From NCBI RefSeq assembly GCF_000020585.3, contig NC_011138.3, forward strand, positions 3,512,140-3,576,139: a DNA stretch of 64,000 nt, in the 5' to 3' direction. Origin of the DNA: Alteromonas mediterranea DE (GTDB taxonomy: Bacteria; Pseudomonadota; Gammaproteobacteria; Enterobacterales; Alteromonadaceae). Numbering within the stretch: the first letter of the stretch is position 1; each line of letters starts with the position of its first letter. A program made the translations under genes and the position numbers. The notes below the pieces were generated by a model, which saw nothing but the letters and a program-made list of their open reading frames with translations, was not told the origin of the DNA and made no database searches. Of the stretch, positions 1-64,000 are shown in pieces.

Positions 1-144
1 AAAGCCACAAATGTTAATGCGTTGTAATCTTGCTAACTTCCAGTTTAGTTAGTTTCAACAAAGAGTTAGCAAAAACGTATTGGTGTCTGCGTTCCCTAAC
101 TAACACAAGTTTGGGTTAAACGAGCAATTTTGACAGAGAGAATA

Positions 145-1467
145 ATGATGAGAAAACCTACGCGAATTAAAAATACCGGAGGCTTTCAGCAAAACCTGAG
201 TGCAGCTTTACTATCAACCACTCTTTTGGTGTCTGGCACAGCCCAGGCCGACCAAGGCAAGTGGCAAGATGCTTTCGACTTTCAAGCAAGCTACACCGGG
301 GAATCGGCAACTAACGTCGAAGGCGGTGAGCGCAGAGGCAGTGCATACGCAGGGCAGCTTTTTGTAGGAGGGGAGCTCGATCTAAATACCCTGTTCAACT
401 GGGAAGATACAAAAATTCATGTTGCGATGACCAACCGACACGGTAAAAATTTAGCAGAACATTATATTGGTAACAGTACGTCGGTACAGGAAATCTTTGG
501 CGGTCAAAACACCCGCCTCGCTCGGTTCACCATTGCCTCGACCTTTTTGGATGGCGATTTAGAACTGGAAGGCGGCCGTACCGTAGCTAATATTAGTTTC
601 TTAGGATCTGAACTGTGTCAGTATTTTCAGACCAACGCGGCATGCGGAAACCCTACTTTTGTATTTAGAACCAGTAACTTTACTTGGTGGCCTGTGTCTA
701 GCTGGGGTGGTCACGCAAAATATTGGCTATCATCAAACACGTATTTCCACACGGGTATTTATGAAGATAACACAAGCCATCAGGACTTAGGCGACCATGG
801 TTTTGACTGGGCTACGAATGAAGCCACAGGCGTTGTTGTCCCTTTTACGCTAGGCTACCAGACAACGTGGGATAACGATGCGTTACCAAGAAGATATGAA
901 ATTGGCGGCTGGTATGACGGTGCTGACTACACCGACCCAGTTTTTGACGAGCAAGGAAATTATGCCGCCTTATCGGGAAATGACTACGCCGTTCGAAATG
1001 GTCGCTCCGGTGTGTTTGCTCGCTTCGAGCAGACCGTCACTCGCCCCAACCCGTCCACTAAAGAAGGGTTAACCTTATTTGGCGCTGTGCTTACCGGCAC
1101 GTCGGGGGAACTGATTGAAGACTATTATCTTAAAGCGGGTTTAGTAATGCGCGGAACGCTTGCTTCTCGACCTAACGATACTGTTGGATTCGTCTTCACC
1201 CGACAGCAGTACACCGATGAGGCCTTAGAAGACCAACGTATATTGCGAGCGATGAATGGCGGTGTGGGCACCCCACCGAGTAGTCAAACAATGTTGGAGT
1301 TGAGCTACGGTTATCAGTTAAACCAACACGTTCGCATTCAGCCAAATGTACACTATATTATTAACCCCGATCAGTTCGCAGAACGCGACAGAGTTAGCGA
1401 GCTTGATGATGCGATTGTATTGGGCCTAAGGTTTGACGTAAATCTTGCGGGTCTTCTCATACAATAG
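145..1467 (+). CDS. carbohydrate-selective porin, OprB family
   Basis: Outer-membrane beta-barrel porin, probably for passive uptake of sugars or similar small solutes. The N-terminus has a positively charged stretch, a hydrophobic core and a cleavage site ending GTAQA, a good Sec signal peptide. The mature part alternates short amphipathic strands rich in Gly, Tyr, Phe and Trp with acidic loops, and has the central segment with a Cys pair (CQYFQTNAAC) found in OprB-like proteins. About 440 residues, normal for the family. An in-frame TTG lies at 130, but an AGAGAG ribosome site at 135-140 favours the ATG at 145 (or 148). Substrate specificity cannot be read from the sequence. The gene stands alone and is followed by a hairpin at 1492-1516. 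Confidence 0.85.
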   Translation: MMRKPTRIKNTGGFQQNLSAALLSTTLLVSGTAQADQGKWQDAFDFQASYTGESATNVEGGERRGSAYAGQLFVGGELDLNTLFNWEDTKIHVAMTNRHGKNLAEHYIGNSTSVQEIFGGQNTRLARFTIASTFLDGDLELEGGRTVANISFLGSELCQYFQTNAACGNPTFVFRTSNFTWWPVSSWGGHAKYWLSSNTYFHTGIYEDNTSHQDLGDHGFDWATNEATGVVVPFTLGYQTTWDNDALPRRYEIGGWYDGADYTDPVFDEQGNYAALSGNDYAVRNGRSGVFARFEQTVTRPNPSTKEGLTLFGAVLTGTSGELIEDYYLKAGLVMRGTLASRPNDTVGFVFTRQQYTDEALEDQRILRAMNGGVGTPPSSQTMLELSYGYQLNQHVRIQPNVHYIINPDQFAERDRVSELDDAIVLGLRFDVNLAGLLIQ

Positions 1468-1491
1468 TCTGTACTATTTCCCGTCAATAAA

Positions 1492-1516
1492 ATAAGAGCG
1501 CATTAAGCGCTCTTAT
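1492..1516. terminator. perfect 10-bp hairpin after the porin gene
   Basis: ATAAGAGCGC (1492-1501) pairs with GCGCTCTTAT (1507-1516) around a 5-nt loop. There is no T-run after it, so termination is likely but not certain. Confidence 0.5.
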
Positions 1517-1737
1517 CAATGTAATCACCGTCATTATTATAAAGTACGGTTTAAGCAATCCAACCGCGTACAAATTGTGTATTCACTACTACTGCACATC
1601 GCTTAATGGTTACATCGTGGTGTTGTTTTGGTCAGCTGTCCATTTTTGCATACCGAAATAAGGGCCCACATGGTCATTGGTCTTATCACCAGATGAATCT
1701 TTGCGACAACGTATTACACATAAAATAAGGATAGTGA

Positions 1738-2859
1738 ATGACAGATTCAGTACTTTTTAGCTCGTTTGATTGGGCCAGCAACACATTGCAAAACCGCATG
1801 GTATTAGCGCCAATGACGCGAGGGCGTGCGGGTGAAGACCGCATACCGAATAAAATCATGGGCGATCACTACGTTCAACGTGCCGATGCAGGTCTTATCA
1901 TCACAGAGGCAACCGCCATTTCAGAAGAAGGCATTGGCTGGGTTGATACCCCTGGAATTTATACCGACGACATGGTTGAAGGTTGGCGTTCTATTGTAAA
2001 TCGCGTTCACGAGGCGGGTGGCAAAATTGTTCTTCAACTGTGGCACACTGGCAGGGCCTCTCACAGCGATTTTCACAACGGAGATTTGCCCTTGTCGGCC
2101 TCGGCCATAAAAATCGAAGGTGACGAGATACACACGCCCAAAGGCAAGAAGCCTTACGAAGTGCCAAAAGCGATGACGTTAGACGATATTAAACGCACCG
2201 TGGAAGACTACAAAAAAGCAGCCATTAACGCCAAAACCGCAGGGTTCGATGGCGTAGAGGTTCACGCTGCGAATGGCTATCTTATCAATCAATTTTTAGA
2301 TAGCCGTAGCAATCAACGAGAAGACAGCTATGGCGGTAATCTAGAAAATCGCTACCGCTTTTTAGCTGAGGTAATGGACGCCGTGTTAGGCGTGTGGCCA
2401 GAGGAAAACGTAGGGGTCAGATTATCGCCAAATGGCGCCTTTAATGATATGGGCGCAGATGATTTCCGCGAGACCTTTACCTATGTCGCACAACAGTTAA
2501 ATAAGTTGAAAGTGGGCTATCTTCACGTTATGGACGGCTTAGCATTTGGCTTTCATGAGCGCGGTGAAGCCATGACGTTAGCCGAGTTCAGAGCGCTGTA
2601 CGATGGCATGTTAATGGGTAACTGTGGCTACACGAAAGAAGACGCTGAGAAGCGACTGGCTGACGGCGATGCGGACATGATTGCCTTTGGTAGACCTTGG
2701 ATCACCAACCCGGATTTGCCTACCCGTTTCAAGCATGACTACCCTCTTGCCTCATTTGACGACCCGTCGACGTGGTATGGTGGTGGCGAGGAAGGCTACA
2801 ACGACTACGAGACTTACCAAGAGAAGAGTGGAAAAGAAGCAATGACATCGTTGACCTAA
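1738..2859 (+). CDS. alkene reductase, Old Yellow Enzyme family (NemA-like)
   Basis: FMN-dependent NAD(P)H:flavin oxidoreductase that reduces activated C=C bonds and often nitro compounds or other electrophiles. The 373 residues form one TIM barrel of normal length for the family. Visible marks are the N-terminal phosphate/flavin motif LAPMTRGRA, the LWHTGRASH segment, the substrate-binding pair in VEVHAANGYL (HxxN), the DSYGGNLENRYRF motif and the C-terminal flavin phosphate loop AFGRPWITNPDL. The start ATG is preceded by AAGGATAG at a good distance. It stands alone between two hairpins. The closest named relatives would be NemA/XenB-type reductases, but the exact substrate cannot be assigned. 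Confidence 0.92.
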   Translation: MTDSVLFSSFDWASNTLQNRMVLAPMTRGRAGEDRIPNKIMGDHYVQRADAGLIITEATAISEEGIGWVDTPGIYTDDMVEGWRSIVNRVHEAGGKIVLQLWHTGRASHSDFHNGDLPLSASAIKIEGDEIHTPKGKKPYEVPKAMTLDDIKRTVEDYKKAAINAKTAGFDGVEVHAANGYLINQFLDSRSNQREDSYGGNLENRYRFLAEVMDAVLGVWPEENVGVRLSPNGAFNDMGADDFRETFTYVAQQLNKLKVGYLHVMDGLAFGFHERGEAMTLAEFRALYDGMLMGNCGYTKEDAEKRLADGDADMIAFGRPWITNPDLPTRFKHDYPLASFDDPSTWYGGGEEGYNDYETYQEKSGKEAMTSLT

Positions 2860-2883
2860 CCAAAGGGCAGCGAGCGTTAATGT

Positions 2884-2911
2884 AAAAGGCAGAGCAACGC
2901 CTCTGCCTTTT
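2884..2911 (+). terminator. rho-independent terminator
   Basis: AAAAGGCAGAG (2884-2894) pairs with CTCTGCCTTTT (2901-2911), loop 6 nt, with the U-run inside the 3' arm. It sits between the convergent reductase and SRPBCC genes and can serve both strands. Confidence 0.8.
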
Positions 2912-2962
2912 AAACACGCTATTTATTACTTGAAAGCGCGCATACCTAATAGCACATAGGTT

Positions 2963-3409
2963 TTAGCTGAACGTTTTTTTCTTTTTCGATAGCACAGCCA
3001 ATTTTTCTAAGCACGACATCCACGCAAAGTGGTGCTGATCGCATTCTTTTTTATTCATAAACCCCTGCTGCAAAAGCACTAAGCGCACTTGATTTTCTTC
3101 CGTTTCTTCAAAGTGAACGTCCACGGATGTCATAACAGACTCTTCCATGTTATCTTCCCATGCCCAAGAAAAAGACAGCTGCTCGTTAGCTAAAATAAGC
3201 ACGTATTCACCGGTCAACGACATTTCTATGCCACTCGGGTACATCATTTTGATGCGGTAGCGCCCACCACTTTTAAAGTCGATCATGACTTGAGTCACCA
3301 TGCAATCGCCAGGCGCAAACCACTGAGAAAGGTATTCAGGCTCATGAAACGCCGCAAAAACAAAGGGCAATGATGCATCTAGGGTCACATCAATTTTAAA
3401 CTCGTGCAT
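2963..3409 (-). CDS. SRPBCC / AHSA1-domain protein
   Basis: Small START-like ligand-binding fold of the Activator-of-Hsp90-ATPase homologue 1 type. The order of elements fits: N-terminal strand with DASLPFVFAAF, the helix with EYLSQWFAPGD, the GGRYRIKM strand, then the LTGEYV and LSFSWAW strands and a long C-terminal helix. At 148 residues it is a normal single-domain member. ATG at 3409 has an AAGGCGG site just upstream. These proteins bind hydrophobic ligands or act in stress responses; no substrate or partner can be inferred. It converges on the alkene reductase and shares its terminator region. Confidence 0.8.
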   Translation of the reverse strand: MHEFKIDVTLDASLPFVFAAFHEPEYLSQWFAPGDCMVTQVMIDFKSGGRYRIKMMYPSGIEMSLTGEYVLILANEQLSFSWAWEDNMEESVMTSVDVHFEETEENQVRLVLLQQGFMNKKECDQHHFAWMSCLEKLAVLSKKKKTFS

Positions 3410-3508
3410 AACGCCGCCTTAGTTACGTTTAACTGTTAAGGGTATTTTATTTATTACTGTACACCAAAGGCCTAAAAGCGCTAAGCCCTATGTCGCTTTG
3501 ATGCAGAT

Positions 3509-3545
3509 AAAAAAATCCCGAGCCCGCGTAAGGAAAGGCCCGGGA
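3509..3545 (-). terminator. rho-independent terminator of the PLP enzyme gene
   Basis: Read on the minus strand, TCCCGGGCC pairs with GGCTCGGGA (one G-U pair) and is followed by seven T residues (plus-strand A-run 3509-3515). Confidence 0.85.
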
Positions 3546-3609
3546 GAAGGAGAACATCCTCATAACGGTATCGACAGCTTACAGCATTTTCTTAAGCTTA
3601 AACGTACAC

Positions 3610-5427
3610 TTATGCACCTTTCATGAGCGAATCCATACTGGCTTTGCTGCTAAAGTGCTGTGAACATACTCTTTCGCTTACCGAGACGTACAATGCGTCA
3701 ATATCAGCGTTCGCCATAAACTTCTCACAAAAGCCTGGCGCATGCGGTTCAATAAAATGCTTTGCGGCTAGCATAAAATGGGCAATTAACTGTTTTACAT
3801 TGTCAGTCCCCATGGCGATACGCATTGTTGTAAGCTCTATGCCTGCCTTTTTCTGTTCATCGCTACTTAGCTCAGAGTGAGACGTAAGTGCAGGACATAA
3901 GACTATCGTATTGTTTTGACCTATGCTTACCTGATGGCTAAATGCCGGCTCTAACGCATCGAAGAAACGCACGAATACATCGCGAGGCAAGTTTGCGGGA
4001 GCCATATCTACGGTGAACAGCGTACAAGGCCAGCCATGCGTATGCTGTTTTTCACGAAGCCCCGCGTTTTCATGCTCTGGCATTGCGTGGCAGTTCACCC
4101 TAATTTGATTATGCGCGTTAAGGAAAGAGGTAAAAACCTGAGTATTAATGACTTTGGTCATCATGCGCTGTTCAAGGGTTTTCATGCCATTTAGCACATC
4201 AAATGCTTTTTCAGAATCAAGAAACGCGCCTTTAATGTAGTACACATCCCAAAACATGGTCTCAGACCAGTCTACCCCATTGACTGAACTTCCTTTAGGC
4301 TGAAACATACGATGCCCCTCGCCTATTACAACCCCCGCCGTTGTTGCCCCGCTACCACACAAGTCCTTGGTGTAGCTGTGAATAACATAGTCAGGCCGTG
4401 CAGCTTTATTTTTGTGTTGCAGCGGCTGGTGAAGCACGGGCGTTGCCAGCGTGGAATCTAACATGACTAATGCATTTTGCGCATGGGCTAGCTCACAGAT
4501 TCCTGGCACATCCAAAACGTAACCATGGGGGTTACAAGGCGACTCTAAATAAACATGCATGTTAGCGCCATTATCTAGGCGATCAGCATACTCCGCTTTG
4601 GTTTGCTGCATAAATTTCGCAAAGCTTTGCGTGTCGTAACCGTCAAACCATGCTATTTGAATATCCATTCTGTTTTGTCGAGCGAAATAATCGTGAAGCA
4701 GTTGATACACGCCGCCGTAAACGTTTCGAGAAACAATGAGTACATCGCCATGGCTCAATACATTAGACAAGCAGGCGTCTATTGCAGCCATACCCGAATT
4801 AAAGTTCCACGCCAAATAGTCAGCAGCATAAGGGCCAGCTTCCATATCAACAATCGCATTAGCGAGCGAGATGTTAGTAGGATTTAATAAACGCGAGTAA
4901 ATTTGATGGGTAAACTCTTTACCGTGAAACGCATCGTCTACCCATTCAGTACAGGCATACACATAGGTTGCGGTTCTAACTACCACAGGTGTTGCCGAAA
5001 ACAGCGCAGTCACGTTATCAAATAAAGGATAGTGCCCCTGAGAGCCACTTCCGCTTGATAAACTTTGGTAAGTTGCGCGAAATGGGTTTTGTAACGTATC
5101 CAAAATTTTAGCGATTTGAAAAGATAGAAACTTTTTAGCATTGAAATATGCCACTCGGTCTTCTTTATCGAGCCCTTGCAGCGTATTGCTGGTAATGTCC
5201 CACAGCTGCATCACGCTCGCATGGGCGCCGTATAAATGATGGGCCGTATTCGCAAGGGCTTTGCCATACTCGCTTGAGGCATCAATGCCAAAATGAGAAA
5301 GCTGTTCTTCCACCAAACCTTCGGTGGTTTCAGCTTTAGTCGTGTTACGCTTAGGCGAAAGCACTTTAGCATTTTTTACATCAACATCGGTTGATACGGA
5401 GTTTTGATAGTTATTTTCTGACTGCAT
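3610..5427 (-). CDS. PLP-dependent enzyme, Cys/Met metabolism family, with long N-terminal extension
   Basis: Fold-type I pyridoxal-phosphate enzyme related to cystathionine gamma-synthase and gamma-lyase. The core shows the YSRLLNPTN phosphate-contact motif, a cofactor-binding Asp in VMLDSTLATP, and the Schiff-base lysine in HSYTKDLCGSG. The family is usually near 400 residues; this product has about 605, with roughly 130 extra residues at the N-terminus (polar, then helical) and a longer C-terminal part. A GTG at 5478 would add 17 residues, but the ATG at 5427 has a purine-rich upstream segment and a more natural N-terminus. Its reaction (C-S lyase, sulfhydrylase or gamma-elimination) cannot be chosen from sequence alone. 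Single gene, own terminator. Confidence 0.8.
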   Translation of the reverse strand: MQSENNYQNSVSTDVDVKNAKVLSPKRNTTKAETTEGLVEEQLSHFGIDASSEYGKALANTAHHLYGAHASVMQLWDITSNTLQGLDKEDRVAYFNAKKFLSFQIAKILDTLQNPFRATYQSLSSGSGSQGHYPLFDNVTALFSATPVVVRTATYVYACTEWVDDAFHGKEFTHQIYSRLLNPTNISLANAIVDMEAGPYAADYLAWNFNSGMAAIDACLSNVLSHGDVLIVSRNVYGGVYQLLHDYFARQNRMDIQIAWFDGYDTQSFAKFMQQTKAEYADRLDNGANMHVYLESPCNPHGYVLDVPGICELAHAQNALVMLDSTLATPVLHQPLQHKNKAARPDYVIHSYTKDLCGSGATTAGVVIGEGHRMFQPKGSSVNGVDWSETMFWDVYYIKGAFLDSEKAFDVLNGMKTLEQRMMTKVINTQVFTSFLNAHNQIRVNCHAMPEHENAGLREKQHTHGWPCTLFTVDMAPANLPRDVFVRFFDALEPAFSHQVSIGQNNTIVLCPALTSHSELSSDEQKKAGIELTTMRIAMGTDNVKQLIAHFMLAAKHFIEPHAPGFCEKFMANADIDALYVSVSERVCSQHFSSKASMDSLMKGA

Positions 5428-5583
5428 GGCGATTCCATTGCGAATTGACTTCAGATACGCGTTAGCGCGCACCAACACTATTTACAAAAATGTAAAACTT
5501 AAATCACATTTTTAGAACAACTAGTGCGACGATTTTACGTCCATGCATAGGAAAGAAAAGTTTACTTTGGGAAGGATAAGCGA

Positions 5584-6576
5584 ATGACAGTAAGGGGTTC
5601 AAAGATGATTAAGCTGACAATTTTAAGCGATGAGGCTCATGAGATTGCTAAAGCACTTCGCGACAAACTGGCTAATAATCAGACGTTCAGACGAGGGGAT
5701 GGCCAGCCACTTATCGAGCTTGAATGCGTTACCCATCGCCCTGACGCGGTCGATGCAGAAAATGTGACCGTATTACTCGCCGACCCCGACCTTACCGCTT
5801 CTATCATTGATAAGTGTTCAACATTGGTCTGGTGCCAGTCAACCTGGGCGGGTAACGCCCCGCTTCTCAACGCCACTAAAACAGACTACAACCTAACTGG
5901 GCTAAAAGGTATTTTTGGCAAACTTATGCGTGAATACGTTTTTGCCTATTTACTTCAGCATGCCAGAAACACAAAGGCTTTTGAGCAAAACCAGCGCGCC
6001 GGTGTGCCGAAATGGGAAGCGTCGCAACGCATTCCCCTACATGGCCAAACACTAGGCGTTGCGGGGTTAGGCAGTATAGGCCAAGCACTTATTCCTGTCG
6101 CCCACGCTTTGGGTATGAAGGTTGTAGGCTTAACGAGAAGTGGCGACAATATAAAAGGGGTAGAAAAGGTGTACACACCAGACACTATCACAGCGTTTGC
6201 AAATGCATGCGATCACGTAGTGAATTTAATGCCAGATACACCTAGCACCCATAATTTACTGTCTAATGACTTTTTTAGCGCACTGAAAAGCCATAGTGTT
6301 TTCATTAACGCAGGACGGGGCAGCGCAGTTGATGATGAGGCGCTGCTTAATGCGCTTAATAGCGGCGCCTTTGCCCATGCTGTGCTCGATGTATTTCGCG
6401 AAGAGCCGTTAGATACAACACACCCCTTCTGGCACCACCCTAACATCACCATTACCGCCCATACCGCCGCTGAGTCTCAGCCAAGTGACGTGGCAGACGT
6501 GTTTCTAGACAATGCCAAGCGCTACCTTGAAGGCCAACCACTTAAATACCAATTTGACTTTTCCCGTGGGTACTAG
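5584..6576 (+). CDS. D-2-hydroxyacid dehydrogenase
   Basis: NAD(P)-dependent reductase/dehydrogenase of D-2-hydroxyacids, probably acting on glyoxylate, hydroxypyruvate or a related 2-ketoacid. The Rossmann dinucleotide loop GLGSIG is near residue 160. The catalytic residues are visible: Arg in NAGRGSAVDD, Glu in REEPLD, and His in TITAHTAAES. Length (330) is typical. Start ATG at 5584 is supported by GAAGGA at 5571-5576; a second ATG at 5605 is possible. It lies divergent from the PLP enzyme across a gap of about 150 bp and converges on the glutathione transferase gene 8 bp away. Confidence 0.9.
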   Translation: MTVRGSKMIKLTILSDEAHEIAKALRDKLANNQTFRRGDGQPLIELECVTHRPDAVDAENVTVLLADPDLTASIIDKCSTLVWCQSTWAGNAPLLNATKTDYNLTGLKGIFGKLMREYVFAYLLQHARNTKAFEQNQRAGVPKWEASQRIPLHGQTLGVAGLGSIGQALIPVAHALGMKVVGLTRSGDNIKGVEKVYTPDTITAFANACDHVVNLMPDTPSTHNLLSNDFFSALKSHSVFINAGRGSAVDDEALLNALNSGAFAHAVLDVFREEPLDTTHPFWHHPNITITAHTAAESQPSDVADVFLDNAKRYLEGQPLKYQFDFSRGY

Positions 6577-6584
6577 AGGAAAAC

Positions 6585-7157
6585 CTAGCTTCGAGGGTCT
6601 GTGGCGGTAACTTCAATACGGTTGTGATGCTGTTCATGAAACTCCAGCAGTTGAGGGTAATCCTTCATGTCGTGTAGTTCTCTAAAGAGCACCCAATCAA
6701 TCATGGTGTACAAGCAAATCTCTGGGTATGTCCAGCCGCTGAAGCCACCTGCATCCAGTTGTTCGGATAATGCGCTAAGCACTGCTTCAATGCGCTCGTT
6801 TTGAAGTCTGAAGTACATCTTATCTTGGCTAATGTCGAAATCAGAACGCTTGAGTAACATCAGCTGTACAAATGAATCGTTAGCCGCATCGATTAAGGTC
6901 AACTGGTTCTCTTCTTCCCAACTCAAGCCTTCGTGATCCAGCTTGTCAGCGAGGTAGTTATAAATAATACGGGAGTCAAAAATCATTTGGCCGTCATCTT
7001 CGAGGCACGGAACTTTAAGCGTTGGGTTACGAGAGACGAGTAGTTCGCGATCTTCACCTGAGAATATTTGAAGGTTTAAAAACGCATGCTCCGTAGACGC
7101 CAACACAATACGAATACGGCGAACATAAGGAGAGGTGGTAGAGCCATACAGTTTCAT
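6585..7157 (-). CDS. glutathione S-transferase family protein
   Basis: Thioredoxin-fold N-terminal domain (residues 1-75) opening MKLYGSTTSPYVRRIRI, with the cis-Pro context LKVPCLEDD and the glutathione gamma-Glu contact IFDSRIIYNYL, followed by a helical C-terminal domain. The active-site Ser/Cys region reads TTSPYV, so a Ser-type enzyme is likely. Length 190 is a little short for the family. ATG at 7157 has AGGACAG upstream. Substrate unknown; such proteins are usually detoxification or redox enzymes in the cytosol. Confidence 0.82.
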   Translation of the reverse strand: MKLYGSTTSPYVRRIRIVLASTEHAFLNLQIFSGEDRELLVSRNPTLKVPCLEDDGQMIFDSRIIYNYLADKLDHEGLSWEEENQLTLIDAANDSFVQLMLLKRSDFDISQDKMYFRLQNERIEAVLSALSEQLDAGGFSGWTYPEICLYTMIDWVLFRELHDMKDYPQLLEFHEQHHNRIEVTATDPRS

Positions 7158-7305
7158 AAACGCTGTCCTAAACAGTTATCGTCGATGAATCAAGTGTAGC
7201 CACGAAAAGTAAACAAAGGAAAGACGAAAAGTGCGACAACCGATAGGCATACAGAATGTTGCGATGTATACCTATCTAAGTCTTCGCGAGTACAACTCAA
7301 TAGCG

Positions 7306-7650
7306 CTAAACGCTGAAGCTTGCGCCACAGCCACAGGTTGTAGTGGCATTTGGGTTCTGTACTAGGAATCGAGAACCTTCCAGCCCATCCACATAATCCA
7401 CTACACCACCTACAAGATATTGTAAGCTCATAGGGTCAACCACCAAGGTCACGCTGTCTTTTTCAATGGTCATATCGCCTTCATTTACTTTCTCATCGAA
7501 CGTGAAGCCGTATTGAAAGCCCGAACAACCACCACCTGTTACGTATACACGTAATTTCAAATCAGGATTTTCTTCTTCTGAAACAAGGGTTTTCACTTTC
7601 GCTGCGGCAGCGTCGGAAAACTCTATTGGCAACGCCGTTTCTACAGACAT
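7306..7650 (-). CDS. erpA: iron-sulfur cluster insertion protein ErpA
   Basis: A-type Fe-S carrier that delivers clusters to apoproteins such as IspG. Counted from the ATG at 7650 the protein has 114 residues and the three cluster-binding cysteines fall at 42, 106 and 108, the positions known from E. coli ErpA. The family segments [20 protein letters not shown] and [12 protein letters not shown] are present. A GTG at 7656 would add two residues, but the GAGGTGGG site sits correctly for the ATG. Monocistronic; the gene to its right, on the same strand, starts at 8587. Confidence 0.97.
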
Positions 7651-7807
7651 ACCCACCTCTACATTAACCTAGTGCGATTGCACTTTGTGCTTGGCCGCAA
7701 TTATCTAATACTTGCGGATAGTTAGCAATTATTGGGGCGAAACTTAACGATTCAACCGTATGCTACCCCATCTCTCATGGTTAAAGGGTAAAACGGAAAG
7801 TATCTGT

Positions 7808-8587
7808 TTAAAACCGCCAAACTGCTAACGCTTGTACGGTGTTGTCCTTTTCTTGCGTACCCAGCTTGTTGTTCCAGTACTGATATTCAATACCAAGAAA
7901 CAACCTGTCTTTAACGTCAAAAAACGCATTTCCTGCATCCCAGCGTACTTGTGCTTGTGCCAATACCCACGATTCGACAGTGACGCCCGGTATTTCAGAA
8001 GAACGCTCATCGATATACTCAACGTGGCCTTCGATGTAGAAGTGTTGAGATTTAATCGCTAATGGATATCGCCAAGCAAGATCTAGCATCCAGCTGTCAC
8101 CTTCTTTTGGTGCGCCGCCTGCGCTAATGCCTTCGCTGTCGTCTATGTACCCAGCAATCAGAAGGTTTAAAAATTGGAAGCCGTCTACATCTAAATGTAG
8201 CTGAACACCTGGTAAATACTTAAGTACATCTGACTCGGGAGCCATATTCACGCCCATAACAACACTAATATCTTTCAATACCCCGCCGTAGGTACTGTCA
8301 AAAAGAGCGTGGGTACTCAGGCTTGGATACCACTCAGCGTAGAGAGAGTCGTCGTCCTCGGTACTGGCATAGTCTACGAAGAAAAAATGTTGGCCGTACT
8401 CCCAACCACTGGCATGCTGAAACGTGACTATCGTTGTATCTGATGTGGTGCCCGACACGTCGGCGAAAGGCTGGTTTAACTTGCCTTGCTGAATATGAAG
8501 TTCATTTTCGCTCCAAAGCGATGCAAAAGAAGGAGAGGAGAAGAGCATAAGGAATAAAAGAAAGAACGTGTAAACATTGAACTGCAT
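7808..8587 (-). CDS. Tsx/OmpK-like outer membrane channel
   Basis: Nucleoside-specific channel (Tsx) family outer-membrane barrel. It opens with a clear signal peptide (hydrophobic MQFNVYTFFLLFLMLFSS, cleavage after FAS), then LWSENELHIQQGK, typical of this group. The mature protein is a run of short amphipathic strands and ends in the aromatic sorting residue (AVWRF). At 259 residues it matches the 12-strand Tsx/OmpK size. AGGA upstream of the ATG at 8587 supports the start. Tsx passes nucleosides and OmpK of Vibrio is a phage receptor; the ligand here is not known. Confidence 0.82.
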   Translation of the reverse strand: MQFNVYTFFLLFLMLFSSPSFASLWSENELHIQQGKLNQPFADVSGTTSDTTIVTFQHASGWEYGQHFFFVDYASTEDDDSLYAEWYPSLSTHALFDSTYGGVLKDISVVMGVNMAPESDVLKYLPGVQLHLDVDGFQFLNLLIAGYIDDSEGISAGGAPKEGDSWMLDLAWRYPLAIKSQHFYIEGHVEYIDERSSEIPGVTVESWVLAQAQVRWDAGNAFFDVKDRLFLGIEYQYWNNKLGTQEKDNTVQALAVWRF

Positions 8588-8717
8588 GTTCTAATCCTGA
8601 TAGCTTAAATTGACAGGTAAGTGTAGACGTTCTTTTTATTTCTGCACGGCTGGTCGCGAAAAATTAATAAAAACACTTATAGAATGAAATTACTCATTGA
8701 ATAGTAAGAGATTTATT

Positions 8718-9557
8718 ATGATAGATGGCGCTAAAAAACCAACCACCCCAAGTCTTTTTGACGATTTTGGAAGTTCTCGTTTTAAAAGTAAGGATGAATA
8801 CAAAAACGCACTTGTAAGCTATCAGGAAGCGTTATTCCACGTGCAGCAGTCCTATTATCATCAAAAGAAACGAGCGCTTATTGTCTTTGAGGGGTGGGAT
8901 GCCTCGGGTAAAGGTGGTGCCATAAGGCGGCTAACAGAAAAACTAGATCCTAGAGGTGTTTCTGTTTTCCCAGTGGCTAAGCCTGCCCAATCAGATCAGG
9001 AAAAACACTTTTTATATCGTTTTTGGAAACACATCCCGCCCCCTGGTTCACTTCATATATTTGACCGCTCCCATTATGGTCGAGTGCTTGTGGAACGAGT
9101 GAACAGCCTTATTGAACGCCCTATTTGGCAGCGCAGCTACCGCGAAATTAACGAATTTGAGCAAACGCTGAGTGATAACGGCGTACGCATTGTAAAACTG
9201 TTTATGCATATATCATCTAAAGAACAAAGGGAACGTTTTGAAGAGAGGTTACATAACCCATTCAAACGCTGGAAGTTAACTGAAGAGGACTTACACAATC
9301 GTCGAATGCGAAACGAATATATTGCCGCCGCAAATGAAATGTTTAAACGCACCCACACGTCTTATGCGCCTTGGCATATTATTAATGGGGAATACAAATG
9401 GCAGGCGCGTATAGACGTACTTGAAACTATCGTCAACGCGCTAAGCGAAGGTGTTGAGGTTGCGCCTCCGCCTCTTGATGAAAACCTTATTGCCCAGGCT
9501 TCAAAGCAGCTTGATGTCGACGAAGCACTCATTGCGCAAGCTAGGCGTAGTGATTAG
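8718..9557 (+). CDS. polyphosphate kinase 2 family protein
   Basis: PPK2-type kinase that transfers phosphate between polyphosphate and a nucleotide, in the cytosol. P-loop (Walker A) GWDASGKGG is near residues 60-68, the lid helix follows, and the Walker B-like FDRSHYGRVLVERV lies near 108-124. The long C-terminal helical part with EMFKRTHTSYAPWHII is also standard. An upstream in-frame TTG at 8697 exists, but TAAGAG before the ATG at 8718 fits better and gives 279 residues. Whether it prefers AMP, ADP or GDP cannot be told from the sequence. Confidence 0.93.
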   Translation: MIDGAKKPTTPSLFDDFGSSRFKSKDEYKNALVSYQEALFHVQQSYYHQKKRALIVFEGWDASGKGGAIRRLTEKLDPRGVSVFPVAKPAQSDQEKHFLYRFWKHIPPPGSLHIFDRSHYGRVLVERVNSLIERPIWQRSYREINEFEQTLSDNGVRIVKLFMHISSKEQRERFEERLHNPFKRWKLTEEDLHNRRMRNEYIAAANEMFKRTHTSYAPWHIINGEYKWQARIDVLETIVNALSEGVEVAPPPLDENLIAQASKQLDVDEALIAQARRSD

Positions 9558-9617
9558 TTTTTACTCACTTTCACCGCCTAGCTTGCCAAGCAATTGATTC
9601 GTGACTTTGTAATACCT

Positions 9618-9878
9618 TCAGCTGTTGCTATCAGGTAATGTAACGTTCAATTCTAGTACGCTGCACTCGTCGTTATTGTCTAGCTGCACCGACACCTGGT
9701 CATCGGCAATAGTGACGTATTTACGGATAACCTGAATAATCTCTTGCTGCATCATGGGCAAATAGTCAGGCTCGGTGCGCTTCTTACGTTCATGGGCCAC
9801 AATGATTTGTAACCGCTCCTTGGCAACCGCCGCAGTGCTCGGTTTTTGCTTCTTTTTGAGTAAGTCAAAAATGCCCAT
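9618..9878 (-). CDS. minE: cell division topological specificity factor MinE
   Basis: Activates MinD ATPase and drives Min oscillation so that division septa form at mid-cell. The N-terminal membrane-targeting helix [14 protein letters not shown] is followed by the anti-MinCD stretch [18 protein letters not shown] and a C-terminal topological domain; 86 residues, as usual. Its ATG overlaps the minD stop codon by one base (TAATG), indicating translational coupling. Last gene of the minC-minD-minE operon. Confidence 0.97.
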
Positions 9879-10687
9879 TACTTCCCTCCTAGCAGACGCT
9901 TAAAGAACCCTTTTTTCTCTGCATCAAGGAAACGATGTGGAACAGTTTCGCCTAGCAGACGTTTAACGGCGTCAGCATAAGCTTGTCCTGCGTTAGCCTC
10001 TTCGTCAAGAATAACCGGTTGCCCTTGGTTCGATGCTTTTAGCACTGATTCTGACTCTGGAATAACACCTAATAGTGGGATAGCGAGTATTTCTTCAACA
10101 TCAGCAACACTCAGCATTTCGGCGCTTTCTACCCGAGACGGGTTGTAGCGGGTCAAAAGAAGGTGCTCTTTTACCGGCTCGCCTTTTTCAGCACGCATTG
10201 ACTTGCTTTGTAAAATACCCAGGATTCTGTCTGAATCGCGCACTGATGATACCTCAGGGTTTGTAACCACAATGGCCTCGTCAGCAAAGTACAATGCCAT
10301 TTGTGCGCCCTGCTCAATACCTGCTGGAGAGTCGCAGATAATAAACTCGAAGTCCTTTTTAAGTTCATCGAGTACGGCCTGAACACCATCAACGGTTAGG
10401 GCATCTTTATCACGGGTTTGAGAAGCCGGTAGAATAAACAAGTTTTCTGTGCGCTTGTCTTTAATAAGGGCCTGCTTAAGCGACGCTTCTTTATTAATAA
10501 CATTCACAAAATCGTAAACAACACGACGCTCACAGCCCATGATCAGATCGAGGTTTCGCAAACCCACATCGAAGTCGATCACCACGGTTTTGTGCCCTGC
10601 TAATGCAAGCCCTGTACTAATTGCTGCACTTGATGTGGTTTTACCCACACCTCCCTTTCCTGAGGTTACTACGATAATCTTTGCCAT
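9878..10687 (-). CDS. minD: septum site-determining ATPase MinD
   Basis: Membrane-binding ParA-type ATPase that recruits MinC to the poles. The deviant Walker A motif [12 protein letters not shown] (residues 9-20) with its signature Lys, the Walker A' [10 protein letters not shown] and the Walker B CDSPAGIE are all present. The C-terminal amphipathic membrane-targeting helix reads [12 protein letters not shown]. 269 residues, near identical in length to E. coli MinD. It has an AGGAAAG ribosome site and lies 30 bp after minC. Confidence 0.98.
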
Positions 10688-10717
10688 CTATTCTTTCCTA
10701 TTAGTGCGTACAAAGCA

Positions 10718-11512
10718 TTAAGCCAACGGCTCTATACGTAACGTTTCTTCTTCTAAAAATACTTGCGCAGGTTTCTTCCAGCATTCACCTTTCACGGTTT
10801 CGTGCATAATGAATTGCCCTGCAATTGAAATTAGTTCTGCATCTAACGACTGACAAAATACGCGAGCGCCGGTATTTCCCTTTACGCCTGCGAGCGCACG
10901 GCCGCGCAGTGTCCCGTAAACATGGATGTTGCCATCGGCAAGCAGTTCGGCCCCTTCACTCACGGATGCCGTAACTACTAAGTCGCTTCCTTCTGCATAA
11001 ACTTGCTGACCAGACCTTACCGGGCGGTTAATCACCTTGGCAGGCTTTAGCGTAGCTACAGCAGGCGGGCTTATCGCTTCAGCCTTTGCCGGTGCGGCCG
11101 GCTCATTATTTTGAGATTGGGCAGACTCCGCATCGCTGTTGGTTGTGCTTTCGCTTTTAACCTCAGCACTTTGCGCTGTTTTTTGTGAACGAAGCGTACT
11201 ATCTGTGAATTTACTTTGACTTACATCGGCAAGACCTAAGTCATTAATCGTTGGTTTTAGCTCTGCCACTTCCCCTTTAACCGCCATAGGCTGTAGCTGT
11301 AACCTGCGACACAGTGCAACAAGTAGTTCGAATTCAGTGGCCGATAGGGGCTTAATGAGGTGCAATATCAGTGAGGAACGCGTGAAAAACTGTGGCGCAC
11401 TGGCAACCTTCTGAGACAACTGAGCTTCAAAGTTATCTGGCTCAAAATCTAATACTTCTAACACAATACTGGTGAGCGTAGTGCCCTTCATGCGAAAGCA
11501 AGTTTCTGTCAT
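10718..11512 (-). CDS. minC: septum site-determining protein MinC
   Basis: Inhibitor of FtsZ ring assembly. The N-terminal FtsZ-interacting domain covers about residues 1-100 and the C-terminal beta-helix domain with repeated Gly turns ([17 protein letters not shown]) covers about 165-264. The two are joined by a linker of roughly 65 residues rich in Ser, Ala, Gln, Glu and Pro, which explains the length of 264 against about 231 in E. coli. The ATG at 11512 has GGGAAG at the proper distance. First gene of minCDE. Confidence 0.95.
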
Positions 11513-11842
11513 TTTTTCTTCCCGAAAAGGTGTTGCTTGTGACTAAGCTTTAAAGCAAAACCTATTAGCGCAATATGTTGTTGCTGTCTAACGCAGCTGT
11601 ATAAATCTTTCAGTGTGTCACTGTATCAAAAATTGCGTGTACATACAGCAACTGTGCGGTGTGTTTAACACGTTATTGGCATACTTTTATTTCAAAGACT
11701 AAGCCAAGAACATGCCAACAAGCGAATAGTTTTTACGCGGCAAGGGGGGCTAGCATTGTTGCTCAGGTTTTTACGGCGGCGTTAAGACGAAAAAGTGCGA
11801 CTCTCGGTCGCACTTTTTCGCGTTTAGGGGCATGTTTTATAT
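11513..11842. other. intergenic region between minC and fumC
   Basis: This 330-bp stretch must carry the minC promoter near 11520-11650 and the fumC terminator (11788-11820). The only open frame across it (11659-11928, plus) runs through the terminator hairpin and into the end of fumC and shows no family signal, so I do not call a gene. Confidence 0.5.
11788..11820. terminator. 13-bp perfect hairpin, fumC terminator
   Basis: CGAAAAAGTGCGA (11788-11800) pairs exactly with TCGCACTTTTTCG (11808-11820), loop 7 nt. A-rich and T-rich arms make it usable on the minus strand after fumC. Confidence 0.8.
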
Positions 11843-13216
11843 TTAAGGCCGGGTTAACTTTTCAGGGTCTAACAGTTGTACCAACTCGTCTCTGGGAATA
11901 TCTGTCATCGCCTCGGCCACATCGATAACCGGCTTGTTTTCCTTATAAGCGGTTTTTGCAATTTCCGCAGCTTTAGCGTAGCCAATAACCGGGTTTAGGG
12001 CGGTTACAAGTACGGGGTTTCGATAAAGCGCTTCTTCTAAATTATCCTGGTTAACGGTAAACCCTTTAATCGCCTGTTCGCCGATAAGGCTTGCACTGTT
12101 GGTCATTAGCGACAAACTTGAAAGCAAGTTGGTCGCAATCATTGGCAGCATCACATTAAGCTCAAAGTTACCAGACTGGCCGCCCACGGTTATGGCCGCA
12201 TCATTCCCAATAACCTGAGCAGAAGCCATCGCCACGGCTTCGGGAATTACCGGGTTCACCTTGCCAGGCATAATAGACGAGCCAGGCTGTAATGCCGGTA
12301 ACGCTATTTCGCCAAGCCCAGCTAGCGGGCCGGAATTCATCCAGCGCAAATCGTTCGCGATTTTCATTAACGTCACCGCTAAGCTTTTCAGCGCACCAGA
12401 TAAGGTTACCGCCGTATCCTGCGAGCCGATAAGTGCAAAAAAATTATCTGCTGGCGTAAACGGAATATCAGTAAGTTCTTTTAACGTTTCAGAAAACGCT
12501 GGGGCAAAGTCGGCATGGGCGTTTATCCCCGTCCCTACTGCGGTCCCCCCTTGGGCTAGGGTTTGAATTGCGGGCTGCACTGAGCGAAGGGTTGCTAGCT
12601 GCTGTTTTAACTGCGCCGACCACGCCATTAGGCTTTGGTCCATACGAACAGGCATAGCATCCATTAAATGTGTACGCCCTGTCTTGCAGTATTGCGCCAC
12701 AGACTCTGCTTTGACTTCAATCACCTCAATTAAGCTTTCGACCGCAGGGATGAGTTCGCCCGATAGGGCAATTGCCGCACTTACATGAATGGTGGTGGGT
12801 ATTACGTCGTTAGAACTTTGTCCATAGTTTACATGATCGTTGGGGTGTACTTTTTCATTCGCGTTACGTGAGGCTAGCTGCGCAATCACTTCGTTCGCAT
12901 TCATGTTAGTACTCGTCCCAGAGCCGGTTTGAAACACATCTACCGGAAAGTGTACTAATACATCATCCATTGCTAAAAGTTCATCACACGCGTTAACGAT
13001 GGCTTGCCCGCGGTCAACGGTTAGTGCTTCAAGTTTCATGTTTGCTTGCGCCGCTGCCTTTTTAACGGTGATGAGTGCGCGAATGAATGCCTCTGGCATT
13101 TGCTGACCGCTTACGGGGAAGTTGTTTATAGCCCGTTGCGTTTGCGCGCCATATAGTGCGTTTTTGGGTACTTCAAGCTCTCCCATGCTGTCGCGTTCTG
13201 TGCGTGTCGCTGTCAT
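11843..13216 (-). CDS. fumC: class II fumarate hydratase FumC
   Basis: Iron-independent fumarase converting fumarate to malate in the TCA cycle; a tetramer of the fumarase/aspartase superfamily. The signature GSSIMPGKVNP, the active-site segments TGSGTSTNMN, NYGQSSND and GRTHLMDAMP, and the helical core are present. From the ATG at 13216, which has AAGGA upstream, the protein has 457 residues, close to the usual 460; an upstream in-frame start would add a non-conserved 19-residue leader. As an Fe-free isoenzyme it is typically used under iron limitation or oxidative stress, which fits the possible Fur box in the upstream region. Confidence 0.96.
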   Translation of the reverse strand: MTATRTERDSMGELEVPKNALYGAQTQRAINNFPVSGQQMPEAFIRALITVKKAAAQANMKLEALTVDRGQAIVNACDELLAMDDVLVHFPVDVFQTGSGTSTNMNANEVIAQLASRNANEKVHPNDHVNYGQSSNDVIPTTIHVSAAIALSGELIPAVESLIEVIEVKAESVAQYCKTGRTHLMDAMPVRMDQSLMAWSAQLKQQLATLRSVQPAIQTLAQGGTAVGTGINAHADFAPAFSETLKELTDIPFTPADNFFALIGSQDTAVTLSGALKSLAVTLMKIANDLRWMNSGPLAGLGEIALPALQPGSSIMPGKVNPVIPEAVAMASAQVIGNDAAITVGGQSGNFELNVMLPMIATNLLSSLSLMTNSASLIGEQAIKGFTVNQDNLEEALYRNPVLVTALNPVIGYAKAAEIAKTAYKENKPVIDVAEAMTDIPRDELVQLLDPEKLTRP

Positions 13217-13629
13217 TACTCGTGTCCTTGTATTGATGAAAATGGTTGAAAACTTAGGTACTGCGCTTAGCAAGCTTCCCCTGCTTTGAACCTGCTCATA
13301 TCTATTGTTATCCGTGCAAAGCCTATTCGATCACTCTTTTTACTCAATATAACGGTTTGCGTTTCATTCTGACCGCTATAAAGCTAACTAGCGCCTCGAT
13401 AAAGCCAACTGATTAGCTTGATGTTTAATTGGCGCGGCAAGCAGCATATCACCTTGTGTACGTTTACTTGCCGTTACACGAATGAAAGTACATTGAGCAT
13501 AGCACCAATAAAAACAAATGATAACCATTAGCATTTGATTTGATCTAGTGGTACGCTGATACGTATGTAAGGATGAACCATTTCGTTCCACCAATAGGTG
13601 TAATTCATCTAAATTCAAGGACATTATCT
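13217..13629. other. divergent promoter region of fumC and azurin
   Basis: 413 bp between divergent genes. No convincing gene; a minus-strand frame at 13388-13624 (78 residues) has no recognisable domain or ribosome site. The region contains a Fur-like palindrome at 13519-13533. Confidence 0.5.
13519..13533. promoter_or_regulatory. possible Fur box
   Basis: TGATAACCATTAGCA matches the 7-1-7 Fur core TGATAATNATTATCA at 12 of the 14 defined positions. It lies 97 bp before the azurin start and about 300 bp before fumC. Position and match make it plausible, not proven. Confidence 0.4.
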
Positions 13630-14079
13630 ATGATTAAGAAGTTACTTGGAGGCGCTACGTTTCTTTTCTTCGCTTCAAGCGCTTTTGCAAATGACTGTGC
13701 TGTTACCGTAGAAAGTAACGACGCTATGCAATTTAATACGTCAAATGTGGTTATTCCAGCAAGCTGTGATGAGTTTACCGTCACGCTTAAACATACCGGT
13801 CAGTTACCGAAACAGTCTATGGGCCATAACTGGGTTATGACAGCCAAGGCAGATGGACAAGCTGTAGCAACCGACGGTATGAGCGCTGGTTTAGACAATA
13901 ACTACATTAAGCCTAACGATGAGAGAGTCATTGGCGCTACAGAAATTATTGGCGGCGGTGAAGAAACCTCTACCACGTTTTCAGTAAAAGGGTTGAGTAA
14001 AGATGAAGACTATATGTTTTTCTGCTCTTTCCCAGGCCACATTGGCATAATGCAGGGAACGGTTACACTAGAAAGTTAA
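13630..14079 (+). CDS. azu: azurin (type 1 blue copper protein)
   Basis: Periplasmic electron carrier. The signal peptide is residues 1-20 (cleavage after SAFA). In mature numbering the copper ligands fall at His46 (GHNW), Cys112 (FFCSFPGH), His117 and Met121 (GIM), and the disulfide pair at Cys3 and Cys26, exactly the Pseudomonas aeruginosa azurin positions; mature length is 129. A start at 13573 would put 19 residues in front of the signal peptide, while AAGGA upstream of 13630 supports this ATG. Single gene; likely partners are cytochromes or peroxidases not present in the window. Confidence 0.97.
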   Translation: MIKKLLGGATFLFFASSAFANDCAVTVESNDAMQFNTSNVVIPASCDEFTVTLKHTGQLPKQSMGHNWVMTAKADGQAVATDGMSAGLDNNYIKPNDERVIGATEIIGGGEETSTTFSVKGLSKDEDYMFFCSFPGHIGIMQGTVTLES

Positions 14080-14192
14080 TAGTAAAAACGTGTTGGCGCG
14101 CCAGTAAACCGGTGCGCCTTTATCATTATGACTGTATTACGCTAAGCTAACGCTTCTCGATACAGGCTTTAGTTATAGTCATTAACTTGGAA

Positions 14193-14900
14193 TTATTCCA
14201 CGCCAACAGAAAGCGCCTTATTCCAAGGTACGCTTAGCTCATAGTTATCTTTTCGCGTTTTATATTGATACACAGTGGTAGATAACTCGATGGTTTCAAT
14301 ATCTATATCGCCGGGAATGTTGAGCGTTAGGTTAACCGCTTGGAAAAAGCGAAAGCGGTATTTCACATCCTCACCCAATGCACCTGATTTACCCGATGTT
14401 AGCGTTACCGGCTCGCCATTTCGCTTCCCTGTAATCACAATTTTTACATTGCCATTTATTACCGCTTTCTTCTGCTTCGCCTGAAGTAACACCATTCTTA
14501 GCTGGTAAGTCTCTTCAGCGACGGGAAAGACTTCCACCCCCTCAATGGCAAAGCCTGCATCAACTTTTTCTGGGGCCATCACCCGCTCGTAAAAGCCTAA
14601 TAGCTCTTGCTGCGCTTCTAGCTCTTTTTTCTGCTCACTTAAGGTGCTGGTAATTTTTTCTGCTTCTAGTTTTGATAATTCTATAGCCACTTCAAGTTGA
14701 TTTACTCTCGTGATCAGGGTGTTATTTTCGCTAGACAAAATGGCAATAGTGTCTTGCTGGGCCTGTACTTTTTTATGGTCTCCCTCATCAATCATTCGGG
14801 CGAGTTTATAACCAAACCCCACCATGACTAACATAATAAGCGCCACCAGCAGTGACCATTTATAATTGCCTAGTACTTCTTTTAACTGATCTGTTGTCAT
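14193..14900 (-). CDS. membrane-anchored coiled-coil protein (DUF6776-like)
   Basis: Function unknown. One N-terminal transmembrane helix (about residues 17-34, LLVALIMLVMVGFGY), then a heptad-rich coiled coil (about 45-110, with repeated Leu and Glu/Lys), then a C-terminal globular beta domain of about 115 residues containing VKIVITGKRNGEP. The topology suggests an inner-membrane anchor with a periplasmic domain. A GTG at 14924 would add 8 residues; neither start has a strong ribosome site. The architecture resembles proteins labelled DUF6776 in gammaproteobacteria. It is divergent from the ClC gene. Confidence 0.65.
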   Translation of the reverse strand: MTTDQLKEVLGNYKWSLLVALIMLVMVGFGYKLARMIDEGDHKKVQAQQDTIAILSSENNTLITRVNQLEVAIELSKLEAEKITSTLSEQKKELEAQQELLGFYERVMAPEKVDAGFAIEGVEVFPVAEETYQLRMVLLQAKQKKAVINGNVKIVITGKRNGEPVTLTSGKSGALGEDVKYRFRFFQAVNLTLNIPGDIDIETIELSTTVYQYKTRKDNYELSVPWNKALSVGVE

Positions 14901-15006
14901 CTTCTCTACATCTATAAAAAACACTCAGTGCTAAAGCGTTCTAAATATTATGAATTTTAAGTGTTTATGGTAAGCTGCTAGCTACGTTAATCAACTGTAC
15001 CACAAC

Positions 15007-16683
15007 ATGCGCTTGCAGGCTTTAAGAGAGGAAGTAGCTCACCCACGCACATCCATTCAGTTGTGCATGCTGGGCATTGTAGGGGGAACCTGCGCGGCGC
15101 TTATCATTATATTGTTTCGGCTCTGTGTTGAGTGGCTACAAGAAACCGGCGTATCGTCGCTTCAAGCTGTGCTTACCTACGACTGGTTAGTTTGGCTTAT
15201 CATGCCTTTTATCAGCGTAGGGTTAATACTGTTCATCGCATTTCTTACTGGCTTCAAGCATTACCGTCTGGGTATCCCCTTCGTTATACACAGGGTTAAG
15301 TATTATTACGGCTATGTACCACTTAGAACCACAATAAACCAGTTTTTTGGCGGCATGCTTGCCTTAGTGGGGGGCTTTGTTGTAGGAAGAGAAGGTCCAT
15401 CGGTGCACATGGGCGCTTCTGGCAGTAGCTTTTTAGGGCAATGGCTTAGGCTGCCTTACAACAGTATACGTATTCTGGCTGGGTGCGGCATTGCTGCAGG
15501 TATCTCGGCATCGTTCAACACCCCATTTGCCGCCGTTATTTTTGTTATGGAAGTGGTGCTTCGAGAATACAAAATTCATATCTTTGTTCCCATTATGCTA
15601 GCGGCCGCCTGCGGCTCTGTACTGACCAGAATAGTGTTTGGCGAAGTGAACGAACTGTCGTTTTTATCTTTTAACGCGTTCAGCCAGTGGATGTACTTTT
15701 ACTTGGTGCTGTTAGGTGTTTTACTGGGCATGTTGGCGGTGTTATTCAACAGCCAGTTAATGAGCGTTATGACCTGGTTTCGCCCCGTTTCTATGGTGTG
15801 GCGCTTAGTACTTGCCGCGCTAATAACCGGTACAATCGGTATGTTTATCCCCGAGGCGCTTGGTGCTAATTTTATAGACGTAGAGCATTTGTTTGATAGC
15901 TCTCCGGGCGCTTTACTACTGGTATCTACCCTAATATTCAAGGTGATACTGGCGGTGTTCGCTATTGGTTTGGGAATACCGGGGGGCATCATTGGCCCAG
16001 TGATGGTAATTGGCATGCTGGCAGGCGCGGTGTTGTTATTACCGCTTTCCTACTTTATCAACGTTCCTGAGTTTACCAACAGCTTCGCTTTACTGGGCAT
16101 AGCCGGCATGCTGACTGCGGTTTTGCACGCCCCCCTTGCTGCCCTATCTGCGGTTATGGAGCTTTCATATAGCCCGCAAATAATTTTGCCCGCTATGCTT
16201 GTCATTGTGCCTGCTTACGTGACCTCAACGCAGTTTTTCGGTAACCGTTCCATATTCATCCGTCAGCTCGACTACCAGAACTTACCTTACGCCATTTCGT
16301 CTATTCGCGAGGCCCTTGAAAAAACCGGCGTACTTGCGGCCATGAACACAGAGTACAAACTTTTTCACGATGCACCAGAGGCTGCACTTTTCAACTACTT
16401 AGAAAGTAATCCAACAAAAATTGTCATTCAGAAGTCAAAGTTTGAAATAGATGTGCAGTATAAACTGGTCCAATACAATGTCAGCTTGGAACACGATGCA
16501 TCTGCCTTAAACTATTATGATATGGAAGGCATAAGTGCGCAGTCCACACTGCACGAAGTGTATGAACATCTCAAAAATTCGCGCTCTGGCGCTGTTTATA
16601 TTTACGATCAGGAGCTTAACGATATTATTGGCGTAGTTACGTGGAATATCCTGCAAAGCTTCTTACAAAAGGCTCATTACTAA
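15007..16683 (+). CDS. ClC-family chloride channel/transporter with CBS-like tail
   Basis: Inner-membrane anion channel or H+/Cl- exchanger with about 11 hydrophobic segments in residues 20-425. The gating glutamate motif GREGPSVHMGA and the second anion motif GIPGGIIGPVM are intact. Two positions differ from exchangers of the E. coli type: the first anion motif reads YRLGIPF where a Ser (GSGIP) is usual, and the internal proton-path Glu pair reads MEVV rather than EE. Residues after about 430 form a cytosolic tail ending in a CBS-like unit (SRSGAVYIYD, IIGVVTWNIL). 558 residues. hemJ follows after one base, so the two are co-transcribed. Confidence 0.9.
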   Translation: MRLQALREEVAHPRTSIQLCMLGIVGGTCAALIIILFRLCVEWLQETGVSSLQAVLTYDWLVWLIMPFISVGLILFIAFLTGFKHYRLGIPFVIHRVKYYYGYVPLRTTINQFFGGMLALVGGFVVGREGPSVHMGASGSSFLGQWLRLPYNSIRILAGCGIAAGISASFNTPFAAVIFVMEVVLREYKIHIFVPIMLAAACGSVLTRIVFGEVNELSFLSFNAFSQWMYFYLVLLGVLLGMLAVLFNSQLMSVMTWFRPVSMVWRLVLAALITGTIGMFIPEALGANFIDVEHLFDSSPGALLLVSTLIFKVILAVFAIGLGIPGGIIGPVMVIGMLAGAVLLLPLSYFINVPEFTNSFALLGIAGMLTAVLHAPLAALSAVMELSYSPQIILPAMLVIVPAYVTSTQFFGNRSIFIRQLDYQNLPYAISSIREALEKTGVLAAMNTEYKLFHDAPEAALFNYLESNPTKIVIQKSKFEIDVQYKLVQYNVSLEHDASALNYYDMEGISAQSTLHEVYEHLKNSRSGAVYIYDQELNDIIGVVTWNILQSFLQKAHY

Positions 16684-16684
16684 T

Positions 16685-17113
16685 ATGTACATTTTATGGT
16701 TTAAGGCACTGCATATCTTTTTCATGTTGGCATGGATGGCCGGGTTATTTTATTTACCTAGGTTGTTTGTCTACCATGCCACCACACAATCTCAAGTGGT
16801 AAAGGATGAATTTAAGGTGATGGAACGCCGGTTGTGGTTCTTTGTTACACCATTCGCCTTGTTAACTCTGGCATTCGGCGTTGCGCTTATTGTCAGCTAC
16901 GGGGGCACGTGGTTTAAAATGTCAGGGTGGCTTCATATAAAGTTACTGTTGTTGCTTGCTATTTACGGGTATCACTTCTATTTGTTTAAGTTAATGAAGC
17001 AATTCGCACGGGACGAAAACAGACACACGCCCCGTTTTTATCGTTTTTTAAATGAAGCGCCGGTATTAATTATTCTCGCTATCGTTTGTCTCGCGGTGGT
17101 GAAACCTTTTTAG
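16685..17113 (+). CDS. hemJ: protoporphyrinogen oxidase HemJ
   Basis: Small integral membrane enzyme for the penultimate step of heme synthesis (protoporphyrinogen IX to protoporphyrin IX). 142 residues with four hydrophobic helices. The N-terminus carries the conserved heme-ligand His in FKALHIFFMLAWMAGLFYLPRLFVYH, and the Arg/Lys-rich loop ERRLW and the GWLHIKLLLL segment match the family. It starts one base after the ClC stop codon, so translation is probably coupled. UPF0093 is the older family name. Confidence 0.93.
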   Translation: MYILWFKALHIFFMLAWMAGLFYLPRLFVYHATTQSQVVKDEFKVMERRLWFFVTPFALLTLAFGVALIVSYGGTWFKMSGWLHIKLLLLLAIYGYHFYLFKLMKQFARDENRHTPRFYRFLNEAPVLIILAIVCLAVVKPF

Positions 17114-17295
17114 GGGTAACGCTAAAGCAAACACGTAAAATATACGCGCTAGACAGCACTTAAGGAAACAGTACTTATGGAAACTGTACTGCCTAGCAAT
17201 AGTTAAGTAACTAAACGTGATGTTGATGTACACATAGTCGCCGAGTAGACCCCACTTCTCGGTTTTAATGAATTGTTCAGATCGGAAGACTTACC

Positions 17296-17484
17296 ATGGA
17301 TGATAGTAATCAGCACCTTAAACATTTGCTAAAGCAAACCGACCTCGCCTTCAAGGCGCTTATGAGAGAGCCTGCTTCTAGCCTGCTTAACGAGCAATAT
17401 GAAAAAGCGAAGCTAGAGCTAGACACCTATACCGCTTCGCTTAAGCACACGCTAAATCAACGTCAGTATCAACGGCAGCGTTAA
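17296..17484 (+). CDS. small hypothetical protein, 62 residues
   Basis: Not recognised. A short, charged, probably all-helical soluble protein: two predicted helices (LKHLLKQTDLAFKALM and SLLNEQYEKAKLELDTYTASL) and a basic, Gln/Arg-rich tail. The ATG at 17296 has GGAAG seven bases upstream and the frame sits in its own intergenic space, which favours a real gene. No signal peptide or Cys. It could be a regulatory or chaperone-like helper, but nothing specific supports that. Confidence 0.55.
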   Translation: MDDSNQHLKHLLKQTDLAFKALMREPASSLLNEQYEKAKLELDTYTASLKHTLNQRQYQRQR

Positions 17485-17523
17485 TTTACTGCAATCAGCT
17501 ACAGCACCATATAATGCTTTTCA

Positions 17524-18225
17524 TTAAGTTATTTTGGTATACATTTCAAATTGATTAGGTAAGGAACTTGCAAGCTCCCCTGAAAGGTTCGTGTAATCTG
17601 CGAGTACCGATGGCAACTGCTTTACAAGCAGCCCCATGTTGCCTTTGAGCTCCTTCGCTTGCTTCTCATTTCGATATGAAAGTGCTAATTCCACGTTCGC
17701 CAGTGTAGAAAACAACTTTAAACACCGTGATAACCTTGATTCCGCAGGCTCTGCCTGCTCAGATGAAGCCGGTTTATCGTCTGGAGGCACTTCTTTACTA
17801 GCAGTGCTGTTTTTCTCTAAGTGCTGCCATGCATCTTCCCACACCGGTTCTAACTGTTTATGCACCTGTAATAGTCCATTTAACCAATTTTCTAGTGCGG
17901 GGGATGGGTAGGCGCTACCTTCTATTTCTAACGTTTTTAGCAATTCGCAAGGAAGGGGAGACTTTTCTTGACGCATAAAGTCTAAATGCGCGCGCAGGCC
18001 GTTCATGAGAGCGTCGGCTAACTTATCTACATCTTTATCGACCAGTTGGCTGTTGCTAGACTGAATAAGCCAAGGCATCCATTGTTCCGGCATCGGAATT
18101 TCAGGCGCCGATGCCACAGCGAATATCATTCCATCAATATGATGGGGACTTGGCAGAACCTCTCTAAAGCTAGGTAATGAAACAATATCGCTGATTGTAT
18201 TTATTGGAAACCCGTCATTCACCAT
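17524..18225 (-). CDS. UPF0149 / YecA-YgfB family protein
   Basis: Alpha-helical protein of the UPF0149 family. The N-terminal segment HIDGMIFAVASAPEIPMPEQWMPWLI matches the family pattern (helix, then a Pro-rich turn and W-x-P-x-L). The centre holds a low-complexity spacer rich in Glu, Ser and Pro (about residues 140-165), followed by a long helical domain. There is no C-terminal SEC-C zinc motif. 233 residues. The ATG at 18225 has AGGAC upstream. Molecular role unknown; divergent from the Nramp gene. Confidence 0.65.
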   Translation of the reverse strand: MVNDGFPINTISDIVSLPSFREVLPSPHHIDGMIFAVASAPEIPMPEQWMPWLIQSSNSQLVDKDVDKLADALMNGLRAHLDFMRQEKSPLPCELLKTLEIEGSAYPSPALENWLNGLLQVHKQLEPVWEDAWQHLEKNSTASKEVPPDDKPASSEQAEPAESRLSRCLKLFSTLANVELALSYRNEKQAKELKGNMGLLVKQLPSVLADYTNLSGELASSLPNQFEMYTKIT

Positions 18226-18303
18226 TACAGTCCTATTTTAATTTGCGTTCTCTTTCATGAAACGGTAGTCTGCGCGGCCACTTTGCAAGGGGGCGTTTTT
18301 AAA

Positions 18304-18326
18304 GCCTTATATCATTCATATAAGGC
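18304..18326. promoter_or_regulatory. 9-bp inverted repeat, candidate operator
   Basis: GCCTTATAT (18304-18312) and ATATAAGGC (18318-18326) form a perfect interrupted palindrome in the divergent promoter region of the UPF0149 and Nramp genes. Shape and position suit a dimeric repressor site; the regulator is not known. Confidence 0.5.
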
Positions 18327-18354
18327 ATAAAGTAAAGCACGACACTTGCATTGG

Positions 18355-18433
18355 GCACGCGACAATAGGTTTAAAACCAATCTGTTACTGTATTGGTTTA
18401 GCGGTACTGTTGCGTGCTCGCCTACCTATTGTC
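18355..18433 (+). promoter_or_regulatory. interleaved inverted repeats before the Nramp gene
   Basis: Three exact pairings are nested and crossed: GCACGC (18355-18360) with GCGTGC (18412-18417); GACAATAGGT (18361-18370) with ACCTATTGTC (18424-18433); AAACCAAT (18374-18381) with ATTGGTTT (18392-18399). The first two cross each other, giving either a pseudoknot in the leader RNA or mutually exclusive stems, ending 32 bp before the start codon. It could also be a short mobile-repeat remnant. Confidence 0.45.
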
Positions 18434-18465
18434 ATGATAGCAAAACTTAACTAAGAGTCGTTGCA

Positions 18466-19662
18466 ATGGCAAAAGATAAATCAGGATATATCATCGCGGC
18501 CGCCTTTATAGGCCCTGGAACAGTAACTACAGCCAGTTTGGCGGGTGCAAACTTTGGTTTTCACCTGGTGTGGGCACTGCTATTTTCCATCTTCGCAACC
18601 ATCGTACTGCAAGACATGGCCGCTCGATTAGGCGTGGCAAGTGGTCAGGGCTTAGCCAGCGCTATGAAAAATATGGCGTATAAACCTTGGCTTAAAAACG
18701 CATTTATTGTGTTAATTGTTAGCGCCATTGGTATTGGAAACGCCGCCTATGAATCAGGAAATTTAACCGGCGCGGCTATTGGCTTAGATGCCTTTATTAG
18801 TATCGGCATAGGTCCATGGGCCAGCATCCTCGGCACAATTGCCATTGTTTTGCTTTGGTCCGGAAGCTACAAATGGATTGAAACCGTGCTTGTTTACCTG
18901 GTATTTATCATGGCGGGCGTGTTTCTGGTTACGCTTTTAGTGGCCAAACCTGACATTGCAGTCATGTTTAGTCAGCTTCTTTCACCGCGCCTCGACGCAG
19001 ACGCCATTACGACAGTACTTGCACTTATTGGCACCACTATTGTTCCTTACAATTTATTTCTACACGCCAGCCTTGTTGCCAAGTCATCTCGGGGCCAGAA
19101 CAAACAGGACGCGGTAGTAGCCTGTCGCAATCAGTCGGCGAAAGCCATAAGCATGGGCGGGCTAATTACACTTATCGTAATGGCAACGGCTATGATGGCG
19201 TTTTTTAATCAAGCCGCCACTATGGATGCCTCGAATATGGGCGAGCAACTTAAGCCTGTACTAGGTGATAAAGCGCAGTGGTTCTTTGCGCTTGGGTTAT
19301 TCGCAGCAGGCCTTACCAGTGCTATCACAGCACCATTGGCCGCAGCTTATGCCGTAACGGGGGCACTGGGGCTGTCTGACGACATGCAAAGCAAGAGCTT
19401 TAAAGCGGTATGGTTTATCATCATCGTGGTAGGCGTAAGTGTGGCAGCGCTGGGCTTTAAGCCCTTACCAGCAATCTTGTTTGCACAAGCTACTAATGCC
19501 CTTTTACTGCCTATTATTGCCATTTTCTTGTTGGTTGTTATGAATAAAAGCACCGCACTAGGCGAATTCAGGAATACGTGGAAGAGTAACCTAGCAGGCT
19601 TTGTTGTAGTGGGTACCGTTATTGGGCTAGGTTTGTATAAGCTCATTGGGGTGTTTAGCTAA
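18466..19662 (+). CDS. Nramp-family metal transporter, atypical motifs
   Basis: Inner-membrane metal-ion transporter of the Nramp fold with about 11 helices in 398 residues. The TM1 motif is GPGTVTTASLAGA where classical MntH has DPGN, and the TM6 motif is VPYNLFLHA where MPHN is usual, so the Asp, Asn and Met that bind Mn2+/Fe2+ in MntH are not all present. The overall fold and the GHxxxxS-like and LxxAGLTSAITAPLAAAYA regions still fit. It may carry a different ion (for example Mg2+) or use a different coordination. The ATG has AAGAG upstream; a complex leader precedes it and a terminator follows. Confidence 0.85.
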   Translation: MAKDKSGYIIAAAFIGPGTVTTASLAGANFGFHLVWALLFSIFATIVLQDMAARLGVASGQGLASAMKNMAYKPWLKNAFIVLIVSAIGIGNAAYESGNLTGAAIGLDAFISIGIGPWASILGTIAIVLLWSGSYKWIETVLVYLVFIMAGVFLVTLLVAKPDIAVMFSQLLSPRLDADAITTVLALIGTTIVPYNLFLHASLVAKSSRGQNKQDAVVACRNQSAKAISMGGLITLIVMATAMMAFFNQAATMDASNMGEQLKPVLGDKAQWFFALGLFAAGLTSAITAPLAAAYAVTGALGLSDDMQSKSFKAVWFIIIVVGVSVAALGFKPLPAILFAQATNALLLPIIAIFLLVVMNKSTALGEFRNTWKSNLAGFVVVGTVIGLGLYKLIGVFS

Positions 19663-19677
19663 CGTCAAGAAAACAAG

Positions 19678-19707
19678 AAAGGGGCAGAGTAATTTAGCCC
19701 CTTTTTT
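19678..19707 (+). terminator. rho-independent terminator of the Nramp gene
   Basis: AAAGGGGC (19678-19685) pairs with GCCCCTTT (19697-19704), followed by T residues to 19707. Confidence 0.85.
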
Positions 19708-19774
19708 GGGTTATCGTCGTGAGTAACCAAGGTAACTGTGAACCCATGTGACCGATAGCCTCGCTGCATATGAG

Positions 19775-19804
19775 AAGGGCCAAAGGCATACTTTGGCCCT
19801 TTTT
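19775..19804. terminator. 11-bp hairpin between convergent genes
   Basis: AAGGGCCAAAG (19775-19785) pairs with CTTTGGCCCTT (19791-19801), loop GCATA, with TTT after it on the plus strand. It lies 42 bp beyond the patB-like stop and may serve both strands. Confidence 0.65.
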
Positions 19805-19845
19805 AACAACGCTCATAAGTTAGAAAAGTACTCTTACCCCTTCTC

Positions 19846-21021
19846 TTAGCTGGCGAGGCGTTGAAGAATGTCTTGGAGCATGGATTTGCTGCAGCCAAAG
19901 TTAATTCTAAAGTGGTCGGCTTTATGGAAATCAATACCTGGAGATGGACCAACGCCCTTCTCTTGTGCCCATTGCTGAACATTTTCTACGCCTAACCCAC
20001 TGGCATCTACCCAAGCTAAAAATGTCGCATCGGCTTTAAGCATACGCAGCCCGTCTATGCTGTTAATAGTGTTAAATACCATGTCTCTATTTTCGCGAAG
20101 GTATGCAATTTGCGCCTGGTGCCAGTCGTCACACTGGGTAAATGCCGCTTCAGTCGCTGCCAGTCCTAGCACAGTAACCCAGGGCACAATGCCCGCCGCC
20201 GCATTAGTAAATGACTGGCGCAGTTGCCTGTTAGGAATAATGGCGAATGACGTGCCCAAGCCTGCAATATTAAAGGTCTTACTTGCAGCCATCAGCGTAA
20301 CGCTATTATCGGCAAGATTGACTTCACGCCCAGCGGGTATGTGCTGTTTGCCCTCTTCAAGAATTAGGTCACAGTGAATTTCATCTGAACAAAGCGTAAC
20401 GTTATTTGCATTACAAATGTCGGCAATGCGATCTAACTCTTCTTTAGAAAGTACCGAACCCACAGGATTCATTGGGTTACACAGAATAAACAGCTTACAT
20501 TTAGGGTCTGCCGCTTCTCGCTCTAGTGCATCAAAATCTAGTGTATAGCGCGCGCCTTCCACTTCGTTAATCGTCTCTGAGCTATCGCCGTTATCATGTT
20601 GAACCACCGTACCAATATCAACGCGCTCTAAGCCGTTTAGTTTAGGTGCAGCTAACAATGGCGGATAATTGGGGGTCTGGATAAGCACCTTATCCCCTGG
20701 CTCGCAGTAAGCCTTGCAGGCGACATTAAAGGCAGGAACTACACCTGGTGTCCACACAAGCCACTCAGGCTCGATTTCCCAATTGTGTTTATCTTTAAGC
20801 CACTTAACTACCGCCTGAATAGCGCCTTCGTGATGCGCGGGCAGTATGTATCCCATATTTCCGTGGTCTACATAGCTTGAGATGGCGTCTAGAATTGGCT
20901 GAGCACAACGAAATTCGGTATCAGCAACCCACGCAGGAATAATGTCTTTTCCTTTGTACTTTTGCCATTTAAACGAGAAGGTATCTTTTCGAGGGGGAGT
21001 ATTATCGAATAACGTGCTCAC
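19846..21021 (-). CDS. MalY/PatB-type aminotransferase, cystathionine beta-lyase
   Basis: Fold-type I PLP enzyme that cleaves C-S bonds in cystathionine or similar cysteine conjugates. The N-terminal PPRKDTFSFKWQKY and IIPAWVADTEF segments are typical of the MalY/PatB group; the cofactor region shows CNPMNPVG and SDEIHCDL, and the Schiff-base Lys lies in AASKTFNIAGL. 391 residues, as expected. The start is a GTG at 21021 with AGGATG before it. Single gene, minus strand. Confidence 0.9.
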   Translation of the reverse strand: MSTLFDNTPPRKDTFSFKWQKYKGKDIIPAWVADTEFRCAQPILDAISSYVDHGNMGYILPAHHEGAIQAVVKWLKDKHNWEIEPEWLVWTPGVVPAFNVACKAYCEPGDKVLIQTPNYPPLLAAPKLNGLERVDIGTVVQHDNGDSSETINEVEGARYTLDFDALEREAADPKCKLFILCNPMNPVGSVLSKEELDRIADICNANNVTLCSDEIHCDLILEEGKQHIPAGREVNLADNSVTLMAASKTFNIAGLGTSFAIIPNRQLRQSFTNAAAGIVPWVTVLGLAATEAAFTQCDDWHQAQIAYLRENRDMVFNTINSIDGLRMLKADATFLAWVDASGLGVENVQQWAQEKGVGPSPGIDFHKADHFRINFGCSKSMLQDILQRLAS

Positions 21022-21162
21022 TTTACATCCTGTTGCATAAAAACTTGTGGCACCAGTGTAGAAGTTTCCTGCGCTATAAACTAGGGGGAGTACGGTGAAT
21101 TAACACAATTTTGCTATATCGAATTGAACTTAAATAGAGGCGAATCCATGTACCTCGTATAA

Positions 21163-21540
21163 CTAACTCGCTTGTGATACTGCATCTTTGGACTTTTGAA
21201 TTAACTCATCCATATTTAAAGGTTTAGCTAAAAATCCGGTCACTTGCAATTTACGGGCTTCCATCACTAATTCCTTATTAGGGTCTGCGGTAATGAGTAA
21301 AAAGGGCACGTCTAAGCCATACGCTTGACAAGTTTTTAATAAGCTTAACCCGTCATAGTCAGGCATTACCTGGTCGCTAATGATAAGGCTTATGGAATCT
21401 GTCGTTTGTTGGAGTAAAAAGTCTCTAGCGAACTTGCTGCGGGTAAACGGGTACACGGTAGCATCTAACTGCGTTTCCAACGCATCGGTGATAAGGTCGA
21501 GTGTAATAGGGTCATCTTCAACTACAGCTACTGAAAACAC
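21163..21540 (-). CDS. stand-alone response regulator receiver protein
   Basis: CheY-like single receiver domain of 125 residues. The acidic pocket VVEDDPIT, the phospho-acceptor Asp in LIISDQVMPDYDG, the Thr/Ser switch in LLITAD and the Lys in LAKPLN are all present, so it should be phosphorylatable. It has no output domain. The start is a GTG at 21540 with AAGGGG upstream. No kinase is adjacent; the partner must be elsewhere, possibly a hybrid kinase or c-di-GMP protein. Confidence 0.88.
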   Translation of the reverse strand: MFSVAVVEDDPITLDLITDALETQLDATVYPFTRSKFARDFLLQQTTDSISLIISDQVMPDYDGLSLLKTCQAYGLDVPFLLITADPNKELVMEARKLQVTGFLAKPLNMDELIQKSKDAVSQAS

Positions 21541-21721
21541 GTTTTTCCCCTTAAAAGTTAGTAGTTATTCACTATCATACAACGACTTAGATAATGAATT
21601 AAATCAATTGAACTTGCAGATGTAAGCATAGAAGTCATACGAGAGTTTGACCACTAACCTTTGGTCGATATTTGGGCCGTTGTGGCCGTATATAGCCCTA
21701 AATGCGAAATAGTAGCTCAAC

Positions 21722-21749
21722 AAAAAATGCCAGCATAAGCTGGCATTTT
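21722..21749 (-). terminator. rho-independent terminator of typA
   Basis: AAAATGCCAGC (21724-21734) pairs with GCTGGCATTTT (21739-21749), loop ATAA. On the minus strand the stem is followed by a T-run. Confidence 0.85.
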
Positions 21750-21777
21750 AAAATGATATTTTTTGTCTTGTTTTATA

Positions 21778-23610
21778 TTAAGACTTAGGCGCTCGTGACG
21801 CGCGCTTACGCTCGTTTTCAGTAAGAAGCTTCTTACGAATACGGATAGACTCAGGCGTAACTTCTACTAGTTCGTCATCGTCGATGAACTCAAGCGCTTG
21901 TTCAAGTGACATCTTGATTGGTGGAACTAGAGTTTGCGCTTCATCAGTACCCGATGCACGAACGTTCGTTAGCTGCTTACCTTTAAGTGCATTTACGGTA
22001 AGGTCGTTATCACGGCTGTGAATACCGATAACCATACCTTCGTAAACTTCTACACCGTGACCGATAAATAGGCGACCACGCTCTTGAAGGTTAAACAAGG
22101 CGTTGGTTAGTGCTTTACCGTTTGCGTTAGCAATTAGAACACCGTTCTTACGCTTACCAATGATACCGCCTTTGTACGGTCCGTAGTGATCGAACGTGTG
22201 GTAAAGCAGACCAGAACCCGACGTCATTGTCATGAATTCAGTTTGGAAACCAATTAGGCCGCGGCTTGGAATAACGAAGTCGATACGTACACGACCTTTG
22301 CCATCTGGAGACATGTCTGTCATTTCAGCTTTGCGAAGGCCAAGCTGTTCCATGATAGAGCCTTGGTGCTGCTCTTCACAGTCGATAGTCAGTGTTTCGT
22401 ACGGCTCCTGCGTTTCGCCATCAACTTCTTTAAGGATTACTTCTGGACGAGATACAGCAAGTTCATAACCTTCACGACGCATATTCTCGATAAGAATACC
22501 TAAGTGAAGCTCACCACGACCAGACACGCGGAATTTATCAGGATCTGGCATTTCTTCTACGCGAAGCGCAACGTTGTGTACTAGCTCGTCTTTAAGACGC
22601 TCAAGAATGTTACGTGAAGTTACGTATTTACCTTCTTTACCAGCAAATGGTGAGGTGTTTACTTGGAACGTCATGGTTACGGTAGGCTCATCAACCGTTA
22701 GTGGCGGAAGCGCTTCTACAGTGTTCACATCACAAATCGTGTCGGAGATCTTAAGTTCGCCTAGACCTGTAATGGCAATAATGTCACCCGCGTGAGCAGA
22801 TTCAACTTCGTGGCGAGCTAGACCAAGATAACCGTAAACTAGACCAACTTTACCATTGCGTTTTTCACCTTCAGCAGTCACCACGGTTACTTGCTGGTTA
22901 GGCTTAACAGACCCACGCTTAACACGACCAACACCGATTACGCCAACGTATGAGTTGTAATCAAGTTGAGAAATCTGCATTTGGAAAGGACCGTCGATGT
23001 CTGCATCTGGAGCAGAAACTTGTTCAACGATGGTTTCAAATAACGCCGTCATATCTTCTTTTGGCTCATCAGCGTCATGTGACGCCCAACCGTTAAGCGC
23101 TGAAGCGTATACAACTTGGAAATCAAGCTGCTCGTCCGTTGCACCTAAGTTGTCGAACAGGTCGAACACTTGGTCCATAACCCAGTCAGGACGTGCGCCT
23201 GGCTTATCAATTTTGTTGATAACAACAATAGGCTTAAGGCCTTGAGCAAACGCTTTTTGAGTTACAAAACGGGTTTGAGGCATTGGACCTTCTTGTGCAT
23301 CTACAAGTAGAAGTACAGAGTCGGCCATTGACATAACGCGCTCTACTTCACCACCGAAGTCAGCGTGTCCTGGAGTATCTACAATGTTGATACGGTAGTC
23401 GTTCCAGTTAATCGCTGTGTTCTTAGCTAGGATGGTAATGCCACGTTCTTTCTCGATGTCATTCGAGTCCATTACGCGCTCTTCTTGCTCGCCTCGTGAT
23501 TCAAGGGTGCCAGACTGCTGTAACAGTTTGTCTACCAAGGTGGTTTTACCGTGGTCAACGTGGGCGATGATTGCGATATTACGCAATTTACTAATATCAG
23601 TGGTATTCAT
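21778..23610 (-). CDS. typA: ribosome-binding translational GTPase TypA/BipA
   Basis: EF-G-like GTPase that acts on the ribosome, important at low temperature and in stress and 50S assembly. G-domain motifs are AHVDHGKTT (G1), the switch region [18 protein letters not shown] (G3) and NKIDKPGA (G4), followed by the EF-Tu domain 2, the EF-G C-like domain and the TypA-specific C-terminal domain ([22 protein letters not shown]). 610 residues, the standard size. It is monocistronic, divergent from glnA across 458 bp. Confidence 0.98.
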
Positions 23611-23812
23611 GCTTATATAGAGCCTGTGTAAATCGATGCCAACTTAATTCGGGAATCGAATAAGTCTGCATTAGATTTGTTGCAAAAAAATGCAGATAGA
23701 AAAATTTGCGCGGATTGTACAGAAAAACCACGACGTTTGCGCATCTTTTTTTAATTAGAAGCAAGTTTTATCACTTTAACCCACCCAGTTTAAAAAACGA
23801 CCACCTCTATTG

Positions 23813-23835
23813 CACCGAATTGATCAGATTCGGTG
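23813..23835. repeat. 8-bp inverted repeat
   Basis: CACCGAAT (23813-23820) and ATTCGGTG (23828-23835) are exact inverted copies with a 7-bp spacer. Function unknown; it could be a regulator site for typA or a distal site for glnA. Confidence 0.4.
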
Positions 23836-23907
23836 GTGATGTGCTACAAACTAATCTAGGCTAAATGACGTACAAACCAGTACAAAGCACCAAAAAGAAG
23901 CATGATT

Positions 23908-23924
23908 GCACATTTTTGGTGCAT
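23908..23924. promoter_or_regulatory. NtrC-binding site upstream of glnA
   Basis: TGCACATTTTTGGTGCA matches the NtrC consensus TGCACCANNNTGGTGCA with two changes. Its centre is about 96 bp before the predicted start of transcription, a normal enhancer distance. The right arm also pairs with GCACCAAAAA at 23887-23896, possibly a second half-site. Confidence 0.7.
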
Positions 23925-23985
23925 AAACTATCAAAAGGAAGTGATATATGCCTGTCTATGCCGCTGAAATCGGCATGCATATAGA

Positions 23986-24001
23986 TGGCATGATAATCGC
24001 T
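23986..24001 (+). promoter_or_regulatory. sigma-54 (-24/-12) promoter of glnA
   Basis: TGGCATG-ATAA-TCGCT resembles TGGCACG-N4-TTGCW, with the GG and GC dinucleotides exactly spaced. With the NtrC box upstream and glnA downstream this is the expected nitrogen-regulated promoter. Confidence 0.65.
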
Positions 24002-24068
24002 TTCACTTTTTCCACTGTTGGAGTGAAGCTGATCATTCCGCATTTTTACATTAAACCTGGAGGACACG

Positions 24069-25478
24069 ATGTCAGTAGATAAGGCATTAGAGCTGATTAA
24101 AGAAAGTGAAGCGAAGTTTGTAGATTTACGTTTTACCGATACTAAAGGTAAAGAACAACACGTATCTATCCCTGCGAGCGTTGTTGATGAAGAGTTTTTC
24201 GAAGAAGGTAAAATGTTCGACGGTTCTTCAATCGCTGGCTGGAAAGGCATCAACGAATCAGACATGGTTCTTCTTCCAGACGCAGACAGCTGCGTTGTAG
24301 ACCCTTTCGCAGAAGAGACTCAGGTAAACATTCGCTGTGACATCGTTGAGCCTTCAACAATGGAAGGTTACGAGCGTGACCCACGTTCTGTTGCACGTCG
24401 CGCAGAAGAGTACTTGAAATCAACAGGTATCGGCGACACATGTTTCTTCGGCCCAGAGCCAGAATTTTTCCTTTTCGACGATGTTCGCTTCCACACTGAC
24501 ATGGCAGGCTCGTTCTACAAGATCGATTCATCAGAAGCCAAGTGGAACTCAGGTGAAGAGTTTGAAGGCGGTAACATGGCGCACCGTCCAGGCGTTAAAG
24601 GCGGTTACTTCCCAGTACCACCAGTAGACTCTGCACACGACATTCGTGCTGCTATGTGTATGGTAATGGAAGAAATGGGCCTTGTGATTGAAGCTCACCA
24701 CCACGAAGTAGCCACAGCGGGTCAAAACGAAATTGCTTGCGAATTCAACACGCTAGTTAAAAAAGCGGATGAAATTCAAGTTTATAAGTATGTTGTGCAC
24801 AACGTAGCACACGCATACGGCCAAACTGCGACCTTCATGCCTAAGCCACTTGTTGGTGATAACGGTTCTGGTATGCACTGCCACCAGTCTATCTCTAAAG
24901 ATGGCGTAAACATCTTTGCGGGTGACAAGTACGCTGGTCTTTCTGAAGAAGCACTTTACTACATTGGCGGTATTATTAAGCACGCACGTGCAATCAACGC
25001 CTTTGCTAACGCTTCAACTAACTCATACAAGCGTCTAGTTCCTGGGTTCGAAGCGCCGGTAATGCTTGCATACTCTGCACGTAACCGCTCTGCGTCAATT
25101 CGTATCCCTCACGTAACGAGCGATAAAGCACGTCGTATCGAAGTACGTTTCCCTGACCCAACAGCTAACCCTTACCTTGCGTTCTCAGCAATGCTAATGG
25201 CTGGCCTTGACGGTATTAAGAACAAGATCCACCCTGGCGATGCGATGGATAAAGACTTGTACGACCTACCAGCAGAAGAAGCGGCTGAAATTCCAACTGT
25301 TGCAAGCTCGCTAGAAATGGCACTTGAAGCACTTGATAACGACCGTGACTTCCTTAAAGCGGGTGGCGTTATGACTGACGACATGATTGATGCATACATC
25401 GACCTTAAGTCTGAAGAAGTCACTAAACTTAACATGACAACTCACCCTGTTGAGTTCGACATGTACTACAGCTTGTAA
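24069..25478 (+). CDS. glnA: glutamine synthetase type I
   Basis: ATP-dependent ligation of ammonia to glutamate, the main ammonium assimilation step; a cytosolic dodecamer. The 469 residues include the N-terminal beta-grasp, the [12 protein letters not shown] signature, the metal-binding GPEPEFFLF, the ATP-site [10 protein letters not shown] and the [18 protein letters not shown] segment. Tyr398 in [11 protein letters not shown] is the adenylylation site expected for a GlnE-controlled enzyme. GGAGG lies upstream of the ATG. Expression is probably driven by the NtrC/sigma-54 promoter described upstream; its regulators ntrB and ntrC lie downstream. Confidence 0.99.
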
Positions 25479-25504
25479 TTACACCCTGTATAGCAACTTA
25501 TACT

Positions 25505-25528
25505 AAAGCCCGCTTTGCGGGCTTTTTT
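25505..25528 (+). terminator. rho-independent terminator of glnA
   Basis: AAAGCCCGC (25505-25513) pairs with GCGGGCTTT (25517-25525), loop TTT, with T residues to 25528. Confidence 0.92.
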
Positions 25529-25761
25529 ATGGCTGCTAGTTATCAACCACGTTTTCGAGCCTGTTATTTACTCAACATTTTGCTGCACTATAAGATCAAT
25601 TAACTGTATCAGCGCCTACGTAATTTACTTCTGCGTGCAGTAGCTATTGCACTCTAAGCTTGTTCACACTATGTTAGTTACTAGCCCACTGTCGTCATGC
25701 TTAAGGCCTTCAGTGGAAATAAGGCTAAAACTTATGACTATCGCGAACAGGTAAACCACAC

Positions 25762-26388
25762 GTGCGAAATAAAACGGGAAAGATATTCTTCATATTATTG
25801 CTATTAACCTCGGGCAATTTACCGTTTAACGTTTATTCTGCAGCGCAAAACCAAGCCAATGACCAACAAGCGTCAGAACGACCCGATGACGAAATGAATA
25901 CCAGCGATTCCGCGACACCGTCAAACGCGCCACCAAAAATCTACAAAGTGGTGGATGAGAACGGCGTTATTACCTTTACCGATAAACCTCAGCCAAACGC
26001 AGAGCCCCTATCATTTGATGGTCAAACACAGAATGTTGTAAAGGCAGCAAAGGTTACACCTCCCCCGCCTGCGCCCCAGAAAGCCCCTAAGCCGAAGTAT
26101 AAGGTGGTAATAAAAAATCCGGCCCCCGAAGCGACCATCCGCAACAACCTAGGTGATCTCACCATTTCAGCGGCTCAAACTGGTGCACCTAAAGCCCCAA
26201 TTTACCGATTAATTTTTGACGACGCCCCAATAGCTAGCAACAGTTCTGGCATTTTTAAGCTATCCGGTATCCATCGTGGGGCACATACTTATAAAGTTGA
26301 ACTAACTAACAATACGGGCAAGACTCTTGCATCGTCTCCAGTACAAACCCTGTACCTTCATCAGGCATCAGCGTTAATTAATAACTAA
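25762..26388 (+). CDS. DUF4124-domain exported protein
   Basis: Function unknown. A signal peptide (FILLLLTSGNLPFNVYSA) is followed by a polar linker, the DUF4124 signature IYKVVDENGVITFTDKPQ (about residues 52-70), a Pro/Lys-rich segment and a C-terminal Ig-like beta domain (GIHRGAHTYKVELTNNTG). 208 residues. It begins with GTG and has a weak ribosome site. Genes of this type are often found between glnA and ntrB in marine gammaproteobacteria, but a role in nitrogen control has not been shown. A periplasmic location is inferred. Confidence 0.75.
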   Translation: MRNKTGKIFFILLLLTSGNLPFNVYSAAQNQANDQQASERPDDEMNTSDSATPSNAPPKIYKVVDENGVITFTDKPQPNAEPLSFDGQTQNVVKAAKVTPPPPAPQKAPKPKYKVVIKNPAPEATIRNNLGDLTISAAQTGAPKAPIYRLIFDDAPIASNSSGIFKLSGIHRGAHTYKVELTNNTGKTLASSPVQTLYLHQASALINN

Positions 26389-26486
26389 TAGCGTGCAATC
26401 ACTGCTTTGTAAGCGCACCACAGAGGTTCAGTAACAATAATTCATTGACCTCTTTCATTCGCGCAACGCATCAATGCAAGCTACAA

Positions 26487-26503
26487 TGCACAATAATGGT
26501 GCA
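26487..26503. promoter_or_regulatory. NtrC-binding site upstream of ntrB
   Basis: TGCACAATAATGGTGCA differs from the NtrC consensus TGCACCANNNTGGTGCA at one position. It ends 16 bp before the ntrB start, where NtrC would block a local promoter, as at glnLp in E. coli. The site also argues for the ATG at 26520 as the true start. Confidence 0.7.
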
Positions 26504-26519
26504 AAGGAGACGAGCTCGG

Positions 26520-27605
26520 ATGCATTCAACCGAGTTAGAGACACAACAGCTAATTAATAGCCTTAATACCGCGTTAGTGATGGTGGATAATAAGCTGACT
26601 ATTGTTTACGCCAACCATGCTGGCGAAGCCTTGTTTGAAACGGGCTTAAAGCAACTTATCGGGCACCCTCTTCAAGATTTTTTTCTGCCAGGCACAATAG
26701 AAACAACGCGCCTAAAAGCCGCAATAAGAAAAGGCGAAGACTTTACAGAAAATGAAATTAAATTAGCGTTCAGAGATAATCGCTATGTATCTGCCGACCT
26801 CACGGTGACGAACTTACATTTCGAAGACGGGCCTAGACTGCTTTTTGAAGTTAAAAAAATTGACCAACAAAAGCGTATCTCACGGGAAAACCTACAAAAT
26901 GCACAGCATTATGCTGCTCGAGAGCTAGTGCGAGGACTGGCTCATGAAATTAAAAATCCGTTAGGCGGAATTCGTGGTGCAGCCCAGCTGTTAGAAAAAG
27001 AGCTATCAGAAGAGCATAAAGAATTTACCCGCATGATCATTGAGCAGTCTGATCGTTTGCGCAATTTGGTGGACCGTTTATTAGGGCCAAATTCACTTCC
27101 TAGATTTGAAGAAAGCAATGTGCATCAAGCGTTAGAGAAAATACGTAGCTTGATGCGCTTTGATTCAGACAACCCGATTACTATTGTGCGCGATTACGAC
27201 CCGAGTATCCCCCCATTATTGCTTGATCCAGACATGATTCAACAGGCGGTACTCAACATTGTTCGCAACAGTGTACAGGCGCTAAACGAAAGTCAAACAC
27301 CACATCCAGAAATTAGGTTGGTTACACGTATTGAGCGCCAAATGACAATTCAAACCAAACGGTATGCACTTGTCGCGAAAATAAAAATTATTGATAACGG
27401 CCCAGGTATACCTCCCGAAATAAAAGACACGCTTTTCTACCCCATGGTCACAAGTAAACAAAATGGCTCTGGGCTGGGTTTGTCTATTTCTCAAACCCTT
27501 ATTAACCACCACGGCGGCAAAATAGATGTAGACAGCTACCCTGGTCACACTGAGTTCGTAATTTATCTACCAATAGATCGTAAGGAGACAGACGATGACG
27601 AATGA
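26520..27605 (+). CDS. ntrB: nitrogen regulation sensor kinase NtrB (GlnL)
   Basis: Cytosolic histidine kinase/phosphatase that phosphorylates NtrC when PII signals nitrogen shortage. An N-terminal PAS domain (about residues 8-115, with TIVYANHAGEALF) is followed by the H-box LVRGLAHEIKNPLGG (His142), the N-box VLNIVRNSVQAL, the G1 box DNGPGIPPEI and the G2 box NGSGLGLSIS. 361 residues from this ATG, near the 349 of E. coli. Earlier in-frame starts would place the NtrC box inside the gene. AAGGAG lies ten bases upstream. It overlaps ntrC by 11 bp. Confidence 0.95.
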   Translation: MHSTELETQQLINSLNTALVMVDNKLTIVYANHAGEALFETGLKQLIGHPLQDFFLPGTIETTRLKAAIRKGEDFTENEIKLAFRDNRYVSADLTVTNLHFEDGPRLLFEVKKIDQQKRISRENLQNAQHYAARELVRGLAHEIKNPLGGIRGAAQLLEKELSEEHKEFTRMIIEQSDRLRNLVDRLLGPNSLPRFEESNVHQALEKIRSLMRFDSDNPITIVRDYDPSIPPLLLDPDMIQQAVLNIVRNSVQALNESQTPHPEIRLVTRIERQMTIQTKRYALVAKIKIIDNGPGIPPEIKDTLFYPMVTSKQNGSGLGLSISQTLINHHGGKIDVDSYPGHTEFVIYLPIDRKETDDDE

Positions 27606-29004
27606 GTCTGTGTGGATTGTCGATGACGACAGTTCTATTCGTTGGGTGCTGCAAAAGGCCTTACAAGCAGCAGATATAAGCTGCTTAAGTTTTGAAAACC
27701 CTGAAGATTTATTGCTTCAACTTCAAAGCGGTCAAGCACCTGAAGTCATCATTTCAGATATTAGAATGCCACAAATGGACGGCATGGCATTACTGAACGA
27801 AGTGCATGCTTCGCACCCCATGCTGCCCGTTATCATTATGACGGCGCATTCGGATTTAGATAGCGCGGTTAACGCCTATCAAAAAGGCGCATTTGAATAT
27901 TTGCCAAAGCCATTTGATATAGACGAGGCGGTAACGTTAACCCAGCGTGCGCTTGCTCATTCCAGAGAGCAATCCACGGTTTCCAAAGCGCAAGTCGAAG
28001 ACGTGGTAACGGAAATTATTGGCGAAGCCCCTGCCATGCAGGAAGTGTTTCGTGCCATAGGTCGCCTGTCTCGCTCTTCAATCAGTGTGCTTATCAACGG
28101 TCAATCGGGTACGGGTAAAGAACTCGTCGCGCACGCTCTTCACAGGCACAGCCCCAGAGCCAGCAAACCCTTCATCGCCCTTAACATGGCCGCCATTCCA
28201 GCAGACCTTGTAGAGTCTGAGTTATTTGGCCACGAAAAAGGCGCGTTTACCGGCGCACAAGCCGCCCGCCAAGGCCGCTTTGAACAAGCCGACGGCGGTA
28301 CATTATTTTTAGACGAAATTGGTGATATGCCTCTTGATGTGCAAACCCGCCTTTTGCGCGTGCTAGCCGATGGGCAGTTTTATCGCGTGGGTGGTCACCA
28401 GTCAGTAAGCGTGGACGTGCGCATCATCGCCGCCACACACCAAAACTTAGAACAAAGGGTTGCTGAAGGTAAGTTCAGGGAAGATTTATTTCACCGCCTA
28501 AATGTTATTCGCGTGCATCTTCCATCACTCAACGAACGCCGCGAAGATATTCCGCTGTTAACACGCCACTTCCTACGCCGCGCTGCCAAAGAACTTGATG
28601 TTGAAGCCAAGAGCATATCGAAAGACGCTGAGCGCGTAATGTCGCAGCTTCCCTGGCCTGGCAACGTAAGGCAACTAGAAAACGTATGCCGCTGGCTAAC
28701 GGTTATGGCAAGTGGGCAAGAGGTCCTTCCCAGCGATCTACCTCCTGAAATCCACAGCGATAGTTCGATTGAAAAGCCAAGTGCAGAATCAGGTGACTGG
28801 CCAGACTTATTAGCAAGTTGGACCGACAAACAGCTGCGCGACGGCCATCACAACATCTTAAACGATGCCATGCTTACCTTTGAGCGCGTGATGCTTGAGC
28901 GCGCGCTACAGCATACCCACGGCCATAAACAAGACGCTGCTAAGCGGTTAGGTTGGGGGCGCAATACATTAACCAGAAAGCTTAAGGAGCTTGGCGTTAA
29001 TTAA
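27595..29004 (+). CDS. ntrC: nitrogen regulation response regulator NtrC (GlnG)
   Basis: Sigma-54 activator. Receiver domain with the phospho-acceptor Asp55 (VIISDIRMPQMDG); AAA+ domain with Walker A-like NGQSGTGKE, the sigma-54 contact loop EKGAFTGA, Walker B GGTLFLDEIGDM and the R-finger region; C-terminal Fis-type helix-turn-helix (HGHKQDAAKRLGWGRNTLTRKLKEL). 469 residues, same as E. coli NtrC. It starts inside the end of ntrB, so both are co-translated. The boxes upstream of glnA and ntrB are its likely targets. Confidence 0.97.
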   Translation: MTNESVWIVDDDSSIRWVLQKALQAADISCLSFENPEDLLLQLQSGQAPEVIISDIRMPQMDGMALLNEVHASHPMLPVIIMTAHSDLDSAVNAYQKGAFEYLPKPFDIDEAVTLTQRALAHSREQSTVSKAQVEDVVTEIIGEAPAMQEVFRAIGRLSRSSISVLINGQSGTGKELVAHALHRHSPRASKPFIALNMAAIPADLVESELFGHEKGAFTGAQAARQGRFEQADGGTLFLDEIGDMPLDVQTRLLRVLADGQFYRVGGHQSVSVDVRIIAATHQNLEQRVAEGKFREDLFHRLNVIRVHLPSLNERREDIPLLTRHFLRRAAKELDVEAKSISKDAERVMSQLPWPGNVRQLENVCRWLTVMASGQEVLPSDLPPEIHSDSSIEKPSAESGDWPDLLASWTDKQLRDGHHNILNDAMLTFERVMLERALQHTHGHKQDAAKRLGWGRNTLTRKLKELGVN

Positions 29005-29032
29005 CCATTTACTCCCTGAGCGTTTATATACC

Positions 29033-29069
29033 AAGCGCTAATGCACTTAATCATTATGCATTAGCGCTT
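29033..29069. terminator. 13-bp perfect hairpin between convergent genes
   Basis: AAGCGCTAATGCA (29033-29045) pairs with TGCATTAGCGCTT (29057-29069), loop 11 nt. It lies between the ends of ntrC and the HD-GYP gene. No clear T-run, so it may act as a bidirectional terminator or a 3' stabiliser. Confidence 0.6.
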
Positions 29070-29094
29070 ACGTACACAGCGACCGCGAATTAGG

Positions 29095-30234
29095 CTACTG
29101 ACCTTTGGTTAAAAGTGCCGTCATGCCTTGGTTAAACAATCTTACCCACTTCATACTGAACTGCCCTTTTGCGCTGCGGTTAATTTCAATCACTGCGTCT
29201 TTCTTAGATAGTACGTTATCTTCATTGTGCGCTCTCGGGTGCGTCATTGCATCGTAGGTATCAACAATGGCAAGTAGTTTGGCGCCATCGCAGATATCGT
29301 CTTCCTTAAGGCCAAGGGGATAGCCAGTACCGTCTGTGCGCTCGTGGTGCTGCATCACAATCTTGCGTGCCATGTCCCACTGGTCCAGGTGTTCCAATAG
29401 CCGAGCACTTTTGTAAACGTGGGAGCGCATAAGATTAAACTCAATCTCACTTAACGTGTCGCCTTTGTGCAGTAGTTTCAACGGCATAAAGGCCATTCCA
29501 AAATCATGGACATAGCTGGCAACAGCAAGCTGATCTTCATCAATGGGATTTTCAGCCACATCATTTATATACATAGCCAATTTCGCAATACGATCACCTC
29601 TACCAGCCCAATAGTCTGATCGACGCTCTATCGATTGCATTAGATCGCGAAAGAACAATATATCTTGTTTTTTCTCGCTACTAATATCTTTTGGAATACC
29701 CGTAGCCGCTAAGGTTGGTGGCTTTATTTGAACACGTTGCGGGTCGTCGTCGCTGCTTACAACATCAAGTGCGGGGTTAAGTAAAAGCACTGCTTCGGTA
29801 AGGCGCTTTTCATGATCAGCGGCATTATCAGGCGTAACTCGGCTAATTGCTAAGACGAGCTGATTATGAAGGCTATCATCATAGTCGGCTTTACCATTGG
29901 CCATAACATTTTCAACGAAGGCTTTTACCCTATCCATCGTTAGCAGCACTAAGTCACTCATGGTGCTGGTATAGGCAACCTGCCCTTTGCGAAGGTAGTC
30001 TAGTAGGTCTTCAACATGCTGTAGAAGCGGGATCATAGGCGAAAAGTTAACTAACCCCAAATCGCCTTTAATGGTATGAATTGAACGGAAAAGCGCGCGC
30101 TGCAACTCGTTATCTTCAGGGCGAAGCTCTAACTCAATCAACGTTTGCTCACTTGATTCATAGAGTTCGTTAATTTCCTCCATTAGGTCAGCAAGAATAT
30201 CCTCTTCTAGGTCATCTGGAGTAAATGTCTGCAT
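29095..30234 (-). CDS. Hpt domain plus HD-GYP phosphodiesterase
   Basis: Predicted c-di-GMP phosphodiesterase with an N-terminal histidine phosphotransfer domain. Hpt: about residues 10-110, with the phospho-His motif RSIHTIKGDLGLVNF. HD-GYP: about residues 200-370, with the metal motif SYVHDFGMAF, the HHERTDGTGYPLGL signature and DTYDAMTHPR. All catalytic motifs look intact. Upstream starts (ATG at 30306, GTG at 30324) exist, but the ATG at 30234 sits at the domain start; none has a strong ribosome site. The Hpt suggests input from a hybrid kinase phosphorelay. Confidence 0.87.
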   Translation of the reverse strand: MQTFTPDDLEEDILADLMEEINELYESSEQTLIELELRPEDNELQRALFRSIHTIKGDLGLVNFSPMIPLLQHVEDLLDYLRKGQVAYTSTMSDLVLLTMDRVKAFVENVMANGKADYDDSLHNQLVLAISRVTPDNAADHEKRLTEAVLLLNPALDVVSSDDDPQRVQIKPPTLAATGIPKDISSEKKQDILFFRDLMQSIERRSDYWAGRGDRIAKLAMYINDVAENPIDEDQLAVASYVHDFGMAFMPLKLLHKGDTLSEIEFNLMRSHVYKSARLLEHLDQWDMARKIVMQHHERTDGTGYPLGLKEDDICDGAKLLAIVDTYDAMTHPRAHNEDNVLSKKDAVIEINRSAKGQFSMKWVRLFNQGMTALLTKGQ

Positions 30235-30439
30235 ATTGTTAATTACCGAGTTAGGTTCGCTTAAGCTTTCTATTATTGTAATCGGGTATCGGCAAAATTT
30301 CCTCATACTAAAGGTGATAAACACAACGACTTTTTCAACTTATGACCGAATGCATCAATAGACCTATAAAAACTCATCGGACAAGTGTACGCTGAAACTT
30401 CATCTATACTGCGCGCGTCAATTGTATCTAGGAGTTGTT

Positions 30440-31165
30440 TTGATCGCTTTATTCCGCATCCCCGCACTATTTATCGGATTCTTACTAATAAACATCGTGT
30501 TGCTGCTTGTTTGTATTGTAAGGCCATTTCATAAAGATAATGTGCATGCTGCAGGTAGCCTATATTCGCTAATGGCGAAAATCGTTGGGCTTAAGATTAT
30601 TATTAGAAAAGATCCTGCCGTAAAAATTAACGAACCTTATGTATTTATTGCTAATCACCAAAATAGTTTTGACGTCATCACCATATGCAAAGCGGCCCTA
30701 CCGGGTGTGGTAACAATAGGCAAAAAAAGCCTTAAGTGGATACCTATTTTTGGTCAAATTTACTGGCTATCGGGCAATATAATGATAGACAGAAAAAATT
30801 CAGGTAAAGCCCGAAATACGCTGGATATTGCAGCTAAACGTATTGCGAAAAAGAAGACGTCAGTGTGGTTATTTCCAGAAGGTACGCGCAGTTATGGCCG
30901 TGGAATACTGCCTTTCAAACAAGGGGCCTTCCGGTTAGCAAAAACCACTAACGAATCCGTAGTTATGGTTACTGCAAGCAACCTACATAAAAAAGTAAAA
31001 TGGAATCGCTGGGATAATGGCATTGTGCTCATTGATATTGCAGCTCCTCAGCCGCTTACCGACGCGCATACCATTAAAGAATGGATGACCCATTTCAACG
31101 ATGAAATGAAACAAAAGTTCGACGCGCTCAATACTCAGGTCGATGAACTGGAAAAAAGCAGGTAA
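30440..31165 (+). CDS. plsC: 1-acyl-sn-glycerol-3-phosphate acyltransferase
   Basis: Inner-membrane enzyme that makes phosphatidic acid by acylating lysophosphatidate. An N-terminal hydrophobic helix (about residues 5-30) precedes the catalytic NHQNSFD (HX4D) box, the substrate motif FPEGTRS and the third motif AFRLAKTTNE. A TTG at 30440 with GGAG five bases upstream is the better start and gives 241 residues, near E. coli PlsC (245); a TTG at 30422 would add six residues and has no ribosome site. rraB follows 32 bp downstream. Confidence 0.92.
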   Translation: MIALFRIPALFIGFLLINIVLLLVCIVRPFHKDNVHAAGSLYSLMAKIVGLKIIIRKDPAVKINEPYVFIANHQNSFDVITICKAALPGVVTIGKKSLKWIPIFGQIYWLSGNIMIDRKNSGKARNTLDIAAKRIAKKKTSVWLFPEGTRSYGRGILPFKQGAFRLAKTTNESVVMVTASNLHKKVKWNRWDNGIVLIDIAAPQPLTDAHTIKEWMTHFNDEMKQKFDALNTQVDELEKSR

Positions 31166-31197
31166 ACTTGCGTCAAAATTGCTAATGAGTATTTATT

Positions 31198-31596
31198 ATG
31201 AATCAGTTCGATGAAAGAGAAGAGTGGTACGCGTTTAACCAAGAAACCATCGATGCCCTTCTAGAAGATGGCAGTCAAGCCGATGCCGACTATACCATTG
31301 AGCATCACTTCGCGAGTACCGACTTTGACGTGCTTGAAAAAGCCGCCGTCGACGCCTTCAAAGCGGGCTTTGAAGTCACTGATGCAGAAGAGTTAATGTT
31401 AGATGATGGCGAAACCATTTTTTGTTTCGATGCCGTGGTAGAAAGAAAGCTTGATATTGAAAAGCTCAATGCCGACGCTGACGCGCTGCTCAAAATTGCC
31501 GATAAGCACGACGTTACCTACGACGGCTGGGGAACCTATTTTGAACCTCGCGAAGAGGGTGAGTATGAGGAAGAGGAACATCACCTGAACGATTAA
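31198..31596 (+). CDS. rraB: ribonuclease E inhibitor RraB
   Basis: Small acidic protein that binds RNase E and slows decay of a subset of mRNAs. 132 residues with the family pattern [28 protein letters not shown] at the N-terminus (motif at residues 10-37), FDVLEKAA, and YDGWGTYFE near the C-terminus, then an acidic tail rich in Glu. Probably in one unit with plsC. Length and order match E. coli RraB (138). Confidence 0.95.
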
Positions 31597-31709
31597 CCAT
31601 CTTGGGTTACACCCGATTGCTGATTAAGCGTTAAGTTAGCCTTCAGCTTTTGTTCATCTTTTTCCGTCAACAATGACAGGGTCATTATCGATTGGAAAAG
31701 GATGGACAG

Positions 31710-32522
31710 ATGAAGAATTTACTTTGTGCACTAACCACATACCCTGCTGTGGCGGCATTGCATCTAGCACTCGTTACACCTGTGCATGCAAGTACCGAAC
31801 TTGAACCACAAACTAAGACCGTTGAATCGAAAGAGTATCGTTACGATAAGCCCTTTACTCCTTCAGCTTCTCTTGAGCCTAAAACCACAGGCATTGTAGA
31901 GAGCGACGAGACAGTATCACAACGTGTTGATGAAGCCACACAACAAAGCACTCACTTAGTCAAAACCCAAACACATACGCAGCATCTCGGCGTAAATAAA
32001 TCTTCTAGCGATATCGTGGTAAGCAGTATTAACGAGTTTTGGATTTATGAAAGCTGGGTAACGCTAAGTCAGGACATCGACTATGATGGCTATCATTCAA
32101 CATTTTCTATCGAATTTGATGCCGATACGATTTTCACACGAGCGCCAGTGTACGCCGTACTGTATTTAGGCAAGAATGATGTCTATGAAGCCATTCACGT
32201 CACTTCAGATTTCTACATCTACTCAGAAGACTCTACCGACACTTTTACCATAGAAAGTGCGTTAGTCTCTGGCTACCCGTCGGACGAGTACGATATTTTA
32301 TTAGAGCTTTATGATGCGGACACTGAAATGCTTGTCGTCTTTACCGACCCTTATGATGACAGCGCACTGGCTTACCTTCCCCTTGAAAGTGAAAACCACG
32401 AATTTGTTCAAGAGGACACGATTGTCATCGTCGAGGAACATGGCGGTACTTGGACCTTTCTAACGTTGTGCTTGCTAAGCGGCATTGCACTTATCCGTAG
32501 AGCCTCAACAGCGCGTCGTTAA
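31710..32522 (+). CDS. exported GlyGly-CTERM anchored protein
   Basis: Secreted protein of unknown function with an N-terminal signal peptide (about residues 1-27, cleavage after VHA) and a C-terminal sorting tail: a Gly-Gly pair (HGGTW), a short hydrophobic helix and a basic end (IRRASTARR). This is the GlyGly-CTERM pattern processed by rhombosortase and exported by type II secretion. The body (about residues 100-235) is beta-rich and acidic, like proteins named choice-of-anchor H. AAGGA seven bases before 31710 fixes the start. No enzymatic motif is seen. Confidence 0.7.
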   Translation: MKNLLCALTTYPAVAALHLALVTPVHASTELEPQTKTVESKEYRYDKPFTPSASLEPKTTGIVESDETVSQRVDEATQQSTHLVKTQTHTQHLGVNKSSSDIVVSSINEFWIYESWVTLSQDIDYDGYHSTFSIEFDADTIFTRAPVYAVLYLGKNDVYEAIHVTSDFYIYSEDSTDTFTIESALVSGYPSDEYDILLELYDADTEMLVVFTDPYDDSALAYLPLESENHEFVQEDTIVIVEEHGGTWTFLTLCLLSGIALIRRASTARR

Positions 32523-32554
32523 TAAACCGCTACAAACGCGAATGTTTTTTTAAA

Positions 32555-32576
32555 AAGCTGTGCCAAGACACAGCTT
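32555..32576. terminator. 8-bp hairpin after the GlyGly-CTERM gene
   Basis: AAGCTGTG (32555-32562) pairs with CACAGCTT (32569-32576). The T-run is missing, so the call is tentative. Confidence 0.45.
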
Positions 32577-32696
32577 ATGGCTATTTCTTACACTAAAGTC
32601 TATTATATAAGTTAAACCTTCTCTATCAATTAACGTTGATTCGCCAATGTACCCATAAAAACAGTACATACTGACGCTTTCAATTGGTGTAATGCT

Positions 32697-34130
32697 ATGA
32701 GCATCGACAATGTTAACTTGTTTAATCTTCTGGAAAATACGCACATTGGCGTGGTTATTCACAATGAATCAGGTGCCGTGGAGTACGCTAACCCTGCGGC
32801 GTTGGCAATTCTTAACCTAAACATAGAGCAACTCAAAGAAAAAAGCCTGGATGTGGACGCTTGGGAGTTCATAGATATGCAAAATCGTACAGTACCGTAC
32901 AGCGAACTCCCCATCTCCAAGGTATTAAACGCTGGTAGTGCTATTAATGAACAGATATTAGGTACAACCCACCATGAAACGGGCCAGATTACATGGCTTA
33001 GCGTCAATGCCTACTCAGAGAAGTATGAAGTCAATGGCAAGACCCCGTCATTTGTGGTGGTTTACTTCGTTGATATTACGAAAAAAGTGAACAACTTTTC
33101 TTATAAAGATATCGTGCAAAACGCACAGGATATGATTTTAGTCACTGAAGCAAAAAATATTGATGCTCCACTTTCTCCCAAGATATTTTATGCGAATGAA
33201 GCATTGTGCAGGCATACAGAGTATACGCTTGAGGAACTAATTGGTAAAACGCCGCGAATATTTCAAGGCACACTTACCGACAAAGAGGCGACTCAGCGCA
33301 TAAGGCAAGCGCTACTTGAGCACCGACCATGTACTGAAACACTGCTTAACTACACAAAAACAGGTAAGCCGTTTTGGGTTCAAATGAATATATTTCCACT
33401 CACAAATGACTATGGCGAAGTTACCCATTTCGCGGCGGTACAGCGCGATGTTAGCGAGACGAAGTTTCAAACCGAGCAATTAGATAAGCGAAACGCAGAA
33501 CTTAAAAGAATTAAAGATAATTTAGAGCAGCTCGTTAATAACCGCACTAGGGAGCTGCGCTCTGCTAACCTGAAGCTAGAGAAATTAGCTTATGTTGACG
33601 CGCTAACACACATACCGAATAGAAGAGCATTTTTAGACAGCCTTAAAAAATTCCTACATCTTGCCTGCCGAAATAAACAGGCGATTTTAGTTGGTATTGC
33701 CGATGTCGATCATTTTAAATCGATCAATGATCAATTTGGCCATGCATTCGGTGATGATGTACTCGTTACTGTTGCACAAACTCTACAAAAGCTATTTCGT
33801 CAGGAAGATTGCATAGGACGAATTGGCGGAGAGGAGTTTGCATTCTGCATGTCGCTACCTACACCAAGGGCTGCCAACCAGTTGCTTGAAAGATTTCGCG
33901 AAACGATATGTCACCTTCATACCACCCAACCAATATTAAAAGGCCGAAACGTAACCGTGAGTATTGGCGCGGTGTATACGCAAAAAACGGAAAATACAGA
34001 GATAAAAGCATTACTTAAAGCCGCAGATGATGCGCTTTATAAAGCCAAAAATAGCGGTCGAAATGCTGTTGAATGTACGCTAGATGTAGATGTTTTGGTG
34101 ACGCCCAAATTAGTAAAAGAATGTAATTAA
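32697..34130 (+). CDS. PAS-PAS-GGDEF diguanylate cyclase
   Basis: Predicted c-di-GMP synthase. Two PAS domains (about residues 8-125 and 140-260; the second with FAAVQRDVSETK at its end) are followed by a coiled coil and a GGDEF domain (about 300-465). The catalytic signature RIGGEEFAF is intact and is preceded at the right distance by an RxxD inhibitory site (RQED), so product inhibition is likely. No EAL domain and no membrane helix, so it is cytosolic. 477 residues. It is transcribed alone after a small hairpin. Confidence 0.93.
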   Translation: MSIDNVNLFNLLENTHIGVVIHNESGAVEYANPAALAILNLNIEQLKEKSLDVDAWEFIDMQNRTVPYSELPISKVLNAGSAINEQILGTTHHETGQITWLSVNAYSEKYEVNGKTPSFVVVYFVDITKKVNNFSYKDIVQNAQDMILVTEAKNIDAPLSPKIFYANEALCRHTEYTLEELIGKTPRIFQGTLTDKEATQRIRQALLEHRPCTETLLNYTKTGKPFWVQMNIFPLTNDYGEVTHFAAVQRDVSETKFQTEQLDKRNAELKRIKDNLEQLVNNRTRELRSANLKLEKLAYVDALTHIPNRRAFLDSLKKFLHLACRNKQAILVGIADVDHFKSINDQFGHAFGDDVLVTVAQTLQKLFRQEDCIGRIGGEEFAFCMSLPTPRAANQLLERFRETICHLHTTQPILKGRNVTVSIGAVYTQKTENTEIKALLKAADDALYKAKNSGRNAVECTLDVDVLVTPKLVKECN

Positions 34131-34234
34131 GGGTACGAAATAACAAGCCCTACCTACTTTATAGAAAGCAAAGCCCCGCAAACGCTACGGTGAACAAGCA
34201 TAAATGGGGCATGCAAAAGGTTTAGAGACTGTAA

Positions 34235-34456
34235 CTAATTTTGTGTGCTGTCATCTGAGTGAATTGAAGTGTCCACGTCTTCTACTTCTACGACAACTTT
34301 TTCAACGAGTTTGACTCGCCCGTGACTGACTAATGCCTGCCTCAACACATACTCTATTTGCGCATTTACACTGCGTAAATCGTCGGCTGCCCACCGTTCC
34401 ATGGCGGCAAGCACATTTTCATTTATCCTAAGTGGATACGCTTTTTTCTTTGCCAA
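34235..34456 (-). CDS. Arc-family ribbon-helix-helix DNA-binding protein
   Basis: Small dimeric repressor-like protein. The ribbon-helix-helix core is [20 protein letters not shown] and [12 protein letters not shown] (about residues 5-42), followed by an acidic Val/Glu-rich tail. The frame is open to a TTG at 34516, but the next TTG at 34456 has AAGG eight bases upstream and gives [12 protein letters not shown], the usual N-terminus for the family, so 73 residues. It lies just after the SPFH gene on the same strand and is probably co-transcribed with it. Confidence 0.72.
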
Positions 34457-34523
34457 AACAAAAACCTTATGCGCCGCAGTACGCTGCGGTACGCCACTGT
34501 GACGCGGTAGATACAAATGTGAA

Positions 34524-35372
34524 TTAGTAAATTGTGCCTGTGTTAATCACAGGTTGCGTTGATTTATCGCCGCACAAGACGACTAAAAGGTTGCTTATCA
34601 TTGTTGCTTTGCGCTCTTCATCAAGCTCAACTACGCCCTTTTCATTCAAACGTTGAAGAGCCATTTCTACGGTTCCTACCGCCCCATCAACAATTTGTTT
34701 TCGTGCAGCAACAATAGCCGATGCCTGTTGTCGTTGTAACATTGCACTGGCTATTTCTTGTGCGTAAGCAAGGTGACTAATACGAGACTCTAGAATAGTT
34801 ATGCCCGCCTTGGCTAAACGAGCCTGTATTTCTTGCTGAAGGCGTTCTGATATTTCAAGTGGATGACTGCGAAGCGCCACTTCTGCTTGTTCGTCGTCTC
34901 GCGGATCATACGGAAAACTGCTCGCCATATTTCTAATAGCCGATTCACTTTGTATTCTTACAAAGCTTTCGTAATCATCAACATCAAATACTGCTTCTGC
35001 GGTATCTGTTACTTTCCACACCACTATGGATGCAATCTCGATAGGATTACCCTGATTGTCATTCACTTTAATTTTTGCGCTTTCAAAGTTACGAATGCGA
35101 AGTGAGATATTTACTTTGCGAAAAAATGGAATAGTCCAACGTAAACCCACATCCGACACCGTACCTACATAGCTGCCGAAAAAGGTCATCACTTTGGCCT
35201 GATTTGGCTGAACCATAAAGAAACCACTCCACAAGCTAGCTACTAATAGGCTTAGCACTCCACCGGCTTCTGCATTCCCTCCCACCGCATAGAAGAACGC
35301 AGCGCTTTGCGCCAGTAACAGTACGCCAATCATCAAATATCCATTTATTGAAAACCCATTCTTTTCTTGCAT
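34524..35372 (-). CDS. SPFH/Band 7 domain membrane protein
   Basis: Stomatin/prohibitin-like scaffold protein. Two N-terminal hydrophobic segments (about residues 9-30 and 35-52) are followed by the SPFH domain ([40 protein letters not shown]) and a helical region with [20 protein letters not shown]. Unlike FloA or HflK it ends with a short domain containing LVVLCGDK. The ATG at 35372 (282 residues) has AAGG and AAGAG upstream; earlier starts add an unlikely leader. Pairs with the Arc-like gene; role unknown. Confidence 0.82.
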
Positions 35373-35558
35373 AGCTCTTACCTTTGATATCATTTTGATA
35401 TCTTTATAATAGAAAAAAACGAATTTGACGAACAATGAAGTGTTTCCATATGTGTCAAAATAATTTCTATTTTTAACTTTCCATCAACATTTTTTGGTAA
35501 CTCTATGAAATAGATGCCAGAATAAACACAGGTCATCGTTTATTATGGACGTACGCAT

Positions 35559-36842
35559 ATGCCTGAAAAATCTAATAGCGAAAACAGCGCTTCTCCTATT
35601 CGCCGAACCCTATTGAAAGGCGGTCTTGCCTTAGGTTTAACGGCAGGCGTTACGCCATTTGCCATCGGAAAAGCGAAACCCACCTTGCGGGTAATGGGTA
35701 CCCACGTAACTCTTCAAGAGACTATTCGCCAGCGCGCTATGGAAGACTTAGGCATTAACATAGCGTTCGAACCCGGAGGCAGTGCTGCCGTCCTACAAAA
35801 AGCCTCCATGATCCCAACATCATTTGATTTATATGAGCAGTGGTCTAATAGCATAAACGTATTATGGCGAGCCCGTGCCATTCAGCCAATTGAAAAAAAG
35901 CGTCTTCAATATTGGGAAGAAATTAACGATTTAAGTAAAACCGGGAAACTAACCAAAAATGCGCGCATGGGCGCAGGCGATGCGCCTCATAAAATTTTAA
36001 ACGTTCAAGATGATGGCACGTTAGGCGAAAACCACACTGATGGCATAAGCTTTCTACCCTACGTTCACAATGTAGACTCTTTCGGCTACGATACGTCGAA
36101 TCTCCCTACCGAACTTCAAGGTCAAAAAGAAAGCTGGGGGTGGTTACTAGACAGCCGCTACTCTGGCAAAGTAGGCATTGTAAACGACCCAACCATTGGC
36201 TTGTTCGACTTGGCGTTAGCAGCCCAAGCTAAAGGCTTCATGCAGTTTCAAGATATAGGAGCTATGACTGAATACGAGCTCGATGACTTATTTAATCTCC
36301 TTATCGAGCTAACCCAGTTAAACCACTTTAATGGCTTTTGGACATCGGTGCCCGAATCTGTAGAATTTATGAAAAGTGGTCGTGTTGCCATAGAAAGTAT
36401 GTTCTCGCCCGCAGTATCTGCACTTAACGGTCAAGATACCCCCGTTACATTCGCGGCACCGAAAGAAGGGTACCGCGGCTGGCACGGCGTAATGTGTTTA
36501 TCCTCGGCAACGAATGGCAGAATGAAAGATGTTGCATATGAATACATGAACTGGTGGCTTTCTGGCTGGCCAGGCGCGTTTATCGCCAGACAGGGCTACT
36601 ACATCTCAAATCCACAGCGCTCTGCGAAATATTTATCACAGGCAGAGTGGAACTATTGGTACGAAGGAAAGGTTGCCTCGGAAGCGTTAAAAGGAACCGA
36701 TGGCAAGATAAGCGTTAAAAAGGGAGCACAGCGAACGGGGGGCAGCTATGAATCGCGACTCAGTAACGTTGCGGTTTGGAATACGGTTATGCCAACCTAT
36801 GAATATAGCTTGCAGAAGTGGTACGAGTTTATTACCGCTTAA
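35559..36842 (+). CDS. Tat-exported ABC-type solute-binding protein (PotD-like)
   Basis: Periplasmic ligand-binding protein. The N-terminus carries a twin-arginine signal (SPIRRTLLKGG followed by a weakly hydrophobic run and a cleavage site near FAIGKA). The body is an extracellular solute-binding protein of the polyamine/Fe type, with FDLYEQWSNS, SFLPYVHNVDSFGYD, GKVGIVNDPTIG and VAIESMFSPAVSAL. 427 residues. No permease or ATPase gene is nearby; instead a hybrid sensor kinase starts 50 bp downstream on the same strand, so it may serve as a sensor for that kinase. Ligand not known. Confidence 0.85.
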   Translation: MPEKSNSENSASPIRRTLLKGGLALGLTAGVTPFAIGKAKPTLRVMGTHVTLQETIRQRAMEDLGINIAFEPGGSAAVLQKASMIPTSFDLYEQWSNSINVLWRARAIQPIEKKRLQYWEEINDLSKTGKLTKNARMGAGDAPHKILNVQDDGTLGENHTDGISFLPYVHNVDSFGYDTSNLPTELQGQKESWGWLLDSRYSGKVGIVNDPTIGLFDLALAAQAKGFMQFQDIGAMTEYELDDLFNLLIELTQLNHFNGFWTSVPESVEFMKSGRVAIESMFSPAVSALNGQDTPVTFAAPKEGYRGWHGVMCLSSATNGRMKDVAYEYMNWWLSGWPGAFIARQGYYISNPQRSAKYLSQAEWNYWYEGKVASEALKGTDGKISVKKGAQRTGGSYESRLSNVAVWNTVMPTYEYSLQKWYEFITA

Positions 36843-36892
36843 ATCTACGAAATTGGCCATTCGCTAAATAAAATAAGGTCTCGACAGCTCAC

Positions 36893-39568
36893 ATGTTATC
36901 GTCAATTCGAATACAGCTTATCACGGTATTTCTTGCTTTGATCACCTTAATATTAGTGCAAGGTTTCATTGCTAGAAAAAACCAAGAGGTGCTGAACGAG
37001 GGAATTTCTTTTGCCTCAAAAGCCGTTAACGACGTAGGTATAGTAAAAGAATTAGAGCGTGATGTGGTAGACCTTCAGCGCAACGTACTTATCTTTAAAG
37101 AAAATGCCAGCAAATCTGCAATAACGCGGTTTAGTCGGCTCATGGTTACCATTAACGCGAAACTCGATAAGCTGGCACAGGTTGATGAAACGGGCGAACT
37201 GCAAGATGGAAACTATATCCTTACGAGGATGAAAGAGCACCTTAATGCCTATCAACAAAACTTCACCCAGGTTGTCGACGCGCGCTCAGAACGAGACAAC
37301 TTAGTTGCAAGGGGGACCCTTTCAGATATCACGGCGCTCGAGGCAACCCTGAACGACGCCCAAACCCAAGGAAAAGTGTCACCTGCAATGGTAGAAGAGG
37401 CAAAAATAACACTGGTTCGAGCCGAAAATGCCATGTTGAAATATATAATGAAGCCTGACATGCAGTACATAAAATCTTTCAACGAAGCTGCGGACTCACT
37501 AAAAGAATTAAACCTTTCCTCGGAACAGAAACTTACGCAAAGAATTGAACGCCTTACCGATAGAATAAAGAACGACTTTTTTAAGTTAACGCAAATAACC
37601 CAGGGGAATTTATTTCTCGTCAATGTTGTTATGGCCGGCTCTGCTAACGAGTTTCTTTATCTAAGTGGAGAACTCGCGAAGAAAGTCAGTACCGACTCTG
37701 AGGTAATAACTAAGCGAACCTATCAAACTGCCGAACAAACTCAGCGCAATGGCGAACTTTTTTCATTTATCGCTATTTTGCTCGCATTCGCTGCCGCACT
37801 CTTTTCCACATTTCGAATTCTTGAACCCATACGCTCTATTACAGAAGTGTTCAATAAGCTTTCTAAAGGCATTCAGATATCTAATATACCGGGAAGTAGA
37901 CGCAAGGACGAAATAGGTAAGCTCGCCAAAGCAGCGCTTGTTTTCAGCGACAAAAACCGCCAGACCGAAAAGCTCTTAGATGAGTCGCGTAGCATGAACT
38001 CGCAGTTAGAGGGCTTAAATAAAGCGTTAACTGAATCAAAAATAAAAGCAGAGAAAGCGACTGCCTCAAAAAGCATATTCCTTGCGAACATGAGCCACGA
38101 AATTCGAACGCCCATGAATGGCATTATTGGGCTAATTGAACTTGCTCAGCAACAAGAGCTATCGCCCACTGTAAGGGGCTACCTTGATAAAGCGGCATAC
38201 TCAGGGCAAATTCTTATTAGTGTAATTAACGACATACTCGATTTTTCCAAGATAGAGGCTGGTAAGCTGAAAATAGAAGAGGTGAGCTTCTCTTTACATT
38301 CACTGTTCGATAATTTGATAGCCGTGATTGCGCTGCGCGCAAAAGAAAAGAACTTATCGGTTCATTTTAACGTTAACCCTATGCTCCCGCCTCAGGTCAT
38401 TGGTGATCCTTTGCGCATTGCACAAATCATTATGAATATTGGCAACAATGCAGTGAAATTTACCGAGCAAGGACGCATTGAAATAGCCTTCGACGGGACG
38501 CTGAATGAAAAAGGCAACCGCCTTAACCTTACTATGCGTATTACCGACTCGGGTATCGGCATGAGTAAGGCTCAGTTAGACAAGATTTTCAAACCTTTCA
38601 CTCAGGCTGATGGCTCTACCAACAGAAAATACGGCGGAACCGGTTTAGGGCTTGCGATTGTAAGTCAATTAACTGAACTGATGAACGGCCGAATTGATGC
38701 GTCATCGACAATGGGCAAAGGCAGCACCTTCGAGGTAAACCTTCCGCTTAGAGCATTTAAAAACCAGCCTGGCGTATTAGAACAAACGCCTCAACTTCCT
38801 GTTGGTAGCGTGTATGTGACTGATGCGCCCTTACTGCCCACCTCTTATTGTACGCAAATTCAGCTTTCGAGCGAGAATGTACTGACGCTTGAAGAGGCAC
38901 AAAACACTCCTTCTTTACCCGACTATATTATTGTGGATATCCATGAGTTTGGTGCCTTTAGACAGAACATTAGCTGGCTAAACAGTCTACTCGACACAGG
39001 TAAATCTGTGGGGCTTGTCATGGAAAGTGCAGGTAGCGCATTACAAGCTAAATACGATACGCTTTGGAAAGGCCCGTTAATCATGCATCCTTTTACGCCT
39101 GCGCAGTTTGAGCGCTTTGTGAACCAGGTTATCTCTAAAGATTCGAATTACGAGGGACAACACTTTAATGAGGAAGCTGAAGAAACCCCACTTGAAGGCC
39201 ACATATTGCTAGTAGAGGACAATAATATTAACCAACTCGTTACGGGTGAAATGCTTACTAACCTAGGGCTTACTTTTGACATTGCCGAAGACGGGAAGCA
39301 AGCGGTACAAAAACTAGAAAATGCACCTCAATACGACCTTGTGCTAATGGACGTACAAATGCCGGTAATGGACGGATATGAAGCGACCCGTCAACTTCGA
39401 GAGAGAGGCTTTACTGATGTTCCGATTATTGGCCTATCAGCAAATGCCATGAAAGAAGACCGGCAAAGTGCTATGGATGCCGGTATGAACGACTACTTAA
39501 CAAAGCCGATTAAGCAAAAATCGTTAATTGGCATGCTCAGGCGATACCTTGTGAAGACGGAAAGGTAG
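36893..39568 (+). CDS. hybrid sensor histidine kinase with receiver domain
   Basis: Inner-membrane kinase. TM1 (about residues 5-25), a helical periplasmic sensor of about 260 residues, TM2 (about 288-308), HAMP-like linker, H-box SHEIRTPMNGIIGL with His402, N-box IMNIGNNAVKFT, G1 and G2 boxes (DSGIGMSKAQ, GGTGLGLAIV), a degenerate receiver-like segment (about 635-755) and a C-terminal receiver with Asp820 (LVLMDVQMPVMDG) and Lys in LTKPIK. There is no Hpt domain, so phosphotransfer needs a separate protein. It probably reads the solute-binding protein encoded just upstream. Confidence 0.93.
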   Translation: MLSSIRIQLITVFLALITLILVQGFIARKNQEVLNEGISFASKAVNDVGIVKELERDVVDLQRNVLIFKENASKSAITRFSRLMVTINAKLDKLAQVDETGELQDGNYILTRMKEHLNAYQQNFTQVVDARSERDNLVARGTLSDITALEATLNDAQTQGKVSPAMVEEAKITLVRAENAMLKYIMKPDMQYIKSFNEAADSLKELNLSSEQKLTQRIERLTDRIKNDFFKLTQITQGNLFLVNVVMAGSANEFLYLSGELAKKVSTDSEVITKRTYQTAEQTQRNGELFSFIAILLAFAAALFSTFRILEPIRSITEVFNKLSKGIQISNIPGSRRKDEIGKLAKAALVFSDKNRQTEKLLDESRSMNSQLEGLNKALTESKIKAEKATASKSIFLANMSHEIRTPMNGIIGLIELAQQQELSPTVRGYLDKAAYSGQILISVINDILDFSKIEAGKLKIEEVSFSLHSLFDNLIAVIALRAKEKNLSVHFNVNPMLPPQVIGDPLRIAQIIMNIGNNAVKFTEQGRIEIAFDGTLNEKGNRLNLTMRITDSGIGMSKAQLDKIFKPFTQADGSTNRKYGGTGLGLAIVSQLTELMNGRIDASSTMGKGSTFEVNLPLRAFKNQPGVLEQTPQLPVGSVYVTDAPLLPTSYCTQIQLSSENVLTLEEAQNTPSLPDYIIVDIHEFGAFRQNISWLNSLLDTGKSVGLVMESAGSALQAKYDTLWKGPLIMHPFTPAQFERFVNQVISKDSNYEGQHFNEEAEETPLEGHILLVEDNNINQLVTGEMLTNLGLTFDIAEDGKQAVQKLENAPQYDLVLMDVQMPVMDGYEATRQLRERGFTDVPIIGLSANAMKEDRQSAMDAGMNDYLTKPIKQKSLIGMLRRYLVKTER

Positions 39569-39657
39569 GTATTCACCGCTATTTTATGCAACATCGTTAA
39601 ATAGCGAACTAAACGTTGTGCTGCTTTTTTTCAGCAGCTAGGAAAATAACAAAGCAC

Positions 39658-39689
39658 AAAAAAAGGTTGCCTTGGTTGGCAACCTTTTT
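39658..39689. terminator. bidirectional rho-independent terminator
   Basis: AAAAAGGTTGCC (39660-39671) pairs with GGCAACCTTTTT (39678-39689), with T-runs on both strands. It serves the convergent kinase and valS genes. Confidence 0.9.
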
Positions 39690-39712
39690 CGCGTTTACTT
39701 CACTGTAATGGC

Positions 39713-42487
39713 TTACAGCGCTTTTATGGTGTCGAACTGCTCTTTAAGTTTGGCTAGGGCTTTTTCGCCCTCTTCTAACTTACCGCGTTCTTTTTCAATA
39801 ACCGCTTCTGGTGCATTACTTACGAACTTCTCGTTACCTAATTTGCCACGAGTACGAGAAACATCTTTCTCGATTTTCTCCATGGCCTTAGTAATACGAG
39901 CAAGCTCTGCGTCTTTATCGATAAGCCCTGCCATTGGGATAAGAATTTCCATCTCGCCCACAAGCGCTGTGGCGCTGGCTGGTGCTTCTTCACCGTCTTT
40001 CAATATAGTTACGGTTTCAAGCTTAGAAAGCTTATCGAGGAACGCTTTAGCCGCATCAAGACGACGCGCGTCTTCATCGCTTACGTTTTTAAGTAGCGCG
40101 TTAAGCGGTTTGTTTGGCGAAATGTCCATTTCACCGCGGATATTACGAATACCCACGATAAACTTCTTCACCCACTCGATATCAGCAAGTACTTTGTCGT
40201 CTTGTTTTGCTGCATCAACCTCAGGGAATGCCTGAACCATAATGCTGGCGCCCTCTTCCACCTTAAGCGCACTTTGTGGCACAACGCGCTGCCAAATAGT
40301 GTCGGTGATAAATGGCATTAGCGGGTGCAACAAGCGAAGCAGGCTTTCAAGCACATTGATAAGCGTATGGCGTGTACCGCGCTTTTCAGCGTCGGTGCTG
40401 GCATCGTTGCTAAGCACAGGCTTAGTCAGCTCTAAGTACCAGTCGCAGAACTGGTTCCAGGTGAACTCGTAAACCGTTTGCGCAGCAATGTCGAAGCGGT
40501 AGTCTTCAAGGGCCTTTTCAAACTCAACCAGGGTTTGTTGGAACTTCGCCCAAATCCAGCGATCGGCCATGCTAAGTACCATTTCGCCACCGTCACGACC
40601 TGTGTCGTGCTCTTCTGTGTTCATCAATACGAAACGCGATGCATTCCAAATTTTGTTACAGAAGTTGCGGTAGCCTTCAACACGGGCCATATCAAAGTTG
40701 ATGTCGCGGCTGGTTGACGCCATAGCAGCAAAGGTAAAGCGAAGTGCGTCTGTACCGTAAGCCTGAATACCGTCAGGGAACTGCTTACGCGTGCGCTTGG
40801 CAATCTTTTCAGCCAGCTGCGGCTGCATCATGCCTGCGGTACGCTTAGTGACTAGCGACTCAATATCAATACCATCAATCAAATCGATGGGGTCAAGCAC
40901 GTTGCCCTTTGACTTTGACATTTTATCGCCGTTCTCATCGCGAATAAGACCAGTGATGTAGATATCTTTAAACGGAATTTTGCCGGTGAACTTCTTGGTC
41001 ATCATGATCATTCTGGCAACCCAGAAGAAGATGATGTCAAAGCCAGTTACTAGCACTGAAGACGGTACGAAGGTTTCTAGATCTGGCGTTTCTTCTGGCC
41101 AGCCCATGGTCGCGAACGGCCATAGTGCACTTGAGAACCAGGTATCGAGTACATCGTCGTCTTGTGAAAGGGTTACCTCACTGCCAAGGCCGTGCTTTTC
41201 ACGTACTTCTTCTTCGGTGCGGCCAACAAAAACCTTGCCGTTTTCGTCATACCACGCCGGAATACGGTGTCCCCACCACAGTTGACGTGAAATACACCAG
41301 TCTTGAATGTTGTGCATCCACTGGTAATAAGTTTTGTTCCAGTTCTCTGGCACAAAACGAATTTCACCGCTTTCCACTGCTTCAATAGCTGGCTTAGCAA
41401 GAGACTCAACGGCTACATACCACTGGTCAGTAAGGTATGGCTCGATAACCGCTCCGGTTCTGTCGCCACGCGGCACTTTAAGCTCGTGCGGCTCAATCTT
41501 AACCAACGAGCCTTGGGCTTCTAGGTCAGCAACAATTTGCTTACGCGCATCGAAGCGATCTAAACCGCGATACGCTTCTGGCGCATCATCGTTAATTTTC
41601 GCATCGTCGGTAAGAATGTTGATCATAGGTAGGTTGTGACGCTTACCCATGTCGTAGTCGTTAAAGTCGTGAGCTGGCGTAATTTTAACGCAGCCTGTAC
41701 CGAATTCTTGGTCGACATAGTCATCGGCAATCACAGGAATTAAACGGCCAGTAATCGGCAGCTTAATTTCTTTGCCGATAAAGCGTTGATAACGCTCGTC
41801 ATCGGGGTGAACCGCAACCGCTGTATCACCTAGCATGGTTTCAGGGCGGGTAGTGGCTACCACTAGCTCACCGCTACCGTCAGCTAACGGGTAGCGCATG
41901 TGCCACATGTGGCCGTCTTCTTCTTCGTTTAGTACTTCAAGATCAGATACTGCTGTGTGAAGCACTGGATCCCAGTTAACCAAACGCTTGCCACGGTAAA
42001 TAAGGCCTTCTTCGTGTAGTTTAACGAACACTTCCGTTACGGCTTTAGACAGGTCTTCGTCCATGGTGAACACTTCGCGAGACCAGTCAGGTGACGTACC
42101 TAAACGGCGCATTTGACCGGTGATCGTTCCGCCGCTGTGCTCTTTCCATTCCCACACTTTCTTGATGAAGTCTTCGCGACCTAAATCGTGGCGCGTCTTG
42201 CCTTCAGCGTTAAGTTGGCGTTCTACCACCATCTGGGTAGCAATACCGGCGTGGTCAGTACCCACTTGCCATAGCGTATTGTCGCCCTTCATGCGGTGAT
42301 AACGGGTTAAGGCGTCCATAATGGTTTGCTGGAAACCATGGCCCATGTGAAGGCTACCGGTAACGTTTGGTGGCGGAAGCAAAATACAATAAGGGTCGCC
42401 GCTACCTGAAGCTTTAAATAAACCCGCCTCTTCCCATGACTTGTAGCATTGCTGCTCGATGGACTGCGGTTCGAAGGTTTTATCCAT
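39713..42487 (-). CDS. valS: valyl-tRNA synthetase
   Basis: Class I aminoacyl-tRNA synthetase that charges tRNA-Val and edits Thr. The HIGH-type motif is HMGH (residues 47-50, after PPPNVTGSL), the editing domain includes [14 protein letters not shown], the KMSKS loop reads [13 protein letters not shown] near residue 555, and the anticodon-binding domain and C-terminal coiled-coil arm ([15 protein letters not shown] onward) are complete. 924 residues. Last gene of pepA-holC-valS, an order kept in many gammaproteobacteria. Confidence 0.98.
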
Positions 42488-42522
42488 TACACACTCTCAA
42501 ATTGAAGCTAAACGCGAATGAT

Positions 42523-42945
42523 TTATGCAGATTTAAACTGCATGTTGCATCCAGCTTGCTGATAGTTTTTGTATCTTACCCGCGCGGCCTGTTTGGCGTT
42601 CTCGTCCACGGGTACAAAATCGATGATTTGACGATGCTGGTTGGGTGAAGGCACCATACCGGACCCCACATTAACCACCATTTGTCGTCTGGCTACCTGC
42701 TCTGGCCGCCAACAAATTTCCACCGGCGTTCCTGATTGCGGCCCTTCACCATAAAGGTTATGGGGAACAAAACGGTCAGCCGGCAGCTGCCACAACAATT
42801 CATCAACTTCTTCAGCCTGCGCCTGTGTATCGCACAGCACGCTAATCTTTTGCTTATTGGCAAACGCTGAGGCAATAACTTCGCTGGCGCGGCCTGCCAC
42901 ACCATTGTCACTGCTGGTAAGTTGATAAAATATCACTTGTGGCAT
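42523..42945 (-). CDS. holC: DNA polymerase III chi subunit
   Basis: Clamp-loader accessory protein that links SSB to the replisome. 140 residues with the conserved start PQVIFYQLTSSD, the helix-strand pattern VLCDTQAQAEEVDELLWQLP, and FVPHNLYGEGPQSGTPVEI. The position between pepA (6 bp upstream) and valS (35 bp downstream) is the standard one and strongly supports the assignment. Confidence 0.94.
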   Translation of the reverse strand: MPQVIFYQLTSSDNGVAGRASEVIASAFANKQKISVLCDTQAQAEEVDELLWQLPADRFVPHNLYGEGPQSGTPVEICWRPEQVARRQMVVNVGSGMVPSPNQHRQIIDFVPVDENAKQAARVRYKNYQQAGCNMQFKSA

Positions 42946-42951
42946 GAATGA

Positions 42952-44457
42952 TTAGTCCTCTAACTTGATATCAGCGCGGTTCATTAGGAACTGAGACAGC
43001 ATAGGCACTGGACGGCCTGTTGCGCCTTTGTTCTTACCACTGCGCCATGCCGTACCGGCAATATCAAGGTGAGCCCAGTTGTACTTCTTAGTGAAGCGCG
43101 ACAAGAAACAACCCGCCGTAATTGACCCTGCTGGGCGACCACCAAGGTTCGTCATGTCGGCAAACGGGCTTTCAAGCTGCTCTTGGTAATCGTCCCATAG
43201 CGGTAGACGCCATGCGCGATCTGAGCTTTGCTCTGATGCATTAAGTAGCTCGTGAGCAAGCGGATTGTGCGTGCTCATCACGGCTGTTGCATGGTGACCA
43301 AGAGCAATAATGGCCGCGCCAGTTAGTGTGGCTACGTCAATCACTAGCTCTGGGTCGAAGCGCTCTACGTAGGTTAGCGCATCGCACAATACCAAACGAC
43401 CTTCCGCATCAGTGTTTAGCACTTCAACGGTTTGACCCGACATGGTAGTTAGAATGTCACCCGGACGGTACGCTTTGCCATCTGGCATGTTTTCACAGCC
43501 TGCTAATACGCCAATAACGTTAATTGGCAGGTTAAGCGCCGCGATAGTGTGCATAGTACCTAGCACACCTGCCGCACCACCCATGTCGTACTTCATTTCA
43601 TCCATGGCTTCGCCAGGCTTTATTGAAATACCGCCCGAATCAAACGTAAGGCCTTTACCTACAAGTACAATTGGCGCTTGATCAGCAGGACCACCGCGAT
43701 GATGCATAATACTCATCATGCTTTCGTTGTCTGAACCACGACCAACAGCTAAATACGCTTGCATACCAAGCTCGGCCATTTGGGTTTCATCCACCACTTC
43801 AGCGGTTACGCTATCGTATTGGCTAGCCAGTTCTTGCGCTTGCTGCCACAGGTACGCTGGGTTACAGATATTTGGCGGCATGTTCGCCACGTCTTTGGTT
43901 ACTTTGGCACCACGAGCAACGGCCAGGCCATGCTCAATGGCACGTTCACCCACGGTAAGTTCACGGCGAGTAGGCACGTTAAATACAATTTTACGCAGCG
44001 GACGACGAGGCTCGCCTTTTTTCGTTTTAAGCTGCATAAAGGTGTACAGCGTGTCTTCAGTTGCTTCTACCGCTTGGCGCACTTTCCAATAGGTATCGCG
44101 ACCTTTAACGTGAAGCTCGGTTAAGAAGCACACCGCTTCCATTGACCCTGTTTCGTTCAAAGTTTGGATAGTTTTCGCGATAATGTTTTTGTACTGGCGC
44201 TCGTCTAATTCGCGCTCTTTACCACAACCGACTAAAAGCACGCGTTCGCTGAGTACGTTCGGTACATTGTGTAGCAACAACATTTGGCCCGCTTTACCTT
44301 CTAAGTCGCCGCGGCGCAACAAGTTGCTGATATAACCTTCACTGATTTCGTCTAGTTGTTCTGCCACTGCCGTAAGGCGGCGCGGCTCAAAGACGCCCAC
44401 AACAATACATGCACTGCGTTGCTTTTCTGGACTGCCACTTTTTACACTAAACTCCAC
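42952..44457 (-). CDS. pepA: leucyl aminopeptidase PepA
   Basis: Di-metal (Mn/Zn) M17 aminopeptidase that also binds DNA in E. coli. The N-terminal domain begins [20 protein letters not shown] as in E. coli; the catalytic domain shows the metal ligands in [15 protein letters not shown] and the signature [14 protein letters not shown]. The GTG at 44457 has GAGGTG upstream and aligns with the E. coli start (501 against 503 residues); an ATG at 44493 would add 12 residues. First gene of pepA-holC-valS, divergent from lptF. Confidence 0.97.
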
Positions 44458-44720
44458 GATATCACCTCGCTTTTCGTCGTTTATAGTTTGCACGATGACT
44501 AAAAAATCACGTAACGTTTCGCGCTGCTTTATGTTTTAATACGCAGCATAACTTTTTAGTTCGCTGCAATTTACGCTAACACCTATTGAATATAGGTTAA
44601 ATTTGCGTCAAAACACCATGCAAACGGTTTATGATTGCAGGCAAAACTTGTAAAAACGGTAAGTTTAAACAAAATTGTGCTTTCTTTCACTAAAATTCCT
44701 AATTTTCCGGAAGGGCTGAG

Positions 44721-45821
44721 ATGCTGATATTCCGCTATTTACTTAAGGAAACGCTGAAATCTCAGTTAGCGATTTTCTTCATCCTAATGGCCATTTTTGT
44801 CACCCTGAGGTTTGTGCGCGTTTTAGGCGACGCATCAGACGGTGATATCCCTGCTGGCCTAGTACTTGGCTTCCTAGGCTTATACGCCCCTATTCTCTCA
44901 TCATTGGTACTGCCCATCAGCGCTTATTTGGGGATCATGTTGGCGCACGGTAGGCTGTATGTAGACAGTGAAATGACCGTGATGCGCGCCTGCGGCATTA
45001 GCGAATGGTATGTCACGCGAGTGATGCTGTTCTTGTCGGTACTTATTATGATTGTGACCGGCGCTATTACCCTTTATTTCGCGCCGCTGGCTGCCGAGAA
45101 CGAATATCAACTGCGCGAAAAAGCCCGTAACGAAGCGGGTATCTCCGCGCTTATGCCGGGTCGCTTCCAGCAAACGGGTAACGAAAAAGCGGTTATCTTT
45201 GTCCACGATGTAGACAAGAACGACAAGCTTCAACGGGTGTTTCTATCGCAAAACCAAACCAGCGATAGCGAAGGTGATGTGCGCGTAGTTTACGCCCAAA
45301 CCGGCGAAGTGGCGAGCAACCCCGATGGCACCCGAAACCTTGTTTTGAAGCAAGGCGTGCAGTACGAAGGTATACAGTCTGAAAAGGCCTACCGCAAAGT
45401 TGAATTTGATGAATACCAAATTCAAATTGCCGATAAGCCTGCTGATGAAACCCGTCGTAAGGTAAGCGTGCTGCCCACCAGCGAACTGTGGGAAGACGAC
45501 AGTATTGAAGCCAGAGCAGAGCTTCAATGGCGAATTGCTATTCCGCTGTCGATTCCATTTTTAATACTTATTGCGGTACCACTTAGCGCCGTCGACCCTC
45601 GACAGGGGCGATTTGGCAAGATGTTCCCCGCCATTTTGTTGTACTTGGGCTATTTCTTACTGTTGTTGGCCAGCAGACGTGTACTGGAAGACGGAAAGAT
45701 GCCGCCCCAACTAGGACTGTGGTGGGTACATACCATTATGTTGATTATAGGCATTACGCTTATCGTGCGAGATAGGAAAACTGGCACGCAGTTACGCGCA
45801 TGGATATTGGGGAAGAAATAA
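44721..45821 (+). CDS. lptF: LPS export permease LptF
   Basis: Inner-membrane subunit of the LptB2FGC exporter, which extracts lipopolysaccharide and passes it to the LptA bridge. Three N-terminal helices, a large periplasmic beta-jellyroll (about residues 130-265) and three C-terminal helices. The start MLIFRYLLKETLKSQLAIFF is typical. 366 residues, as in E. coli. GGAAGG lies seven bases upstream of the ATG. The stop codon is directly followed by the lptG start. Confidence 0.96.
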   Translation: MLIFRYLLKETLKSQLAIFFILMAIFVTLRFVRVLGDASDGDIPAGLVLGFLGLYAPILSSLVLPISAYLGIMLAHGRLYVDSEMTVMRACGISEWYVTRVMLFLSVLIMIVTGAITLYFAPLAAENEYQLREKARNEAGISALMPGRFQQTGNEKAVIFVHDVDKNDKLQRVFLSQNQTSDSEGDVRVVYAQTGEVASNPDGTRNLVLKQGVQYEGIQSEKAYRKVEFDEYQIQIADKPADETRRKVSVLPTSELWEDDSIEARAELQWRIAIPLSIPFLILIAVPLSAVDPRQGRFGKMFPAILLYLGYFLLLLASRRVLEDGKMPPQLGLWWVHTIMLIIGITLIVRDRKTGTQLRAWILGKK

Positions 45822-46883
45822 ATGTTTAAGATCCTCGATTTATACATCGCTCGAACGCTACTAAGTACGATCACTGTCACGCTAAGCGTACTTATTGGCT
45901 TAAGCGCGTTAATCAAGTTCGTTGAACAGCTGCGTAAAATTGGTGAAGGCGATTACGACATGCTCGCCGCCTTTATCTACGTGTTATTAAGCCTTCCGCG
46001 AGACCTAGAACAATTCTTTCCCATGGCGACGTTGCTTGGCGGCCTTATTGGCATGGGCGTCTTGGCCAGCAATAGCGAACTGGTGGTAATGCAGGCTGCG
46101 GGCATGAGCCGCTGGAACATCATTAACTCGGCCATGAAGTCTACCCTTGTCATGATTTTAGCGGTCATGGCGGTGGGCGAATGGGTCACGCCGTTCAGCG
46201 AGACCAAAGCTAAACAACTACGCACTGAAGCGATTTCTGGGGGCAGTTTATTTTCATCTGACAAGCTTGTTTGGGCCAAAGACGGCGATAGGTTTGTGAG
46301 TATTGGTCAGGTTATCAGCCAAGACTCCCTTAAAGACGTGAGCATTTTTAACTTTAATTCAGACCTGTCACTACAAAGCATTACCTATGCAAAAAACAGC
46401 ACATATGATGGCGATGGCTGGTGGTTAAGCAACGTAGAAGTCACACAGTTTACGGAAACGCAAGTCTCGGTTGATGACACCGACCGTATGCGCTGGAACT
46501 CAACGCTAACCCCAGATAAGTTAGGCATTGTAGCGGTTAAACCCGAGGCCTTATCCATTACTGGCCTGCTTGATTACGTAAATTACTTAGACAATAACGA
46601 CCAAGACCCGTCTCGCTATGAATTGGCACTATGGCGAAAAATATTTCAGCCTATTTCAGTGGGCGTGATGTTGTTGATGGCGCTTTCGTTTATCTTCGGG
46701 CCGTTACGCAGCGTAACTATGGGAGCGCGCGTGATCATGGGCGTACTCACAGGCTTTGGTTTCTTTATTCTAAACGAGGTTTTCGGCCCAGTAAGTTTGG
46801 TTTACCAATTGCCGCCCTTCCTTGGCGCATTGCTACCAAGCCTGCTGTTTGCTGCTGTCGCCGGTGTGATGCTTAGACGTTGA
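45822..46883 (+). CDS. lptG: LPS export permease LptG
   Basis: Second permease subunit of the LPS exporter. Same six-helix layout with a central periplasmic domain; the family motifs FKILDLYIARTLLSTI, LPRDLEQFFPMATLLGGLIG and the final block LPPFLGALLPSLLF are present. 353 residues (E. coli 360). There is no gap after the lptF stop, so the two are made together in equal amounts. A strong terminator follows. Confidence 0.96.
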   Translation: MFKILDLYIARTLLSTITVTLSVLIGLSALIKFVEQLRKIGEGDYDMLAAFIYVLLSLPRDLEQFFPMATLLGGLIGMGVLASNSELVVMQAAGMSRWNIINSAMKSTLVMILAVMAVGEWVTPFSETKAKQLRTEAISGGSLFSSDKLVWAKDGDRFVSIGQVISQDSLKDVSIFNFNSDLSLQSITYAKNSTYDGDGWWLSNVEVTQFTETQVSVDDTDRMRWNSTLTPDKLGIVAVKPEALSITGLLDYVNYLDNNDQDPSRYELALWRKIFQPISVGVMLLMALSFIFGPLRSVTMGARVIMGVLTGFGFFILNEVFGPVSLVYQLPPFLGALLPSLLFAAVAGVMLRR

Positions 46884-46925
46884 TAAAGCTATCGGCGCTC
46901 GGCTAGTTAAACGGTCAAGTCCTAT

Positions 46926-46955
46926 AAAAAGAGGCATGTTGACGCCTCTTTTTTT
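46926..46955. terminator. bidirectional rho-independent terminator
   Basis: AAAAAGAGGC (46926-46935) pairs with GCCTCTTTTT (46944-46953), with T residues to 46955 and an A-run on the other side. It separates convergent lptG and the RDD gene. Confidence 0.9.
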
Positions 46956-46993
46956 ATAACTTTTTAGCATCCTTTAATGCTTACAATGCGTTA

Positions 46994-47578
46994 TCACCAG
47001 CTCTTATGGTCGTTCGCTTCTTTAGTCAGCTTCAACACTTCTGTTTGTGCCAAGCGGTCTTGCAGCGATTGCTTGTTCTTGTAATCAAACAAAACAAGCA
47101 AAGTCCCTAAGCCGCCCAACGACGCAACAAGGCGTATGAACAAACGTGGCCAGGACATTGGCTCTTCTACGGTGCTGTAAATACGTAAACGCCATGCACG
47201 CATGCCCAGCGTTTGCCCGCCTCTTCGCCAAAACCACAAGAAGAAACCCGCTATCCATAAACCTACCCAGGTCTGAATAAGCAGTTTATAGCCTGAAGAA
47301 GCTTGAATTAAGTCGGCAGGTTCAGCATAACCTTGCAGATCAAGCGCACCATTTTTCAACATAACAACCAAGGTTATTATCATCACCATAGCCGCACACA
47401 TTCCAACAGCTGTGGCCACTAGCGTATCGTAAATCATTGCCAATAAGCGTCTAACGAATCCAGCTCGCTGAAGCGCCGAGCTATCCGATCCCGCGCTGTT
47501 TGTGCTTAACTCATCCTTACTCTTTGGGCGGTTAGATGAGGAGGAGTTCTTCTTAGCTTTTTTATCGTGACGCGCCAC
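46994..47578 (-). CDS. RDD family membrane protein
   Basis: Small inner-membrane protein with the RDD-family pattern: Arg in FVRRLLAMIYDTLVATAVG, an Asp-bearing helix, and the RRGGQTLGMRAWRLRI segment. Three hydrophobic segments are visible (about residues 50-75, 100-118 and 160-175). The N-terminal 40 residues are polar and Ser/Lys-rich. It starts with GTG; no other start exists before the first helix. 194 residues. Transport or stress roles have been proposed for the family, none certain here. Confidence 0.82.
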   Translation of the reverse strand: MARHDKKAKKNSSSSNRPKSKDELSTNSAGSDSSALQRAGFVRRLLAMIYDTLVATAVGMCAAMVMIITLVVMLKNGALDLQGYAEPADLIQASSGYKLLIQTWVGLWIAGFFLWFWRRGGQTLGMRAWRLRIYSTVEEPMSWPRLFIRLVASLGGLGTLLVLFDYKNKQSLQDRLAQTEVLKLTKEANDHKSW

Positions 47579-47779
47579 AGGTTTCTCTTTACTTCAATAA
47601 ATGACAATGCGTATTTTGACACAAGCCGCAGATAGCTTAAACAATATAAATGACACTTACTGGCTTTTAATAAAGTTGCAACTACCCGGTTTGCCCCAAG
47701 AAAATTTACTGCTTTTTGCATCTAAGTGTCATTGTTAAGCGTTATTACAATTACAAATGGATGACGGAAGTAGATTGCG

Positions 47780-49840
47780 GTGACGAATATAACTCTAGTA
47801 AAAACACTTATAGCAAGTTCAATTGCATTTAGCATTTCCCCTGCATTGGCACTAGATGACCCAGAGGGAGATATCGAGCACATCAGAGTGCGTGGTGATG
47901 CTTCCATTAAGGACGGCGAGTTTATCTCCGCTTCACAGGGATGGGTTTCAGGCGATACGCTTATCGAGCGGCCAATGCTTCGCGCTGGTGAGATACTTGA
48001 GTTTATACCCGGCATGATGGTGACTCAGCACAGCGGTTCGGGAAAGGCCAATCAGTATTTCCTTCGCGGGTTTAATCTCGATCACGGAACCGACTTTACC
48101 GTAAGCGTAGACGGTATGCCTGTGAATATGCGAAGCCACGGTCACGGGCAGGGTTATAGCGACCTAAACTTCATCATTCCAGAATTTATAGACAACCTTA
48201 GCTACTTTAAAGGCACGTATTACGCCAACATTGGTGACTTTTCCAGCGCTGGCGGGGCGTTCTTCAACTTGCGAGACGCTCTTGAACAGAACCAGCTCTT
48301 TTTAGGCTTAGGTGAATATGGGTTCAAGCGCGCCGTTGCTTTGAATCAGTTTAACGCTGGTGAGAGTCGCGTTGTTACTGCTCTAGAGTATCAAACCTAT
48401 GACGGCCCATGGACTGACGTTGACGAAGATGTAAAAAAGAAGAACGCACATATCCGTTATATTACGCCCTTGCTAGACGGCCAACTCACAGTAACAGGCA
48501 TGGCTTACGACAACAGCTGGAATGGCGCTGATCAAGTTCCTGAGCGCGCTATTCAAAGCGGCTTAATAGACCGGCTTGGCTCTATCGACACTCAAGTGGG
48601 CGGTGAATCCTCTCGCTATAGTTTATCTGCAAACTATACCAGCGACACGTGGAACGCCTCGTTTTATGCTATCGATACCGACCTCAGCCTTTTTTCAAAC
48701 TTCACTTACTTTTTAGATAACCCTGCTCTAGGCGATCAATTTGAGCAAGCTGACGACAGACAAATTTATGGTGGCGAACTATTTACCACCCTCCCCCTCG
48801 CTATTACCGAAGGCAGTAGCCTGACATTAGGCGGCCAGTGGCGTTTTGATGATATTGATAACGTAGGCTTGTACCGCACGCAAAACCTTCAGCGTTTTGG
48901 CACGATTCGAGAAGATGCCATAGAAAGCAACAGCTATGCGTTATTTGCTCAGTCAAACATTGTATTAAGTGATGCACTTAGTCTGTCATTAGGTGGTCGT
49001 TATGATTACTTAGATGTAAACGTCAATAGCGATGTAAACGCAAACAGCGGTAGTGCTGACGATGGTATTTTTACGTTAAAAGCAGGCCTGAAATACTTGT
49101 TGTCTGAACAGCTCACCGCGTTTGCCAATATCGGTCAGGGCTACCACTCAAACGACGCTCGGGGTGCAACCATCAGCGTAGATCCGGTAAGTGGGGATGC
49201 AACCGAACCTTCACCGCTATTAGTAAAGTCTCTTGGTTATGAAGCCGGAGTCAATTTTACCGATAACAAAACTTATAACGTATCAGCTGCATTGTGGCGA
49301 CTAGAACTAGACAGTGAGCTGGTTTACGTCGGCGACGCAGGTTTTACCGAGGCGAGCCGCCCATCGGAAAGACACGGCATTGAAGTAAGTGCCTACTATT
49401 GGATTAGTCACCATGTTACAACTGATATTGAAGCCGCATGGACAAAAGCGAGGTTTAGCGACAGCGTAGAAGGCGAAGGCCGCCATATTGACGGTACAGT
49501 TCCGGGCGTTGTGAGCGCGGGCCTGACGTATTTTCAAAACAGCAACCAGCTTGGGTTTAGCTATACGCTGCGAGGTCGTTATTTAAGTTCTCGCACCGTT
49601 GAAAGCTTCGATAAAATTTCACCGCCATCAACGTTTTTAATGAATGCACAGGTCGCTTATCGTCAGCCTGAGTGGGACCTAACTTTAGAAGTGCTGAATG
49701 CCTTAGACAGTGACGACCATGACATCGACTACTTTTACGCATCAAGGCTGCCGGGCGAGCCAGACGAAGGCGTGGAAGATTTGCATTACCACCCTGTCGA
49801 ACCAAGAAATGTTCGACTTACTTTTACCCTGAAATACTAA
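47780..49840 (+). CDS. TonB-dependent receptor
   Basis: Outer-membrane active transporter. Signal peptide residues 1-25 (cleavage after ALA), a TonB-box-like segment EHIRVRGD, the plug domain (about 50-165, with YFLRGFNLDHGTDFTVSVDG) and a 22-strand barrel ending in aromatic Tyr. The plug contains a His-rich loop, RSHGHGQGY (His120 and His122), which may contact metal. 686 residues. GTG start with GGAAG upstream. The ECF sigma and anti-sigma genes follow, and further downstream a HupE/UreJ-type protein, so metal uptake is a reasonable but unproved guess. Confidence 0.92.
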   Translation: MTNITLVKTLIASSIAFSISPALALDDPEGDIEHIRVRGDASIKDGEFISASQGWVSGDTLIERPMLRAGEILEFIPGMMVTQHSGSGKANQYFLRGFNLDHGTDFTVSVDGMPVNMRSHGHGQGYSDLNFIIPEFIDNLSYFKGTYYANIGDFSSAGGAFFNLRDALEQNQLFLGLGEYGFKRAVALNQFNAGESRVVTALEYQTYDGPWTDVDEDVKKKNAHIRYITPLLDGQLTVTGMAYDNSWNGADQVPERAIQSGLIDRLGSIDTQVGGESSRYSLSANYTSDTWNASFYAIDTDLSLFSNFTYFLDNPALGDQFEQADDRQIYGGELFTTLPLAITEGSSLTLGGQWRFDDIDNVGLYRTQNLQRFGTIREDAIESNSYALFAQSNIVLSDALSLSLGGRYDYLDVNVNSDVNANSGSADDGIFTLKAGLKYLLSEQLTAFANIGQGYHSNDARGATISVDPVSGDATEPSPLLVKSLGYEAGVNFTDNKTYNVSAALWRLELDSELVYVGDAGFTEASRPSERHGIEVSAYYWISHHVTTDIEAAWTKARFSDSVEGEGRHIDGTVPGVVSAGLTYFQNSNQLGFSYTLRGRYLSSRTVESFDKISPPSTFLMNAQVAYRQPEWDLTLEVLNALDSDDHDIDYFYASRLPGEPDEGVEDLHYHPVEPRNVRLTFTLKY

Positions 49841-49865
49841 CCAGATAATAGTATTCAATAGCCAT

Positions 49866-49900
49866 AGCGGTGCTGGCACTCTCGAGTACCGTTATTTTTT
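49866..49900 (+). terminator. rho-independent terminator after the TonB receptor
   Basis: AGCGGTGCT (49866-49874) pairs with AGTACCGTT (49885-49893, with G-U pairs), followed by six T residues. The receptor is probably a separate transcript from the sigma factor. Confidence 0.65.
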
Positions 49901-50009
49901 ATGTGATTGTTCAAAAAGAGTGCTAGTTTAAATACTTAGAGGCAAATATCTGTGTTAACAGCACGTCTCTTTGTGAAGACAGCCGTAACAATAAAAGGTA
50001 GGAGCAACG

Positions 50010-50543
50010 ATGGAACATGAAACTTTGTTCCCTCTGCTGTGTAAAACGGCAGACGGCGACAAAAAAGCCTTCGCAGAGCTTTATAAGATAACCAGTCCGC
50101 AGCTTTATGCGGTTGCTTTAAAGCTGTTAAAGCGACCCGAGCTTGCCGATGAGGCCACACAAGATGCCTATATTAAAATCTGGCATAACGCAGGAAATTA
50201 CCAGCGTGGAAAAGGCACAGTACTTACGTGGATGGTAAGCATTGCACGCTATCGCGCACTAGATTTAATTCGCTATCACAATGTGAGAAACGAAGTTGAG
50301 CTTCACGATGACGCGCCATCGGGCGTTGAAGCCACTCAAGCTGTTAAGCTAGGTGCTGAACAAGCAAAATTAGCGACCTGTTTAGATGAACTTGAGGGCC
50401 CCCAACGACAAGCTATTCACTTGGCTTACGTGAATGGCATGTCGCATCAAGAAGTGGTGAATCACTTAGCATCACCACTTGGTACAATTAAAAGCTGGAT
50501 AAGACGAGGCTTGCAAAGTTTGCAGAGGTGCCTATCACTATGA
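50010..50543 (+). CDS. ECF-type RNA polymerase sigma factor
   Basis: Extracytoplasmic-function sigma-70 factor of 177 residues. Region 2 (about residues 20-88) shows FAELYKITSPQLYAVALKLL and ADEATQDAYIKIW, with the DNA-opening segment TVLTWMVSIARYRALDLIR; region 4 (about 120-172) has the helix-turn-helix NGMSHQEVVNHLASPLGTIK. Its last four bases overlap the start of the anti-sigma gene (ATGA), so the pair is translationally coupled. Likely targets are the flanking receptor and the DUF4331 operon. Confidence 0.94.
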   Translation: MEHETLFPLLCKTADGDKKAFAELYKITSPQLYAVALKLLKRPELADEATQDAYIKIWHNAGNYQRGKGTVLTWMVSIARYRALDLIRYHNVRNEVELHDDAPSGVEATQAVKLGAEQAKLATCLDELEGPQRQAIHLAYVNGMSHQEVVNHLASPLGTIKSWIRRGLQSLQRCLSL

Positions 50544-51274
50544 ATTATTTAAAAGAAGAACGCTTGAACGCGCTGGCAGCGGAATACGTTGTTGGCACCC
50601 TTCGCGGTAAAGCGCGCACGCGCTATCAAAAGTTGATGATGCAGTATCAGGCAGTGAGCGATGCTACAGCACAGTGGGAGCAATATTTAACCGGCTTTGC
50701 AGAAACCCTTCCTCCGGTTACACCACCTGCCAATGTATGGGAGAGCATTCAAATAAAGCTTGGACACGAAGCGGCTAACGACGCTGGTATCGCTACTGGT
50801 GTAAATACGCCGAGTGATTCGGGTCAGGTGCTCGACTTTGAGAAAGAAAAACAAAAACGCTGGAAAAATCTATCCTTTCTTTCTACCGCTGCCGCATTGG
50901 TGTTGGCAGTATTGCTTTTTGTTATGCAGCCTATACCTGCACCAGAGGTATCGCATATTGCCGTGGTCAACAATGCGGACAATACGCCTTTGTGGGTGAT
51001 AGAGGTCTCTGACGAAACTATGAACGTAAAAGTGACAGACGCCTTTGTTGCACTTGCAGATAAAGATTATGAACTTTGGATGGTGCCAGCAAACGGTGAA
51101 GCCCCAATTTCGCTAGGCCTTATGCCTGAAGCTAATGGTGATACAAGAGTGACACCAGATATATTGCTTAGCCAAAGCATTGCAGCACTGGCAGTTAGCC
51201 TAGAGGCGCCAGGTGGCTCGGTAACGGGAGCTCCTACAGAAGTGCTTTATATCGCGCCTATTGTTTCAGTATAA
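50540..51274 (+). CDS. membrane anti-sigma factor (RskA-like)
   Basis: Predicted inhibitor of the sigma factor encoded just upstream. The N-terminal cytosolic domain (about residues 1-75, RLNALAAEYVVGTLRGKARTR at 9-29) is a helical sigma-binding module without the HxxxCxxC zinc motif. One transmembrane helix (about 118-137) leads to a periplasmic beta domain of the RskA type (DYELWMVPANGEAPISLG). The ATG at 50540 overlaps the sigma stop codon and has GAGAGG-like bases before it; a GTG 12 bases earlier is less likely. 244 residues. Confidence 0.87.
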   Translation: MNYLKEERLNALAAEYVVGTLRGKARTRYQKLMMQYQAVSDATAQWEQYLTGFAETLPPVTPPANVWESIQIKLGHEAANDAGIATGVNTPSDSGQVLDFEKEKQKRWKNLSFLSTAAALVLAVLLFVMQPIPAPEVSHIAVVNNADNTPLWVIEVSDETMNVKVTDAFVALADKDYELWMVPANGEAPISLGLMPEANGDTRVTPDILLSQSIAALAVSLEAPGGSVTGAPTEVLYIAPIVSV

Positions 51275-51299
51275 TTTTCAAGAAAAATCTTACACTTAT

Positions 51300-51330
51300 A
51301 AAGGCCACGCATGTGGCCTTTCTTGCTTTT
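51300..51330 (+). terminator. rho-independent terminator after the anti-sigma gene
   Basis: AAAGGCCAC (51300-51308) pairs with GTGGCCTTT (51313-51321), loop GCAT, followed by a T-rich tract. Confidence 0.75.
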
Positions 51331-51435
51331 AACCTTTTATAAAAACTTTTCTCTATTTTTTTAAACATTTTTGCATCCAATCTAAAACCTCGGTCGTTTG
51401 GTCTTTTGAACTCATAAAAAACAGAGAGACCCAAC

Positions 51436-53028
51436 ATGATTCAATTCAAACGCAAAACTTTGTCTGTAGCCGTCGCTGTGACTTGTGCTGCCATTACCGC
51501 TGGTGCTATGGCTTCTAGTCACAGAGAAGCGCCTAATATTACGCGCCACCCAGCACTGGACAGCACTGACTTCTATGCTTTTAATAGCTACGAAGAAGGC
51601 CGTGAAGGTTACGTAACCTTCATCGCAAATTATATTCCACTACAAGATGCCTACGGCGGCCCTAACTATTTTGCTATGGACCCTAACGCACATTACGCCA
51701 TCCATATAGATAGCGACGGTGATGCGGTTGAAGATATCAGCTTTGTTTTTAACTTTAACAATACGCTTGCTGCTGACAATGAAGGTATTGCGCTACCGGT
51801 TGGCCCAGAAGGCGAGCAAAAAATGGTGAAAGTACCGCTTAAAAACGTAGGGAGTATTAGCGCTGATGATTCAAGCGCTGCAAATTTCTCTGAAATGTAT
51901 AGCCTGACGATGGTTAGTGGCGATATGCAAACAGGCACACGCACCACGTTAACGCCAGCTATGGGCGATATGTTTAAAAAGCCGCTAGATTATATCGGTA
52001 ACAAAACCTTCACGAGCGAAGCTGAATACGCCCGCTATGCCGAGAGCTTTATTTATTCATTCAACATTCCAGGTTGTGACGACATGGCTAAGGTGTTTGT
52101 TGGACAACGTAAAGACCCCTTCGTAGTTAACTTGGGTAAAACATTCGACCTTGTGAACTATGTACCTGTTGAAGGTGACAGCTCGCCTGGTGCTGGTGAT
52201 GGCGAAGGGTTCCCGGGCGGTATTACACAAAGCCCGATGAACGATGATTTGGGTGACAAAAACGTGACCGCGCTTTCTATTGAAGTGCCCTCAGCGTGTG
52301 TAACTGATGAAGGCAATGGCGTTATCGGCAGCTGGACAACAGCAAGCTTACCACAAGCGCGCATACTTAACCCAGATGCCACCTTTGAAAAGCCTGAAAC
52401 GAATGGCGGTGCCATGACGCAAGTGTCTCGTTTAGGTAACCCACTGGTTAACGAACTCGTTATTGGCATTGGCGATAAAGACAAGTTCTCTACATCTCAC
52501 CCAAGTGCTGACGGTCAGTTTGCTGATTATGTCACTCACCCTTCACTACCTGAATTGCTAAATATTCTGTTTAAAGATGCGGTGAATACTACGTTAGGTA
52601 CTGATATCGAAACCCTTGCACCCACTAACTTCCCGCGTATGGACTTGGTTACTGCGTTTTTAACCGGCTTTCCGGGTGTGAACCAACAAGCTACCGTAAC
52701 CGCGTCTGAAATGCTTCGTCTGAATACAGGTATTCCAGCAACGCCCGCTGAATCACAGTCTACATTTGGTGTAGCAGGTGATGACTTAGCTGGCTTCCCT
52801 AACGGTCGTCGTCCAGGTGATGACGTGGTAGATATCGCACTTCGCGTAGTGATGGGCCGCTTATGCTACCCCATTCCGGTTGCAGGTGAAGATACAGACC
52901 TAGGGCTTTGTGCCCCCGAAGATGCAAGTGTAGGTAACGTACCTTTCACTGATGGCGCACCTGTGGATGCAAGTATGATTGACAATTCATTCCCGTACCT
53001 TAAAACACCGCTTGCGGGTTCTGAATAG
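51436..53028 (+). CDS. DUF4331 exported protein
   Basis: Secreted or periplasmic protein of 530 residues with a standard signal peptide (cleavage after GAMA) and the DUF4331 signature SSHREAPNITRHPALDSTDFYAF straight after it (Ser and His at 27-29 and Asp near 43). The rest is beta-rich and contains several Asp- and Gly-rich loops (DSDGDAVEDI), two Cys pairs and no obvious catalytic motif. The family has no defined function. It heads a run of four genes (DUF4331, lipoprotein, repeat protein, HupE-type) with short gaps. Confidence 0.88.
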   Translation: MIQFKRKTLSVAVAVTCAAITAGAMASSHREAPNITRHPALDSTDFYAFNSYEEGREGYVTFIANYIPLQDAYGGPNYFAMDPNAHYAIHIDSDGDAVEDISFVFNFNNTLAADNEGIALPVGPEGEQKMVKVPLKNVGSISADDSSAANFSEMYSLTMVSGDMQTGTRTTLTPAMGDMFKKPLDYIGNKTFTSEAEYARYAESFIYSFNIPGCDDMAKVFVGQRKDPFVVNLGKTFDLVNYVPVEGDSSPGAGDGEGFPGGITQSPMNDDLGDKNVTALSIEVPSACVTDEGNGVIGSWTTASLPQARILNPDATFEKPETNGGAMTQVSRLGNPLVNELVIGIGDKDKFSTSHPSADGQFADYVTHPSLPELLNILFKDAVNTTLGTDIETLAPTNFPRMDLVTAFLTGFPGVNQQATVTASEMLRLNTGIPATPAESQSTFGVAGDDLAGFPNGRRPGDDVVDIALRVVMGRLCYPIPVAGEDTDLGLCAPEDASVGNVPFTDGAPVDASMIDNSFPYLKTPLAGSE

Positions 53029-53039
53029 GGAGTACCATT

Positions 53040-53606
53040 ATGCCCATTACAACGAGTTTTTTGAAAAATAGTGCTGGTCAACGCCATTCAGTTAACCAAA
53101 GACACACACATCGATTGTGGATAGTTTCATCGTTGGTTCTTGCACTATCAGGCTGCTTTGATAGCGACGATGATGACGACTATCAAGCACCTGAAGAGAA
53201 TGTAGCACCAGTAGCCGTTGATGAAATGTTGACGACTCAGGCTGATATTGCTTTTGACGGAACCTTAACGGCGACGGATGAAGACGGCGACCCGCTAACG
53301 TTTGGCTTAGGAGAAAATGGCAGCTTAGGCAACGCCGAAGTGAATGCTGACGGTAGCTTTACGTACACGCCTAATGCTCAGGTAACAGGTAGCGACAGCT
53401 TTACCTTTACCGTTTCTGATGGTGTAAACCCTGAGGTTACAGCTACAGTTTCTGTAACTATAGAAGCACAGCAAGTGTCGTTGTCAAGCTATACCCGAGA
53501 CGCCTTTAACCAAGCGCCGACCGATGAACCTTTACCGATAAACGGCAGAGAGTTCACCCAAGATGCTGACGATTCTACATTCGATGACTTGTTGATTGAT
53601 CAATAA
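53040..53606 (+). CDS. lipoprotein with Ig-like/cadherin-like domain
   Basis: Probable surface or periplasmic lipoprotein. The lipobox LSGC gives lipidated Cys39 and is followed by a run of Asp residues, then one bacterial Ig-like/VCBS domain (about residues 58-145) with the marks ATDEDGDPLTFGL, GSFTYTPN and GSDSFTFTVSDG. The last 40 residues are polar and acidic. 188 residues; GGGAG lies eight bases upstream. It starts 11 bp after the DUF4331 gene and is probably an accessory partner of it. Confidence 0.82.
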   Translation: MPITTSFLKNSAGQRHSVNQRHTHRLWIVSSLVLALSGCFDSDDDDDYQAPEENVAPVAVDEMLTTQADIAFDGTLTATDEDGDPLTFGLGENGSLGNAEVNADGSFTYTPNAQVTGSDSFTFTVSDGVNPEVTATVSVTIEAQQVSLSSYTRDAFNQAPTDEPLPINGREFTQDADDSTFDDLLIDQ

Positions 53607-53702
53607 CAAGTACCGAATGCGTGCATTCGCTAGCGGGTTACCAATAGCGAAGAACCCGTGTCAACCGTGAAGCCAGGGACGGCTTTTTTAAGGGAAACAT
53701 TA

Positions 53703-54767
53703 ATGAAGTTTATTAACACGTTTACTTTACGCTTTCTTATTGCTGGCTTAGGGCTCGTTTTACCGTCTGCAGGAAGTTACGCTAGCTCGCAAGATGAAGC
53801 CATGAGCTACGACACCGTTATTGCCACTTGGCAGCCGCGACATGAATCGATTGCGCACTTAAATGAAGCTGAAAAAATACTTACCTCAAGCCGATACTTA
53901 ACGGCGGGTGGAGATGAAAGAGAACGCGTGACGCGTTTTACAAATAGGCTACGCAACAATTTCGACACATTGAACGCAGGCCAAAAAGAGCGCCTTATTA
54001 TTCTAGAAGCCCGGCTTCTTCAAGGTGTACACAAGTTTGAGCAAGCCAAACAACACTTATCTCAAATAACACATTATCGCTCTCCTGCCGCGCAGTTGCT
54101 GCTGGCAGATATCAATATTCAACAGGGCAATACCGCACAAGCAAAGCACTATTGCGAGCAGCTAGTGGGCCAAACCAGTTTTTTAATTGCCTTTACCTGC
54201 ATGGTAAATGCCGATTTCTCGGAAAAGAAAGACGCGAAATTGCTCGAAAAGCTCAACGCTTTCGAGACATACACAAGCGCAGCTAGACCTGATGAAAAAC
54301 AGTGGTTTTATGAAGTACTGGCAGACATGTCACTTCAACTCGGTAACGCCGAAGAGGCCATTCGCTACCTAAATCAAACGGCGTTTAACGCCCTCCCAAT
54401 CAGCGCATTACTGGTTTGGGCTGAAGCTCATTTTAAGCTAGGCGAGTTTGACACCATTACGAACACTTTAGCGGCAGCAGTTTCTGATATATCAACGGTG
54501 GATGATGGTTTACTTTTAAAGTGGGCTAAGGCAGAACGTGCTCAAGGCATTACGTCTTCAAACGTCCAATCTCGCTTAGCGAAAAATATGGAAATACGCG
54601 TATGGCGCGAAGATAGTTCCCATGCTGCACAGGTCGCCACCTACTTCTTAGAGGTGCAACCTAACTACGCACTCGCCTTAAAATTTGCCAAGCTTAACTG
54701 GGAATACGCACAAACAAACAACGACAAACAATTGCTTGAACGCGCCCAAAAGGCAGTGGATGCCTAA
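53703..54767 (+). CDS. exported TPR-like repeat protein
   Basis: Periplasmic helical-repeat protein. A signal peptide (MKFINTFTLRFLIAGLGLVL, cleavage near SYAS) precedes about 330 residues of paired helices with TPR-like spacing, for example QLLLADINIQQGNTAQAKHY, EVLADMSLQLGNAEEAIRYL and LLVWAEAHFKLGEFD. The ATG at 53703 has AAGGGA upstream; a GTG at 53658 would add 15 residues in front of the signal peptide. Likely a scaffold for its neighbours. Confidence 0.78.
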   Translation: MKFINTFTLRFLIAGLGLVLPSAGSYASSQDEAMSYDTVIATWQPRHESIAHLNEAEKILTSSRYLTAGGDERERVTRFTNRLRNNFDTLNAGQKERLIILEARLLQGVHKFEQAKQHLSQITHYRSPAAQLLLADINIQQGNTAQAKHYCEQLVGQTSFLIAFTCMVNADFSEKKDAKLLEKLNAFETYTSAARPDEKQWFYEVLADMSLQLGNAEEAIRYLNQTAFNALPISALLVWAEAHFKLGEFDTITNTLAAAVSDISTVDDGLLLKWAKAERAQGITSSNVQSRLAKNMEIRVWREDSSHAAQVATYFLEVQPNYALALKFAKLNWEYAQTNNDKQLLERAQKAVDA

Positions 54768-54795
54768 TCCAACCAACTATTTCAGTGACCGAACC

Positions 54796-55893
54796 ATGAT
54801 TAGACTTATCGCATTTTTCATTCTTACCGCTCTCAGTTTTCAAACGGTTTCTCATGAGTTAAGTAACGGTTACTTAACGCTTAAAAGCGTGTCTGAAAAT
54901 ACACTTTCAGGGGAGCTTTTGTTAAAGCCTGAAGACATCGGCCGTGTTGCAGGCTTAGACGTTAATAATGACGGGAGTTTGACATGGGGCGAGGTCAACA
55001 GAAACCATAATCTGGCAAGTCGCTATATTCAGAATAACGTCAAGGTAAGCAATAGTGGCACTTACTGCGCCATAAACGTTGCATCGCCAAGCATGCGAGA
55101 TATATCTGCCGAGTCGCTTCTGGTATATCCATTAGAAGTGAGTTGCGCGTATTTAGAAGAGGTGAGCGTACAGTACACGGGTATCGTTACAGACTTCCCG
55201 ACCCACAAGTTGCTCACCTCCATAACCATAAACGATCAATCCTTCGTGTATGTGCTTGACAGTGAGCGCGCAGCCATTACTGTTTCAACCCAAGACAGCG
55301 TCTGGGTCTCTCAGTTTGGTGAAATGGTGTATCAAGGTATCTGGCATATTTTCATAGGGCTCGATCACATTCTCTTTTTAGTCGCTACACTGCTGACCGT
55401 AAACCTTTACAGAAAAAATAAGCGCTGGGTGAAAGAACAGAGCAAAAAGCTCATTTTTAAGAATACCGTAATTTTAGTAAGCACATTTACGCTGGCGCAT
55501 TCAATCACCTTAACCGCTACGGCTCTTGACGTTATAACCCTTGATAGCCGTATTGTTGAACTAGGGATAGCTATTTCCGTCGCAATTACCGCACTAAACA
55601 ATGTATACCCTATGATCATGCGGGTAGGCTTTATAACCTTTGGGTTTGGCCTGCTACATGGTATGGGCTTTGCCAGCGTATTTGGTGATTTAAATGCCCA
55701 AGCGGGGAGTTTAGTGATGAACGTGCTGGCCTTTAACTTAGGGGTTGAAATTGGTCAACTTGCCATTGTTGCTATACTTTTACCACTACTGTTAGCACTT
55801 CGAAGTGTGAAGGTTTACGCCAAAGCGATAATGCCAATTGCATCATCTATCATTGCCGTTGTTGCACTTAATTGGACATTGCAAAGATGGTAA
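54796..55893 (+). CDS. HupE/UreJ-type membrane protein with EF-hand loop
   Basis: Integral membrane protein of the HupE/UreJ_2 group. Signal peptide 1-18, an extracytoplasmic beta domain (about 19-170) holding a canonical 12-residue EF-hand loop DVNNDGSLTWGE (residues 55-66), then six hydrophobic helices with the conserved motifs WHIFIGLDHILFL, LAHSITLTATAL and FGLLHGMGFASVFG. Related HupE/UreJ proteins carry Ni2+ or Co2+. An ATG at 54760, overlapping the previous gene, is an alternative start with a better ribosome site. Last gene of the locus. Confidence 0.85.
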   Translation: MIRLIAFFILTALSFQTVSHELSNGYLTLKSVSENTLSGELLLKPEDIGRVAGLDVNNDGSLTWGEVNRNHNLASRYIQNNVKVSNSGTYCAINVASPSMRDISAESLLVYPLEVSCAYLEEVSVQYTGIVTDFPTHKLLTSITINDQSFVYVLDSERAAITVSTQDSVWVSQFGEMVYQGIWHIFIGLDHILFLVATLLTVNLYRKNKRWVKEQSKKLIFKNTVILVSTFTLAHSITLTATALDVITLDSRIVELGIAISVAITALNNVYPMIMRVGFITFGFGLLHGMGFASVFGDLNAQAGSLVMNVLAFNLGVEIGQLAIVAILLPLLLALRSVKVYAKAIMPIASSIIAVVALNWTLQRW

Positions 55894-55989
55894 AAGTGAA
55901 TATCACACTGAACATTCAGCAAATAGCCAAGACAATATGCGGTATTGAACAATCTTTCGGCACTTAACGATAAAAACCATAAAAAGTAG

Positions 55990-56017
55990 TTGTATAGGCG
56001 CGCCGCATCGCTATAAT
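55990..56017 (+). promoter_or_regulatory. sigma-70 promoter of tRNA-Leu
   Basis: TTGTAT (55990-55995) and TATAAT (56012-56017) with 16 bp between, followed by a start region 29 bp before the tRNA. Confidence 0.75.
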
Positions 56018-56045
56018 GCCAAGCATTGATAGCATATCTATCTAC

Positions 56046-56132
56046 GCCAGAGTGATGAAATTGGTAGACATGACGGATTCAAAATCCGTTGCTAGAAATA
56101 GCGTGCCGGTTCAAGTCCGGCCTCTGGTACCA
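56046..56132 (+). tRNA. tRNA-Leu(CAA)
   Basis: 87 nt with encoded CCA. Acceptor stem GCCAGAG pairs with CTCTGGT (one G-U), anticodon stem ACGGA/TCCGT encloses loop TTCAAAA with anticodon CAA, a long variable arm GCTAGAAATAGC marks a class II tRNA, and the T arm GCCGGTTCAAGTCCGGC is complete. It reads UUG codons. Its 3' part is repeated downstream. Confidence 0.95.
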
Positions 56133-56164
56133 TTCTCTTTTTATTTACTAAGAAGAGAAACAAT

Positions 56165-56189
56165 AAACCGACCTTGAGTCGGTTTTTTT
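56165..56189 (+). terminator. tRNA-Leu terminator, copy 1
   Basis: AAACCGAC pairs with GTCGGTTT around CTTGA, then T residues to 56189. Confidence 0.9.
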
Positions 56190-56302
56190 GTGCCTGAACG
56201 AAATTGAATCGGCACGCCTAAAGCGCGCCGTCCGAGTGTCGGTCCAATCAAAGCCCGGCCTCTGGTACCATTCTCTTTTTATTTACTAAGAAGAGAAACA
56301 AT

Positions 56303-56327
56303 AAACCGACCTTGAGTCGGTTTTTTT
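56303..56327 (+). terminator. tRNA-Leu terminator, copy 2
   Basis: Exact duplicate of the hairpin at 56165-56189, 138 bp further on. Confidence 0.85.
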
Positions 56328-56421
56328 GTGCCTGTGGTTCTAACTTTCTCGTTAAACCACTCCCACAATAAACACCAGGCAAACCTTAACTATTTTTGGG
56401 TAGGTACGTTCAGCTCGGTCA

Positions 56422-56715
56422 TCACTCAAACGCTATAAGTACATCCATGCGCTGGTGCAATATTCTAGCGACCTCTATTCCAGCTTCGGTTTGCCAATAA
56501 TATACAATGTGCTTTTGCGCGGGAAAGCTTCTAGCCGTTTCAAACAGTTCAGGTCTGTTTCTTCCCAAAGTTGGAGTAGTCGCAATCTGAATCATAGTTT
56601 CATGTAGCAGCGACACGTATTTTTTCGCCTGAGACAGACCCCATTTTTCGATGGTCTTGGCGGATATGAGTCGCAAGTCTTCCTCAGCAAGCTCAGATAA
56701 TTTATACCTTGCCAT
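56422..56715 (-). CDS. ParE/RelE-family toxin
   Basis: Type II toxin of 97 residues. The compact alpha/beta RelE-ParE fold is seen in ARYKLSELAEEDLRLI, the Gly-Arg-Asn-Arg-Pro-Glu turn (TLGRNRPEL) and the C-terminal VARILHQRMDVLIAF, which is typical of the ParE branch (gyrase poisons) rather than mRNA interferases. It overlaps the end of the antitoxin gene by 14 bp, antitoxin first, as usual. The target has not been shown. Confidence 0.88.
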   Translation of the reverse strand: MARYKLSELAEEDLRLISAKTIEKWGLSQAKKYVSLLHETMIQIATTPTLGRNRPELFETARSFPAQKHIVYYWQTEAGIEVARILHQRMDVLIAFE

Positions 56716-56962
56716 CGATTTCTTTGCTCACTTCAGCAAAAATATCCAGCGCAGACTTATCGGAAGTTTGCCCATCAGACAACTGTTTAAAGCCCTTGCC
56801 AACCTCTTCTCTTAGTATCTCAAGTTGCTGTTGTTTCGAAACATCTTTTTCAAACAACAACCGTAAACCATCTCTGATCACCTCGCTTGCAGATGTGTAA
56901 AGTCCTGATGCAACTTTTTCATTGATGCGTTTTTCAAATTCAGAGCCAAGAGTAACGTTCAT
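56702..56962 (-). CDS. ParD-type ribbon-helix-helix antitoxin
   Basis: DNA-binding antitoxin of 86 residues partnering the ParE-like toxin. The N-terminal ribbon-helix-helix reads MNVTLGSEFEKRINEKVASG then SASEVIRDGLRLL (residues 1-36), and the rest is the toxin-wrapping tail. The ATG at 56962 has a perfect GGAGGTG site; a GTG at 56974 would add 4 residues. It probably represses its own promoter through the direct repeats upstream. Confidence 0.88.
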   Translation of the reverse strand: MNVTLGSEFEKRINEKVASGLYTSASEVIRDGLRLLFEKDVSKQQQLEILREEVGKGFKQLSDGQTSDKSALDIFAEVSKEIDGKV

Positions 56963-56973
56963 AAACACCTCCA

Positions 56974-57004
56974 CATGTTATGCTTATATTATGCGCATGT
57001 TATG
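56974..57004 (-). promoter_or_regulatory. direct-repeat operator of the parDE-like pair
   Basis: CATGTTATG occurs at 56974-56982 and 56996-57004, 22 bp apart (two helical turns), just upstream of the antitoxin start. It fits a ribbon-helix-helix operator. Confidence 0.5.
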
Positions 57005-57168
57005 ATCATTTTGCTAATCTAAAGGTAGACTTTTTACAAAGTAGTACTAATTGCGCAAATTGGCTGGAATCTTGGTTGAGAATCAAAGTAGTTATGCAAA
57101 GAATTTGCAAAGTTTCTTTTTTGTCTGATAGGTAATTGATTTTATAAAACTAAAATAGCCACCGTCTT

Positions 57169-57223
57169 TTCAAAATCCGTTGCTAGCGATAGCGTGGCGG
57201 TTCAAGTCCGCCCACTGGTACCA
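57169..57223 (+). pseudogene. 3' fragment of a second tRNA-Leu(CAA)
   Basis: 55 nt match the 3' part of tRNA-Leu from the anticodon loop (TTCAAAA) to CCA, with differences in the variable arm and in the T and acceptor stems, where paired positions have changed together in the T stem (GGCGG/CCGCC). The 5' acceptor strand and D arm are absent; the preceding sequence is unrelated. A remnant of a diverged paralogue, or an attachment-site half. Confidence 0.75.
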
Positions 57224-57333
57224 AACATTAAACCAACTTTTCAGTTGGTTTTTTTGTATCTGAATTTCAACAAATCGCCACGCAAGCGTGTCGGCCGAGT
57301 GTCGGTCCAATCAAAGTCCGCCCACTGGTACCA
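57204..57333 (+). repeat. tail duplicate of the tRNA-Leu fragment
   Basis: The last 20 nt of the tRNA fragment (57204-57223) recur at 57314-57333, period 110 bp. The second copy follows the same 22-nt linker (57295-57316) that precedes the tail copy of the first tRNA. Confidence 0.8.
57231..57255 (+). terminator. terminator after the tRNA-Leu fragment
   Basis: AACCAAC pairs with GTTGGTT, followed by T residues to 57255. A tRNA-type terminator kept although the tRNA is broken. Confidence 0.8.
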
Positions 57334-57421
57334 TCTCTTCTTTATGAAGTAGATACTGAAACCGGCTCTACACCATAAACGGGGGATCAGTATTTATCCT
57401 GTTCTATTAATTTGGGGTAAA

Positions 57422-57778
57422 TCAGACGAGTAAATTAACTTCAAACAAAAGCTTTTTCAGGTCTTGTCTAGAATCAAAAACTAGAAGAAGAATGACTGTC
57501 TTTGTAGACTCTTCAACTCGGTAAAGCACCACATTATGACTATCGACAAGAAGCTGCCTGTATTCGGTTAACCCTAACTCCAGGAGCCTGTCACTATGAG
57601 GCGCAGAATACGGATTTCCAGAGAGTTGAGACTTAACTTTCGATTTAATAGCTCGCTTGGCCTCGTTTGCAACATTGTGATTAAATTTTCTGATTAAAAA
57701 TGCATCCAGTTTTTTCAAACAAAGTTTAAAAACCGGTGTCACTTTTATGCTGTATTCAATCGTCGTCAAATGCTTCAT
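57422..57778 (-). CDS. RelE/ParE-family toxin, second module
   Basis: 118-residue type II toxin. The fold is marked by FNHNVANEAKRAIKSKVKSQL, the SGNPYSAPHSDRLLELGLTEYR segment (about residues 54-75) and a C-terminal strand pair NVVLYRVEESTKTVILLLVFDSRQ. Its start lies inside the end of the antitoxin gene (23-bp overlap). Some residues typical of mRNA-cutting RelE enzymes cannot be judged without alignment, so the activity stays open. Confidence 0.8.
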   Translation of the reverse strand: MKHLTTIEYSIKVTPVFKLCLKKLDAFLIRKFNHNVANEAKRAIKSKVKSQLSGNPYSAPHSDRLLELGLTEYRQLLVDSHNVVLYRVEESTKTVILLLVFDSRQDLKKLLFEVNLLV

Positions 57779-57983
57779 CCAGATCCAATAGCCCGTTCTG
57801 TCGCGCTCTGCGTTCTGACAAATTTATGAGTTTTAATAATGCTATAGTTTGTTGCTGTTCTTCGTAGTCATTCGCATCCTGAATAACATACTTTGGCTTG
57901 CCATTTTGCGTGACCAAAATGGGGTTATCCAATTCCAGATGATTCGCATGTTCCTTCATGTAAGATACAGTTTGAGTTTTCAT
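57756..57983 (-). CDS. Phd/YefM-type antitoxin
   Basis: 75-residue antitoxin. The N-terminal Phd fold MKTQTVSYMKEHANHL is followed by NPILVTQNGKPKYVIQDANDYEEQQ (about residues 20-44), the family hallmark, and a flexible toxin-binding tail ending in acidic residues. A longer frame to 58097 is open but the ATG at 57983 matches the family start. It should bind the palindrome just upstream. Confidence 0.85.
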   Translation of the reverse strand: MKTQTVSYMKEHANHLELDNPILVTQNGKPKYVIQDANDYEEQQQTIALLKLINLSERRARQNGLLDLDEAFDDD

Positions 57984-57997
57984 GACAATTTCTATTG

Positions 57998-58011
57998 GTC
58001 TAAATATAGAC
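57998..58011. promoter_or_regulatory. palindromic operator of the phd-like pair
   Basis: GTCTAAATATAGAC has 5-bp perfect arms; a related half (ATAGAC) recurs at 58025-58030. Placed 14 bp before the antitoxin start, as expected for autoregulation. Confidence 0.5.
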
Positions 58012-58202
58012 TTATTATAGTCCGATAGACGAAAAATGAAACGGATAGATTTCCGAGTGGACCGCAATATTTTTATGATATGCCTATACCGGAACATTTA
58101 TTTAATACTTCATTTCGCACTGCCTAACAATTGAAGAAACCAAACAAACCAACTAAAGTCGCTCAACATTAACTCTTCAAAACTCCTTAAAGGCTTTAAT
58201 TA

Positions 58203-58559
58203 ATGAATATCGAACGGATGGAAACCAAGCAGCGCATGAGTCGCATTGTGAAGCACAATGGCGTTATCTACTTATGCGGTCAGGTGTGCGCAGATGCCAC
58301 GCAAGATATTACTCACCAAACGCAAACCATGTTAGATAAAGTCGACAGTCTGCTTATACAGGCAGGCAGCGATAGAAAGCATATGCTTTCAGCGACCATT
58401 TACCTTAAAACCATGGATGATTTTGCGAAAATGAATGAGGTGTGGGACAACTGGGTACCAGAGGGTTACGCTCCGGCGCGAGCTTGTGTTACAGCCGATA
58501 TGGCGCGTGAGGCTCTGCTTGTAGAAATCTCTGTTGTTGCTGCTGAGATTGCAGAATAA
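58203..58559 (+). CDS. RidA family protein
   Basis: Trimeric YjgF/YER057c/UK114-type protein of 118 residues that hydrolyses reactive enamine/imine intermediates or a related function. The conserved elements are the N-terminal [12 protein letters not shown] (residues 18-29), the helix [20 protein letters not shown] and the catalytic Arg in PARACVTA, with a following Glu in LVEISVVA. This resembles the YoaB/RutC-like subgroup more than canonical RidA. It lies divergent from the toxin-antitoxin module. Confidence 0.87.
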
Positions 58560-58755
58560 ATATAGAAAGCAAGAACTGATTTTAGGCTATATGGTTATTG
58601 GTATGCCGTCATTCATAGAGCCAACTATGATAAATTTATCCGAATTTTCCTCGCCGTCATATCTCTGAAATAAATATCCTATAGCGTATAAGGTTCTCTG
58701 AAAGTGCTGTCACAAGCACTATCTCAAAATGCACATTGCTCCGATATGAGTTTTC

Positions 58756-59544
58756 ATGAAGAAATTGAAACGCTATCAATACGAACGATATGCCATCCTC
58801 TGTCAACTCGCCTACCCCGATGCCGACGCACAATATCAGAAAATACTAGACCCTTTTCATGAACGTCAACTGGTCGACAAATACGGCAGAATGAGCGTAA
58901 GAATATTGTGGGTAGAAAACAAAAAAGAAGTCATTATTGTTTTTCGAGGTTCGTTAGGTTTTAAAGACTGGTTCGCTAATTTGTTTTTCATACCCTATAG
59001 ATTACGTCAGTTGAACAGAAGCTTTTTTGTTCACTGGGGTTTTGCGAGACTACTTGCTCAGCCGATGTATTCAAGTACAAAGACCTCAGAGGACGCCTTA
59101 CCGCTAAGAGAGTTACTCGTTAAAGTACTAGAGCCACTTCGCGCCCAAGGTAAACGCTTTTCGTTTATCGGCCATTCATCAGGCGGAGCGGTTGCTGTGC
59201 TCATGGCCGATTATTTCCAAAGGCGAGACCCTAAGTCGGTAAAAAGAGTGGTGACTTTCGGCCAACCGGCGGTGGGCACGCGCTCGTGGTACAAACATTA
59301 CACGCTACACCACAGGACCTACCGTATTTGCTGCGACTTAGACGTAATCACCTTTATGCCGCCCTTCCCTTTTTACTTTTGGCACGTAGGTAAAATGCTT
59401 TGGTTGCACGACGACAAAATATATGAAAACACACCCACGCATAGGCGCTTTTTTATATCCCTTCAAAGTTGGTTGTTGCGCCCTATTACCTACCACTACA
59501 TGCGAAAATATATCCGTAACAAGACATTGTTTGACGAGCATTAA
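58756..59544 (+). CDS. class 3 lipase family protein
   Basis: Alpha/beta-hydrolase with the lipase class 3 layout. The nucleophile elbow is GHSSGG (Ser near residue 142), with the early oxyanion segment FRGSLGFKDWFANLFF (about residues 58-73), the FGQPAVGTRSW motif, the catalytic Asp in CDLDVITFMPPF and a candidate His near LWLHDDKIY. No signal peptide, so an intracellular role is likely. 262 residues. Substrate unknown. Confidence 0.85.
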   Translation: MKKLKRYQYERYAILCQLAYPDADAQYQKILDPFHERQLVDKYGRMSVRILWVENKKEVIIVFRGSLGFKDWFANLFFIPYRLRQLNRSFFVHWGFARLLAQPMYSSTKTSEDALPLRELLVKVLEPLRAQGKRFSFIGHSSGGAVAVLMADYFQRRDPKSVKRVVTFGQPAVGTRSWYKHYTLHHRTYRICCDLDVITFMPPFPFYFWHVGKMLWLHDDKIYENTPTHRRFFISLQSWLLRPITYHYMRKYIRNKTLFDEH

Positions 59545-59634
59545 AACGATCATTTTTGGCCATTTACGCGTAATTTAAATGAGTTAATACACGCATTCCC
59601 ATCCAAATAAATTAGTTGGCAGGCGAGAGGAAAG

Positions 59635-60708
59635 ATGGCTTCATTAATCGTAGAACGCGCAAGAGCAGCACTTAAAAACGCATTTGTCGGCGACGCACTC
59701 GCTATGCCGGTGCACTGGTTTTACAACCCTGCAGATATCTACAAAGCGTTTCCGTTAGGAATAGAGCAGTTTGAGGATGCGCCATCCTTTCATCCCTCTT
59801 CAATAATGTCGCTGCATTCCACACAACAAGGTGGCCGCGCAAACAAGGCATCAGCTAGCCAAAAAGAAATAGTGGGCGAGGTCATTCTTAAAGGGAAAAG
59901 GCAGTACTGGGGCAAAGACAATGTGCATTACCATCAGGGTATGAAAGCAGGTGAAAATACGCTTAATGCCCATTGCGCCCGCATTGTTCTGACCTGCGCA
60001 CTTAAAGGTTATGACGCAGATGAGTTTTTAAACCAGTACATTAGCTTTATGCGCGCCGATGTGCCAAAACACCCTGACACATATGCCGAGTCTTATCACA
60101 GAGGTTTTTTCGCGAACCTTGAACAAGGCTGTCCTGCGGACAAATGTGGAGCGGTTACCCACGATACAGCTTCGATAGGGGCTTTTGTATCAGTAACACC
60201 TTTAGCGGTAGTAGAAGCAGCTAAGAATGCTGCGCTTGAAGATATAAAACGTGTGTGTCGTGAGCACCTCTACTTGACTCATCCCGATGAGTCGTTAGCT
60301 TCAGTGTGCGACTGCTATGTAGAGTTGATTTACAAATTGGTTCACCGCGAAGATGAATCATCCAAGGATATTTTAGAAGAGGTGTCGGGTAAGTCAGCAG
60401 GGCTGAACTTAGCTGAGCTTACGGCAAAGAACAAAAGCGATATTGAAGTTGTTGGACGTATGTATTCGCCGGCATGTTATATCTCAAACGCCTGGCCCGC
60501 CGTATTATACTTCGCTTATCGCTATGCTGATAATCCGAGAAAAGCACTGATGGCAAACGCCAACGTGGGTGGTGACAACGTGCATCGCGGTTTTGTTTTA
60601 GGGGCCATACTAGGTTTAATGCACGGGACAGAGATAACCCCATGGTTTAGCGAATTAACTGATACGAAAAAGCTAAACTCGCTAATCGATTCTATAGGCG
60701 TTGAATGA
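59635..60708 (+). CDS. ADP-ribosylglycohydrolase family protein
   Basis: All-helical Mg2+-dependent hydrolase fold of the ARH/DraG type, 357 residues. The N-terminal AALKNAFVGDALAMPVHWF and the C-terminal NANVGGDNVHRGFVLGAILG contain the family metal-site positions, but the usual GDSDT-like segment reads GGDNVHRG, so one Asp ligand is replaced. It may act on ADP-ribose conjugates or another N-glycoside. GAGGAAAG precedes the ATG. Single gene. Confidence 0.82.
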   Translation: MASLIVERARAALKNAFVGDALAMPVHWFYNPADIYKAFPLGIEQFEDAPSFHPSSIMSLHSTQQGGRANKASASQKEIVGEVILKGKRQYWGKDNVHYHQGMKAGENTLNAHCARIVLTCALKGYDADEFLNQYISFMRADVPKHPDTYAESYHRGFFANLEQGCPADKCGAVTHDTASIGAFVSVTPLAVVEAAKNAALEDIKRVCREHLYLTHPDESLASVCDCYVELIYKLVHREDESSKDILEEVSGKSAGLNLAELTAKNKSDIEVVGRMYSPACYISNAWPAVLYFAYRYADNPRKALMANANVGGDNVHRGFVLGAILGLMHGTEITPWFSELTDTKKLNSLIDSIGVE

Positions 60709-60822
60709 CGCAGGCAAGAAGCTTCGTATAATCAAAACGAAGCGAACGCCAAACGTAGCATTACATGAACAACGAATTTTTGATGCTTCGCTTTTGCCCC
60801 TGTTGAGCTTGGTGGTAAAACC

Positions 60823-61911
60823 TTACAGCCTAACTGTTTGACCCGTTTTCGCCGCTTCAGATATGGCGTTAACAATCTTAATATCAGCAAGCCCTTCACT
60901 ACCAGGTACCATTGGCTGTCGCCCAGTTAATATGGCTAGGGCGTCGTTATCCATTTGAAGTGTTTGCTGCATACCGTCAATAGGTGGCAGTGTTTTCCCA
61001 TCAGATGTTGTACCCGTAACACCGTTGTAGCTCTGCATTGGCTTTAGCTGATACCAACCGTCTTCACACTCAGCTTTGAAATAATTAAACCCTTTTACTA
61101 CGCTAGTGCCGCAATCGGCCACCAGTCCGTCACCAAAGTCCATGGTGAATAAGGTCGTTTCATCAACTTCAGCAAACTTGTTTGGGAAGCACTGTGGAGG
61201 ATGGCTGCCGGTAACAGATAAAGGCTCTCGCCCCGTTAAAAAGCGTGCACTGTTTATCGCATAAACGCCCATGTCATAAAGGGCACCGCCTCCCATATGC
61301 TTTTTCATGCGCCAGTTGTCTGCCGCCCTACCTTGCCCGGCATAACCCGCAAAGCTCGATACCGCGGTTATATCCCCATAGGGTTTAGTCTCAAGGTATT
61401 GATGAAAAGTGCGTGTGTTGGGTTCGTGCTGCATGCGATAGCCAATAGACAAGGTCACATTATTTCTATTACAGGCATCAATGATAGCTTGGCACTCCTC
61501 ACTATCCATGGCCATTGGCTTTTCACACCACACGTGCTTTCCTGTATTTGCAGCCTGCACAGCAAAGTCTTTGTGCGTACCTGTGGGCGTTACAACATAG
61601 ATAACGTCAATATCGTCGTTGTTGGCTATTTCTGCCATAGAGCCGTATGTATATACGTTGGCGTCTTTAATGCCGTACTTTCTTTGCCACTTGGGAATTT
61701 TTTCTTCGCTACCTGTGATGATGCCTCGCAGCTCGCAATGTTCGGTGTGCTGTAGCGCAGGCGCTAATAAATTTGTGCTGTAATTGCCTAAGCCAAGCAA
61801 GGCTACGCCTAGTTTCTTCTTAGGTGTCTGAGCTAACAAATAAGGGCTGTGAGCAACGAGTAAACCCGAACCCGCTATTTGAAGAAAGTGACGACGAGTA
61901 ATACGAGGCAT
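60823..61911 (-). CDS. Tat-exported Gfo/Idh/MocA oxidoreductase
   Basis: NAD(P)-dependent sugar-type dehydrogenase exported folded. The twin-arginine signal is TRRHFLQIAGSG (residues 5-16). The Rossmann domain shows GLGNYS (about 40-45) and the catalytic-region motif WCEKPMAMDSEEC; the C-terminal domain has GGGALYDMGVYAIN. It resembles periplasmic glucose-fructose oxidoreductase in layout. 362 residues; GGAGAGGG lies before the ATG at 61911. Substrate not known. Confidence 0.88.
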   Translation of the reverse strand: MPRITRRHFLQIAGSGLLVAHSPYLLAQTPKKKLGVALLGLGNYSTNLLAPALQHTEHCELRGIITGSEEKIPKWQRKYGIKDANVYTYGSMAEIANNDDIDVIYVVTPTGTHKDFAVQAANTGKHVWCEKPMAMDSEECQAIIDACNRNNVTLSIGYRMQHEPNTRTFHQYLETKPYGDITAVSSFAGYAGQGRAADNWRMKKHMGGGALYDMGVYAINSARFLTGREPLSVTGSHPPQCFPNKFAEVDETTLFTMDFGDGLVADCGTSVVKGFNYFKAECEDGWYQLKPMQSYNGVTGTTSDGKTLPPIDGMQQTLQMDNDALAILTGRQPMVPGSEGLADIKIVNAISEAAKTGQTVRL

Positions 61912-62208
61912 TAGCCCTCTCCATAAGACAATAATCCATGTATGCTTTTAATAGTGCTTTACTTGTCTATACAGATCACACAAAGATGACTAAGAAGGAT
62001 AAGAAAGCTCAGGATTGCGACTATGAATATTTAAAAGGTAATTAGTTCTTCGCTATTGCCTTAAAACATTATCTGTTGAAGTTTGTTCTTTCGTTTCATA
62101 ATACTAAGTACTGAACTTTAAATATGAAATTTTCGTAATATTTGTATTCATAATTCATCACGTTTACGAATAATCGCGTATATTTCGCTTCTCACCCAAG
62201 GCTAAGAC

Positions 62209-63371
62209 ATGGATAACGCTGGCTCTACTACTGAAAAACAAAAAAAGAATTTAACTGGTGCGTACCCTAAAATAGCCAAGCAAACTAAGTTGCTGAACAC
62301 CCTAGTAATCTTTGCTTTTATTTACACCATGTATTTGGCGAAATCTTTACTTATCCCATTGTTCTTTTCCGCTTTTATCGCATTACTGTTAAGCCCACTC
62401 GTTGCCATTGCTAGGAAAGTATTTGACCGCGGACTATCTCAGCAGGCGCACTAATTGTTCTATTGATAGCCCCATTCACATTGCTTACTGTAGAACTTGC
62501 TGAGCCGGCAGAGCGTTGGATGCATTCTCTGCCAAAAATAGCCGCCGAAATTAGCGAAGAAATAGAAGAAATTAGCAGTAGTATTGATGCCTATACTACA
62601 CCTCCTGCAGCTGAACCAGTTGAAGAGGAACCCTCTATTTTCAACTGGTTTGGCGACGACGATTCCCCAAAGCTGCCCGTAGCTCAACCTGATACCTCAA
62701 ATTCGGTTACCGACAAGATTAAACAAAGCGGTATTAATATGGGAATAACCTTGTTTAGCAACGCGCCATTCTTATTAGCTCAAGTCATGGCATGTGTTGT
62801 GTTGATTTTTTTCTTATTGGTTTTTGGCCCTAATCTGTTTCACGTTTTCATCAGAGATTTCCCGGTGGTTACCGACAAAAGACGAGCACTGGTATTAGTC
62901 GATCAAATTCAGCGAGAACTTTCTGCATATATAGTCACAATCAGTATCATAAACACCTGTTTAGGGCTGGCTACAGCTGGTGCATTTTACTATTTGAATA
63001 TTGAAGACGCGCTTTTGTGGGGCGCCCTTGTTGCTTTAATGAATTTTGTTCCCTACCTGGGCGGTATCGCAAGTAGCATGGTGTTGCTAGTAGTAGGAGT
63101 TGTTCAGTTTGGACTTACCAGCAGCGCATTTCTTCCAGCCGGTGTCTTTTTGTTTTTAAATATTATTGAGTCTCAGTTGATTACCCCAGCCGTATTGGGG
63201 CGCAGTATGCAGCTCAACCCGCTAATAATAATTATTTGGATAGCTATTACAGGCTGGCTGTGGGGCGTGGTGGGCGTCTTACTCGCAGTGCCAATATTAA
63301 TGTGCGTTAAAATTATTTTGGAAAATCTAGGCGTTTTTGACCACTGGATAAGGCTTCTTGAGTCGAAGTAA
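62209..63371 (+). pseudogene. AI-2E family (PerM) transporter, frameshifted
   Basis: Inner-membrane protein of the PerM/AI-2E exporter family split by a one-base frameshift. The first part (62209-62454, 81 residues) carries the first hydrophobic pair and ends at a TAA; the second (open from about 62442 to 63371, reading AGALIVLLIAPFTLL) carries the acidic linker and the remaining helices including the family blocks VALMNFVPYLGG and PAVLGRSMQLNPL. The frames join near 62440-62450, consistent with one deleted base. Could be a real mutation, a phase-variable site or a sequence error. Terminator follows. Confidence 0.82.
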
Positions 63372-63440
63372 TTTTTCTGTCGTTCGTAGAATAGAGAAAC
63401 CTTAGACCACTAGCTGTTGTTTACGATCCTTATCAACAAT

Positions 63441-63480
63441 AAAGGCCTAATGGACATTTTATACTCCGTTAGGCCTTTTT
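63441..63480 (+). terminator. rho-independent terminator of the AI-2E gene
   Basis: AAAGGCCTAATGGA (63441-63454) pairs with TCCGTTAGGCCTTT (63465-63478, one G-U), followed by T residues to 63480. Confidence 0.88.
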
Positions 63481-63548
63481 ATATTGCCATCAAGTGCTAA
63501 CTAAAACGTTATTACGCTGAGAATGAAACTACTTCCCTGTTTTAAGAG

Positions 63549-64000
63549 TTAGCCTAGGTTACCCCGCTCAGTAAAAATGAAAATACCGAATGATGGAAGC
63601 CTTACTTTCCTGTTATTTATATGAACAGACTGCGTACACAACCCGTCTGACCATGCAAATAAACAATGAGGGTCGACCGGCACCCCTGATAACTGATAAT
63701 CATCTATGTCTTCGCCCCCCAGATGCAGATACACCCACACCGACTCATTGGCGATGTCATTGAAACGGCGATAACCCAAGACTTTGTTTTTACTGTCTCG
63801 ATGAACAACCTCTGTATTTGCGCCAGTTAGCCCGGTGGTAGCTTTATCTTCACCTTTACGTAAGTTAACCAGTTCCGTGATTGCCTCCAAGTATTCATCA
63901 AAACTATTGCGCCGTGACCAATCCAAGTCTTTTGTATCGTTAAACCACCCCGTCTCTTTAAATTCTTGCCCTTGAAACAGCATAGGAATACCGGCGCTTG
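63549..64000 (-). CDS. alpha-amylase-family protein, C-terminal part (runs off window)
   Basis: 3' end of a glycoside hydrolase 13-type gene whose start lies beyond base 64000. The visible part begins in the barrel with AGIPMLFQGQEFKETGWFND, a motif (residues near the frame start) of branching enzymes and related amylases, then WSRRNSFDEYLEAITELVNLR and a C-terminal beta domain (VLGYRRFNDIANESVWVYLHLGG). Catalytic residues lie outside the window. Which member it is (branching enzyme-like or maltogenic) cannot be decided. Confidence 0.8.
   Translation of the reverse strand, partial: SAGIPMLFQGQEFKETGWFNDTKDLDWSRRNSFDEYLEAITELVNLRKGEDKATTGLTGANTEVVHRDSKNKVLGYRRFNDIANESVWVYLHLGGEDIDDYQLSGVPVDPHCLFAWSDGLCTQSVHINNRKVRLPSFGIFIFTERGNLG

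Follow-up and report, generated by a model that had tools for sequence, protein, structure and literature searches.

Introduction

Repeats that end in a copy of an upstream stable RNA were first described in 1978 and are now named tRNA-linked repeats (TLRs) in PMC8144298, the available part of which counts 22 of them in ten loci of Escherichia coli K-12 and describes their 3' end as matching that of the preceding tRNA or rRNA exactly over 18-19 bp. According to the same part of that report, TLRs had no known function before it, and an early claim that they act in the recovery from amino-acid starvation has since been withdrawn. It also describes rrA, rrB and rrF of E. coli, which are reported to be transcribed and processed along with the stable RNA, are produced by read-through past the first terminator, bind Hfq and CsrA, and copy the upstream stable RNA at their 3' end, but are linked to 5S rRNA; here the TLR lies between two rRNA-operon terminators, an arrangement like that of the unit behind tRNA-Leu(CAA) reported below. 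In our literature search, to which subscription papers were mostly out of reach, such repeats were treated only in PMC8144298. The units of the tyrT and tyrV loci of E. coli, which stand in tandem at tyrV, combine an antisense T arm with a T-arm strand in the sense direction, an insert rich in hairpins and the tail, and the rttR of these loci is the Rfam family RtT (RF00391), which lies within the E. coli TLRs. Genomic islands as described in the available part of the Islander report (PMC4383910) combine a restored tRNA with a displaced 3' fragment at an anticodon-loop site, as is also the case here.

Two repeat units at one tRNA-Leu(CAA) locus

The window referred to throughout is the whole stretch of DNA that was analysed, 64,000 nucleotides of Alteromonas mediterranea DE (contig NC_011138.3, positions 3,512,140 to 3,576,139), and positions are counted from its first base. 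Its relevant features are as follows.

56046..56132, forward strand: intact tRNA-Leu(CAA), allele B, with the T-stem strand GCGTGCCG and the acceptor GCCAGAG/CTCTGGT
56113..56196, forward strand: first copy of tRNA tail, trailer and terminator-like hairpin with a T run (terminator recognised by eye)
56207..56270, forward strand: repeat unit 1, made up of a left arm at 56210-56217 that is antisense to the tRNA strand GCGTGCCG, a right arm at 56223-56230, a hairpin core at 56232-56242 within the 22-nt linker (56232-56253), and a tRNA tail copy
56251..56334, forward strand: second copy of tail, trailer and terminator, 99% identical over 84 nt
56422..56715, reverse strand: ParE-type toxin gene, cargo of a small element
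56702..56974, reverse strand: ParD-type antitoxin gene, cargo of the same small element
57095..57178, forward strand: putative right end of an integrative element, with TGCAAAG-AATT-TGCAAAG (57095-57112), a spacer and the core TTCAAAATCC at the tRNA anticodon loop
57169..57223, forward strand: displaced 3' half of tRNA-Leu(CAA), allele A, with GCGTGGCG and CCCACTGG
57272..57333, forward strand: repeat unit 2, made up of a left arm at 57276-57283 that is antisense to GCGTGGCG in the displaced half, a right arm at 57286-57293, a hairpin core at 57295-57305 within the 22-nt linker (57295-57316), and a tail copy
57422..57778, reverse strand: second toxin gene (ParE_toxin, 23.7 bits, cut-off 23)
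57756..58097, reverse strand: PhdYefM-type antitoxin gene

The three repeats named in the preliminary description proved exact: 56117-56196 equals 56255-56334 at 80 of 80 bases, the 20-nt tail 57204-57223 recurs at 57314-57333, and the 22-nt linker is identical in both places. The first repeat can be extended to 84 nt with a spacing of 138 nt, and the linker, at up to two mismatches, is restricted to its two places in the 4.48-Mb genome; a chance repeat is thereby ruled out. ARAGORN called a single tRNA in the window, and tRNA was the sole family that reached its cut-off in an Rfam search of it. Unit 1 lies directly 3' of the tRNA gene and unit 2 directly 3' of the displaced half, to which its tail is identical at 20 of 20 positions, while the tail of unit 1 comprises 16 exact tRNA nucleotides, slightly fewer than 18, followed by one mismatch, after which the identity continues through the trailer. 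A further element, missing from the preliminary description, is the antisense arm just 5' of each linker, which is the reverse complement of a strand of that unit's own tRNA.

The second tRNA part had been described as a diverged tRNA-Leu fragment, and the linker as independently associated with two tRNAs. Instead, 57169-57223 is a 55-nt copy (91% identity) of the 3' half of the same tRNA-Leu(CAA), beginning at the anticodon loop, so that both linker copies belong to two alleles of one locus. One tRNA-Leu(CAA) gene was found in this genome, where the regions around 61 tRNA matches were fetched and 60 tRNAs were called in them by ARAGORN.

Comparison with the tRNA-linked repeats of E. coli

A likeness to E. 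coli tyrT had been proposed, and it holds: the tail copies at tyrT, tyrV, proK, lysV and argV share the layout of the window units. Among 26 E. coli tRNAs, taken from nine places picked from prior knowledge, tail copies were detected behind seven (proK, argQ, argZ, argV, lysV, tyrV and tyrT), and five of these seven loci carry an antisense stretch of 8-13 nt (equalled in 0-9 of 200 shuffles), the tail copies of argQ and argZ being without the arm. The same shuffle test gave 9/500 for allele A and 26/500 for allele B of the Leu units, the latter being weak, 1/500, 11/500 and 70/500 for the Gly units of loci L186, L082 and L161, with L161 weak, and a weak 31/500 for a Ser unit; the arm was absent from the tRNA-Pro (490/500) and tRNA-Leu(UAA) (219/500) units.

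Both the E. coli TLRs and the window units lie just 3' of a tRNA and copy its 3' end at their own 3' end, and the numbers of copies per locus, 1-3 behind tRNA-Leu(CAA) and up to 7 behind tRNA-Pro, also fit the TLR definition. They differ in the core: six of the seven E. coli loci (lysV excepted) have GTTGC..GCAACG followed by a GGCCCG-type stretch, in place of which the window units have CCGA-GTG-TCGG. In keeping with this difference, the RtT covariance model had no match in 56000-57420 at E values up to 10. The window units thus fit the positional definition of TLRs, not the E. coli core sequence, and are likely a TLR-type repeat with a new core. Elsewhere in this genome, the unit behind a tRNA-Ser(UGA) gene (L123:507-680, from G000:C1:2368650-2373800) has a perfect stem around an AGGAC loop by eye and resembles RtT below the threshold (32.2 bits against a cut-off of 45, E 0.0035).

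Anatomy and distribution of the units behind tRNA-Leu(CAA)

Linker-like units were gathered from 77 sequences by a profile. Their general layout runs from a terminator through a left arm, a loop, a right arm, the core CCGA-GTG-TCGG and a few bases to the tRNA tail, with a left arm that is antisense to the variable/T-stem strand of the tRNA. In 22 tRNA-Leu units, which were hand-picked and had their tRNA allele entered by hand, it matched at 8 of 8 positions in 16, and it fitted its own allele better than the other allele in 21, with one tie. The unit can also be viewed as the 3' end of a tRNA in which a longer, hairpin-bearing loop has taken the place of the T loop.

When the linker was searched across the genus with up to three mismatches, as the preliminary description had suggested, it was found in 17 of 59 genomes, with one match in the reversed control. 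The number of units behind tRNA-Leu(CAA) varies between species, some having none. By script, a core-like match was present within 250 nt of 23 of the 51 tRNA-Leu(CAA) genes, a count that fell to 20 after those of G004, G025 and G034 were dropped on inspection as terminator matches. The units are dispensable, because no unit was recognised for the remaining 31 of 51 genes, among them G018 with only 86 nt downstream and G016, in which a worn unit had been overlooked by the script. A longer linker form with a second hairpin, absent from the window, occurs in 10 of 395 genomes of the family, in three genera.

The same hairpin core behind other tRNAs

Tail copies were detected by script behind three tRNAs of this genome, tRNA-Leu(CAA), one tRNA-Gly(GCC) gene and one of the two tRNA-Ser(UGA) genes, and the tail copy in the unit of the second Gly gene is shortened. 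The tRNA-Gly(GCC) unit contains the same core, CCGAGTGTCGG, together with an arm antisense to tRNA-Gly. In 394 genomes of the order, the core 15-mer CCGAGTGTCGGNCCA was found at 19 places in 11 genomes, against 17 places in 15 genomes for the reversed control, so that the count by itself is not above chance and the case rests on where the matches lie. Fifteen of these matches, including both of those in the window, fall within copied tails or displaced halves of tRNA-Leu(CAA), tRNA-Gly(GCC), tRNA-Pro(GGG) or tRNA-Leu(UAA) and span four families, the genomic setting having been inspected for the 19 core matches only. The other four have no tRNA in their 3-kb locus; one of these is an inverted core pair (L164, near position 1515).

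Within the family of the tRNA-Pro units the core was present in 7 of 152 genomes (16 places; reversed control 9), four of which have units behind tRNA-Pro, including seven tandem units of 140 bp in G1170, and within that of the tRNA-Leu(UAA) unit in 1 of 150 genomes, the one already known. A search for tRNA-Gly units in the genus gave 30 loci from 30 of 59 genomes, and 27 of the 30 have tail copies with a unit, a share biased upward by the choice of the best-scoring loci. In 53 tRNA-Gly units the left arm matched at 7.30 of 8 positions on average against 5.98 of 8 for the right arm, being better in 41 and worse in 5. Longer tRNA-Gly copies with a T-loop hairpin were seen in L190 and L193, both nearly whole, and in L209, and a degenerate tRNA-Leu with such a hairpin in L151 and L152.

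The proposal of a unit specific to tRNA ends was borne out by the core in the tails of tRNA-Gly, tRNA-Pro and tRNA-Leu(UAA), and a single local duplication is ruled out by the spread of the linker in the genus, by the core behind other tRNAs and by the tRNA-Gly units. The preliminary description had held that a linker found at one locus only, or only in prophage att sites, would favour a local duplication or an integration scar; neither applies, since none of the open reading frames in the 3-kb loci with arrays behind tRNA-Pro and tRNA-Gly looked integrase-like by eye. Taken as a whole, that interpretation stands in its likeness to tyrT and its link to tRNA ends, and fails in the independent association with two tRNAs in the window.

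Several other readings of the core were rejected. As a class-wide repeat it was found at 6 places in 369 genomes against 5 in the reversed control, three being the Alteromonas places already known and three being without a tRNA in the 3-kb locus, and an exact match in Acinetobacter gandensis, which lies by eye within an MFS transporter gene, was treated as chance. A mini acceptor stem with NCCA was abandoned in view of the CGA or AAA found at this position in tRNA-Gly variants. When phage and plasmid collections were compared with 57090-57360, 23 phage records and one plasmid record matched short parts, none covering 80% and the ten phage matches listed, with the plasmid one, covering 13-24%. 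Two viral contigs match the tRNA-Gly core exactly, with no tRNA called in them by ARAGORN, and the tRNA-Leu form had no such exact match.

Pairing and covariation of the hairpin stem

The hairpin was examined in an alignment of 39 single-hairpin tRNA-Gly units out of 57 distinct ones (L082 included), the other 18 being excluded for a second hairpin, a double core or upstream tRNA sequence running on. Four stem forms occur (CCGA:TCGG, CCGG:CCGG, CAGC:GCTG and CAAC:GTTG). The proportion of paired cells was 98.7% against 82.8% after shuffling, and the covariation score was 0.428 against 0.128, a score that can rise from sequence relatedness alone; neither value was reached in any of 500 shuffles, and slid controls stayed at or below 0.12. 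Pairs changed on both sides (124/500 shuffles as good) and further pair types (68/500) did not stand out; these are the measures least sensitive to relatedness, in a helix of only four pairs. The tRNA-Leu units, which vary little, gave weak results (92.5% paired, 23/500; score, 25/500; pair types, 178/500) and a consensus fold of -1.25 kcal/mol. These data suggest, on evidence from the tRNA-Gly variants that is good but not final, that the shape of the hairpin is kept by selection, and the same variants support a probable function for it.

A protective role of the hairpin or the left arm in the folding of the upstream tRNA was not supported by in-silico deletion and shuffling. The mean T-stem probability was 0.50 for the native sequence, 0.61 with the hairpin deleted, 0.48 with the hairpin shuffled and 0.66 with the left arm shuffled, and the native sequence was better than the hairpin-shuffled one in 18 of 36 cases and better than the left-arm-shuffled one in 10 of 36. 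Once a unit was included, the predicted partner of the tRNA's acceptor strand lay elsewhere, whether the sequence was native or altered (0.95 for the tRNA alone, 0.0007 for the native sequence).

Overall, we favour, with moderate confidence, the reading that the units are TLRs of a new subfamily with a hairpin core of its own, structured, probably co-transcribed with the tRNA and kept matched to it by recombination. Each unit reproduces, in degenerate form, the 3' part of the tRNA that directly precedes it; a short stem-loop interrupts the T loop, and inverted T-arm sequence often lies ahead. The unit would be transcribed together with the tRNA, most directly behind tRNA-Gly, where no terminator is visible between tRNA and unit, and, by the parallel of the E. 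coli rrB TLR, would yield a small structured RNA; a small RNA may thus be made from the units. Recombination within the shared tail could lengthen and shorten the arrays and keep the units in step with their tRNA.

A possible but rather unlikely alternative is that slippage, together with gene conversion with the tRNA, duplicated the tail neutrally in tandem, the linker being a functionless frozen accident. It would agree with copy numbers that range from none to several between species, with the nearly perfect and therefore probably recent 138-nt duplication in the window, and with the E. coli TLRs, which had no known function, as the available part of PMC8144298 puts it, before its own data on three of them. 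It does not lead one to expect the same hairpin behind four kinds of tRNA in four families, or the compensatory stem changes of the tRNA-Gly units, which beat every shuffle in score and in cells paired, though not in the two other measures.

An integrative element at the tRNA anticodon loop

The second allele in the window is a displaced half left behind by an integrative element crossing at the anticodon loop. The restored tRNA (56046-56132) and the displaced fragment share their orientation, as in genomic islands integrated into tDNA. Tycheposons, to which this locus can be likened, are cargo elements at tRNA genes of marine bacteria. The TGCAAAG-AATT-TGCAAAG arrangement was found 25 times, in 19 of the 59 Alteromonas genomes, and nowhere in the reversed control, and we take it as the putative right end of a family of integrative elements at tRNA-Leu(CAA). 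Unlike islands with an integrase, the 1-kb element of the window carries a toxin-antitoxin pair only: no tyrosine integrase gene was found in it, and the open reading frames of 56335-57168 are the ParE/ParD pair and an antisense 63-aa frame. In L034 (G028) the flank is collinear with the window (89%) from position 57094 on, and about 11.5 kb separate it from the tRNA.

Relatives of a 441-aa integrase (matched by the PHROG integrase family at 5e-13 and by no Pfam family at E 0.001) were found in 23 of 59 Alteromonas genomes at E 1e-40. By position, these lie between the tRNA and the displaced half in G015, G016, G022, G023, G028 (a remnant) and G041, and adjoin the displaced half in G008 and G053; the one relative in the present genome (G000:C1:336451-337737) lies at a great distance from the window. 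Beside the integrase, near a displaced tRNA-Leu half, stands a Kiwa defence pair (KwaA and KwaB, L041:9582-11073). Similar cargo proteins occur at this hotspot in three genomes (L041:7077-7841, L035:8865-9626 and L037:9090-9848), and the L041 protein has an Mrr-type nuclease domain and a zinc ribbon by Pfam, which was applied to that protein only. A GGCTCTACCCCATAAA-type sequence, present at 57364-57392 and in several relatives, adjoins the cargo and may be an insertion-sequence end. Six loci (L047, L052, L054, L064, L070 and L072) have a 5' tRNA piece of about 40 nt ahead of the intact tRNA-Leu(CAA), with a gap of about 115-130 nt that contains TGCAAAG-type repeats.

Twenty-four of the 25 right ends were tallied. 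Nine have a T-loop hairpin inside the displaced half (six by script, and three, with the variant stem CCGG-TGA-CCGG, by eye), five have a unit just downstream (four by script, and L092 from the profile collection), and ten have neither, one of them with only 156 nt visible.

These figures bear on a further explanation, which we consider improbable for the units as a whole: that they are worn attachment sites, with tail copies remaining from repeated integration and excision by tyrosine recombinases at the anticodon or T loop, and with the linker representing the element-specific half of attP. That right ends precede displaced halves in so many genomes, that nine of the 24 have the hairpin and five a downstream unit, and that the integrase family lies between tRNA and displaced half or beside the half in eight genomes would all agree with it. 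Against it, the ten other right ends have no hairpin, halves with a T-loop insert regain normal tRNA sequence 5' of the hairpin, something not required of an attP half, compensatory stem changes are unexpected for scars, and the arrays behind tRNA-Pro and tRNA-Gly are without a visible integrase-like gene. The att-remnant reading thus accounts for some of what is seen at tRNA-Leu, but leaves the arrays behind tRNA-Pro and tRNA-Gly unexplained.

Under the preferred reading of the units as TLRs, the element family crossing at the anticodon loop of tRNA-Leu(CAA) would carry and displace tRNA 3' halves, which brought units, or the T-loop hairpin itself, along with them; this would be why the window has two linkers.

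Implications

Least probable, and offered as a speculation, is the idea that the hairpin of the T arm acts as an independent device: seated in the T loop of a copied tRNA 3' end, it would spoil the copy as a tRNA part and, in the displaced half of an integrative element, lock the element in. If this were true, excision would rebuild tRNA-Leu(CAA), for which a single gene was found, with a broken T loop, the loss of the element would be punished, and TLRs in general would be disarmed tRNA tails living off tRNA transcription and recombination.

As a subfamily present behind several tRNAs, the units described here would give TLRs a common anatomy, a testable structural signature and natural variants with 0 to 7 copies. 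They would also connect TLRs to a highly active hotspot of integration, where the cargo includes the Kiwa pair, the Mrr-type nuclease and toxin-antitoxin genes. For genome annotation, the subfamily may account for tRNA-tail repeats and broken tRNA copies that would otherwise be taken for att scars.
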